Positions 1-43,728 of a DNA stretch of 43,728 bases are shown here, in pieces. The notes beneath the pieces were generated by a model that saw only the letters and a list, made by a program, of their open reading frames with translations, ran no database searches and was not told where the DNA came from. The translations under genes and the position numbers were made by a program. This stretch comes from a virus: IMG/VR virus record IMGVR_UViG_3300045125_000024, positions 1 through 43,728 of that record; one strand, 5' to 3'. Within the stretch, counting starts at the first letter, position 1. The number at the start of each line of letters is the position of its first letter.

Positions 1-1737
1 CCAAACGCTATTGGCATTCGGTGCTGTGGTGAATGCTGGCGAGACGTTGAACACCTTGCCGGCGATGCTGGTAACAGCGCGGGTCTGCGCAACGCCTGTA
101 GGGAAGGATCACGCTGAGCGTTGCACCGGCCGCGTATGTGATGCCGGTGGTGTCGTCAGCGGTGATGGCAGTGGTAGTGGCGGATGCGATGCGGCCACCA
201 CGGCGAGCGCCGGCCCGTACCGGATCGGCAATGCTGATGATCTGCCCAGGGCGTCCACCACACCGGCTTCAATGCCGACGGTGAATGTAACCACCTCGGA
301 TTCATTCCATTCCGAGTAGAGCATCCAGCGCCCCATCCGATGCGCCTGTGATCGTGACGTACAGGCAAAGGCGCTGATCTCGGTGGTGGTGACGCCGTAC
401 TTTGCGATCAGCGCTTGATCTTCGACCACTTCCTTTGCGATGTCGCGCAGGGTGATGTCCATGTAGCTGACGACTGCAACCGTCGGACGGTTCTTCAGGC
501 TGCTGCCGGTGTAATTGAAGATGCCGTCCCTGACGTTGGCGGGCGTAAATAGGTAGGTCGGGTCCGATGGTGCATCTTGCGATACGGTCAGCGCACCGGC
601 GCCCCAGTAGGGCATAGCGCGGAACACTGAGCACATATCACCAATCAGCTTGTAGGCATCCTCGGCGGTTTGGATGTTGACGTTACAAGAGAAGCGCGGC
701 TCAAGACCACCACGGCCATCAGAAACGAGCGCTGAACTGTACTGACTGGCGGCATAAAATGCCCATTTGTCTAGGTCTGCGGCCTGGATGTGATCACCGA
801 ACCCGTAGCGTGTGTCGGTTAAGAGATCCCATAGGATCATCGCTGGATCGGTTGTCCACTGCGCACGCAACCGAACAGGCCATTCCACACGCCGGCATAG
901 ATCAGCGCGGCCGGTGGTGGGATCAGCGGTGGCATTGCTTGGGATAGCAACCTTGATGCCGTTGATCAGGTAGGACCGCTGCGGGATTGCCGAGAATGCT
1001 TCAGAGTTGCAGCGCAGTGCGATGTATGCACTGTTGGCATAGTTGAACTTTGCGTAAATAATCTCTGTGTAACTTGTCCAGATGAAGTCATTGACCTTCT
1101 TCTCGCTGGTGCTGTCTGGGTTGCCACGGGATACGCGGATGTCAACCGGAAACGTACCGCCTGCGATCGGAACGATGAAGTCGCGCTGGTACGCATCATT
1201 AGAGCGACCGCGAATCAGGCCGCCGTTGGTGTCGCTGTATTGCTGTATCCAGCCGCCGCCTGTGTAGCGCCTGTCGATGACGACGTGTGCATCCTCTGCG
1301 CCTACGTCTCCCTTGTCGGTGATGATGTAGATAGCAGGAACGGTGATCGTGATCTGGACCGCCTCAACCGTTGTGTCTGTGATGGTGCGGACGATGGCAC
1401 CGCCAGCCTGTGTTACTTCAACGTTGACGGGGTGCTCATCTTCAATGTTGCCGGCGTCGCCGTAGATCTCAACAGCGGACTGTATCTGCGTGCCGGCGCG
1501 CTCTTGGTAGATGACATCTTGGAAGTGGTAGGAGCCGTCCCGGCATTCTGCAGCGGCGTGTTGTCGAGGAAGATCGACTGGCGCACCGTTGACCAAGCCG
1601 CCGATCTCACCTTCAGAACAGCAGATCAACGAGCTGCGGCATGGTACTGCTTGCCGTGCAGTGTGTCCGGCGCTGTGCGTGGCTTGCGGGAGTTCCCGCC
1701 GCACCGCCTACCGAGACTGCCGCGAATGTGGTGCCAT
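1..1737 (-). CDS. J: Tail-tip host-specificity protein J, N-terminal part (continues at 43728)
   Basis: This is the large central protein of the tail tip, which binds the host receptor and closes the tail tube in lambda-like siphophages. Reading leftward, the frame runs off base 1 and continues in frame at base 43728, giving about 1,100 residues in total, close to lambda J (1,132). Visible gpJ features include a CEGEIGGLVNG stretch near the N-terminus, a block with VTFTVGIEAGVVDALG, and the frame ending PNANSVW at base 1. The ATG at 1737 overlaps the end of the gene I homologue. There are frameshifts near 1700, 1560 and 230; after the last, the true frame reads GQIISIADPVRAGARRGG. These look like assembly errors. 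The J assignment is secure; the exact first residues are not. Confidence 0.88.
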
Positions 1738-2333
1738 CAGGCCGACCTGCACCGCATCAACACCGGCGGAGATCACCGCAGCTCCCTACCAAGGTGCGGC
1801 CGTAGCAAATTGGGACCGGCACACCCTGCCGTGATGGCCCTGCTGCACGCCCGAGAAGCTGAAGCTCTTGCGGTGGATCCTGTGCGCTGATCTTCGCCGG
1901 TTGGCATCTTCGGAACTGGTGTGAGCAGCTGGGCCAGCACCGCCGGAGTGCCATTTGAGCGCCAACGTAAGAGCCAAGCCCACTTGACCGCCGTGCGCCA
2001 AATACCATCGCCGGTCCCAGGAATGAAGGTCGACTGCAACCATCAACGCCACCAGCCAGGATCCGCCCTACAGCCCTTGCACCCGTCAGCACCGGCACGA
2101 TCCTGATCACCTGCTGGCCGGAGGGGATGGTGCAGCTCGCCATCATCCGAGCGCACTAGCCGCCATACACTGACGCGGTAGTGTTGCTGCGCCATGTGTG
2201 CTTCCAGCTGCGGGAAGTTCACCAGCAGGAACCGCACCGCTTCAGCGGCGCTGCTCACCGCAGCCTGAAAGGTGCGCTGACCAAGGAATCGCGCCAAGCG
2301 ACCGTAAACCCTAATCGTGCGCAGGCTTTCCAT
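1733..2333 (-). CDS. I: Tail assembly protein I
   Basis: This is a lambda gpI-like protein of about 200 residues, needed for tail-tip assembly. The N-terminus ([18 protein letters not shown], then [14 protein letters not shown]) is the ubiquitin-like beta-grasp segment typical of the family. Further on are [18 protein letters not shown], a hydrophobic glycine-rich stretch, and a C-terminal part with [14 protein letters not shown] followed after a shift by [14 protein letters not shown]. That PxxYGRxxVGS ending is characteristic of gpI. The ATG at 2333 overlaps the 3' end of gene K. Three or more frameshifts (near 2150, 2050 and 1780) interrupt it. Position between K and J matches lambda order exactly. 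Confidence 0.82.
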
Positions 2334-3042
2334 GGTTCCATCGTAGGCGCCGGCCGGTGCACTTCATCAGCCAGCCGCCGTAGATGTCGCGGCTGCTCAG
2401 GCGATGTTGGCAGTGATGCAACACCATCTGATCGCCGAGGTAAACGCCGCAGTGGTTGAGACCTGCTGCGCCGATACCGAACAACAGGAAGTCACCGCGT
2501 TCCAGCTGCTCATCTTCGCCAAGCTCGCGGAATCCAGCCTCCCGCCAGCAGGCATCAAACATCGGTGCTGCCTCGAATGCTTCAGGCGTCAGCGGGCGCT
2601 CCCAGTCGCGGATGGTGATGCCCTGCTCGGCGTACCAGTCACGGGCCAAGGTCCAGCAGTCCTGTACGCCCCAACACCAACTGCGGCCGATCAGCGGCGC
2701 ACGGTAGCCGGTAGGTGTGTGCGGACCGCTCCACGCTTCGGTTTCAGGGTTGACGATCCACCACGGCAGCACATCCAGTTCGATGGCGGCTAGGTCCGCC
2801 TGGCTTGGTGCTGGTGAGTGCCCAGGGTGGCTGTGGAATACACCGATGATTTCGCCGGCATCTTCGGCGGCGGCGTAATCGTCAGGTTCAAGGATGAATT
2901 GCTCGGCGGCATCATCAGCCACGTTGCGGCACGGCCAGTAGCGCTCACGGCCGTTGAAGATCACCACCAACCCACACGCCTCACGCGGTGCCTCGGCCTG
3001 CGCGTGCGCGCGGTTGCAGCAGCTTTCCAGTTCATCATGCAA
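2311..3042 (-). CDS. K: Tail assembly protein K: JAMM peptidase plus NlpC/P60 peptidase
   Basis: This is a two-domain tail-tip protein of 243 residues. The N-terminal Mov34/MPN (JAMM) domain shows EACGLVV and the metal-binding [14 protein letters not shown]. The C-terminal NlpC/P60 domain shows [10 protein letters not shown], with the nucleophile cysteine, and [11 protein letters not shown], with the catalytic histidine. In lambda-like phages gpK is thought to act on peptidoglycan or in tail-tip maturation. I place the start at the TTG at 3042, which overlaps the stop of gene L and precedes the conserved fold; the longer open frame upstream lies inside gene L. It is one of the few long genes here without a frameshift. 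Confidence 0.88.
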
Positions 3043-3713
3043 AGTATGACCCGATACCAGGGAATGAGCCGAACGGCAGCGTAGCTGTAGCGCCAAAATG
3101 TGCTTTGCAGTCAGCCACTGTCTTGTTGCACGTTGGCAGTGCACCGGCATAGCTGCACTCGGCGGATTTGTAGACCCACTGGCAGATATTGCCGAATGCA
3201 CTGCCGCTTGGTGCACGGACGTTGCTTAGGATCAACGCGCAAGCGAGCTCAAACTCGATCACATCACGGTTCTCGGATGCCTTGCGGTCGATGTAGTAGA
3301 TCTCAGGCGGGAAGCTAGCCGGGTCAAGGTGTGCCCAGTGGGTTGACACCACCGGGAAGTTCACGCCGTCGATGTAGCGTGCCAACGTGCGAATGCGCGT
3401 CACTTTGGCGCCCTCGATGCCGCTCGGTAGGGTCAGCAATAGTGCCGTGATGGTGCCGGTCAGGTTGGCGATGCGTAGCGTCGGGCGCGGCAGATTGCCA
3501 TGGCCGGAGTAGCTGGAACCCATCAGCCTCGACCGGGAAGCGAGGTAGCTGTTGCCGGCCCATACCAGCTCACCGTTGGCGTTGAGGTTGGAGCCAGCAT
3601 GGAACCTGTAGGTGGTGCTGATGCCGTGCTGGAGTCGCATTCAGCTCCAGCTCAAACAGCTCGATGATGGCGCCGGGTGCAACGCCTTGAAGGGCAGAGA
3701 CAGGAACGCTCAC
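3035..3713 (-). CDS. L: Minor tail protein L
   Basis: This is a lambda gpL-like tail-tip protein of about 225 residues. It starts with GTG at 3713 ([20 protein letters not shown]) a few bases after the gene M stop. The C-terminal region has four cysteines spaced C-x8-C-x8-C-x6-C, from [10 protein letters not shown] to [10 protein letters not shown]. Lambda gpL binds an iron-sulfur cluster with its C-terminal cysteines, so the same is likely here. One frameshift near 3636 separates the N-terminal 25 residues from the rest. The stop overlaps the TTG start of K. Confidence 0.86.
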
Positions 3714-3716
3714 GGC

Positions 3717-4058
3717 TCAAAGCACCTGGCGGAAGGTCGCATCAATGCGGCTGCGGCCGTAGTCATGGTGTTCGCGTGACCATGCACCTTCGCAGACCCA
3801 TTTGCCGGCTGTTGCGCCGGTTTCGGTGGTGTCCATGTGAACGACGCAGGAATCATCCGCCCTGGCCTGCAGGAATGCTTCAAGGTCGTCGGCATCATCG
3901 TCGGCTAGATCCCACCTGAGGGTCCAGCTATCGGGGCGCTGGTGAAGCCCCATGGTGAGGCGTTGTTCGTAGCCGTCACCAAAGCTGACGCGGCGCACGG
4001 TGGGTTCCGTGCGTTTGGTGGCGGGGTAGAGCAGTTGGTAGGAGGGGAATGTGGCCAT
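3717..4058 (-). CDS. M: Minor tail protein M
   Basis: This intact 113-residue protein matches the phage minor tail protein M family in length and pattern: MATFPSYQLLYPATKR, then RRVSFGDGYEQR and a C-terminal IDATFRQVL. In lambda gpM joins the tail tip early in assembly. Its ATG (4056-4058) overlaps the stop of the tape measure gene by one base (TGATG), which suggests translational coupling. The downstream neighbour is gene L. Confidence 0.9.
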   Translation of the reverse strand: MATFPSYQLLYPATKRTEPTVRRVSFGDGYEQRLTMGLHQRPDSWTLRWDLADDDADDLEAFLQARADDSCVVHMDTTETGATAGKWVCEGAWSREHHDYGRSRIDATFRQVL

Positions 4059-6935
4059 CAGCTGTTGAGGATGCCGCCGCGGCGTTGTTGCTTGATCAGC
4101 TCAGCCTGGACCGCAGCAGCGATGACGCGGCCAAGCTGACCCGGCTTGCTGGTCGCTGCCTTCCAGCGCTGGTGCCCTTGGCGTCTACGTTCACGGTAAC
4201 GGCCACGCCGCCGCCACCTGCGCGGTTGTTTGGTGTGATCATGCCGCCGCTCGATGGCGTGAACAGCTCCGGGCCGCGCTCACCGACGACGTAGGACTGG
4301 CCGGCGGTGACCGGGCCGCCGGTGGCGCGCAGCGCCACGCCAGCGCCGAATGCAGCAGGGTTGAACGCAGCCGCGCCAGAGCTGAACACCGACGCACCGG
4401 AGACAGGGCCAGCACCGCTGAATAGGCCACCACCGCCGCCGCTGATGCCGAAGATGCCGGTGATCTGCTTAAAGATATAGACCTTGATCATCTCTGCGAT
4501 CATCTGCGATGCCATCTGCAGGAATGAATCAGCGATGCTCTTGAAGAAGTTGCTTAGTGCCTCCTGCGTGGTCTGCGTGCCGGTGATGATGCTCGGAGAA
4601 GGCATCATTGAAGGCGGTGCCGATCGATTCCGCACCGGCCTTTGCTTGGTTGATCGGATCCATCAGATCCTTCAACCGCTGGGAGTATTCCGTGATTGGA
4701 TCAGTGGTTGCCAGCGGGTCGAGGTTGATGTCAGTGCGGAAGGTGCCGGCGCCTGCCCCCAGTGGCTCGCCTGGGGTGAACCCTGCGCGTTGGTAGAAGG
4801 ACTGCAGCTGCTCTGCTGCGCGGCGCTGCTCAAGAGCCCTGATCGCACGATCTCGAAGCTCCGTAGCTCTTGCTGTGGCCGAATCTCGCTGATCCTTATT
4901 TTTAAGCTCTAGGATTTCTTTCAGCGTATCGCGGTACTCAAATTGAATCTGTAGGCGTTCTTTTCGTAGTCATTCGCCGCTTTATCAAGCCTGAGCTTGC
5001 GTTCCTAGTTCGGTATTTAGCTTGACGCCATCTTGAAATGATTGCTTGATTGCATCCGCTGCCTTCTCCGCATCAGTCTTGCCCTTGCCACCGCCCACCT
5101 GCCCCCTGCTGCTGCAGCTGCGGCGGCTGGTGCAGTGCTGCCGACGGTCTGGCCAACCTTGACGCCGGCTTGCGCGGCGGTGCGTGTTGGCAGTGCCATT
5201 GTTGCTTGTGCACGCGCTGCGCGCTCCATAAGCAACTCTCTGCGCGCTTGCCTGCCCAGTAGTTGGAATGCCAAATAGCTGGGACGCTGGGCCCTAGCAA
5301 TGTCTGAAGTGCAATAGTACCGGGCTGGTGATAACCCTGCTTGCCTCTGCGCACCTGCTGCAATGTTTGAGCAGCCCTGCCTTTTGCTCCTGCGTTGCGC
5401 TTCCTTGGTAGATCGCGGCCGCGCCGCCTGCTACGCGCTCACCCCTAAGACGACGCACCTCAGCAGCGGCAGTCATCGCCTCTTGCAGTCCTGTTGTTAC
5501 AAGATTGATTCCAATGGTGATAACGCCAACAGCCGCAAGACTGGCCAGCATTGCACGCAACCCTGATAGAACTGGCGTAGCTGTTGCCGCTGCAGCCTGC
5601 AGCGCCTTTGTGTTGCCTGTATAGAGAGCAAATGCTGATGAACTGGTGGTCGCAGCGGTGCCGGCAGCCGTGGTAGTCGTCGCCATTGATGTCATGGCGG
5701 CAACAAAAGCCATGCGCAGCGCGATGATGCCTTCGATGGCTTTTTTAGGATCAACATCTGCGCCAGCAGCTTCACAAGCTCAGCCGTAGCTGTGGCTACT
5801 GGCTTTGGTATTGCGTTGATGATGTCAGCGAATCCATTGATCGCACCCGTTACACCCTTGATCGAATCAACAACGACGCGCCGAATGCTTTGCCTAGTGC
5901 TTCGCTTAGGTTCTTGAATGCTGTATCGAGTGCCTTGAGTTGATTCTCAAGGCTAACTTTCATGGTCTTAAAGTCTGCATCTGTCTTGCCTGTTGCATCC
6001 CCAAGCTGACCGAGGATGTTGGCAAAGTCTTTGCCCTGTTTGGCATTTGCCGCGAACACGCCGCGCATGGCCTCCTGGGAACCGAGCAGCCGGGCCACGG
6101 ATTCCTTGTTGGTGTCTTGCTTCTTCGCAAGTTCAGCCATCAGGCCCGTGAAGCCCTTAGCGGACAAGCCCTTGAAGGTTCCACTCAATGCCGAGTGCTT
6201 TTGCTGCCTCCTGTGACTCCTTGGTGGGCTGTAGGAGTGTATTCAGCGCTGCACCGAGGCCGGTGAATGCAATTTCAGCCGTAGCGCCGTTCTTGGTGGC
6301 GGAATGCAATGAAGGCGTTGACTTCATCCAGGCTGACACCAGCAAGTGCAGAGATTTGGTGCTGTAACCCTGCCGAGCTGTGACACATAATCAGGTCCAC
6401 TCCTGATTGCCAACCTCAACAGCTTTGCTGATGCTATCGGTAACCTTATACGCATCAGTGCCGGCCATGCCGTAAGCATTGAGCGTCTTAACCAGCACTT
6501 CGGTTACACCTTCAGCTTGCTTAGCAAAGGCCACCAACTGCCGCCTAACTGTTGCTGCCTTTTTCTGAGTGACACGAACATTGGCCGGCAGTATCGCCGA
6601 AGCCAGCTGATGCAGCTTGATGGCTTGCCGCTGCTTCGTTCAGCCTTGCTGGCAAAAACACCGCCGAGCCTTTCGCTGAGATCACCTAGGGCCTTATCGA
6701 GCTGCGCTTCACATCACCGCCCACGGTCGCTAGCCGCCGAAGGTTTGTATCAAGCTCTTTCACATCAGACAGCACCTTTGACAGGCCGATGCCGACGCCA
6801 AGGGCTGCCAGCGCTGATGCGAGGCTGCCAAACGCCCGTTCCACGGTCCAGGTTTGACTCGTGTTTGCAGCTGCCGCAGCTGCCCTGTTGCATCGCGTGC
6901 ATCAACATTGATCGCAACGGCTGCACAGCAGACAC
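4058..6935 (-). CDS. H: Tape measure protein
   Basis: This protein of about 960 residues sets tail length and lies in the tail lumen. It starts at GTG 6935, seven bases after a GGAGG ribosome site (6941-6945), and ends at 4058 overlapping gene M. Early residues read VAINVDARDATGQLRQLQTR. The middle has alpha-helical tape measure signatures such as ELAKKQDTNKESVARLLGSQ and a small-residue-rich hydrophobic segment with LSGLRAMLASLAAVGVITIG (about 5.5 kb). The C-terminus is glycine-rich (GISGGGGGLFSG, YVVGERGPELFTPSSGG) and ends in KQQRRGGILNS, as in many siphophage tape measures. At least ten single-base shifts fragment it, the worst-affected gene of the window. Its place after the chaperone and before M supports the call. 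Confidence 0.85.
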
Positions 6936-6940
6936 GGCAT

Positions 6941-6945
6941 CCTCC
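6941..6945 (-). promoter_or_regulatory. Ribosome binding site of the tape measure gene
   Basis: GGAGG on the minus strand lies five bases upstream of the GTG at 6935. It decides the start, because the in-frame ATG further upstream overlaps this site itself. Confidence 0.6.
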
Positions 6946-6958
6946 CATTAGCGACAGT

Positions 6959-7143
6959 CTACCGGCGCCTGCGTTGTTGCTCCTGCATTTGATCATGCTG
7001 CACTTCAAACCATGCTGACCATAAATACAACTCCTCCAGCGTCATCTTCTGGCGCAATTCAGTAAGGGTGCAGCCAAGCTCCTTCGCCACACCCATCTGC
7101 AGCATCAGCAGGTTGTCACGCTTTAGCGCTGCCTTCAGTGCTT
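6959..7143 (-). CDS. Tail assembly chaperone T-like extension (second reading frame)
   Basis: This frame of about 60 residues overlaps and follows the G-like chaperone and has no good start of its own. It reads KALKAALKRDNLLMLQMG, then VAKELGCTLTELRQKMTLEE and LYLWSAWFEVQHD. The ELGCTxxELRQKMTxEEL pattern is that of the T-type domain that follows gpG in many siphophages. It is reached from the G frame by +1 (or -2) slippage at or after the A4 run at 7142-7145, giving a G-T fusion chaperone. Alternatively the A4 run is a sequencing error and the gene is one continuous frame. It ends with TAG at 6959-6961, just before the tape measure gene. Confidence 0.7.
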
Positions 7144-7475
7144 TTCATGTCCAGCTTCTTCACCTCCTGCGGGTTGGTGATTACCGCCAGCATCATTGCC
7201 TGGAGGTCTGCATCGAGCACTTCATTCTTGAGCTCCGCGATCTCGCCCGCCTGAAACAACCGCCGGCCGGTGTCATCCGCAGCCTTCAGCACCAGCAGGT
7301 TGAGTGCAAAGCCGTTCGGCGTATCACCGCCGAGCATCTCAGTCGCGGCTTCACGTTCGGCCATGCTGAGCGGTGCCGCCCAGAACTCCAGCGTCTCGCC
7401 ACTGGTTAGCGTCACCGTGCGCTTGGTGGGCTTGAAGTCTGCAGCGGCCTTCAGCTTGGAAAGAATGCTAGCCAT
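7116..7475 (-). CDS. G: Tail assembly chaperone (gpG-like)
   Basis: This 119-residue protein begins MASILSKLKAAADFKPTKRT and contains EREAATEMLGGD, in keeping with phage tail assembly chaperones that coat the tape measure before the tail tube polymerises. It sits exactly where lambda places G, between the tube protein and the tape measure. The frame stops shortly after KKLDMKST, and a T-like domain continues in another frame. A strong terminator lies just upstream (7509-7538), so this gene probably has its own promoter or depends on read-through. Confidence 0.8.
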   Translation of the reverse strand: MASILSKLKAAADFKPTKRTVTLTSGETLEFWAAPLSMAEREAATEMLGGDTPNGFALNLLVLKAADDTGRRLFQAGEIAELKNEVLDADLQAMMLAVITNPQEVKKLDMKSTEGSAKA

Positions 7476-7508
7476 TTATTTGTGGCGTGGTGGCATAACT
7501 CTAGCAAC

Positions 7509-7538
7509 AAAAAAGCCCTCGGATCTCACACCGAAGGC
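7509..7538 (-). terminator. Rho-independent terminator after the tail tube gene
   Basis: On the minus strand an 8-bp stem GCCTTCGG / CCGAGGGC (one G-U pair) encloses an 8-base loop and is followed by T6. It lies 40 bases after the tail tube stop and 34 bases before the chaperone ATG. Placing a terminator directly after the most abundant tail protein is a common way to lower expression of the genes that follow. Confidence 0.8.
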
Positions 7539-7577
7539 CCAGAAACCACACCAGGGACTCAACCCCGCTACAGCCTA

Positions 7578-8341
7578 TCAGCTGGAAGACCGCAGATCGA
7601 AGGTGACATTACCGGCAGGGCGGAAGGTGATGTCCACCATCTGCGGGTCGTCGGGGTTCACGCTGCGGCCGGCGCTCAGCAGCACGGCATCCATGCTGAT
7701 CGAGCGGCTCCAGCACCTCCGTTGCCTGCTTGTCGGTGTACAGCTTGAAGCCACAGCCGACCTGCTGACGCTGCAGCACGTCTTCCATCATCCGGTTCGA
7801 GAGTGCGCTGTCCTCGTTGGTGACGTACACCGAGCAGGAGCCGGAGCCATCAGCAAAGCCGACGATGTACTGCCGGAACGGTGCAAACTGGCCGGGTTCC
7901 ACGCCGATGGTGGTCACATCCAGTTCGGACCGTGTGATCTCAAACGACCACGACCGCACCTGACCGACGACGGCATAGTCTGCGTAGTACTACCTCAGAC
8001 TCGTTGGGTGCCACGGCTGTGCCGACGGTCGTCAGGTCGAGCGCAGTGCCGCCAGCTGAAGTAGCCACCTGCAGCGCACCCGTGGCCGCGGTGTAGCTGA
8101 TGACGTAGTACGTCGTGGCAGCGCTCAGCGGTGCAGGCAGCGTGCCGGTGCCAGTGCCGCCGGTCTGCATGTTGACCACACGGAACTTCACCGGGTCGCT
8201 GACGCGCAGACCCAAGTACGGTTCAACGGTAATCGTGTCGCTGGTGGTGTTGACGCCAGCGGTTCCGAAGCGTTCCGGTGGTACCCTGCGGGCTTGTAGT
8301 ACAGAGCGCCCTCCGTACCACCTACAGTACGTGACGGCCAT
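7578..8341 (-). CDS. V: Major tail (tube) protein
   Basis: This protein of about 250 residues starts MAVTYCRWYGGR at 8341. The middle has FRVVNMQTGGTGTGTLPAPL and TTYYVISYTAATGALQV, a beta-rich pattern frequent in tail tube proteins. The C-terminal half includes FEITRSELDVTTIGVEPGQF and MEDVLQRQQVGCGFKLYTD, and it ends NVTFDLRSSS with a TGA at 7578. Size and position (after the tail terminator, before the chaperone) match lambda gpV. Two or three single-base shifts occur (near 8290, 7970 and 7700). The family is inferred from synteny plus composition, not from a diagnostic motif. Confidence 0.75.
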
Positions 8342-8368
8342 GGTTGATACAGTGGCTTTCCCTGCAGT

Positions 8369-8767
8369 CTACTGATACGCCTCAAATGGAATGATCACCT
8401 GCGTTTGGTAGTACGCCTCAGGCGATGCAGGCAGTACCTGTGATGGGCCATTGCCAGCCTGGAAGATGATGCCGCCAGTATTGACGCGGCTGAATAGTGC
8501 CTTGATGCGTGCGGCGATGTCGAATGCAACAGCAGCGCCGGCACCGATCGGTGCATAGATGTTGATGACCAGCACACCATTTTGGCGGTTGAAGCTAGCC
8601 ATTGTGGCGTAGGCATCATCACCAAACCGCAGCGCTACATCAAGCCATGGGCTGTTGTTTGGTGGGTTGAATGGTGCATTACCCCAATGCACCGGATACG
8701 GCGGAGCATTGGCCATCTCAGCCGCAATGCGCTGCTCGATTGTGGCGCGGATGTCGTTGGCGGTCAT
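8369..8767 (-). CDS. Tail terminator-like protein
   Basis: This intact 132-residue protein starts MTANDIRATIEQRIAAEM. It resembles the phage tail terminator-like family (DUF4128 type): a helical N-terminus, ANAPPYPVHWGNAPFNPP, and a beta-rich core with VLVINIYAPIGAGAAVAFD. Such proteins cap the tail tube and form the joint with the head, like lambda gpU. The stop of the preceding gp10-like gene overlaps its start, and it is followed by the tube protein. Confidence 0.75.
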   Translation of the reverse strand: MTANDIRATIEQRIAAEMANAPPYPVHWGNAPFNPPNNSPWLDVALRFGDDAYATMASFNRQNGVLVINIYAPIGAGAAVAFDIAARIKALFSRVNTGGIIFQAGNGPSQVLPASPEAYYQTQVIIPFEAYQ

Positions 8768-9177
8768 GACTCTCGATTGATGCGCTCAGCTGCATCCCTG
8801 ACGCGCGTGCGGATGTCGTTGGCGATGTTGTCGATCCAGCCGGCTGGGGCCTGGGTGCTTCCACCTTGGCCCTTGATGCCATCCGCCAGCTTCTTCGCGT
8901 ACGGCAGGTTGTTATGCACGCTGTATAGGTTGCCGAGGCGTTCTTGCTGGTAGCCGACGCGCATGATCGACGGCGCCGAGGGTAGCTTCCCTCTGGTGCC
9001 GGTGTGCTTGATGCGCTGTTTTCGCCCACCTGCCAGCTCATCCGAAAGCGGCCGGTATCAACAGGGCTGGCCTGCTTCAACATGCCATCGGTCTCCAGCT
9101 ACCGCGGCACGCAGCAGCTTCTCTGACTGCCGCCAGGCGTAGTCACCGATCTCGCTCACCTTGATCGTGATCGCCAT
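8764..9177 (-). CDS. HK97 gp10-like tail-completion protein
   Basis: This protein of about 137 residues runs from ATG 9177 (MAITIKVSEIGDYAWRQSEK). It has QASPVDTGRFRMSWQVGEN, the typical VDTGRxRxSW core of HK97 gp10 / lambda gpZ proteins, and an intact C-terminal part MRVGYQQERLGNLYSVHNNL through RDAAERINRES. These proteins help complete tails for joining to heads. Two frameshifts occur, near 9095 and 8970. It overlaps both neighbours by a TGATG or ATGA junction. Confidence 0.83.
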
Positions 9178-9533
9178 CAATCCCTCAGCAGCAGCTCATA
9201 GGTGATCAGGGTGTTGTCTTGCTCCACGGTCCGCACCTCAACCACCTGCAGGCTGCGGCCGCTGATGATCACGCGATCAGCAGTGGTCGGTGCTGTCGCC
9301 ACCGCAGCAGCAGCGATCAGCAGCGCCGCTTGTCACCCGCCTGCACGAGGTCTCCGATCTCACGCCGCGTCACATCCTGCAGCACACCTTGCAGGGTGCA
9401 TCCACCACCGTCTCACCCGATCGGCCGGTTTCGACGTTGTGCGTGCCAGGCGTGATGCGCCGCAGGGTGACGGCACCGCCGAACTTATCGACCAGCTTTC
9501 CGGCGACCTTACCGAGGAAGATGCGAGGCTCAT
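9177..9533 (-). CDS. Head-tail adaptor protein
   Basis: This protein of about 118 residues contains KVAGKLVDKFGGAVTLRRIT, then GVLQDVTRREIGDLVQAGDK and a C-terminal DRVIISGRSLQVVEVRTVEQ. This size and layout is that of head-tail joining adaptors. The ATG at 9533 overlaps the upstream stop (ATGA). There are frameshifts just after the start, near 9388 and near 9330. The functional class is inferred from position between the connector proteins and the gp10-like gene. Confidence 0.6.
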
Positions 9534-9756
9534 ACCTTGTACGCCACGACCTTGCCGGAGGCGAGCGTAACGCTCGTGAACAGGCCCCGAATGCTGTTAC
9601 CCGACAGCCGAGGGGAACACTGGTGAATGCGTTGCCGGTGGCGTTCGGTATCACCGCTGATGCGATCACTGTTGCTTCTAGTGCCGTCAGCTCATGGAAG
9701 CGGCCGGTATGGGCTGCAGTGTCGCTGATGTACTCAAAACCCGATCGCGTAGTCAC
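9530..9756 (-). CDS. Small head-tail region protein, beta-rich
   Basis: This protein of about 75 residues starts at GTG 9756 (TTRSGFEYISDTAAHTGRF), overlapping the upstream stop. It reads ITALEATVIASAVIPNATGN-like text in its middle (here ELTALEATVIASAVIPNATG) and ends LFTSVTLASGKVVAYKV after one shift near 9590. Proteins of this type are common between head and tail genes of siphophages and have beta-rich composition; a spike or decoration role is possible but not shown. Confidence 0.6.
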
Positions 9757-10321
9757 GGTCCATTTCAGCCCTGCGGATCGCAATGTTGCCAGGTCCGCTC
9801 AGTCTAAGCCCAGTCAGATAGCGCTCCACCATCGGCGGGATCTTGTCAGCGCCAACCGCGCCTGATGTGTTGGTCGTGACGCTGATTGAGCCAATACTGA
9901 CCGACTTGTAGTCTTCCAGGCCGCTCAGGCTGATGCCGTCGGTGTTGTTGTTGAGGTACACCGCAAGCTCAACCTGTGCGCGCTTCACCTGATCAGGATT
10001 TCTTCATCGGTGAAGTAATCAGTGGTGATCCTGAACGGGAACCCAACTGCATAGGTGTTGATGTAAGTGTCCAGGCTTGCGCACGCCTGCACGGCCACTG
10101 CATCGCCTGATCATCATTCGATCGAGCGCCAAGGAACCGCTCGCGATCGAGGCGTTGCGCAGCGCTGACCAGTGCGCGATTCTTCGCGTCAGTGGTAGCG
10201 GTGCCCCATGCTGTCACATCAGCACTGAGCACCATGCCGTCGATCATCGACTGCGCATCAGCCAGGCTCAGATGGGAGTTGGCGTTGACGCCCCTACCGT
10301 TGCGTCGATCACTACGGCCAT
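9734..10321 (-). CDS. Head-tail connector, DnaT-like family
   Basis: This protein of about 195 residues starts MAVVIDATVGA at 10321. After one shift it reads NSHLSLADAQSMIDG, then AQRLDRERFLGARSNDDQAM, a helical connector pattern, and ends in IPPMVERYLTGLRLSGPGNI and MDRDYAIGF. Databases call this phage family 'DnaT-like ssDNA-binding', but its fixed place between capsid and tail genes and its helical form suggest a first head-tail connector. A second shift lies near 10085, and the start of the C-terminal part is DQVKRAQVELAVYLNN. Confidence 0.62.
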
Positions 10322-10433
10322 TGGCCTGTTCCTCTACTGCATCAAGGCTAGGTTGCGGCTCTGCCGTGGCAGAGGCTGCCGCCAAAGCAGCAGCCTCACG
10401 CTCACGCATTCGCCGGAAGGCGAACATGCCCAT
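10315..10433 (-). CDS. Small Ala/Glu-rich head-region protein
   Basis: This protein of about 40 residues starts MGMFAFRRMREREAAALAAA and continues with Ala/Glu-rich residues to EEQANGR. Its ATG overlaps the stop of the upstream gene (TGATG). Small MFAFRRMRE-type proteins occur between capsid and connector genes in many phages with no known function. The stop is uncertain because a shift lies where the next gene begins. Confidence 0.5.
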
Positions 10434-10851
10434 CAGGCAACAGCAGCGGCGGTAGAACCCAGGCCGTACAGGGTGACTGCCTCAGAGCCGGCGGTCACAT
10501 TGGTGACGTAGCCGAGGAAGATCTTCGAGGCGTTCTGTGCGACGGTGGCGACACCGGAGACGGTGACACCAGAGCCGCCGGCCATGGTGATCGTGAAAGC
10601 ACCGGCGCTGGCATTCGGCACCACCACCATAAAAGTGGTGCCCACCTTGCAGTCACCACCGATGGCGGCCTCGATGGCAGCAGCGGTGGCGGTGGTGCAG
10701 GTGGCGGCAGCAGTCGGAACGCCACGGATGATGACGTTGAAACTGTTGTCGGTGCTGAGGGTTGCGGTAGCAGGCGTGGGAGCCGCCAGGCTTCATGAAT
10801 GCTGGCAGCAGCGGGGCGGGAATACCGCCCAGATCAAAGATAGGAAGCCAT
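10433..10851 (-). CDS. Putative capsid decoration or structural protein
   Basis: This protein of about 139 residues starts MASYLFDLGGIPAPLLPAF at 10851 (one shift at residue 6). It has ATLSTDNSFNVIIRGVPTAA and a beta-rich C-terminus with FTITMAGGSGVTVSGVATVA and KIFLGYVTNVTAGSEAVTLY. It follows the major capsid gene directly. That position and the small beta-rich fold suggest a capsid decoration or head-fibre protein. I do not recognise a named family. Confidence 0.5.
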
Positions 10852-10862
10852 CGTTAGGTGCC

Positions 10863-11877
10863 TCAGTAGTTGGGAGGTGACAGTACGCCGCGCACGATGC
10901 CGAGGCTCTTCACCTCATACACCCGCGTCCAGTTGCTGACGGTAGACAGCTGCGCTTCCGAGTAACCACAGGGCCGCCCCAGCGTGCACCAACAGGGTGG
11001 TAGCAGTAGTGAAGGTCGATGCTCATTGCATCCTCCCTTGGCCAGGATGTCGCGGTCCACTTCAGTTCGCAGTGCAGCTTGTTCGCCGCTGGCGATAGCG
11101 CTCTTGCGTGAAGAAGGGATTCGGATAATTAGTGCTGGTCGGCACAAGATCATCCGAAACGATCACCCGCATACCCATGTAGGTAGGCACGGTCACTTCA
11201 CCCGTGTAGGCGTTGACGATGCTTCCACCAGCGTTGACGGTGCTGGCACCGCTGGCAGCAGTAGCGAGACGGGCCTCGAAAGCAGGACATACTCAATCGC
11301 CTCAGCCTCACCAAGTCGTAGTAGATGGCGCTATGGCACGGGGCGAAGTGCCACCGTCCTGATCCTTGATCACCCAGCAGGCTGCGTGCCTTGGCACTGG
11401 CGTGGGCCGAGGGTGGTCATGCCGCTAGTATCAAAAACGCAGCGCCGGAAATGCCGGGCTGTCGCCGCTTAAAGGGCACTCTACCACAACCCTGTACGGT
11501 GGCGATCAGATCCTTCGGCGTTGGCTGGGCCGTACGTAATCACACCTGGCGCCGATGGCGGCCATGGGGATCCGAACCAGCCGCAAGCGCAAAGATCACG
11601 CGAAGGGTTCATGCATCACCGCGATGCACGATCACGCTCGACCGCTTATCAGCCTGGATCTTCTTCGAACCAAGCTGGTGCGAATGGTCAGGTTCTGGAA
11701 GTCGCCGCTGAGGTTAGCCCTTCCAGTGCGGCACCTGAATGGTGTCGCCTTCGGTAGCGTTCAGCTCCGCCATGGGCTGCATCACGCCGGATGCCAGGTT
11801 GGCATCGCGAAGGGTGGGATTGCTCGATGACGTACGGGCAAAGATCTCAGGATAATGACGTCTGAGCGTGTGGTTGC
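10863..11877 (-). CDS. Major capsid protein
   Basis: This protein of about 335 residues forms the head shell. Recognisable pieces in order are VIIPEIFA, SGVMQPMAELNATEGDTIQV, IQADKRSSVIVHRGDAW, GSDPMAAIGA, YDLGEAEAIEYVLLSRP, GEVTVPTYMGMRVIVSDDLV, FTQERYR and the C-terminal VSNWTRVYEVKSLGIVRGVL. The pattern 'parameter for dtV-PFWK ... K-a-kR-a--ihRG-aw ... DPM-AI' is that of a phage major capsid family with an HK97-type fold. No ATG is visible; an AGGAG site at 11882-11886 puts the start near 11877, where the start codon itself seems miscalled. At least seven frameshifts split it. Its position after the scaffold gene supports the call. Confidence 0.82.
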
Positions 11878-11881
11878 CGCT

Positions 11882-11886
11882 CTCCT
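11882..11886 (-). promoter_or_regulatory. Ribosome binding site of the major capsid gene
   Basis: AGGAG on the minus strand lies just upstream of the codons for TTRSDVIIPEI. It fixes the start of the capsid gene although no start codon is intact. Confidence 0.55.
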
Positions 11887-11945
11887 GTTGTTGGGTTTGC
11901 AGCGGGGCGCAGCCCTCTAGGTATCACCCGCGCAGCCGGTAGTGA

Positions 11946-12618
11946 TCACACTTTAGCAGCGGCTGCTTTCAGGCTGATCGTGAGCAGCTCTCGATCGGTG
12001 CCGATACAGCCTGGCCTCGTTCGGTCCAGGTTGTGGAGGTTTCGCGCGCAAATGGATTCTTGATGCCAGGCGGCAGGCCGCTGGCGCCACTGCCTGATGG
12101 TGCACCGCTGCCCTGCGGCTTGGGTTGCTTCTGCATCCATGCCGGCAGCGTCCGCGCCCACTCGGCAACAGGTGTGCGCTGGTAGCCGTCAACAACAACG
12201 ACGGTGCCATCAGCTTCGCGCCTCGATCTTGTCGCTGCTCAGCTTGGTCTTCAGCACCAAGTCCGGATCATGCACAAGGTCAGCCAGTGCGGAGACTGCA
12301 GGCGCCACCAGTTCCAGCTCACGCACGCGTGCTTCGAGCTCGCTGATGCGCTGGTCCTTCTGCGCCGCCGCCTCACGGAACTGCTGCTCCAGAGCTTGCC
12401 GGGCTTCGGCGTAATTGCCCTGTGCTTCGAGCTGCTGCTGTTCGGCCTTGCGCTTGAAGTCGAGCAGTTCATCAACATCAGCGCCATCGTTCCATGGGCG
12501 CTTTGCGCCGCCGCAGCTCAGCGATCAGCTCTTTGTTCTTGGCTTCCAGCGCTTCAATGCTGCGCTGCAGGGCGTCAACATCAGCGGCCGCAGGCTGCTG
12601 ATTGTTGTCGTCGGACAT
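11946..12618 (-). CDS. Capsid scaffolding protein
   Basis: This protein of about 220 residues starts MSDDNNQQPAAADVDALQRS. The N-terminal half is a long charged coiled coil (IEALEAKNKELIAELRRR, FKRKAEQQQLEAQGNYAEAR, KDQRISELEARVRELEL). The C-terminal part is proline- and glycine-rich (PAWMQKQPKPQGSGAPSG) and ends LLTISLKAAAAKV. Coiled coil, acidic head and position just before the capsid gene are the usual marks of a scaffold that shapes the procapsid. There are shifts near 12495, 12265, 12215 and 12010. Confidence 0.78.
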
Positions 12619-12635
12619 GAAAACCCGCAGGGTTG

Positions 12636-12815
12636 CTATTGCCCGTCTAGCTTACTTGCGCTTTTAGCCTTACCGGCTTCACTCAGCGCGATTGCTATTG
12701 CCTGCTTGCGGCTTTGGACTTTTGGACCCTTGCCGGGGCCTGGCTTGCCGGTCTGGAGCGTGCCGCGCTTGTACTCGCCCATCACCTTCGCCACCTTGTC
12801 CTTCCTCTTGGCCAT
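12636..12815 (-). CDS. Small basic DUF6496-type protein
   Basis: This 59-residue intact protein starts MAKRKDKVAKVMGEYKRGTL and has KVQSRKQAIAIALSEAGKAK near the end. The MxEYKxGTL ... SRKQAIAIALSEAG pattern is that of the DUF6496 family of small basic proteins. Function is unknown; the charge suggests nucleic acid binding. It lies directly upstream of the scaffold gene. Confidence 0.78.
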   Translation of the reverse strand: MAKRKDKVAKVMGEYKRGTLQTGKPGPGKGPKVQSRKQAIAIALSEAGKAKSASKLDGQ

Positions 12816-12985
12816 GCTCGCGCCACTCGGTAACGTCGCTAGTCAGGTTAGAGCCGTCGGGATGCTGCCAGCCTCGATCGGTGAACACCGCCGGCACCCA
12901 TGCTTCACCGATCAACATCCTCCACTACATCCGATCGGATGCCAGCAGGGGTAAAGTGCCGCAGTCCAGGAACCTCTACCACCAT
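12808..12985 (-). CDS. Small hypothetical protein upstream of the DUF6496 gene
   Basis: From ATG 12985 the reading is VPGLRHFTPAGIRSDVVEDV, then after one shift LIGEAWVPAVFTDRGWQHPD and NLTSDVTEWRE. The length is about 58 residues. The 3' end is not clear: the frame stays open through the next gene, but a single miscalled base before that gene's ATG would give a TGATG junction like the others here. The start codon overlaps that of the rightward gene at 12984 within one CATG. No family recognised. Confidence 0.4.
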
Positions 12986-13231
12986 GCACCTGCCCGTTGA
13001 GAATCTTGATGGCTTCAGCGTACGCCAGCTTCGTGGAGCTGGTGAGCAGCATCCCTGACGTTGACGACGACGGCAATGAGGTTGATCGTCTACGTCACCG
13101 CCGGGAATCTCTTTGCCTCACCACTGACGAATGCGCAGCTTGATGATGCAGGCGATCTGGTGCTGACCCGCCTGCATCACCGTGAGCTGATGGAGGATCT
13201 TGAGACCTGGGGGGATTACGCCTTGGATTGA
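12984..13231 (+). CDS. Rightward small gene inside the leftward late arm
   Basis: This protein of about 82 residues starts MHLPVENLDGFSVRQL, continues after one shift with ELVSSIPDVDDDGNEVDRLY and, after another, VTAGNLFASPLTNAQLDDAG and ends MEDLETWGDYALD. The composition is acidic and ordinary, unlike antisense noise. Its stop (13229-13231) abuts the stop of the leftward gene (13232-13234) with no gap. This neat packing supports a real gene. It is the only likely rightward gene in the leftward arm. Function unknown. Confidence 0.58.
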
Positions 13232-13712
13232 TCAGCGCTTTGGCGCGGGGCTTGTACTTGCCCCGTGATTTTTCCATCTTCGTCACCTTGGCCTGTGCAG
13301 CCTTGTAAGCCTTCACGCTGCCACGAATGCTGGCTGCACCGGCATCGCCGCTTGCACCAGCGCCTCTTCGGTGCTAGTACGGCCAGCCGGCCGCCATCTT
13401 GGGCTTGCTGCCGTGCGCGCGCATGTTGCTGCCTGCAAGCAGCCTGCCTTGTTCGGCGCAGCCTTGCTCATCTTGGCTGGTTTAACCTTGGCGGCCTTAG
13501 CCAGGAGGATGCTTTTGTTCCCTGTAGCCGTAGCCGCGTACTGCGCCAAGGGGTACGATCACACGCTGCTTTTGGCGACAGTGCCCCTGACGGCGGACGT
13601 ACCGGGCCTGCCCTGCCCAGCCTTGGGCCTTTGCCCCTGCCCTTGGCGCCACCTCCACCCCACCGCCTCCACTGAAGCGGCCGCGTGAATCGCGGGAGTA
13701 GGTGCGGGCCAT
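13232..13712 (-). CDS. Basic protein with N-terminal RDSRGRF motif (copy 1)
   Basis: This protein of about 160 residues starts MARTYSRDSRGRFSGGGG. It is rich in Lys, Ala and Gly: KGRGKGPKAGQGR, SILLAKAAKVKPAKMSKAAP and KAYKAAQAKVTKMEKSRGKY. The likely stop is at 13232. The N-terminus nearly matches that of the protein at 17562, so the two share an ancestor for that segment. Their place beside the portal and minor head genes suggests a virion-associated DNA-binding role, but no function is known. It contains four or more frameshifts. Confidence 0.6.
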
Positions 13713-13732
13713 GGCTCAGGGGATCATTGGTC

Positions 13733-14964
13733 TCATTCTAATTTTCCGTACCTCGCCCTTAGCTGCGCCAGCGATACCTCTGAGCCATCCTCTCGCACCA
13801 GCTTCGCTATAGCGGCCTCAGGGCCGTGCTTCTCAGCCAGCCGGCGGAGGTACTGGCGCCTTGTTGCCTAGCACCTTCTGCTGCTCTGCCGGGCGATCGT
13901 ATAACCACTTGCCGTAGGTGGTGTCAGCCGGCACCGGGCCGTCCTTGCTGGCGCGTTTCGCCACCTTGCTGGGTCCGAGAAGGCTGTCATCGATCACGGC
14001 AACGATCGTTGAACGGCAGCCGAAGTGCTGCGGTGGCTTGGGGCCACGGCCGTAGGGGAACTCTCGCCCATCCAGCGCCCTGACAGATCGCGCTGGTGCG
14101 GCTGTCGAGCGTGGCCACGCATCCCGTAGCGGCTGGTGATGTCAGGGTTCGCTTCATACGTCTGCATGGCCGCGGCATTGGCCACCTGGTTGATGCTGGT
14201 GCGCACGAGCGTCATCACCTGGTGGTTGGCGGCAGTGCGTGAGCTCACCGCCGGCTGCGATGGTCTCACGCACTGAGCGGCCAACCGCCCTCAGCTGCCC
14301 CTGCGACAGCGGCCCCGTGTCCCCGAACTGCAGCTTGCCCACAAGCCGCTTCGCGATTGCCGGCGTGGTTTCGCCGGTGAGAAGGCCATTGCGAACCACC
14401 TGGCTGAACTGCTCAGCCTGCGCTTCAGCGATGCCGCGAAATGCCTTCTCGACCACGGCGCCATTCGGCAGCGTGATCATGGCGCCCTGCGTGGCGGTAA
14501 GGCTGAACGTCGCTCCAGCGTTCGCCGGTGCGCCATAGACAGTCTTGAACAGGTCGTCGCTCAGCACCACCGCGTTGAGCTGCGTCGGGTCGGTTGTAAC
14601 AACCGCCTGCGCGAACTGGGGCGAAATCTCGACGGTGTTCACCGCTGATCGAGCACCGGGCGGTAGTGCCTTACGCAGCTGCTCGGCCACGAACTGAGAC
14701 TGCAGCTCCGCAATACCCTGCAGCTCGATCGCGGTGCTCATCGGTGCTGTCGCCCGCCCATGTGTTGAGGCTGGCCTTCAGCTGCGCCAGGATCGCCCGC
14801 AGCCGTGCTGCCTTCATCGGTGCTGCTGCCTCATCGATGCCCTGCAGTTGCCGCACTGCATCGAGGATGATCTGGTTGTACGCCACGATCAACCGTCGCG
14901 CTACGCCGGTGCTGTAGCGGTTCAGGTCGATTGCATTGCGGAACAGCTCAGACGGTACGGTCAC
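13733..14964 (-). CDS. Minor head protein, SPP1 gp7 / Mu F family
   Basis: This head morphogenesis protein of about 410 residues starts at GTG 14964 (TVPSELFRNAIDLNRYSTG). It contains QLQSQ-like helices, LVGKLQFGDTGPLSQGQLRA, SINQVANAAAMQTYEANPDI, then WVATLDSRTSAICQ and, after shifts, REFPYGRGPKPPQHFGCRST. The last two are the diagnostic T-x-D-xR-T-x-C and PPxHxxCRS motifs of the family. It ends VSLAQLRARYGKLE. These proteins bind the portal and help package or eject DNA. There are shifts near 14740, 14240, 14130, 14070 and 13860. Confidence 0.87.
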
Positions 14965-15316
14965 GACAGGATGCCTAGCTCCTCAGGTTGATACGGCGAG
15001 CGGATGCTTACGTTAGCGCCTCGTGCGATGCTGGTTCCGACGATATGAGCGAATGCTTCCATAAGCAGTCTCATCATCATCCAACAGCACTAGCTCGTTG
15101 AACACAATCCGGCTTTCCGTTGGTGTACCAGCTGACGCGGATAATGGCCAGGATGTGATCAGGCAGCGCCGTATGGATGTGATAGTCAAGCAACGGGCGG
15201 CGGCTGGGTGTCTGCATTGCGATCAAGCGATCCATCAGCCATTCCAAGCCAGCAGCAGCGGTTGCTTCAAGCTCCGCTTCAACGTCGAAATCATCGCCGA
15301 GCACCCGCCATCAAGC
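14961..15316 (-). CDS. Hypothetical protein between portal and minor head genes
   Basis: This protein of about 115 residues reads LGDDFDVEAELEATAAAGLE, LIAMQTPSRRPLLDYHIHTA, LPDHILAIIRVSWYTNGK, then after a shift RIVFNELVLLDDDETAY and, after another, EAFAHIVGTSIARGANVSIR. It ends YQPEELGILS, with its TGA overlapping the GTG of the minor head gene. The start is an ATG or GTG close to 15310. I do not recognise the family. The position suggests a head assembly or virion role. Confidence 0.55.
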
Positions 15317-16654
15317 TAGGCGTTGAAGGGTCTCTGCGTGATGGCGCCGGCGGTGTAGAGAGCAAGCAGTGCGCTGATCTCATCCGGCTGCAGGATGCCG
15401 CCGACGAAATCACGGTTGATCATGCAGCTGCCGGCCGCTTCCGTTTGCGCCGAGGGTCACGACGCAAGAAAGCGCAGGCAGTTGTCGATCGCATCTTGCA
15501 TGTCCCGCGATCCTCGCACCGTGGTGTCGCCCTGGCTGCGGTCGAGGCCGCTTCGCCTCGGCGGTCTCGGCGCTGAGCTTCTGCCCCAGCAGCATTGGCC
15601 GGGACAGGCCAAGCTCATTGATCTGAGCTGCTAGCTGCTCCAGCCGCTTGAACTGGTACCGTGCCAGTGCCACCGGGTTCGATGCGTACTCAGCCCTGCC
15701 TTCAGCCGGGAATGCCACCGCCTCACCGGGGCCGGCTGATACCTCCTCGGCGCTGGAGGGAAGCCGTAGGAAGCCAGCAGCGGCACCGCGCTGATGCGCG
15801 GCTGATTGTCGAGATCGCTCTGCACCTGGTACGACTTCAGGTTGAGGTCTGCGATGTCGCGCATCGGTGGCCTGGATTCCAGCAGCCCCACGCGGCCGGT
15901 GTACGCCACGCTGAATGGGATCTCGCTGAGGCTGGTCGTGCCTTCATCGACCAGCTCATAGTCCTTCTTCTCATCCTGCCGCCAGAGCTGATATGCGCCG
16001 GGCGTCAACACCGCACCTGATCCAACCGTGCGCTCGCCGTAGTCGCCATCTGGAACAGTGGTGGTCTCCGCCAGCCGCAGTTGGGTGAGCACCGGCTTTC
16101 CGTCTTGCTTCTCAGTGCGCCATCCGAGGATTTGGCGTGGTGTGTACGTGCACCAGTACGGCAGCCGCCATCGGTAGGTGCATCAACGAGCACGCCGACA
16201 TGGCCGTAGCGAACAGCGACGCGGGCGGTTTCGTACGGTCCAGACGTTCAAGTCGTTGCCCCTGTGGTCAGCGTCGAACAGGTGCTCCCTGATGGTGTCG
16301 CTCGTGTCGATCAACCGCACCGGCTTGCGCGTCAACATGCCCGCCAGCAGGCGTTCAGCCGCTGGTAGTACGGCGGGCATGTGGACGCATCAAGCGGTTG
16401 TCGTACGACTCATCCGCCTCGCGTGGCTCCTGCGGGAGGTACTTCCGGTGACGTTTGCGCATCTGCGCAGTGCCGCCCAGTAGGTCTTCGATCAGGATCC
16501 AGTATTCCTCCTGCGCGAACCACGCCTGAGACGGATCCTGAACGCGGGTAACAGTCCGCTGCTGCAGTGGGCGTTGGTTATAGCTGGAGTAGGTCACGCC
16601 GGGCGGCTCCAGAACAGTGCGGACGGTGCCGTCGCAGGCTTCGACGGCGATCAC
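15316..16654 (-). CDS. Portal protein (DUF4055-type)
   Basis: This protein of about 445 residues forms the packaging ring and the docking point of the terminase. It starts at GTG 16654 and includes EEYWILIEDLLGGTAQMRKR, RLLAGMLTRKPVRLIDTSDT, RVAVRYGHVGVLVDAPTDGG, QILGWRTEKQDGKPVLTQLR, PPMRDIADLNLKSYQVQSDL and LGLSRPMLLGQKLSAETAEA. These match the DUF4055 portal class. The C-terminus is LALYTAGAITQRPFNA. There are shifts near 16385, 16245, 16150, 15780, 15560 and 15480. Neighbours (terminase upstream, SPP1 gp7-like protein downstream) agree. Confidence 0.82.
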
Positions 16655-16655
16655 C

Positions 16656-17562
16656 TTACGCAGCTGGGGTCACACCCTGCTGCGGCTTCAGGCGGGGGCT
16701 GGTGGTGGTGGTGGTCATGGCTTGCGTGGCTTCCGTGGTTTCCTGCGCTTCGGCGGTGGGCCCTGCGTATTCCGCAGGCCGGGGTCTGATGTTCGACTTC
16801 GCCGCTTTGGCCTTGCCCTTACCCGTGAAGGCTACCTGGTTTGCATAGATCTCCTGCGCACGCTTGCCGGCCTTACTGCCGCGTGCTGCTGCATCAGCAG
16901 CGCGGGCCATACGGCGCTTCATCGCCTTCATGCCCATCCGGCTGCCGATGACGCCCATCTCCATTCGAGCGATGTCACCCTGCCATCCCTTCTCGCCGCG
17001 GTGGTGATTGCTTCAGCGTTTGATCGCTGCAGCTTGTTCTGCATTACCGAGATCGAGATACTGCTTTCTTGATCTTCGGCTGCGATTCCTTCAGCTTCTT
17101 ATCCATATCGTTGATCTTGCGGTCAACCTGCCGTTCCAGTTGATCGAGCCTTGCGCCTGGCGTCTTGGGGTTGAACTCCCTGATCGCATTGGCGCGCGTG
17201 ACCAACGGTGCACGCCTCGGGCGCTTGGTGCTGCTGATCTTGTTCGCGGGCTCCAGGCGCTTCAGCCCCGGTCCGGCGGATGCTGCTGGCCGGCGCTGCA
17301 GGCTTGGCCTTGCCTGGCCTGAACCGGCCGGCGGGGCCTTCGCAGCCGGTGCGGCTGGCTGCTTTCGCGGCCTTGAGCTCGTTGCTGCCCTGAGTCACAG
17401 CACCGCGTTGCGCGGCAGATGGTGCATCAACCAGCTTGGCCCGGCTGCGCTTCAGGCCGATCGCGCAGCAAGCGTGCCCTTGCCCTTGGTGGCACCACCG
17501 CCACTGCTGCCGCCTCCACCGGCGAACCGCCCTCGGCTATCGCGTTTGTAGGTGCGTGCCAT
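16656..17562 (-). CDS. Basic protein with N-terminal RDSRGRF motif (copy 2)
   Basis: This very basic protein of about 300 residues starts MARTYKRDSRGRFAGGGGSS. It continues through Ala/Lys/Gly-rich sequence (GAVTQGSNELKAAKAA, NKISSTKRPRRAPLVTRANA), a helical charged stretch ARLDQLERQVDRKINDMDKK, and MEMGVIGSRMGMKAMKRRMA. It ends GVTPAA two bases before the portal start. The first 17 residues nearly match the protein starting at 13712. It lies between the large terminase and the portal. Function unknown; a DNA-binding virion protein is a guess based on charge. At least five frameshifts. Confidence 0.6.
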
Positions 17563-18947
17563 GGCGGCCGGTGCTGCTGCTGCTGCGTAATACGAGTCGA
17601 CGCCCGTGCCCCTGCCAGCTCCCGCGTGCAGTGGGTTGAACTCTCACGCCAGACCACATACCCCGAGTGCGTCGTTCGGGTGATCAAAGCCGGCTTCCTT
17701 GTCCGGCTCGCCCTTCTCGGTCCAGCACCTGCAGCTCCAGGCATTCGATCAGCCGCCGGCAGGATGCTGTGCACCTTCAGACGCACCTCACCCTTTCCGT
17801 TTTCGAGCAGCGCCTGCACCGCAGCGACGCGATCACGCACCGGAGGGTTGCGCGTGGCGACTGGTTCGAGATGCCGTAGCCCTCCAAGATCTGGATGTCG
17901 GTCTGCGTGGCGTTGGTTGACCTGTTGCCACCGCTGGCGTCGGGGTAGCCGTACAGCCGCCGGCCGGGGTAGCGCCTGCGGAGCTCCTGCCCTAGGGCGT
18001 CGGTGTCATGAGCGCCGGTGACGTCATCAATGACCAGCGGCTCACGGCCGAGCCTGATGCCGACCACGGCGGTCATGTTGCCCACGTTGAAGTCAACGCC
18101 GACCCGCAGCGGTTCATCGTCGATGCCATCGGGCAGCTCGCTGATCACATGCTTGGCGCGATCGAACCTGTCGTACACCGTGCCGGTTGTGAGGTTGACA
18201 AACTCCCCATCGAGGTACGCCCGCAGCAGGTTCGGGTCGTAGTTCGCCTGTAGCCGGTCGATGAAATCAGTCGGTAGGTGCGGATTGTCAACGGTGCGCA
18301 TCTTGATCAGCCGGCGATCGTCGCGGCCCTTGGCGTCATCGCTGGCAAAGGTGCTCCACGGCCAGCGGTAGCCCTCGGGTGTGCTTGCTGCAGCGAACTG
18401 CCGCACGTTGCCCGATCGCAGGCGGCCGAGGATCTTCGGGAGGCGCGGTTGGCGATGGCGGTGCTCACGCGTGTCTATTTCATCAGCAAGAACCCACGCA
18501 AGGTTCAGATCCGATGATCCGCGTCCAGTTCTCGAAGCTGCGGCACAGGATCTTGGTGTCGCCGCCGGTGAGATGCAGCGTGTACTCAGGCAGCGGTGAC
18601 GCCCGGAAGGTGTACGGCACGCCGTAGCCCTCAAGGAAGTCATCAAAGTCGTTCTGCCAGATGTCACGAATCAGCGGGCCGGTGGGCTCCATGACGCATC
18701 CAATGAAGCCCTGATTAGCGCAGGCCAGTGCTACTGCCTTGGCGCACAGTGCCCGCGTCTTGCCAGCGCCATAGCCAGCGCTGATGCCGAGGATCTCGGT
18801 GGTGTCATCCACGAAATCAAGCTGTCCAGGGTGCAGATCAGCCCTGATCGCAGCAAGCGTTTCGGGTGCGTTGAACACTGCGCGGCCGCTGCTGCGCTCT
18901 AGCTCCAGCGCAGCAAGCCGTGCGGTGATCGGGTTACTCAGTCTCAA
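17563..18947 (-). CDS. terL: Terminase large subunit
   Basis: This packaging motor of about 460 residues has an ATPase domain with Walker A GISAGYGAGKTRALC, then ALACANQGFIGCVMEPTGP and Walker B LAWVLADEID. The C-terminal RNase H-like nuclease shows LRVGVDFNVGNMTAVVGIR with its acidic DFN and later GFDHPNDALGYVVWREFNPL after shifts. I place the start at the TTG at 18947, overlapping the small subunit stop. The end is poorly fixed, because the frame runs into the next gene's ATG through an Ala-rich tail; a miscalled stop is likely. There are shifts near 18490, 17850, 17760 and 17690. Confidence 0.88.
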
Positions 18948-19407
18948 GCAGCTTCTCGCCGGTGCGTGCGCTGATCTGCAGCAGCACCGCACGCTCCTGC
19001 TCTGGTGTCAGCCCTGCGGCTTGAAGGCCAGCAACAGCAGCTTGCACGCCATCACTGAATGCACGAGTCACGGCGGCATTGTCTGAATAGTGCCTGCGAT
19101 ATGCAGGCGCATGTGTCAGCAACCATTGCGCGTCTCGTGTATCACCATTGTCTGCAGCTTCAGCGATCTTGCTAACTAAACGAAGGCCACCTGCAGCGCG
19201 GCGCTTCGTTGACAGCCTCGAAAAGTTGGATTTCGAGATCAGTGGGGTTGTTGTTCTCTCGACGCTCTTTAGCCACTTGTTGAGCGCGTCATAACTAACC
19301 CCAACTGCCGGCGCAATGTGCTCAGGAGGTGCGCCGTACTCGCAGAGGAAGCGCACCCTTTTGATCACTTCTGCGTTCAGCTTGTAGTGCCGACGCGCCG
19401 GTTTCAC
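18934..19407 (-). CDS. terS: Terminase small subunit
   Basis: This intact 157-residue protein starts MKPARRHYKLNAEVIKRVRF. It has a helix-turn-helix-like segment GAPPEHIAPAVGVSYDALNK followed by WLKS, as in terS proteins that recognise the packaging site. The C-terminal half is helical (DAQWLLTHAPAYRRHYSD). The start overlaps the clamp stop and its end overlaps the large subunit start. The assignment rests on the DNA-binding motif and adjacency to terL. Confidence 0.78.
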   Translation of the reverse strand: MKPARRHYKLNAEVIKRVRFLCEYGAPPEHIAPAVGVSYDALNKWLKSVERTTTPLISKSNFSRLSTKRRAAGGLRLVSKIAEAADNGDTRDAQWLLTHAPAYRRHYSDNAAVTRAFSDGVQAAVAGLQAAGLTPEQERAVLLQISARTGEKLLETE

Positions 19408-20444
19408 TCTCGCACCTGTACTGGCATGACCAGATAAGTTACATCCATCTTAGCGCCTGTCAAGACCACGGGCGTGGTTGGGCTGTTGCCGGCGATGGTG
19501 ACGGTTTCGCAGTCGCGGTAGATACGCAGCCCATCGAGCAGGTAGCGCACGTTGAACGCCCACTTGGCGTCGGGGCCATCGCATAGCAGGCGCTCGCAGC
19601 CGTTGCGGCCGTCGGCGTCAGCGGTGATGACCAGCTCGCCGTCGGTGACGGTGAGCTTGACGACGCTGTTGTGGGCCTCGGCGACGACAGCGACGCGCTC
19701 CAGCGCACGGGTGAGGCGGTGACGATCGCAGGTGATGCGTGCCTCGAAGGTTGCAGGCACCAGCTTCGCCACATCGGGGTAGGTGCCATCGAGGATGCGG
19801 CTGTGGATGGTGCAGTCGGGCGAGGCAGATGGCAGCGTGGCCGCCTTCAACGCTGATCACGGCCGGCTGATCACCGATCAGCTTCACCGTAGCCGCCGGA
19901 AGTGTCACAGCAACGCCTGCGGCGCCCTTGGAGGGGCCAGCGGAGCATCCGATGGCCATCAGTGGCGCAGACGTGCCTGTCGGCCACGCGAACGCCCGTG
20001 AGGATGGCTTTAGCGCCATCGGTGCTGGCGATGGCCACGGCGGCCTTTGCAGCGGCTCCTAGGTCCAGCTGCTGACCTTTGGCGGTGATGGCAGGCAGAT
20101 CGGGGAAGTCTTCAGCCGGCTGCGGCGGCAGGTGGGTAGGTGCTGCCAGCGGCGATGAGTGTGCCGTCTGCGCTCGATGGCTGATGGCGTCGCCGTCGTC
20201 GGAGCGGTCGATGATCTCGCGCAACATCTGCGCCGGGAGACAGATCGAACCCTCGGTGTCAACAGCAGCGACGCACGATGCGGTGATGCCGATCTCCAGG
20301 TTGTAGGTGCTGAGCGGTGAGCTTGCCCGGTGCAGCGAGCAGCAGCACGCAGCCGAGGATCGGATGAGCAGCACCCCTGCCAACGGCTGGTGCAACGGTG
20401 CGCAGCAGCTGGGAGAGGTCGGCTTGCGAAGCGGTGAGCTTCAT
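19404..20444 (-). CDS. dnaN: DNA polymerase III beta-type sliding clamp
   Basis: This protein of about 345 residues is a phage version of the bacterial processivity clamp. The N-terminus is MKLTASQADLSQLLRTVAPA, followed by HPILGCVLL, then LEIGITASCVAAVDTEGSIC, QMLREIIDRSDD, VRVADRHVCATDGHRM, GTYPDVAKLVPATFEARITC, VVKLTVTDGELVITADADG and a C-terminal TTPVVLTGAKMDVTYLVMPV. The three repeated domains and the final PVV-x(6)-YLVMP-x-Q (bacterial DnaN ends with a similar YVVMPMR strand) are diagnostic. There are shifts near 20345, 20170, 19920 and 19845. It sits between terS and a ribbon-helix-helix gene. No polymerase was found in the window. Confidence 0.87.
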
Positions 20445-20729
20445 CGGTGGTTGAGTGCGGTGGGTGCGGCCGCATCGTACGACGCTGCGACGCGACTGAT
20501 GACAAATGCGGTGAGGGTTTCGATGTGCGCGCGGTTGAGATCACCACGCATGAATGCACTAGGCATCAGACACCAGCCGGTGATAGGCATCAGTCGATAA
20601 CACCAGCTTCGGGCTGACGGCGCGATCACGCACCAGCGCTGAACGCGACAGGCCAGCGGCAGCAGCGGCGGCATCGAGCGCCGCCAGCTCAGCGGCGGTG
20701 AAGCGGATCTTGGTCTCTTGAAGGGCCAT
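20441..20729 (-). CDS. Ribbon-helix-helix DNA-binding protein
   Basis: This protein of about 95 residues starts MALQETKIRFTAAELAALDA. The segment KIRFTAAELAALDA followed by AAGLSRSALVRDRAVS is the beta-strand/helix/helix pattern of CopG/MobC-like ribbon-helix-helix proteins. After one shift near 20570 it continues SAFMRGDLNRAHIETLTAFV and ends APTALNHR. Its start codon borders the repeat cluster at 20738-21014, so it is the best candidate to bind those repeats and to control its own operon. Confidence 0.68.
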
Positions 20730-20737
20730 GGGACGAA

Positions 20738-21090
20738 GCGGACGCGAAAACGCAGTCAGGGACTAGAGGCGGACGCAAGCGGACGCAAGGCGGACGCAAA
20801 AAGCCTTGCAAACACTAGGCGGACGCAAAACCCCCAAAAACCTATTTCCCCTAGTACGCGTATGGCACCCCTTACCCCCCCTTGTGTGCCTGTTCCTTTC
20901 TGCGTATTAGTTACCCCCATTTGCGTCCGCCAAAGGAAAAGTGAGTGATAGCAAGGGGTTTTGCGTCCGCCTTTGCGTCCGCCAAGGGTGGTAGCGGACG
21001 CAAGTTGCGTCCGCCAACTGCCTCACCATGAGTCCAACCTGACACCCGCGAGCATTCGATCACGGGTCTTGCCGGTCCTGGCGGACGCAA
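20738..21090. repeat. Iteron-like cluster of GCGGACGCAA repeats
   Basis: The decamer GCGGACGCAA occurs exactly ten times here. Forward copies start at 20769, 20779, 20790, 20819, 20994 and 21081; inverted copies start at 20921, 20961, 20973 and 21005. A variant (GCGGACGCGA) is at 20738. Forward copies cluster on the left and inverted copies on the right of a 90-base centre of pyrimidine-rich sequence. The pair 20994-21014 forms a perfect 21-base palindrome with one central base. The last copy lies inside the 3' end of the primase-helicase gene. Elsewhere in the window I did not notice the decamer. Iterons next to replication genes often mark an origin; an operator role is also possible. Confidence 0.85.
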
Positions 21091-23407
21091 GTTTTGGGAA
21101 CACAGACCGCAGCGCCGGCACCAGCAACCGGGGCGCCTTAACCGTCCGATCGTTCGGCGGGTCGATCAGCCAGCGGTCGCGATCATCGAGGTAGCCCTCC
21201 TCTCGATACCACTTCTGCAGCGCTTCCCATACCCTGCCGACCGATACGGTGCCGGCTTCATCAGCGCGTAATCCGACCGCATCACAGAACTCCCAGAGGT
21301 GGCAGCTGTGGCGGCGAACGTCCTCCATCGCCTGGCGGCCGGTGCTGTAGTCGATGCCTTCATTGATGGCCATCACCAACCCTTCCAGCAGCCAATTCAG
21401 GAACGCGGGGCAGATCTGGTTGCGGATGAAGTCGATGTCATCCTTTAGGCGTGGATCGGCTTGGATGTGGTTGGGTTCAGTAGGTGTTGCCATGAAGGTT
21501 TTACTGAACTTGAACACATGAAACCGGGTCTCGATTGCTACCTGATCACCAGACAGCGACGGATCCTTGTTCAGGTTGAACGCAAACAGCGATGAAGGCG
21601 TGAACTGCTGCTCCTGCACGCCTTTGAGCTCGTAGGACAACTCCTCGCCACTGATGGCGGTTTTGAGTGACTGAAGGTTGTCGATGTGAACGAATTGGCT
21701 GTTCTCTGAGCTCCAGTTGATGGATGCACCGCGCAGGGGCGAGATGGGGAACTTGCGGCCTTGGTCGTATTGGCGAAAGTCGGCGAGGGTGCAGGATGTG
21801 AAGTTGCGGCAGCCGAGGGCCTCGCGCAGTGCGGTGCGGATGGTGTCCTTGCCGTTGGAGCCGGCACCGATCATGAGCACAGCGCGGGGGCGGCCGCGTG
21901 TGGCGCGGTATTTGGTCAGGTCAAGCCCGCCTACCGAGGATGCGCTGGAGGGTGTCGCGGTCGCCGTTGTCTACGGCTTCCAGCAGGCGCCAGAGGTGCT
22001 GCCCGTCGGCGTCGCGGTCGTAGTCGTAGGCGGTGACGTAGGTGTAGGCGCGGTCTGGGCTGTGCGGCTCGAACAGCAGATCCATATGCCGCGCCTGCCA
22101 GGACCAGCTGACAACACCGTTGCGGCAGTTGATGGAGTTCGGTGGGTTGACGAGCACCGGCGGAAGGATGCGGCGCATCCACGCGAGGGCTTCATCGACG
22201 TAACGCGGCCTGCGCCCATGGGTAGGTGACGTCACCTTCCTTGCCGACGACATGCAGGAGCTGGAGGAAGGTGGCGACGCGTGGCGTGAGCTCCTGGTCT
22301 GTCAGTGGCTGGTAGTGGGTGCCGCACCAGGCGTGGAGGATGCCGTCAACGCAGAGCCAGCGCTCGGCGATGGTGTGAAACACGTGCTTGACGCGTCAGA
22401 TCCAGCCATTCGCGTGGTGCGGGTGCTGTAGAGCTGGAGATTGACCACCTCGCCGGGGTGGTGTCGGCGGCATCGGTGGCGGGGCGGCGGCGCTTGCGTG
22501 GTGATGGTGTGGCCGGCTGCCAGCCGTGATGCCGCGCCCAGTACCAGAACGTTCCGGCGGTGATGCGCTCACCACCTGAGGATGCGATCTGCTGGAGGCC
22601 CTGCCATTGCGGGCTGTGCTCCTGCATCAGGGCAATGGCTTGATCGGTGTCACCACCGAGGGCTTGGATCAGACCCCAGAAGATGTTGCGATAGATGTGG
22701 TAGGTGCCGCTGCCTGGTGTCCGCGGCGGGATGTGCTGCAGGGCATCGCGCACTTCAGCCGGTGAGCGGTCGGTGTGTCTCGGTGTGCGCTTCGGCCTTG
22801 GGTTGGTGGTGGTAGAAGTCCTCGGATGGCAGGACGGCTTCGATGGCGGCGATGGAGTAGCGCTGCTCAGAGCCACCAACGATCCGGCATTGCGTGCCGA
22901 GTGCGCCGTCGGGTCCGGCGTGATAGGTGCCGGGCAGCCGCATGACGCGGGATGGGTTCTTGAGGCTGCGGTCTGCGTCGGCGTGATCGAGCAGTCGGGT
23001 CTGAACGGTGCGCCAGTGGGCGGGCGTGATCGGGTCGGTGAGCACCCAGTAGTTGTGGATCGACTTGCCGCCGGTGGATACCTGAACGGTCGGTTCGGTA
23101 GGCCGAGCTCCTGCCAGGCGGTGAGCTGCCAGTCGGTGGGGCGGTTGTCCCATTCGATGAACAGCGCCCGACCGGCGGTGATGTCGGCGTCGGTGTCGCC
23201 GCCGTCGTTGATGACGACGTAGACGCCACGACCTTCGGCCTGCCATGCGGTGATGGCTGATTTCGAGGGCCCACCTTTGCGGCCCTTGTCGCCGGGCTTG
23301 TCGGGGTGCTTGGCGTGCAGGAAGGCGCGTAGGCGGATGGTGCCGGCCGGCTTGCCGAGCAGTGCGATGAAACGCCGCGCCTCATCGAAGTTGATCTCAG
23401 GGCTCAT
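21023..23407 (-). CDS. Primase-helicase: AEP primase fused to D5-type SF3 helicase
   Basis: This replication protein of about 795 residues starts MSPEINFDEARRFIALLGKP at 23407. The N-terminal primase of the archaeo-eukaryotic type shows RALFIEWD (acidic motif I), STGGKSIHNYWVL (motif II) and SRVMRLPGTYHA (motif III). The middle has a D5_N-like region (RWLCVDGILHAWCGTHYQPL). The C-terminal SF3 helicase has Walker A LMIGAGSNGKDTIRTALREA and FPISPLRGASINWSSENSQF. It primes and unwinds phage DNA. There are shifts near 23095, 22765, 22395, 22200 and 21925. It ends next to the iteron cluster. Confidence 0.87.
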
Positions 23408-23738
23408 GCGCGCCTCACGACCACCGGCCTGCACTGAGCACTGCGCCAGCATGGCTTCATCAACCAATGGCCGGAGAACGGCCGAACGGGAGATGCCAGC
23501 AGAACGCAGAGCGTCCAGCCAGCGCAGCTGATCACGGCGTGAACTGTACTGAGTGCGGATGCGGCAAGGTCCACATGGTTTGAGTCGGCGGGCTTGCACA
23601 GGCTGTAGCGGTGGCTGCTACGGTCGAGCAAGCCGGCACGGTCCGGCGTAGCCACCCATGGCCAGTCGATGCCATGCACCTCACCTGCAGTGACTGACAG
23701 TCTCGTTCCAGGACTCTGCGCCCGTGACACGCTAGCAT
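23404..23738 (-). CDS. Small ribbon-helix-helix-like protein, first gene of the leftward arm
   Basis: This protein of about 110 residues has an N-terminal part with VTAGEVHGIDWPWVATPDRA and LDRSSHRYSLCKPADSNHVD. After one or two shifts it gives VQFTPRRDQLRWLDALRSAG and ISRSAVLRPLVDEAMLAQ. The latter is a ribbon-helix-helix-type pattern, like the protein at 20729. Its stop overlaps the primase-helicase ATG (23407). As the promoter-proximal gene it may regulate the divergent control region. The start is not fixed; GTG 23738 is one option. Confidence 0.5.
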
Positions 23739-24125
23739 CACGGGGTAAATCGCGACTGTGCCGTCACATGGTCACGCCTGTTGATCTCAAACGACCAACG
23801 CGAGCTAGTACCAGCCAGCATTCACAGAGCGCAGAAAGTGTCAATCCTGAGCTGTTTGATTGGTTCCAAAATCAAGCGACCTTGTTGATTACTGCTGTTA
23901 ACGCTGTCTTGCGTCAGCAAATTGGTGCACTCATTACGATTAGGTCAGTGCGGTCAATGGTTCGACTTGTTCAGTGCGCATCACATTATTGAAGCTGCAG
24001 CATGGCGGCGAAGATACGCATGAGACAACGTCAGATTATTTGCGCCGAGTGCCATTGACAGCAGTGCACCGAACACGTTTTTGACGCACTCAATACCAAA
24101 ACCACTACATCCTCGCCATGCACCC
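23739..24125. promoter_or_regulatory. Divergent control region between the two arms
   Basis: These 390 bases separate the leftward arm (starts 23738) from the rightward arm (starts 24126). The base composition is clearly more AT-rich than the rest of the genome. It must hold the promoters for both arms. On the plus strand TTGACG at 24081-24086 is followed 17-19 bases on by ACTACATC, a weak promoter-like pair. I found no clear operator repeats. A short open frame (23768-23992) lies within it and is listed separately. Confidence 0.5.
23768..23992 (+). CDS. Possible small gene in the control region
   Basis: This 74-residue open frame starts MVTPVDLKRPTRASTSQHSQ and contains ESVNPELFDWFQNQATLLIT and AVNAVLRQQIGALI. 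Its codons are much more AT-rich than those of neighbouring genes. No family recognised. It could be a real early gene of foreign origin or chance coding in a regulatory segment. Confidence 0.3.
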   Translation: MVTPVDLKRPTRASTSQHSQSAESVNPELFDWFQNQATLLITAVNAVLRQQIGALITIRSVRSMVRLVQCASHY

Positions 24126-24372
24126 ATGCCCACCCCCACCCCCGAGGAAGTCCTAGAACGCGCCCACGCCGGCAACGGCTGGTACGACTGGCGCGTTGAT
24201 GGCGGCACCGTCCGCCTGCGCCGTCACCAGCTGGAACCCGCGCTGGTTAGCGCATGGGATCCCTGATGACCCCAACTGGCCCGTGCAGGTTGAGTCCTGG
24301 CTGGAGCCGGACGACGACTACGACGACCACCCCAGCCTTAGCGCCACAGAACGCAACCCTTCCCTTCGATAA
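24126..24372 (+). CDS. Small hypothetical protein, first gene of the rightward arm
   Basis: This protein of about 82 residues starts MPTPTPEEVLERAHAGNGWY and has WRVDGGTVRLRRHQLEPALV. After a shift near 24255 it reads HGIPDDPNWPVQVESWLEPD and an acidic DDDYDDHPSLSATERNPSLR. I do not recognise the family. It is followed after four bases by the next gene. Confidence 0.58.
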
Positions 24373-24376
24373 CGCA

Positions 24377-24687
24377 ATGCCTGAAATCACACTCGAACAA
24401 GCGCTGGAGCTTGTTGATTACGTCCTCTGTAAAGACGGCGATTGGCGCGTGTTACATGTCCGAGGCGATGTCGTGCGGCGGCATGTCGGAGTTGCGGCAA
24501 TGTCGGCGGCGATGTCGGCGGATATGTCTGCGGCAATGTCGGCGGCGGTGTCTACGGCACCATTAGCGGGCGCCCATGGCAGCTGGTCGAAACACCGCTT
24601 GAAAAGCTCAAGCGGCTTATTGAAACCGATGCGCCCAAGGATCAGCTGCTAGCAGCTCTTGCAGAACTTGAAACCACGAAGGCTTAG
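24377..24687 (+). CDS. Protein with short GGDVGG-type repeats
   Basis: This protein of about 102 residues starts MPEITLEQALELVDYVLCKD. After a shift it has a repeat of five to six residues, GNVGGDVGGYVCGNVGGGVY, then GTISGRPWQLVETPLEKLKR and LLAALAELETTKA. Proteins ending in G-x-V-Y-GTI-G-x-W-x-VETP-EK occur in other phages, where the repeats probably stack as a beta-helix. Function unknown. The repeat encoded as 15-base units makes this DNA prone to slippage, and the shift lies within it. Confidence 0.62.
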
Positions 24688-24689
24688 TC

Positions 24690-25382
24690 ATGACCCTCAC
24701 CCGCAACCACGCCCAACTCACCGCCACCGTGGCGGAACACATCGCCACTGATGCGGTGATCCAAGGCGACTACTGGGACGCCGAGACGCAGCGCGGCTGC
24801 TTCATCGGCTGCCTAGCGCACGACAGCAACCCTGCTGCAATCGAGACCGTCTACGGCATCCCGGTGATGCTCACCCGCATCGCTGAGAGCATCTTTGAGG
24901 GTCTTCCCGCTGATGAAGCGCGAGCGTTCTTCGCGGCATTCCCCGCTGCGGTTGGCCGCGACGGCAAGGATCTCAGCCGCGTTGGCTGGCGGTTCTTGGC
25001 GCAGATACTGCGTGAGCTGCCGCCGCAATTACCCGCCGCGCAAACCGCCACCGACACCGTGATCGCCGGCCTAGACCTGCTGGCAAACGGTCAGCCGTGG
25101 CCCAATGCCGCTGCCTATGCTGCTGTCGATGCCGCTGCCGATGCCGCTGCCTGCTGCCGCTGCCGATGCCGCTGCCGATGCCGCTGCCGCTGCCGCTGCC
25201 GCTGCCTGCCGCTGCTCGCTGCCGCTGCCGCTGCCGCTGCCGCTGCCGCTGCCGCTGCCGCTGCCGCTGCTGCTGCCGCTGCCGCTGCCGCTGCCGCTGC
25301 CGCTGCCGATGCCGCTGTCGATGCCGCTGCCCGGCGCCACCAGCGCGACCTGCTGCTCACCCTGATCCGCGAGGCGCAATGA
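24690..25382 (+). CDS. Hypothetical protein with polyalanine tract
   Basis: This 230-residue frame starts MTLTRNHAQLTATVAEHIAT. The first 135 residues look globular: GDYWDAETQRGCFIGCLAHD, ETVYGIPVMLTRIAESIFEG, RDGKDLSRVGWRFLAQILRE. Then an Ala/Asp-rich tract begins (AAYAAVDAAADAAA). It is encoded by a CTGCCG-type hexanucleotide repeat, read partly in a Cys-Arg frame because of a shift near 25150 and back near 25205. The C-terminus is RRHQRDLLLTLIREAQ. The tract probably forms a helix. Its real length may differ from that shown. Confidence 0.68.
   Translation: MTLTRNHAQLTATVAEHIATDAVIQGDYWDAETQRGCFIGCLAHDSNPAAIETVYGIPVMLTRIAESIFEGLPADEARAFFAAFPAAVGRDGKDLSRVGWRFLAQILRELPPQLPAAQTATDTVIAGLDLLANGQPWPNAAAYAAVDAAADAAACCRCRCRCRCRCRCRCRCLPLLAAAAAAAAAAAAAAAAAAAAAAAAAAAAAADAAVDAAARRHQRDLLLTLIREAQ
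25107..25331. repeat. Hexanucleotide repeat tract (GCTGCC units)
   Basis: About 225 bases are built almost wholly of GCTGCC units with interspersed GATGCC, GCTGCT and GTCGAT units. It encodes Ala-rich sequence in the gene at 24690. Long stretches are pure (25217-25307). Such tracts vary in length by slippage and are hard to assemble. Confidence 0.85.
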
Positions 25383-25532
25383 GCCCCTACACCGTCCACG
25401 CCGTCTACGAAGACGGCACACCAGCTGCTATCCAGCTGATGGCCCGCAGCGCCGCTGATGCGCTGCTGGTAGCTGCTGAGCTGTTTACAAGACTGCATCC
25501 CTGTTTGCGCCGTGCGGGAGGGGGAGTGGTGA
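25379..25532 (+). CDS. Small hypothetical protein
   Basis: This protein of about 50 residues starts MSPYTVHAVYEDGTPAAIQL and has MARSAADALLVAAELF. With one shift near 25485 it ends CIPVCAVREGEW. Proteins ending in VREGEW with this layout occur in other cyanophage-like genomes. Its ATG overlaps the preceding stop (ATGA). Function unknown. Confidence 0.55.
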
Positions 25533-25582
25533 GCTGGAACCCTCCCGATCCGTAAGCTGCTTGACCTGCGGCGGCAGCACGG

Positions 25583-25785
25583 GTGATCAGAAGGCACCTG
25601 GATCTGCTGGAGCTTTCCATGGCCGGCCCTGCAGGCACGGTATCAACGCAGAAGCTGATGGAGCGGTGGCAGGTGACGCAATCAGTCGTCAGCCGGCGTG
25701 TGACAGCACCGCAAGCCATGGGGGGCTGGTGGATGTAAGCAACGGCCATGGCTTCTATCAGGTGCATTGGACGGTGCTGCGATGA
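25583..25785 (+). CDS. Winged-helix-like DNA-binding protein
   Basis: This protein of about 67 residues starts at GTG 25583 (IRRHLDLLELSMAG). It contains GTVSTQKLMERWQVTQSVVS followed by RRV, a helix-turn-helix. After one shift it ends in a wing-like segment GLVDVSNGHGFYQVHWTVLR. This is the pattern of a small MarR-like or winged-helix regulator. It overlaps the helicase remnant that follows (ATGA). Confidence 0.58.
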
Positions 25786-25880
25786 CCATCACCCTTCGCC
25801 CCTACCAGCAGGAGCTGGTAGATGCCATTCGGCTGCCAACTGGCGCCGCAAACCGGTATGCTTTCAATGCCCGCCACTGT
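25782..25880 (+). pseudogene. 5' remnant of the SF2 helicase gene
   Basis: The ATG at 25782 starts MTITLRPYQQELVDAIR, the Q-motif-like beginning of an SF2 helicase. After a shift it reads RRKPVCFQCPP and then loses helicase similarity. The break falls exactly where the Walker A (PTGxGKT) should begin. The following 650 bases are AT-richer and hold an HNH gene. A second, complete helicase start is at 26411. So this looks like the stub left by an insertion or 5' replacement. Confidence 0.6.
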
Positions 25881-25886
25881 TGGCCC

Positions 25887-26254
25887 ATGCCGTTGACTTG
25901 CAAAATTGAAGGCTGCGACAAGCCTCTCAACTCAAACGGCATGTGCGGAATGCACGCGCAGCGGGTGCGCCGCTATGGCGACCCGCATTACGCGTCACGC
26001 CAGAGCAGCAGCGTCGGGCCAATAATCGCGCGGCTCAACTGGCTCGATTTGATTCGGTCAAGCCAGATACCTACCGCAAGCGATTCGGGCGTCATGAGCA
26101 CCGAGTAGGCTGCAGAGCTGCAAACGATTGGGCAGAGCCGCTGTTGCCTGGAGAAATTGTTCATCACATTGACGGCAATAAACACAACAACGATCCGTCA
26201 AACCTACAAGTAATGACTCAAGATTTTCATTTTAGAGAGCATCTCTTTGCCTGA
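25887..26254 (+). CDS. HNH homing endonuclease
   Basis: This endonuclease of about 122 residues starts MPLTCKIEGCDKPLNSNGMC, with a zinc-finger-like cysteine/histidine N-terminus (C-x4-C, C-x2-H). After a shift near 25985 it continues RRANNRAAQLARFDSVKPD and ends in LLPGEIVHHIDGNKHNNDPS followed by NLQVM and the terminal REHLF. The VHHIDGNKxNNxPxNLxVM block is the HNH active-site motif. The DNA is AT-richer than its surroundings. It sits in the helicase gene at the codons of the ATP-binding motif, a typical homing target. Confidence 0.82.
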
Positions 26255-26447
26255 ATCTGCTCCAATCGAATGGCAAGGGCGTTCAATGTACCCAAAAGAA
26301 TGGGCAAAAGCAGTTTGGCATAAGCGCCAACCGTTTTCGCGGTCGCAGGCGCGCAGGATGGTCAATGGAGCGCATTGCCTCAACGCCTGTCCGCAAATGG
26401 AGCAAAGCAAATGCCTAGCTTGCGCCCATATCAGCAATCAATGGTAA
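26247..26447 (+). CDS. Small cysteine-containing protein linked to the HNH gene
   Basis: This 66-residue frame starts at TTG 26247, overlapping the HNH stop. It reads PESAPIEWQGRSMYPKEWAK, HKRQPFSRSQARRMVNG and CLNACPQMEQSKCLACAH, with C-x3-C and C-x2-C pairs that could bind zinc. It overlaps the helicase start by 37 bases. AT-rich like the HNH gene. Function unknown; an ATG at 26286 is an alternative start. Confidence 0.45.
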   Translation: MPESAPIEWQGRSMYPKEWAKAVWHKRQPFSRSQARRMVNGAHCLNACPQMEQSKCLACAHISNQW

Positions 26448-27754
26448 ATGATACCTGCGATTGCAATATCAACTTGGCAAAGAATCAGTTTGTGCGTCCT
26501 TAACGCTTACTGGCGGTGAAAAGCATAATTTTCTCCCCACATCGCTGAAGCGCCAGCCGCAAGGGCAGCCGCGTGCTGATCTTGGTGCACCGGGCTGAAC
26601 TGCTCGATCGATGGCGCTGCAGCTACCATTCACCAGCGATTTGATCGCTGCTGGCCGCGCACGGTGGACCTGACCATGCGGTGCAGGTGGCATCAGTGCA
26701 GACGAGTGGCGCGGCGGCTGCACCTGCTGCCGCGTGACTACTTCAGCTGCTGGTGGTTGACGAGGCGCACCACACCAGCGCTGGCACGTGGGCGAAGGTG
26801 ATCGCCCACTTCTCCACCGCCCGCCTGCTGGGTGTGACGGCAACACCGATCAGGAGCGATGGCCGCAGCCTGGAGCGGCACTACCGGACCATGGTGCAGG
26901 GCCCCTCGGCGCAGTGGTTGACCGACAACGGCTATCTGGCGCGTGCACGGGTGCTGGCGCCGCCTGGGTTGGTGCGAGCGGGCTGCGAGCGGATGGGCGA
27001 CTTCGACCCGAAGCAGGCTGAGGATCGTGTGCGCAGCATCCACGGCGACTGCGTGAGCCACTACCGGCAGCACCTCCATGGCCAGACGGCGATCGCGTTC
27101 TGCTGCTCGATCGCGCACGCTGAGGCCGTAGCGGCTGCCTTCATGCAGTCCGGCATCAGCGCCGCCAGCATCGACGGCACGCATGGACACCAGCGGCCGC
27201 CGCCACCTGTTGGAGCAGCTGGGTGCAGGGCGGATCAAGGTACTGACCAGCTGTGCGCTGATCGGTGAGGGCGTGGACGTGCCGAGCGTCGGAGGTTGTC
27301 TGCTGCTGCGACCCACCGCATCGGCAGGGCACCTGCAGATGATCGGCCGTTGCCTCGAGGCCATCGCCCGGCAAGGCTGCTGCCGTGGTGCTCGATCACG
27401 TCGGCAACTGCCTGCAGCCGGCCACCACGAGGAACGCGACTGGAGCCTGGATGGCACACCCAAGCGCGATCGGGAGAAGGCGCCATCGGTGAAGGTCTGC
27501 CCGGTGTGCTTTGCGGCCAGCCCGGCCGGTGCTCAGTTCTGCGTTGAGTGCCGGCACCAATTCCGCGCTGAGGCGCGTGAGCTGAAACGTAGACGGTGAG
27601 CTGGTGGAGCTGGCAGCACGCCAGCGCAAGCGTGAGCAGAGGCGGCGCCCAGTCCCTCGACGACCTACGCCAGCTGGCGCGGCGGCGTGGGTACAAGAGG
27701 GGTTGGGCGGAACGGGTGTATGAGGCCCGGCTAGCGAGGCGGCATGGGATCTGA
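26411..27754 (+). CDS. SF2 DEAH-box helicase
   Basis: This helicase of about 445 residues starts MPSLRPYQQSMVND at 26411. The Walker A region reads LTLTGGEK through shifts near 26450-26530, where the family has PTGxGKT. Motif Ia is GSRVLILVHRAELLDR. Motif II is LLVVDEAHHTSAGTWAK and motif III LGVTATPIRSDGRS. The second RecA-like domain has IAFCCSIAHAEAVAAAFMQS, LTSCALIGEGVDVPSVGGCL and HLQMIGRCLRPSPGKAAAVV. A zinc ribbon CPVCFAASPAGAQFCVEC follows, and the C-terminus is helical (LARRRGYKRGWAERVYEARL). At least six shifts occur. It likely acts in replication or recombination. Confidence 0.83.
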
Positions 27755-28152
27755 GCAGCAAATCCAGCACATCCGCCTGCGGTGCAGCACCGGCCCGGTG
27801 CGGCTGTTCCGCAACAACACCGGCACGCTGCGGCGACCAGCCACGGCCGGCCGGTGACAGTTCGGCCTGGCCAAGGGCAGCGCTGACCTGATCGGCTGGA
27901 CCACGCGCGATCACCGCCGACATGGTGGGGCGGCAGGTGGCGGTGTTCACCAGCCTGGAGGTGAAGGCCGAGCGCGGCCGCGTCAGCCCCGAGCAGCGGC
28001 AGTGGCTGGAAGCGGTGCAGGCCGCCGGTGGCATTGCTGGCGTGGTGCGGTCTGTGGAGGATGCCCAGGCACTGTTGACAGGCGCTGACCATGTTGCTAT
28101 TGTTTCTGCATCGGGCCGAGGGCTCGACACCACCACCCAGGAGAGCACGTGA
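27744..28152 (+). CDS. VRR-NUC domain nuclease
   Basis: This protein of about 135 residues starts MGSEQQIQHIRLRCSTGPVR, overlapping the helicase stop. It has LFRNNTG, then FGLAKGSADLIGW with the catalytic Asp, SLEVKAERGRVSPEQRQWLE with the E-x-K pair, and QAAGGIAGVVRSVEDAQALL. This order is that of the VRR-NUC (PD-D/ExK) family, which pairs with SF2 helicases in many phages and probably cuts branched or junction DNA. There is one shift near 27830 and another near 27910. Confidence 0.82.
28075..28103 (+). promoter_or_regulatory. Sigma-70-type promoter, copy 1
   Basis: TTGACA (28075-28080) and TATTGT (28098-28103) are separated by 17 bases. The flanks CACTGTTGAC and CATGTTGCTA are shared with the site at 28937. 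It lies in the 3' part of the nuclease gene and would drive the gene starting at 28149. Confidence 0.68.
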
Positions 28153-28413
28153 CCATTGCCGCCACCACCAGCACGCCAACTACCGTTGACCATTCATGGG
28201 CCCACGACGCTGCAGCCTGCGCATTAAATCGCGCTGACATTGCTGCTGATGCCTGCGGTCGTGTCTGGCGCGGTGGATCTATTGGTTATATGGGCGTTCG
28301 TCATCCCATGGAAGGATCTTCTCAATCCGACTGGGATCGTTACGAGCGCAGAAATAGATACGACGCTTGCTTTGCAACGGATGAAGCGCTGGTACTACCT
28401 CGCCACCACCTGA
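28149..28413 (+). CDS. Small hypothetical protein after promoter copy 1
   Basis: This protein of about 87 residues starts at GTG 28149 (TIAATTSTPTTVDHSWAHDA). It reads CALNRADIAADACGRVWRGG and SDWDRYERRNRYDACFAT. After a shift near 28380 it ends KRWYYLATT. The alternative longer frame would run through the next gene. No family recognised. The start overlaps the preceding stop (GTGA). Confidence 0.5.
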
Positions 28414-28470
28414 CCCCACGGCCCGCCGGAGCCCATCCGGCACCCACACCACACCACACCACTTGCTGTC

Positions 28471-28662
28471 ATGAGCGACCAATTCCCCGGCCATGTGGCC
28501 GGCACCCCATACGAGCTGACTCGCGAGCACTTCGCGAGATTTGTCGCCATGGATCAAGCTATAGGAGTGATTCAAGCCGCCATGGCGGCTGATGCCCATG
28601 CGCGGTATCAGGCCGCGCCTGGGCCGAGAGGCGCCTTCTGGGCGGCAATCGCCACCATTTGA
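28471..28662 (+). CDS. Small hypothetical protein
   Basis: This intact 63-residue protein starts MSDQFPGHVAGTPYELTREH and has ARFVAMDQAIGVIQAAMAAD. It is mostly helical. No family recognised. The short leader before it holds a CCACACCACACCACACC run, like leaders of other genes in this arm. Confidence 0.5.
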   Translation: MSDQFPGHVAGTPYELTREHFARFVAMDQAIGVIQAAMAADAHARYQAAPGPRGAFWAAIATI

Positions 28663-28921
28663 AGCGGGCCGGCGGTTCGATCCGCTGGCGGGGTGCTGCC
28701 ATTCGGATCTGGTTATGGATACCGACGACGGCGCCATGGCATGGCGGTACTGGAGTACCTCAGAGCACCCTGATGGAGGCCTTTGAGCCTCGCTACTACA
28801 GCACTGCCGAGTGCGGCGAGCTGCCGCCTCAATCTTCCGGGTGACGATCCCGGCAGAACGGGATCAGCCCGGCCGGTACCACTGGGAGCAGTTGCGCAAT
28901 GGGGGCACCTACTGCGACTGA
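28663..28921 (+). CDS. Small hypothetical protein, start uncertain
   Basis: The best-supported part starts at ATG 28770 (MEAFEPRYYSTAECGELPP) and, after one shift near 28845, reads FRVTIPAERDQPGRYHWEQL followed by RNGGTYCD with stop at 28919-28921. Upstream (28660-28790) another frame gives FDPLAGCCHSDLVMDTDDGA, so the gene could begin earlier if more shifts are present. No family recognised. Confidence 0.38.
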
Positions 28922-28936
28922 GCCCATCCGGCACTG

Positions 28937-28965
28937 TTGACCAATGCGCAGCATGTTGCTAGTGT
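28937..28965 (+). promoter_or_regulatory. Sigma-70-type promoter, copy 2
   Basis: TTGACC (28937-28942) and TAGTGT (28960-28965) are spaced by 17 bases. The surrounding GCACTGTTGAC and CATGTTGCTA match the promoter at 28075. It lies 16 bases after the preceding stop and 28 bases before the GTG at 28993, so it fits an intergenic promoter well. Confidence 0.72.
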
Positions 28966-28992
28966 TGCGCAGTCACCACCCCACACCACACC

Positions 28993-29347
28993 GTGACCCA
29001 CACCATTCAGACCATCGCCACCGCTGACGCCACCACATGGGGCGCCCAGCTGCACCGCACCGCTCGCGCCGTTGCTGCGCTGCTGGTGCTGCTCTACGTG
29101 ATCGCCGCTGACCTGGCGGTGCTCGCCCTACCGCGCCGGCTACGCACTCGGCCGCGCTGTCCATCAGCTCAACGACCGCCTGGCCGGCATCATGCCGCCG
29201 GTGACGCTGCCGCCGGTGCTGCACCCGCTGGCCGCCATGGCCGCCGAGCTGGAGCAACTGACCAGCCGCGAGCTGCAGGCCATGGCCGGCACCCGCCGCC
29301 GCACGCGGAAGGCTGAGCTGGTTGCACAGCTGCTGGTGATGGCATGA
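28993..29347 (+). CDS. Membrane-anchored protein with SAP-like C-terminus
   Basis: This protein of about 118 residues starts at GTG 28993 (THTIQTIATADATTWG). It has one membrane helix, AVAALLVLLYVIAADLA. After a shift near 29135 it reads YALGRAVHQLNDRLAGIMPP and ends in a charged helix pair, LEQLTSRELQAMAGTRRRTR plus KAELVAQLLVMA. The last segment resembles a SAP motif, a small DNA-binding helix-extended-helix unit. A membrane protein that binds DNA is possible but unproven. Confidence 0.55.
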
Positions 29348-29499
29348 GCCGCCAGCGTCGCGGCCAGTTCCTTGGTGATCTGGCCGCTTCCGTGTTCTTC
29401 ATGGCCGTCTTCGCAATGGTCGGCCTGATCTGCATTCCACCCACCACACCACCTGATGACACCAACCGATCAGCACTGGACCTTCCAATGCGCCGTTGA
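29344..29499 (+). CDS. Small single-pass membrane protein
   Basis: This 51-residue protein starts MSRQRRGQFLGDLAASVFFM and has a hydrophobic helix ASVFFMAVFAMVGLICI. The ATG overlaps the preceding stop (ATGA), and the C-terminus overlaps the next gene by 44 bases. Basic residues before the helix predict N-in topology. Function unknown. Confidence 0.5.
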   Translation: MSRQRRGQFLGDLAASVFFMAVFAMVGLICIPPTTPPDDTNRSALDLPMRR

Positions 29500-29647
29500 A
29501 TACGGCGGCAGTTTCTACCGCGCCCTCGGGCACGCCGGCCTGCTGGCTGACGCCAACAACCGCGCCAAGATCTTCGCCGCATGGCCTGACATGGTGACGG
29601 TCTACGGCCCCGCAACACAGCTCCACCGCCAGCTGAGGGCGCGATGA
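29456..29647 (+). CDS. Small hypothetical protein
   Basis: This intact 63-residue protein starts MTPTDQHWTFQCAVEYGGSF and has ANNRAKIFAAWPDMVTVYGP. Its stop overlaps the next ATG (ATGA). No family recognised. Confidence 0.55.
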   Translation: MTPTDQHWTFQCAVEYGGSFYRALGHAGLLADANNRAKIFAAWPDMVTVYGPATQLHRQLRAR

Positions 29648-29853
29648 CCAGCGCTAGCATCTGCGGCTCTTGCCGCTATTGGCAGCGACATCATGCATTG
29701 CCGGACGACGGTGCTTGCCACCGCTATGCGCCAAAAGCATGTCAGCTTTCCGACAAAGGTCATGGAAACTTCAGAGATGAAGCATTCATGACCATTTGGC
29801 CCTGAAACTCATTTTGATGAATGGTGCGGCGAATGGGAGGCAGTCAAACGATG
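29644..29853 (+). CDS. Small cysteine-rich protein (CGSCRYWQ type)
   Basis: This protein of about 69 residues has CGSCRYWQ near the start, GACHRYAPKACQ in the middle and, after a shift at a CCC run near 29803, PETHFDEWCGEW near the end. The order C-x2-C-R-x-W ... C-x-RY-P ... DxWCGEW is that of a small probable zinc-binding protein common in phages. It overlaps both neighbours by ATGA. Confidence 0.65.
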
Positions 29854-30640
29854 ACCAGCAACGCCGAATACCACGCTGATCCCGCGATCAGCGCCAGCCA
29901 CTGCACGCGGCTGCGGTTAGCCCGTACCACTACTGGAGCCGCTACCTCAACCCGGACCGTCCGGTGATCGAGCCCACGGCTGCCATGCGGCTCGGGAGTC
30001 TTGTTCACTGCGCAGTGCTGGAGCCGGATGAGCTAGCCAAGCGCTACGCCGTCTGCGGGCCGCGCAACACCAAAGCCGGCAAGGAGCAGGCTGCAGAGCT
30101 GGAGGCCGCCGGTATCGAGGCCGTGTCAGCCGCTGACATGGCGCTTGCACATGGCCATGGCCGCCAGCGTCCGCAGCCACCCTGCCGCCGCTGCAGCTGC
30201 TGCGCACGGGACAGGCCGAGCAGTCCTACTGGTGGGATGACCTGGCAACCGGGCTGCGCTGCAAGTGCCGGCCGGACTGGATGACGGGCGCCACGTTGGT
30301 GGATCTCAAGACCACCACGGATGCCAGCCCGCGAGGGTTCGCCAGATCGGTTGCTCAGTACCGCTACCACGTGCAGGCGAATCACTACCTCACCGGCTGC
30401 AATGCTGAGCGGTTCCTGTTCGTCGCAGTCGAGAAGACCTACCCGTACGCCTCTGCGGTGTACGAGCTGGACGTCGACGCGATGGTTGACGGTGAGAATG
30501 CCCGCCGCAGCAACCTGCAGACGATCGCCGACTGCCAAGCGCTCAACGAATGGCCCGGCTACGGCAGCGGCATCAAACAGCTGAGCCTGCCCAGCTGGGC
30601 GCTCAACGACAACCACGCCATCACATCCAATGACTTCTAG
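29850..30640 (+). CDS. RecE-like exonuclease (PD-D/ExK)
   Basis: This exonuclease of about 263 residues starts [17 protein letters not shown]. It contains [20 protein letters not shown], then [10 protein letters not shown] with the catalytic Asp and [20 protein letters not shown] with the D-x-K pair, then [13 protein letters not shown]. This is the pattern of the RecE/YqaJ-like family that resects double-strand ends to expose single strands. Its stop overlaps the recT-like gene. There are shifts near 29910 and 30155-30200. The neighbour confirms an annealing recombination pair. Confidence 0.84.
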
Positions 30641-31393
30641 TGCTCTTGCGCTCTGGACTCCAGAGCAGACGCAGCTGATCTCAACCACCATCGCGCCGGG
30701 CTGCACTGGTGATGAGCTGCGGCTGTTTGCCTACGCCTGCCAGCGGACCGGGTTGGATCCGTTCTCGAAGCAGATCTACGCCATCAAGCGCGGCGGCAAG
30801 ATGACCATCCAATGCTGGCATCGACGGCCTACGCGCCATCGCTGAACGCACTGGCGAGCTGGATGGCAGCACCACCGAATGGTGCGGCGATGACGGCCAG
30901 TGGCAGGACGTGTGGCTGAGCGCCAAGCCACCCGCAGCAGCGAAGACCACCATCTGGCGGAAGGGCTGCAGCCGGTGTTTTACCGGCGTGGCCCGCTTCG
31001 CCGACTACAACGCCGGACAGGGCCTGTGGTCGAAGATGCCAGCCGCGATGATCGCCAAGTGCTCGGAAGCACTGGCGCTGCGGAAGGCGTTTCCCGCCAA
31101 CCTCAGCAGGCGTCTACAGCACCGATGAAATGGCACAGGCTGATGCGGTGCAGCCTGTGACGGTGACGCCCATACCAGCCGGCGACGATCGCGTGTTCCA
31201 GGCCGGTAAGGCCGCCATCGCCAAAGCCGGCACCGCTGCTGAGCTCGAAGCGGTGCTGCAGCGTATGGATGCCCGCAAGAACGACCTGAGCGATGAGCAG
31301 ATGGCGCAGCTTGAGGGCCTGGCCGCAGCACGCGCCGCAGCGCTGGCACCAGCAGCACCGGCTGAAACCGAGGGGGATCCGTTCAATGAGTGA
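30630..31393 (+). CDS. RecT/Bet-type annealing protein
   Basis: This protein of about 255 residues anneals single strands for recombination. It starts [20 protein letters not shown] and includes [73 protein letters not shown] and [20 protein letters not shown]. These are the core blocks of the Bet family. The C-terminal part is Ala/Glu-rich ([20 protein letters not shown]). There are shifts near 30815 and 31110. Confidence 0.87.
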
Positions 31394-31637
31394 CCTCCTG
31401 ATCCCTGATGACGCGACCATTGCTAAATGGATCGCTGACTGGGGTGGCGAGCGCATTGGTGGGCTGGAGCACTACCTAGCCCGCCGTGGTGCGATCTGGG
31501 CGCAGCAGACGCGCCGCCGGTCGCTGCTCGAACGTGCGCGGGATGAGCTCGATACGGTCGGGCTCCACGAAGCGCTTGGCGACTTCAAGCTGACGGCCGT
31601 GCGGGAGGTGGTGGAGCTCTATGGATCTGACCACTGA
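31386..31637 (+). CDS. Hypothetical protein after the annealing gene
   Basis: This 83-residue protein starts [20 protein letters not shown] and has LARRGAIWAQQTRRRSLLER. The start overlaps the preceding gene's end; the end overlaps the following HTH gene. No family recognised. Position suggests a role in recombination or replication. Confidence 0.6.
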   Translation: MSDLLIPDDATIAKWIADWGGERIGGLEHYLARRGAIWAQQTRRRSLLERARDELDTVGLHEALGDFKLTAVREVVELYGSDH

Positions 31638-31827
31638 CCAGCTGGCGGCGCGGTGGGGCGTCAGCCCCGCCACGATCCGCGGCCACCGCCATCGCGGCAC
31701 CGGACCGCTTTACATCTCGCAGTCACGGATGGCTAGCCCTCGCGGCACGCCGCTGATACTGTATCCCTTGCATCATGTGCTGGCTTTCGAGGAAGCACAT
31801 GGCATCACACCAATCCAACCCGCTTGA
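31621..31827 (+). CDS. Helix-turn-helix protein (MerR/excisionase-like)
   Basis: This intact 68-residue protein starts MDLTTDQLAARWGVSPATIR. The segment LTTDQLAARWGVSPATIRGH plus RHRGTGPLYI is the winged HTH_17/excisionase-type pattern, ending with LYPLHHVLAFEEAHG. No integrase was found, so it is more likely a regulator than a true excisionase. Confidence 0.72.
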   Translation: MDLTTDQLAARWGVSPATIRGHRHRGTGPLYISQSRMASPRGTPLILYPLHHVLAFEEAHGITPIQPA

Positions 31828-31832
31828 TAACC

Positions 31833-32123
31833 ATGCCTGCATTTAGCGCATCACTGTTCAAGAACGAACGCAAGGAACGCGACAGCCACCCTGATTACAC
31901 CGGCCCCGGCAGCATCAGCCAAGCTGATTTCATGGCCATCGCTGATGCGATCACCAGCGGCAAGTACAACACCGACGATCGAGGAACATCAAGTTGCGGA
32001 TTGCCGGATGGCGCAAGAAGTCAAACGGCGGCAAGGATTACATCAGCCTGTCGCTTCCAGGTTGATGACTACCAGGCCGGTAACGGCGGCGGCAGCGGCA
32101 ACAGCGCTGAGATTCCGTTCTGA
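31833..32123 (+). CDS. Small SSB-like / DUF736-type protein
   Basis: This protein of about 96 residues starts MPAFSASLFKNERKERDSHP, then GPGSISQADFMAIADAITSG. After a shift near 31985 it reads GNIKLRIAGWRKKSNGGKDY followed by ISLSLQVDDYQ and ends NSAEIPF. The order FKN-KE--HPDY-G ... LRIAGW-KKS--G-DYISLSL resembles small single-strand-binding-like proteins of the DUF736 kind. Placed near RecE/RecT, a helper role in recombination is plausible. Confidence 0.58.
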   Translation: MPAFSASLFKNERKERDSHPDYTGPGSISQADFMAIADAITSGKYNTDDRGTSSCGLPDGARSQTAARITSACRFQVDDYQAGNGGGSGNSAEIPF

Positions 32124-32967
32124 TGGAATATCTGAACATCGCGGGCCGGCAGCCACTGCTGACGGCAGATGAGGAGATCATCCTCGGCCGCGCTGTTCAG
32201 GCGATGCAGGGCCTGCCAAGCGGGCTCCTCGATCGCCAGCAGCGTGGCATCAAGCGCCATGGGATGAAGGCGCGGGAGCGGATGGTGGCCGCAAATATGC
32301 GGCTTGTCATGGCTGTCGCGAAGAAGTTTCACCGCCAGGCGCGGCATCTGCAGCTAGAGGATCTACTGCAGGAAGGCACGATCGGACTGGTGCGTGCGGT
32401 TGAGAAGTTCGACCCCGAGAGGGGTTACAAGTTCTCGACGTATGCGTTCTGGTGGATTCGGCAGAGCATGGCACGCGCCATCGCGACGTACGACCGCAGC
32501 ATTCGGCTGCCGCAGCATCAGCACGAGCGGCTGATCAAGCTGAAGGCATGGCTGAGCAAACAGTCTGAGCTTGGTCAGCGTCCGACGCTGGATGAATGCG
32601 CAGCATTCCTCGGCACCGACTGCGAAAACGTACGTGATCTGCTGTCGCACGCGCAGGATGCAAGCAGCCTTGATACGCACGTCAGAAGCCACGACAGCGA
32701 CAGCTCAACGTTGATTGATCTGATCGCTGATGATCGAGATCTGCCGTGGGATGTTGTCGCTAGCGACTACAGCGACGAAATGCAGGTGTTAAAGGCGGTG
32801 ATACCACAACTACCGGAACGCCATCAGGAGTTCTTGCAGCTGAGGTTAAGCCCCGATTTTTTAGCCGTTCACAACTTGCGGAGCAGCTGGGTATCAGCCG
32901 CGAACGAGCGCGGCAACTTGAAAATGCCTGCATCCATCAAATCAAAGTACGCCTGAGGATTGCATGA
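32123..32967 (+). CDS. Sigma-70 family RNA polymerase sigma factor
   Basis: This protein of about 281 residues starts MEYLNIAGRQPLLTADEEII (region 1.2). Region 2 follows: RLVMAVAKKFHRQARHLQLE, DLLQEGTIGLVRAVEKFDPE, YKFSTYAFWWIRQSMARAIA, with SIRLPQH after it. Region 3 is LIKLKAWLSKQSELGQRPTL. Region 4 is SRSQLAEQLGISRERARQLE, a helix-turn-helix, reached after a shift at the T6 run at 32859-32864 (seven Ts restore the frame). The stop is TGA 32965-32967. The layout is that of cyanobacterial group 2/3 factors, without a long region 1.1. It probably redirects host polymerase to phage promoters. Confidence 0.88.
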
Positions 32968-33437
32968 CTGACACCACACCACACCGCGCCACCGCTGAGC
33001 AGTGGGCCTGCGTTGAGAGATGGGCCGCGCTGGGAACATCCACTTACTCCAGCCTCCTTCTCGAACTCCGCGCCAGGGTCGAGGCGCTGGAGGGCAGATA
33101 CGCAACAACAATGGCAGCCTTGATCCAGGCGCAACACGAAAGAAAGGGCCACCTGCATCGGATCGAGGCCCTCGAAGCCGGCGCCACCTGCCCGCACATC
33201 GTGAGCAGCGACGAGGGCACCAGCTACTGCGGGTTGGCTGAGCAGCAGGCCACCGACACACCACCGGAGCCCGCGCCTGCTGGGTCGTTGATTGAGGCAG
33301 TCCACATCGCCATCGCCACAGCAATGGGTCACGGGCCATCGGAAGCCCGCGCCGCTATTCGCGCCGTGGCGGAGTGGTTGGAGCAGTTTGAGTTTGTTGG
33401 TGCAGCCCACGCACTGCATCAGGAGGTGAACCGATGA
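32964..33437 (+). CDS. Coiled-coil hypothetical protein
   Basis: This intact 157-residue protein starts MTDTTPHRATAEQWACVERW. It has a coiled coil LLLELRARVEALEGRYATT and QAQHERKGHLHRIEALEAGA, and a helical C-terminus with AIRAVAEWLEQFEFVGAAHA. Similar proteins with ATAEQWxxVExWA are frequent in cyanophages. Function unknown. It overlaps the sigma gene stop (ATGA). Confidence 0.68.
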   Translation: MTDTTPHRATAEQWACVERWAALGTSTYSSLLLELRARVEALEGRYATTMAALIQAQHERKGHLHRIEALEAGATCPHIVSSDEGTSYCGLAEQQATDTPPEPAPAGSLIEAVHIAIATAMGHGPSEARAAIRAVAEWLEQFEFVGAAHALHQEVNR

Positions 33438-33593
33438 CCACCCCCGAACACCCCATCACCCCACCGCCGGAGCTGGTGCAGCAATGGCGTCGCACTGCGC
33501 CGCATCCGTCTAATGAGCGTGAGCACTACCACTTCATTGCCACCTGTGCTGCCCAATGGGGCGCAGACCAAACAACTGGAGGAACAACAGTGA
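33434..33593 (+). CDS. Small hypothetical protein
   Basis: This protein of about 53 residues starts MTTPEHPITPPPELVQQWRR and has EREHYHFIATCAAQWGADQ. With one base less in an AAA run near 33570 it ends QLEEQQ, with its TGA overlapping the next GTG. This is a cyanophage-type small early protein of unknown function. Confidence 0.55.
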
Positions 33594-33830
33594 CCCAAGC
33601 CCTAACCCCAGCCGCTCAGGCAATCTGGGATGCCTATCAGACACGTTGACTGCGACCCTTACCGGGTAGATCCACGCCAACGCCGGCCTCAGCCGCCGCG
33701 CTGCGTGCGCTGGCGGATCAGGTGGTGCCGGCCAATGGCAGCCGCAAAAACAACGAGATCCGGCGCCGAGGTCCGCACCATCGCCGCCGAGCTGGAGCGC
33801 CTGCAGGAGCTGGAAGGTGGCAATGACTGA
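33590..33830 (+). CDS. Small protein sharing a repeat with the next gene (copy 1)
   Basis: This protein of about 80 residues starts at GTG 33590 (TQALTPAAQAIWDAYQTR). After shifts near 33650 and 33690 it reads ALRALADQVVPANGSRKNN and ends EVRTIAAELERLQELEGGND. The ALRALADQVVP and IAAELE blocks also occur in the next gene, so the two are paralogues. Function unknown. Confidence 0.5.
33700..33731 (+). repeat. 32-base direct repeat, copy 1
   Basis: This stretch, starting GCTGCGTGCGCTGGCG, is identical to bases 33930-33961. It encodes LRALADQVVP in two adjacent small genes. Confidence 0.85.
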
Positions 33831-34101
33831 TCTATCCCCTCCTGCCAAGGCGGTTTTGAAGGCTGCTTACGAGGCAACACGAAATCCAAACTGGCAAACG
33901 AACTTTTACAGCAGTTACACTGCTGCCATGCTGCGTGCGCTGGCGGATCAGGTGGTGCCGGAATCGCTTGAGCCGCCTTGCGGCGAAGACTGGCCATGGC
34001 CTCCTGCTTACCAACAGATGAGCGATGCCAAATGGGAACAACGCCAGCACACCCGCTCCGAGATCCTCGCCATCGCCGCCGAGCTGGAGGGTGGGCGATG
34101 A
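33823..34101 (+). CDS. Small protein sharing a repeat with the previous gene (copy 2)
   Basis: This intact 92-residue protein starts MTDLSPPAKAVLKAAYEATR. It has AAMLRALADQVVPESLEPPC and ends TRSEILAIAAELEGGR. It is a paralogue of the preceding gene with a longer middle part. Such proteins are usual in cyanophage early regions; function unknown. Confidence 0.65.
   Translation: MTDLSPPAKAVLKAAYEATRNPNWQTNFYSSYTAAMLRALADQVVPESLEPPCGEDWPWPPAYQQMSDAKWEQRQHTRSEILAIAAELEGGR
33930..33961 (+). repeat. 32-base direct repeat, copy 2
   Basis: This is identical to 33700-33731. The 230-base spacing could allow deletion between the copies by recombination. Confidence 0.85.
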
Positions 34102-34734
34102 CTAACCCACGCGACCTGATCCAGCGGCTGACTGAGGCCCTGTATAAGGCCGAAGCGGCACTCTCAGACATTGGAGATGCCGAACGTGAACCAGGCGATG
34201 ACGTGCAATGGTGCGAGGACCGCGCCTCTATTGCGTTGCCGATCACAAGAGTTGCACTCACCGAAGCCCGCGCCTACCTTGCCCAGCTGGGGCCAGATGA
34301 ACCGGCTGTGCCTGATGGCAGGGAGCCGATCTCTGTCGTTTATGAGCCTAGCGATGCTGAGCTGCTGGAACTGATGCCTGAAGCCATGCGGATGAGTTTT
34401 CCTATGCCGCTACGGTCTGCTCTGACGCCACTGGCGGCAAGTCAAGCCCGGCATCTTCCGCGTGCCTCAACCACTCCGCCCTGGCGTACGCCGCACCGTC
34501 CTCGCCCGCTGGGGAAGCCGCACGCCTGCACCGATCCCACTCAGCCCCTCGGATCGAATGCCCGGCACCATGCCTGGTGATCTTGACGATGCAGGCCGGT
34601 GCTGGCTGTGGTCTGCGCCGGCTGATTCCCTCGGCGTGCCGTCGCACTGGCGCCTGCTGCGGCCTATGCAGTCGGCGTACTGGGATCGGTGGCTGCCGGC
34701 CTCGGTGCAGTGCCTGCCGACGGAGGTGGAGTGA
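34098..34734 (+). CDS. Hypothetical protein, cyanophage-type
   Basis: This protein of about 210 residues starts MTNPRDLIQRLTEALYKAEA. The N-terminal 70 residues are helical; the middle has DAELLELMPEAMRDEF-like text after a shift near 34390. The C-terminal part reads SDRMPGTMPGDLDDAGRCWL followed by PSHWRLLRPMQSAYWDRWLP and CLPTEVE. Two or three single-base shifts occur. No function known. It may be two fused small proteins, but the shared frame pattern suggests one. Confidence 0.55.
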
Positions 34735-34812
34735 TGGCAGGTAGTGGCCGGCTCACGCACCTGCACCACCTCACCGCTGCCTGCCCAGCGGACTGCTGAC
34801 CACACATAACAA

Positions 34813-34983
34813 ATGTACGCTGAAACTCTACCTGACGGAGCCATCCGCGTGTGTGTTGACGGCCGGTGCGGTACGGTCAGCAGCTGGCACCTAGTGGAGC
34901 CGAAAATCAATCAACTCAAGAGGCTAAATGAAACGCGAAATGCTACAGCTCAGCCCGCATCAATACGTCGAAACCGGCCGTGA
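34813..34983 (+). CDS. Small hypothetical protein
   Basis: This 56-residue protein starts MYAETLPDGAIRVCVDGRCG and has TVSSWHLVEPKINQLKRLNE. It follows an 80-base gap that holds no other clear gene. Its end overlaps the next gene by 56 bases. No family recognised. Confidence 0.5.
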   Translation: MYAETLPDGAIRVCVDGRCGTVSSWHLVEPKINQLKRLNETRNATAQPASIRRNRP

Positions 34984-35222
34984 CCTCAACGGTCGCTTCT
35001 GGATTGCGTATAGCTCAGGCGCCACGATGTTTTTCCGTGAGCGTAACAGACCTGCGGCGGTTCCTGAAGTTACCGGCCACCATTCCAATCCGCGCCAATT
35101 TTGACAACTGGGTTGCATCACTCATGGCCGCTGATCAGCAGCGCAGCAGCGCTGCGGGTGATGGCCTGAGCGCTGAACACATGGCAACGGGTTTCGGCCC
35201 AGAATGCCACCAACCCCACTAA
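34928..35222 (+). CDS. Small hypothetical protein, cyanophage-type
   Basis: This protein of about 97 residues starts MKREMLQLSPHQYVETGRDL and has NGRFWIAYSSGATMFFRERN. After a shift near 35045 it reads DLRRFLKLPATIPIRANFDN and WVASLMAADQQRSSAAGD, ending FGPECHQPH. The FFRER-x-LLRFL-LP--IPTR pattern is common in early regions of cyanophage-like genomes. Function unknown. Confidence 0.58.
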
Positions 35223-35233
35223 ACGGTGATCTG

Positions 35234-35371
35234 ATGCCTTACGACTGCGACCCACGCGAGCAGCAAGCCCGCCAAGACGAGCTGGACCGCCGCTACGAAG
35301 AAGATGGCCGGCACAACCCCGAACACCCGATGCACGCGCTTTACACCGGCCTGATGGAGGCTGCAGAGTGA
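35234..35371 (+). CDS. Small charged protein upstream of dCTP deaminase
   Basis: This intact 45-residue protein starts MPYDCDPREQQARQDELDRR and ends MHALYTGLMEAAE. It is strongly charged and helical. Its TGA overlaps the GTG start of the deaminase (GTGA), so the two are probably coupled. No family recognised. Confidence 0.58.
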   Translation: MPYDCDPREQQARQDELDRRYEEDGRHNPEHPMHALYTGLMEAAE

Positions 35372-35883
35372 CGATCCTATGCGACTGGCAGATCCAGAAT
35401 GCTGCCCATGATGGCTTGGTTGTGCCGTTCAACCCCGACCAGCTGAACCCCGCCAGCTATGACGTGCTGCTCGGTGGGATGCTGCTGATCGAGTCCGCCG
35501 AGGGGCCTGAGCTGGTGCCGTATCCGCTGCAGGATCACACCGAAGCTGAGCCGTACCTGTTGCGGCCGGGGCAGTTTGTGCTGGCGCAGACGGTAGAGAC
35601 GTTCAACCTGCCGGATACGATCGCGGCGCAGTTCATGCTGAAGTCCAGCAGGGCAAGGAGTGGCCTCGAACACCTGATGGCCGGATACTGCGATCCAGGC
35701 TGGCATGGGTCTGTACTCACGCTGGAGCTTCACAACAGCCGCCAGCTGCACCCAGTGCCGCTGTGGCCTGGAATGCGGATCGGGCAGATGGTGTTCCACC
35801 GGATGGAGGAACGACCGCTCAAAAGTTACCGTCTGACGGGTCGGTATAACGGCGATCAGGTTGTAACTGCGAGCCGAGGTTAG
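35368..35883 (+). CDS. dcd: dCTP deaminase
   Basis: This intact 171-residue enzyme starts at GTG 35368 (TILCDWQIQNAAHDGLVV). It deaminates dCTP to dUTP, feeding thymidylate synthesis. Family marks are NPASYDVLLGG, FVLAQTVETFNLPDTIAAQF, LKSSRARSGLEH (the S-x3-R substrate motif) and GYCDPGWHGSVLTLELHN, where the E of LTLE is the expected catalytic base. It is the last gene of the rightward arm and overlaps the end of the leftward arm by 65 bases. No thymidylate synthase was found beside it. Confidence 0.86.
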   Translation: MTILCDWQIQNAAHDGLVVPFNPDQLNPASYDVLLGGMLLIESAEGPELVPYPLQDHTEAEPYLLRPGQFVLAQTVETFNLPDTIAAQFMLKSSRARSGLEHLMAGYCDPGWHGSVLTLELHNSRQLHPVPLWPGMRIGQMVFHRMEERPLKSYRLTGRYNGDQVVTASRG

Positions 35884-36052
35884 CGGCGGCTTCATTGATC
35901 GCCCAGCGTACCTTAATGCGCTCTTGGTAGTAGAGCGTATTCAACAGCACCGCCGCCTTCAGGAGACCTTCGTAGTCGCCACGGCGGTGCATTTCATGTA
36001 GCCAACGATGATGCTGCTCATGTGATAGGCGTTGCTCGATCGTTGGTTCCAT
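35819..36052 (-). CDS. Small helical protein, last gene of the leftward arm
   Basis: This intact 77-residue protein starts MEPTIEQRLSHEQHHRWLHE at 36052. It continues MHRRGDYEGLLKAAVLLNTL and has WAINEAAANLGSQL. The start lies three bases after the endolysin stop. Small proteins with MEPT-EQRL-HEQH occur at this site in cyanophages. Function unknown. Its 3' end overlaps the deaminase gene tail-to-tail. Confidence 0.65.
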   Translation of the reverse strand: MEPTIEQRLSHEQHHRWLHEMHRRGDYEGLLKAAVLLNTLYYQERIKVRWAINEAAANLGSQLQPDRRYTDPSDGNF

Positions 36053-36054
36053 GG

Positions 36055-36965
36055 CTAGTAATCCCAACGGACACGTGGCCGACCTGGCCTGATGCCAAGG
36101 TGCACAAAGCCCTTTGATGCGCCATAGCCTACCGAATACGGCCAGTTGGCATCACACCAGTCTTGAACCTTGTGCACATCAACGCCGTCAATGTAGAAGT
36201 CAACAGCGCCGGTGTCTTTGGTGTCGTACAGGTGCTCCGACTGGCTGGCGCCACCAACGCTGCGGTTGATCTCCGGTGGCCTGTAGCCGCTGGTGATGAT
36301 GATCGGCTTGCCGCCGAAGTGCACGCGGCAGCGTTCAAGGAATGCCGCCAGCTCTGCTGCGGTATCGAGCTGATGGGGGTAACGAAACCGCCGTTCCTCT
36401 TGCCCTAGCGCGAACTCTCCCAGCGTGATGTGAGGCGTCAACCGCGCAGAGAAGCTACTGGTGGGCGTCAGCTTGGCGGGTTGTTGCTGCACTTCGGGCA
36501 GGCCGATCCCCTGAAGCCATAGGCGCCCTTCCGCCTCACGGCGGCGCTTGAGGCCAGCTTCTACGGGTGTTCCGGGGTTGCAGTAAAGCAGCAGCGCATC
36601 AGGCACCTTCGACCAGTCCTTTCGGCAAGGCGCCGGGTGATGGTCTCAAAGCCATTGAAGCCGTAGAAGTTGCTGCCGAGATTGAAGGCAAATGAGATCA
36701 GCGCACAACGCTGCTGATCCTTCATCGCAGACCAGAACGGGATGATGCCGTTCAGCTTGCCGGCGATGTGATCAACTTCAAGGCGAAGCAGGGTATCAGC
36801 TTCGACAACAGTGATCTTGTCGTACTGCTGCACCTCGCGGCCATCGGGGTAGCGCGTGGCGCCGTAGCCGATGGTCCACGGTGCAGCGCCGCTGAGTGGA
36901 TCGGGGTAAGCGATCAATGCGCAACCCTCGAACGCACGGATCAGCTTGAGTGCAGCGCTGAGCAT
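36055..36965 (-). CDS. Two-domain endolysin: GH24 lysozyme plus M15 peptidase
   Basis: This lysis enzyme of about 303 residues starts MLSAALKLIRAFEGCALIAY. The N-terminal GH24 lysozyme has the E-D-T triad in RAFEG, YPDP and WTIGYG, and the fold motif CALISFAFNLGSNFYGF. After a shift near 36605 come CNPGTPVEAGLKRRREAEGR and a linker rich in Gln and Pro. The C-terminal M15 domain has SGYRPPEINRSVGG, SEHLYDTKDTGAVDFYIDG and FVHLGIRPG, giving the H, D, H zinc ligands. It would cut both sugar and peptide bonds of the host wall. An upstream in-frame start at 37007 is possible. Confidence 0.85.
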
Positions 36966-37155
36966 CGAATTGCTTGCCGGCGGTACTCCAAGTGGCGAAC
37001 CACTCACGATCGCGGCGCATGGCCAGCGGGATAGCCGTTGGCTTTGATGTCAGCCTCCAGTTCAGCTGGGATGGCTGCCCGTTGGTGCGGTAGATCGCGC
37101 CAGTAGCGGAACAGTTGCTCCAGGGTGATGGGTGCTGTGTTGCTGCTGGTCACGG
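36966..37155 (-). CDS. Small lysis-region protein
   Basis: This protein of about 60 residues starts at GTG 37155 (TSSNTAPITLEQLFRYWRDL). It reads PHQRAAIPAELEADIKANGY and after a shift near 37025 AMRRDREWFATWSTAGKQ. The ITLEQLFR-x-RxLPHQ ... AMRRDREWFxTWSQAGK pattern is frequent beside lysozyme genes in cyanophages. Function unknown. It overlaps the upstream holin-like gene. Confidence 0.6.
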
Positions 37156-37385
37156 CTGCGGAAGGCATCGCGGATTTCGGTCCAGATCAATGGCGACAGG
37201 GTGGCGGCAACAACGGCGACGATGATGACCTGCGCCATACGTTGCTCCAGGCGGCCAACACGTTCGCCAAGGCTGCTTCGCTCAGTCTTATCGGCAGTAG
37301 CGGCATCAAGAAGCAGCTTCAGCTGCCCCTCGATGGTGCCGATGGCACGGAGGATTTCGCCGTGCGTTGGTTCGCCGTTTGCCAT
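37149..37385 (-). CDS. Holin-like membrane protein
   Basis: This protein of about 79 residues starts MANGEPTHGEILRAIGTIEG. It has a coiled-coil-like part RSSLGERVGRLEQRMAQ and one membrane helix VIIVAVVAATLSPLIW, then a charged tail EIRDAFRS. A short protein with a helix and charged ends, directly upstream of the endolysin, is the best holin candidate. The frame stays open past the next gene's GTG, so the stop is uncertain. Confidence 0.58.
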
Positions 37386-37389
37386 CACG

Positions 37390-37541
37390 TCAGCGCTTGG
37401 TGGAAGCAGCGCCGCGCATAATGCCAAGGATCAGTTGCACCCAGCCATTGGCCTTCACCCCAGGCAACAGGCTGAGTATCTCGGAGCCTGCCAGCAAAGC
37501 GGCGAGGACGTTGGCGACCGTCTCAGGCGTGACGTGCGACA
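37390..37541 (-). CDS. Small hydrophobic lysis-region protein
   Basis: This intact 50-residue protein starts MSHVTPETVANVLAALLAGS and has ILSLLPGVKANGWVQLILGI. It is helical and hydrophobic with a basic end. Similar short proteins lie next to holin genes in other cyanophages. It could be a second holin or an antiholin. Two bases separate its stop from nothing but the next start (37385). Confidence 0.58.
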
Positions 37542-37566
37542 TGGCGTTGCAGATGTTGCATTCAGC

Positions 37567-38006
37567 TTATCCACCGAGGGCATTGATGAACTCCTCGGGC
37601 AGGTGACACGCGGCCGCCTTCTCGGCCACGGCCTGGAGCACGTCAGCACTGCAGGAGCCCCTGACGGCGGAGGAGCAGCAGTGCTGTGCGGAGGTGGCGA
37701 AGATCGTTGCCCACGGCGGCGAGCACTGCAGGCTGCAGCACCCCTGCAATCAACGGGTTTCCTTGTTGCGCTTCGGTGTACGCCTGCTGCACGGCAGGAG
37801 CAGTCAGCAGCCACATGCCGAACCCGTCAAAGTCGGGCTCCTCGGGCTTCTGCGGCGATGCGGTTGCAGCGGCCCAGATCGAGCCGTCTGGATCGGGCTC
37901 GGTGGTGAAACCGTCCGGGGGTTGCCAGCTGCTGCCCTGCTCCAACAACAGCAGATTCACCGCTTCGCCAGCAGCGTTGAACAGGACGTGTGGAACGCTT
38001 GTCATC
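37567..38006 (-). CDS. Hypothetical protein after the tail fibre
   Basis: This protein of about 145 residues starts MTSVPHVLFNAAGEAVNLLL. It has SWQPPDGFTTEPDPDGSIWA, DFDGFGMWLLTAPAVQQAYT and, after shifts near 37690, ADVLQAVAEKAAACHLPEEF with the end INALGG. The ATG overlaps the tail fibre stop (TGATG). Position suggests a fibre chaperone or a lysis helper. No family recognised. Confidence 0.55.
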
Positions 38007-40390
38007 ACCAGCACCAGATACGAACAATGCCGGCGGCGCCGTTGCCGCCGTTTCCTGCGGCCACAGTGCTGGAGGAGGCACCGCCACCACCACCGCCACC
38101 ACCGGCACAACGCCAACACTGCCGCTGGTGCCGGCGCCAGTTGTGCTGGCAGCACCACCGGCGCCGCCATCGCCTGGCAACGTGCTGCTACCGCCGCCGG
38201 TCGTCGCGTTGGCCATGGTGGCGTTAGCGACGTTCTGCGCAAAGCCGGCGCCACCTTCTGCTGAAGCAATAACGGCAGTGTCGTTTACTGTGATGCCGCC
38301 ACCCCCGCCGCCACCACCAGGCCCATAGGCTCCTATCGCCCCTAGGCCAGCTGCTGTGGAGGTGTCACCGCGTGCGCCAGCCCCGCCAGCACCAGCAAAA
38401 CCTGCTCCAAACGCAGCATTGCCACGGAAACGAATTAAGCCTCCCGCTCCAGTAGATGATGTGCCGCCGGTTCCACCGCCACCGCCAATAGCACTGAGGA
38501 CTGAGCCAAAGGAACTTGTGCCGCCTGCGGCACCAGAACCTCCGTTGGAGTTTGTGGTGCCGATTCCACCTGTGCCGCCCGCGCCGATGGTTATAGGTAT
38601 AGATTCTGCTGTACCAAAGTCAGATATGCGCCCCCACCGGTACGTCAGTGTCCCGCCCGCACCGCCGCCCCCGCCGGCTCTCGCAAATGTGGTAGCGGCA
38701 GATCGTCCACCACCACCACCACCGCCACCACCAACCACTTCGGCGTAATAGTACGTGCAGCCAGCGGGCTTAGTCCATGTGCCAGAGCTGGTGAACTCTT
38801 GGTAGTTAGCAGCCCCACCACCACCACCTGTTGCCGTCAACGTGCCAGCTGAAAGCGACAGGCCGGAGCCGACGGTGATCTCCTCCGGTGCGCCGGTGCT
38901 CGCTGTCGTGCGCCCAAGCAGTCGGGCGGTCGCCATGGTGAGGCCGCTGGAACCGATCGCGCCCGATGCTGCCGCTCCGATGTCAGCAGCCGAGGGTCGC
39001 ACATGCACGTGATCCTCGCGGGCGTAGTCAGAGCTGGTGCCGATTGCAGCCGCAGCCCCACAGGGTTGCGGTGCAGCATCAGCCGCCGCAGGGATGCTGG
39101 GCTTGCCAGTCAGGTCGGCATAGGCACCAGATGTCGCGACAGCTGACAGCGCGGGTGTTCCTGACAGCTCGGAATAGCCCAGCTGGCGGAACGTCGGGGC
39201 CGCAGCTGCACCGGATGACGGACCAGCGAACACCAGATTCGCCGCCTGCGTGGCCAGCGTGGCTGCGAGCGTGCCGGAGGTGGTGACAGGAGAGCCAGTG
39301 ACGCTGAAGATCGAGGGCAGCGACAGGCCGACACTGGTTACGCAGTGCCGGTGCCGCCGGCTGTGACGACCAGCGCGCCGCCACTGATGGCAAGACCGGA
39401 GCCGATGGTGATGGCTTCCAGTGCGCCGGTGCCGGCGGTGAAGCGCCCGGCTAGCGAGTTGGTAGCGATCGAGGTGCTGATCTGCGGCGTGGTGCCGCCG
39501 GAGCTGGTGAGCAGGCCGGTGCGGCGGTGACGCTGGTGACGGCGCCCAGCGGCTGATAGGTGGTCGCCGCCGCCGCAGTGGTGAGGTAGCTGCTAAGTGT
39601 GGCTGGCTGAACGGCGCTGTCGGCCAGTGCGCCCTGGGCAGCAGTGGCCGCACCGATCAGTGCCGGTGTGATGGTCTTGTTCTTCCAGAGGCCATCAGCG
39701 GCCTTCATCAGGGCCTGGTCTGTCGTCGCGCCGGTGACCAGCACATCGTGCAGCTCATCCAGCTCTTGGCCGTTGTCCACCTTCACGTAGACGATGCCCG
39801 AGGTGCCGGGGCCTTTGCTTGACGCAGTAGCCCAGCACAACACCATGCGCCGGCTGCGTGGGGCGCGTGGTGGTGAGTGCGCCGGTGGTCTCGGATAGCC
39901 AGATGATGGCGCCCTCGGTGAGGCCCGAGGTGTCGAGCCCGGTCAGCTCACCGACGGCGATCACCGTGCCGTTGCTGTTGTTGCTGATGGCATCTTGTGC
40001 CAGGCCGAGCGTTTGCGCTGCGGTGGCCTCAAGGCTGGCGTCAGCGAGTGCAACGGTGATGGTGGTTCCAGATGCTGCCGGTGACATAGACCGCTGCAGC
40101 CCTTGGGGATGCTGACGCCGCTGTTGTTGCGCACAGCCACGGTGACCGTTGCAGCGCGGTTGACGAGTGCCTTATCAGCGGCGCTCATCAAGCCCGGCAG
40201 GGCTGTGGTGGCCTCGGTGATGACGGCATCAGCGCCGGTGCTGCTGGCGACCGTGCGCGTGGCTGCATCCCAGCTGAGGTCAGGTGCCTGCACCACCGCC
40301 ACCACCTAAGGCACCCTGCGGGCCGGCGGTGATGACTTCGACAACCGTTACGGTGCCTTCAATGACATTGACCGTATTGCGTGTTGTCAT
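38004..40390 (-). CDS. Tail fibre with glycine-rich receptor-binding tip
   Basis: This protein of about 790 residues starts MTTRNTVNVIEGTVTVVEVI. The N-terminal half has DAVITEATTALPGLMSAADK, LTGLDTSGLTEGAIIWLSET and GIVYVKVDNGQELDELHDVL, repeats usual in siphophage side fibres. The C-terminal third begins YQEFTSSGTWTKPAGCTYYY and is dominated by long glycine runs (VVGGGGGGGGG, GGGGGAGGTLTYRWG), ending GIVRIWCW. Glycine-rich tips of this kind bind host surface receptors and vary in sequence. There are shifts near 40300, 40110, 39845, 39540, 39345 and 38090. Confidence 0.82.
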
Positions 40391-40405
40391 GGCGTGGTGT
40401 ATCCC

Positions 40406-40729
40406 TCAGGAGACGTACAGGATGCCCTCTAGGTAGTATTCACGCAGCCCGCTCGGGTTGATCAGCATCACGTCGTATTGCACCTCATCCGGTAGCGCTG
40501 CCGTCTGCGTGTACGACAGCGAAAGGCTGATGCTGCCGTTGACGCGATCGGTGTATGTAGTGGTGAAGTCGGCGTATTTGGTGCTGCGTGATTCGTTCCA
40601 CGCCTGACCGAGCACAGTCCAGCCGGTCAGGTTGATTGCATTGCCGTCGCCATCCTTGAACACCAGCGGCGGGGAGAAATCTGCCCGCCGCTGGATCGTG
40701 GTGTTGTAGATGCCGGGTGCAATGGCCAT
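40406..40729 (-). CDS. Baseplate upper protein-like (BppU N-terminal type)
   Basis: This intact 107-residue protein starts MAIAPGIYNTTIQRRADFSP. It contains INLTGWTVLGQAWNE and ISLSLSYTQTAALPDEVQYD, ending YYLEGILYVS. The pattern GxYNxTIQRRADF ... FKDGDGNxINLTGWTV is that of the beta-sandwich N-terminal domain that attaches fibres or receptor-binding proteins to the tail tip. It lies directly upstream of the fibre gene. Confidence 0.76.
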   Translation of the reverse strand: MAIAPGIYNTTIQRRADFSPPLVFKDGDGNAINLTGWTVLGQAWNESRSTKYADFTTTYTDRVNGSISLSLSYTQTAALPDEVQYDVMLINPSGLREYYLEGILYVS

Positions 40730-40745
40730 GGTTACAGGTTAGCCG

Positions 40746-40941
40746 TCAGTCATCAGCAAACAGCAGCTCACGCAGCTCGGGAGATGCTGAACCCAGCGGC
40801 CTCTAGGCGTTCGCGTGCGGTGAGTGGCGCCGGTGGCGGGGCAGGCGGCTCCGTGTTGCGCCAGTCTTCGGCAAGCTCTTCTTCGGTCAGCGGAACTTCG
40901 GTGATCTCGCCGGTTTCGCAGTTGACTTCAATGCGGTTCAT
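40746..40941 (-). CDS. Small acidic tail-region protein
   Basis: This protein of about 64 residues starts MNRIEVNCETGEITEVPLTE. It has LAEDWRNTEPPAPPPAPLTA and ends, after a shift near 40785, ELRELLFADD. Small acidic proteins starting with EVNCETGE are common beside tail fibre genes of phages. Function unknown; the start overlaps the end of the preceding fibre gene. Confidence 0.65.
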
Positions 40942-40943
40942 GA

Positions 40944-42163
40944 TCAGCCCTCGTAAGTGATGTTGATGTGACCGCTGCCGGCGTAGTTGTTGATGCCGAC
41001 GGGCACGATTCGGATGGCATTGAAGCGTGGCCGCCAACGCAATCCGACCGGCACCATAGGAGACGTATCTAGCGTCGTTGTTGTAGACACCATTATAGGT
41101 GCCGATCCATGTGTTGCCCGTGATGTTTGTGAACGTATAGACGCCGTTCTGTATGTTTGCGGAGTTGCCTAGGCCAACAATAAATCCAGCGTCGCCAGCA
41201 GTGCTGCCAACACCTGAAACAGTGTTGGCGACTGTATCTGTGTAGCCTGTGCCGGATTTATAGCCTGTGGTGACGTAGCTGGATCCGTTGTTGGTGCTCA
41301 TCTGGATCATCAGGTTATCTGTGCCGCTGAGCTGCACGGCGGACAGTACAACCCTGATGACCTTCGCCCATGATGGAATTGATGTGAATGAAACAGTGCC
41401 GACGCCGCTTCCTGTAGCAACAGCCGTAGAGCGCGTCACTGCACCGCTCAGGCCGTAGTTAGCGGTAACTAGGCCGGTGGCGCCGCTTATGTCAAGCCTG
41501 GTGACGCCGCCTGTCTCCAGGGCAATGTTACCGCCATCTTCCTGCGTTTACGATCAAATTACCGGTGCCGCGATGGCTTGCACGCGAGCTTGTATTTGGC
41601 CCCGTGTTTTCGCGGATGATCCGCAAGCCGTAGTCGGTGTATGTGGTATCACCGAATTAGGTCGATGTATGCGTAGCGGTTGCCTGAAGGGTTTGCACCA
41701 AGTTGCAGTTCACAGGTAGCCGTACCGGGTGCCCCACATCAAGCCCAGCGGCACGGAAGCGTCCAAACTGCGTCAGACCATCAACGCTACGGAAGTAGTG
41801 GTTATTGGCGTCGTAATTGGCGTTATTGGCAGACGTTGCATGACTTGGACCATATAGCTCGATATTGGCGCCGCCGATAAAGCCGCCAAACAGACAAAGC
41901 ACATCATTATCAACCCGTTGCGTTAAATAGTTGGTGTAAACATGCGAGCCGCTTAATGCTGAATCCAGAATCCAGCCTGAGTTAGCAGCATTGCGGCGAT
42001 ACAGAAGCCCGCTAGCGCTATCCGCCCACATCTGATAGGCGTATGTAGTGCTAGGTGCTGTTGAGCCGCTGTTCTGCGTTGCGATTGCGCTCAGTGCGCT
42101 GTTTAGATCGCTACGGAATCCGCTACCGGATTGATTGGCGATGTTGTAGTCGTGCTGAGCCAT
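40944..42163 (-). CDS. Tail fibre-like protein
   Basis: This protein of about 405 residues starts MAQHDYNIANQSGSGFRSDL. The N-terminus (NSALSAIATQNSGSTAPSTT, YAYQMWADSASGLLYRRN) is a phage fibre attachment pattern. The middle has FIGGANIELYGPSHATSANN, SVDGLTQFGRFRAAGLDVG and, after shifts near 41700 and 41565, NYGLRIIREN. The C-terminal head is beta-rich (TVSFTSIPSWAKVIRVVLSA, NITGNTWIGTYNGVYNND) and ends GHINITYEG. It follows J and probably adds a receptor-binding fibre to the tail tip. Confidence 0.76.
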
Positions 42164-42166
42164 CGA

Positions 42167-43728
42167 TCAAATCTCCTTGCCGTAGCCCACGGCGGAATAG
42201 AGTGAACTGGCGGCTCACGGCAAAACCGGCAGAGTCTCTGAAGACTATTGTAAACCCCTGCCGCGTTGTTGCTGTGATCGCGTAGTAGTCGCCGGTTTGC
42301 ATGTTCATCGCTGTGATGCCAACGGCTGGCGTCTGGTAGGAACGCAGCGCCGAACACCACGCCATACGATGCCGCGCCGCTGGTGAGCACTGCAGACTGC
42401 TCGGTGCGTTGCTGCAGCTCCAGCACCGCGCCTAACTCGTTCACGATCAGGTTGATGTCTGGGTTGGTGGTGGTGGCCTGGAGCATGAACTGAAAGCCGC
42501 GACCGCGCACGATCGCGTTGGCGAACTCCGCCAATCGCTCCAGGTCGGAGCGCCGGATGGGTTGTCGTTGGTGCTGCGCACATACACCCGTGCGTCGGTC
42601 TGATCGAGGTTGTCTTCGTCGATTGCGGGCCAGTCATCCACCAGCCCTAGCCGCGAATCCCACAAGCCGTTCGGCAGGTACGGGAATGCCGCCAGCCGGC
42701 GTTGCATGTTCACATCGAACACGGCGCCCATATCCCAGCTGCTGCCGAACTCGTAGGAGCCTGATGGCGCAACGCCGCCGGTGCCATCAACGGATGCCAG
42801 CGCATCCCAGTTGCCATCAGTGGCCAAGCTATCGACAGGCGTGGGATCACCGCTCGCAAAGTGTGATGCCGCCGTAACCCGACTGATAGGTCATGTCGTT
42901 GTAGTTGCCCGAGAACGGCGGCGCCTCAAGGTCTTCCGCGAAGGTCTGCACCAGCAGGCGCGGCTGCGGCGTTGGCAGATCGGCAAGCACCAACGTGGGC
43001 GTCAGGCTGCGGTTGCCGGTGTCATCCTCGAACTTGACCAGATAGGTGCCCTCCAGCAGCGGCACCAGCTTCTGCGTCTGCGATCCAGCTGCAGCGGCCA
43101 CGATCTCCTGCGGGCATCCCACACCGCACCGCTGAGCGCCTGGCTGTGACGGATCAGCACCTTGCCGCCAACCAACACATCGAGGTCCGTGGCGCGGTTC
43201 CAGCTCAAGATGGCGCTTGCGCTGTCGATCGCGACCAGTGACAGGCCGGATACGTTGGTTGGTGGTGCAATCTTGCCGAATGCGTTGAATGTCAGCGTCG
43301 CGGGCAGTGTTGATGGCTGCAGCGCTGCATTGAGGCTGTAAACCTCAATCTCATACGTGCCAACGATGTTATCGAGGATTTCGTAATCGCCTACAGCCTG
43401 CGTGCTGGTGATCCAGTTGCGGTTATCAACGCGACCACCTGACGGTGTACTGACTGGCAGTAACAACAGCCGCCCAGCTGACGATGATCTTCGACTTGAC
43501 GCCGCCTGCCCCTTCGTACAGCACTTCCTGCGCTGATAGGTTGGCGGGTGGTGGCGGGATCTTGTTGAGATCGGTGATGTCACGATCAGCCAGCGCTAGG
43601 CCGCTTTCGATGTAGGCGTACTTGCTTGGGTTGTGCTCTAGCGCGGAGATGTTGTACTCAATGCCGTCCTGTTCTTCAATGCCAAGCACACGGAACAACT
43701 GGGACTGAATCGCTGTAGTTTCATATAT
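42167..43728 (-). CDS. J: Tail-tip host-specificity protein J, C-terminal part (continues from base 1)
   Basis: This is the C-terminal half of the gpJ-like protein that begins at 1737. It opens in frame at the window edge with IYETTAIQSQLFRVLGIEEQ, directly following SVW encoded at base 1. It contains fibronectin-III-like segments around 43.0-43.5 kb (for example SAILSWNRATDLDVLVGG) and a C-terminal segment starting AEFANAIVRGRGFQF. Such central-fibre repeats are usual in this family, and the extreme C-terminus normally sets host range. The likely end is YSAVGYGKEI with a stop at 42167-42169, just before the next gene's ATG at 42163. At least four single-base shifts split it (near 43430, 43110, 42830 and 42340). 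Confidence 0.85.

Follow-up and report, generated by a model that had tools for sequence, protein, structure and literature searches.

The window analyzed here is a virus record from IMG/VR of 43,728 bases, on the minus strand of which two overlapping ORFs carry two different domains expected of enzymes that degrade the bacterial wall. The locus raises the question of whether these ORFs are the pieces of a single endolysin gene interrupted in the deposited sequence or two separate enzymes, and whether both halves would cut the wall.

Organization of the Locus

The ORF at 36055–36606 (GTG start) matched Peptidase_M15_3 with 72.3 bits against a cut-off of 23.2, and the ORF at 36561–37007, also starting with GTG, matched Phage_lysozyme with 58.7 bits against a cut-off of 22.3. 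The two ORFs overlap by 46 bases in differing frames. The nearest relative found, locus L001, showed 89% DNA identity to the window over 2,239 columns, and its protein was 97% identical to the M15-side ORF across its 183 residues. Alignment to the DNA of L001 revealed that one base is missing in the window between 36621 and 36622, separating both enzyme domains. When aligned with the proteins of relatives, the M15 frame tracks them below 36621 and the GH24 frame does so above. Two more frame changes, near 36961 and 37031, are extra bases relative to L001 and lie inside and beside an N-terminal module, which is split over two window frames (37144–37031 and 37026–36964). As judged from these alignments, three shifts, not one, stand between the window and a single open endolysin gene (Table 1).

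The initial annotation had joined the two domains by correcting a single shift near 36605. The shift between the domains was recovered 16 bases away, at 36621/36622, and it does look like a sequence error, many window genes being shifted, but three corrections are needed instead of one. The gene limits of 36055–36965 had to be revised: the end at 36965 was dropped because the relatives continue into the N-terminal module, and the gene runs to ∼37144–37168 with this module included.

Table 1. Features of the endolysin locus and of the small ORFs upstream of it in the window.
Feature	Position	Strand	Basis
Whole gene of the probable endolysin, with three frame changes	36055..37168	-	ORFs; alignment with the proteins of L001, S-CBS3 gp23 and S-LBS1 A30
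Endolysin start	ATG at 37168 or later codon near 37144	-	ORFs, protein alignment
N-terminal module, ∼55 residues, no Pfam name	36964..37144	-	Alignment with relatives
GH24 domain (T4-type lysozyme, muramidase) as far as the missing base, Glu/Asp/Thr triad	36622..36959	-	PF00959, E 9.4e-16; triad columns of relatives
Site of the missing base between the enzyme domains	36621..36622	-	Gap relative to L001, frame change
Last part of the GH24 fold plus linker, read in the M15 frame	36454..36621	-	Alignment to the L001, S-CBS3 and S-LBS1 proteins
M15_3 domain (predicted zinc peptidase), including stop codon; retains His/Asp/His ligands and the SGYR Arg, lacks an acid beside the third ligand	36055..36453	-	PF08291, E 4.3e-20
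50-residue ORF, one hydrophobic segment, upstream of the endolysin	37390..37542	-	Matched 19 times in other loci; hydropathy peaks at 1.75
121-residue ORF, one hydrophobic segment	37062..37427	-	Matched 12 times in other loci; hydropathy peaks at 2.08

Fusion of GH24 and M15_3 in Relatives

Two scans of viral contigs yielded 139 loci, some of which share contigs; the second scan retained the best 80 of at least 594 relatives, so that the sample is biased toward close relatives. At 58 of the 59 loci of the first scan, three of which are truncated by a contig end, the frame is open for 332–382 codons upward from M15. The remaining locus (L058) is open for 221 codons and contains no glycosidase. 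A GH24 domain lies in the M15 frame at 54 of the 59 loci, and four others (L054–L057) carry a glucosaminidase instead. Pfam analysis of the 105 loci in alignment A3 (E ≤ 0.001 for M15_3) detected M15_3 in all 105, Phage_lysozyme in 94 and Glucosaminidase in four; among the other seven, six are without a glycosidase and one (L115) contains a part that appears GH19-like by eye. A home-made GH24 profile, for which 19 of the tested rows had served as training rows, matched 128 of the 139 loci, corresponding to 98 of 105 distinct sequences. At none of the 139 loci from the two scans was the gene divided in two, and a GH24 domain was absent in any frame from the records of the six loci with M15 only. 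These comparisons support the assignment of GH24 and M15_3 to one gene. The GH24 triad and the M15 zinc ligands had been proposed to fall in one gene, and this is upheld by both domains scoring above their Pfam cut-offs and sharing one frame in the relatives. Likewise, a real stop that would yield two separate enzymes, named in the initial annotation as the finding that would overturn it, has no counterpart at these 139 loci.

When one genome per species was scanned, 12 loci were obtained, five of which span both domains. The whole cyanophage-type fusion was present in contigs labelled Hyphomonadaceae (by alignment only) and Verrucomicrobia, which are possibly misplaced phage contigs. A GH24 and M15_3 fusion was also present in contigs labelled Lachnospiraceae and Clostridia, the latter by alignment only. 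Among cyanobacteria, a frame of 553 codons in Leptothoe kymatousa (L068, 3365–5023) places a jacalin-like lectin domain in front of GH24 and M15_3 and, like the phage family, is without the usual M15 acid. A 1003-codon frame of Microcystis (L071, 1445–4453) ends with a part that is GH19-like by eye, followed by M15_3 with an ordinary His-x-Asp.

Origin of the Frame Changes

To place the frame changes of the endolysin in context, annotated proteins of three isolated cyanophages, with a length of ∼100 residues or more, were compared with the window. Frame changes were observed in 13 of 26 matched phage proteins, with 21 changes in total or 1.08 per kb, which is a lower bound as some short pieces were dropped. 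Counted by distinct place, 12 of 23 matched window places carry them, including places in terminase, portal and head genes. When each of the three isolate genomes was compared with the proteins of the other two phages, 0, 1 and 0 changes were detected among 28, 25 and 12 matches, respectively, a rate of 0–0.04 per kb. In the endolysin, one change was detected with the S-CBS3 query and all three with the S-LBS1 query. Since half of the matched proteins are shifted and 54 of the 59 first-scan relatives are fused in one open frame, the breaks in the endolysin are most likely sequence errors. A noisy assembly would most likely account for the frame changes of the window, which decay of the endolysin alone would not. 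The entire window (1–43728) is rich in small indels, and findings of split or joined frames elsewhere in it call for the same caution.

Two other explanations leave the break as a property of the virus itself. The gene could have decayed or been split into two separately made enzymes, as the window taken literally, with its two GTG-started ORFs, would suggest. This is very improbable: no relative is split, the loci outside the 128 with GH24 in the M15 frame have another glycosidase or none, and the DNA similarity to L001 is unbroken on both flanks of the missing base. Moreover, changes similar to those in the endolysin, extending to terminase, portal and head genes, would hardly be tolerable for a working virus. 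Alternatively, programmed ribosomal frameshifting could join the halves, and the overlap of the two frames would offer room for it. The join is, however, encoded in one frame in all 54 first-scan loci with GH24, and the window gene is shifted at two more points upstream. Nor did any of the loci compared show this shift at a slippery site that is conserved. Programmed frameshifting is thereby left with hardly any probability at all. Both true decay and frameshifting were set aside in view of the open frames in relatives and the frame changes throughout the window; a single gene read through a noisy sequence is the interpretation retained below.

GH24 Domain

The Phage_lysozyme match rose from 58.7 bits for the window piece to 76.9 bits for L001. 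Among the 105 rows, 94 of which contain the domain, the first column of the catalytic triad holds Glu in 94 rows, the second Asp in 60 or Cys in 35, and the third Thr in 94. Cys is able to replace Asp in the GH24 triad, and the triad is present in the alignment columns. The whole-chain model (pTM 0.49, with a weak N-terminal part) was used solely for matching GH24, the best PDB rows being 9kbq and 6et6. Receptor chains in the same PDB list, some of which are presumably fusions with T4 lysozyme, were ignored.

M15 Domain and Its Active Site

In the numbering of L001, all 105 rows retain His304, Asp315 and Arg288 (of the motif SGYR). His348 is kept in each of the 104 complete rows, the remaining row being truncated by a contig end. 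In the M15_3 family, His304, Asp315 and His348 are taken to be the zinc ligands and the Arg of SGYR to be functional. The model of the L001 domain (pLDDT 94.8) superimposed on the zinc DD-peptidase 1lbu with Z 14.4 and rmsd 2.7 over 124 aligned residues, showing the M15 fold. 1lbu was also the only PDB chain that the M15 profile detected with E ≤ 0.1 (its E-value being 5.1e-8); it is alike in fold with ∼21% identity, the window family having four more residues between the first two ligands. Hedgehog proteins, with Z ∼7 to the M15 model, were taken to share the fold.

The surroundings of the third ligand deviate from this picture. All 104 rows have x-Gly after it, and His-x-Asp, which 24 of the 31 resolved M15_3 proteins of cyanobacteria contain, occurs in none of the 104 relatives. 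For this comparison, 32 M15_3 places among 60 listed were used from cyanobacteria, the phylum of Leptothoe, and 31 of them were resolved. Six of the 31 have an acid upstream only, and the one without any is the Leptothoe fusion of GH24 and M15. In alignment A2, the five further M15_3 rows that fall outside the clade all have His-x-Asp, and 1lbu is taken to have an acid three residues before the third ligand. Within positions −7 to +2 of the third ligand, Asp or Glu was present in two of 104 relatives as against 30 of 31 cyanobacterial proteins, although this span was picked after viewing the sequences and chance alone will often place an acid among ten residues. The contrast relied on is that of His-x-Asp alone, as the span is post hoc and the rows are non-independent. 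The acidic residue beside the third ligand by which an active M15 peptidase would be recognized was hence not found in this family. Other acids are retained, namely, the invariant Glu of SEH and of GEFAL and, in 96 of 104 rows, the Asp of a C-terminal RWDY.

It could therefore be asked whether the M15 half merely holds zinc and binds the wall, leaving the glycosidase alone to cut. The missing His-x-Asp in particular would fit such a role, as would the want of any acid at −7 to +2 in 102 of the 104 relatives and the exchangeability of the glycosidase that accompanies M15. On the other hand, His, Asp, His and the Arg of SGYR are retained in every complete row, and of the contrasts only that of His-x-Asp is strong. 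In addition, six loci, which encode four distinct proteins, have M15 as their sole enzyme domain, behind a short N-terminal part as judged by eye. In these six possibly incomplete records, three of 30.6–51 kb and three of 4–12 kb, Phage_lysozyme, Glucosaminidase, SLT and Amidase_2, the four families searched, were each found in none of the six. An active M15 is favored by these records without another of the four lysis domains, and a domain that only binds the wall is rather improbable. The M15 half of the window gene is an M15_3 homologue for which peptidase activity is predicted as likely.

N-Terminal Module and Exchange of Partners

The N-terminal module was found in seven phage records representing four phages, all of them cyanophages, and, with the version of cyanophage KBS-S-2A as query, in nine viral loci, one of which is incomplete. 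It is followed by GH24 and M15 in the type of the window gene (L001, S-CBS3 and S-LBS1) and by glucosaminidase and M15 in L054–L057; in the M15-only loci a module-like part (by eye) precedes M15 with no glycosidase. Glucosaminidase and a C39-like peptidase follow it in S-CBS1 gp24 according to Pfam and in L193, L194 and L196 by eye. A GH19-like domain follows it in KBS-S-2A gp8, based on PDB matches, and in L191, L192 and L195 by eye, and GH24 alone does so in L197 (by eye). For KBS-S-2A gp8 the GH19 label was assigned because a class IV chitinase and a glycoside hydrolase are among its PDB matches; no Pfam match was obtained for this protein at E ≤ 0.01. M15 in turn is joined to the GH19-like middle part in L115 (by eye). 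Partners are thus exchanged: the module or M15 stands together with GH24, with glucosaminidase, with a GH19-like domain, with a C39 peptidase or without any of these, and one glycosidase with one peptidase per chain is a frequent combination but no strict rule.

A broader reading, which is doubtful though possible, is that freshwater and estuarine cyanophages share one lysis cassette in which a fixed docking module is kept and the glycosidase (GH24 with Asp or Cys, glucosaminidase or GH19-like) and the peptidase (M15 or C39) are swapped independently, mostly one with one, and in which the catalytic acid of M15 is relocated in a non-standard active site. Candidates for the relocated acid would be the Glu of SEH, the Glu of GEFAL and the Asp of RWDY.

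Relation to Known Endolysins

Proteins of this type have been deposited for isolated Synechococcus phages. S-CBS3 gp23 (YP_004421745.1, 359 aa) has the same domain order and 71.6% identity over the whole M15-side ORF and, unlike the window gene, an open frame. It is annotated as endolysin (RefSeq) or lysozyme (GenBank), with the second domain unnamed in the entries compared. S-LBS1 A30 (ATS93202.1, 368 aa), with an intact N-terminal module, GH24 and M15_3, showed 56.2% identity over residues 18–183 of the M15-side ORF and is named a lysozyme in the description of that phage (PMC6157547). The PHROG 28234, "endolysin," covers residues 5–362 of the 362 of L001, which stood in for the window gene, with E 3.3e-155. 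S-CBS1 gp24 (L078, 2489–3607; E 1e-3) and KBS-S-2A gp8 (E 2e-5) share the N-terminal module but differ in what follows, the former having glucosaminidase and a C39-like cysteine peptidase and the latter one GH19-like domain with no peptidase seen. The NCBIfam identities BgtA (65.8 of 315 bits) and MepK (29.5 of 185) were rejected as partial matches below cut-off.

Section 3.6 of the PhaLP paper (PMC8310338) counts 40 cyanophage endolysins with two enzyme domains (EAD-EAD) and gives a thicker peptidoglycan and, for Synechococcus, more cross-linking as the reason for two domains. The window gene is similarly a probable cyanophage endolysin with two enzyme domains, the domain pairs of the PhaLP set being unspecified in that section. 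Both the fusion and the proposed reason in the wall are hence already on record. The present analysis makes two modest additions, namely, that partners are exchanged on a common module and that the active site of M15 is unusual; a description of either was not found in a limited look at the literature.

Proposed Function

The window gene is quite probably an endolysin related to those of Synechococcus siphoviruses, in which the N-terminal module, a GH24 muramidase and an M15_3 peptidase form one chain of ∼360 residues that would cut the wall in both directions. At the end of infection, the endolysin would reach the periplasm via a putative holin. The muramidase would then cut the glycan chains and the M15 domain the stem peptides or cross-links, so that both directions of the wall would fail and the cross-linked wall be dismantled; the N-terminal module may serve in targeting or wall binding. 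Double cutting is thus a prediction, and one that includes an M15 active site which appears unusual.

The initial annotation had suggested that such an enzyme suits the thick, strongly linked wall of cyanobacteria. This is plausible, and has been proposed for two-domain cyanophage endolysins in the section cited above (PMC8310338), but it is weakened on two counts: fusions of GH24 and M15_3 also occur in the Lachnospiraceae- and Clostridia-labelled contigs, and some relatives have just one of the two enzymes. The main value of the analysis lies in a correction, as the locus is a deposited type of endolysin viewed through noisy sequence. Studies of enzymes for opening the walls of cyanobacteria could draw on the exchange of partners on one module and on the M15 domain lacking the usual acid.

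Neighboring Genes

Beside the endolysin lie two small ORFs with one hydrophobic segment each and without a holin family name in Pfam or PHROG. The 50-residue ORF, with a weak match to a PHROG of unknown function (E 0.093), might at a guess be the holin. The 121-residue ORF, which overlaps the endolysin start in another frame and obtained no Pfam, PHROG or NCBIfam name, is by a similar guess a candidate lysis accessory. At the end of the endolysin, a small minus-strand ORF (35819–36067) without a Pfam or PHROG name has 99% identity in L001 and matches in eight loci. Past this end, a dCTP deaminase-like gene (35368–35883; Pfam DCD, E 8e-31) lies on the plus strand. Also on the plus strand, 32120–32842 matches sigma factor genes of S-CBS3, S-LBS1 and KBS-S-2A, which in those phages are located within ∼1.5 kb of the endolysins.
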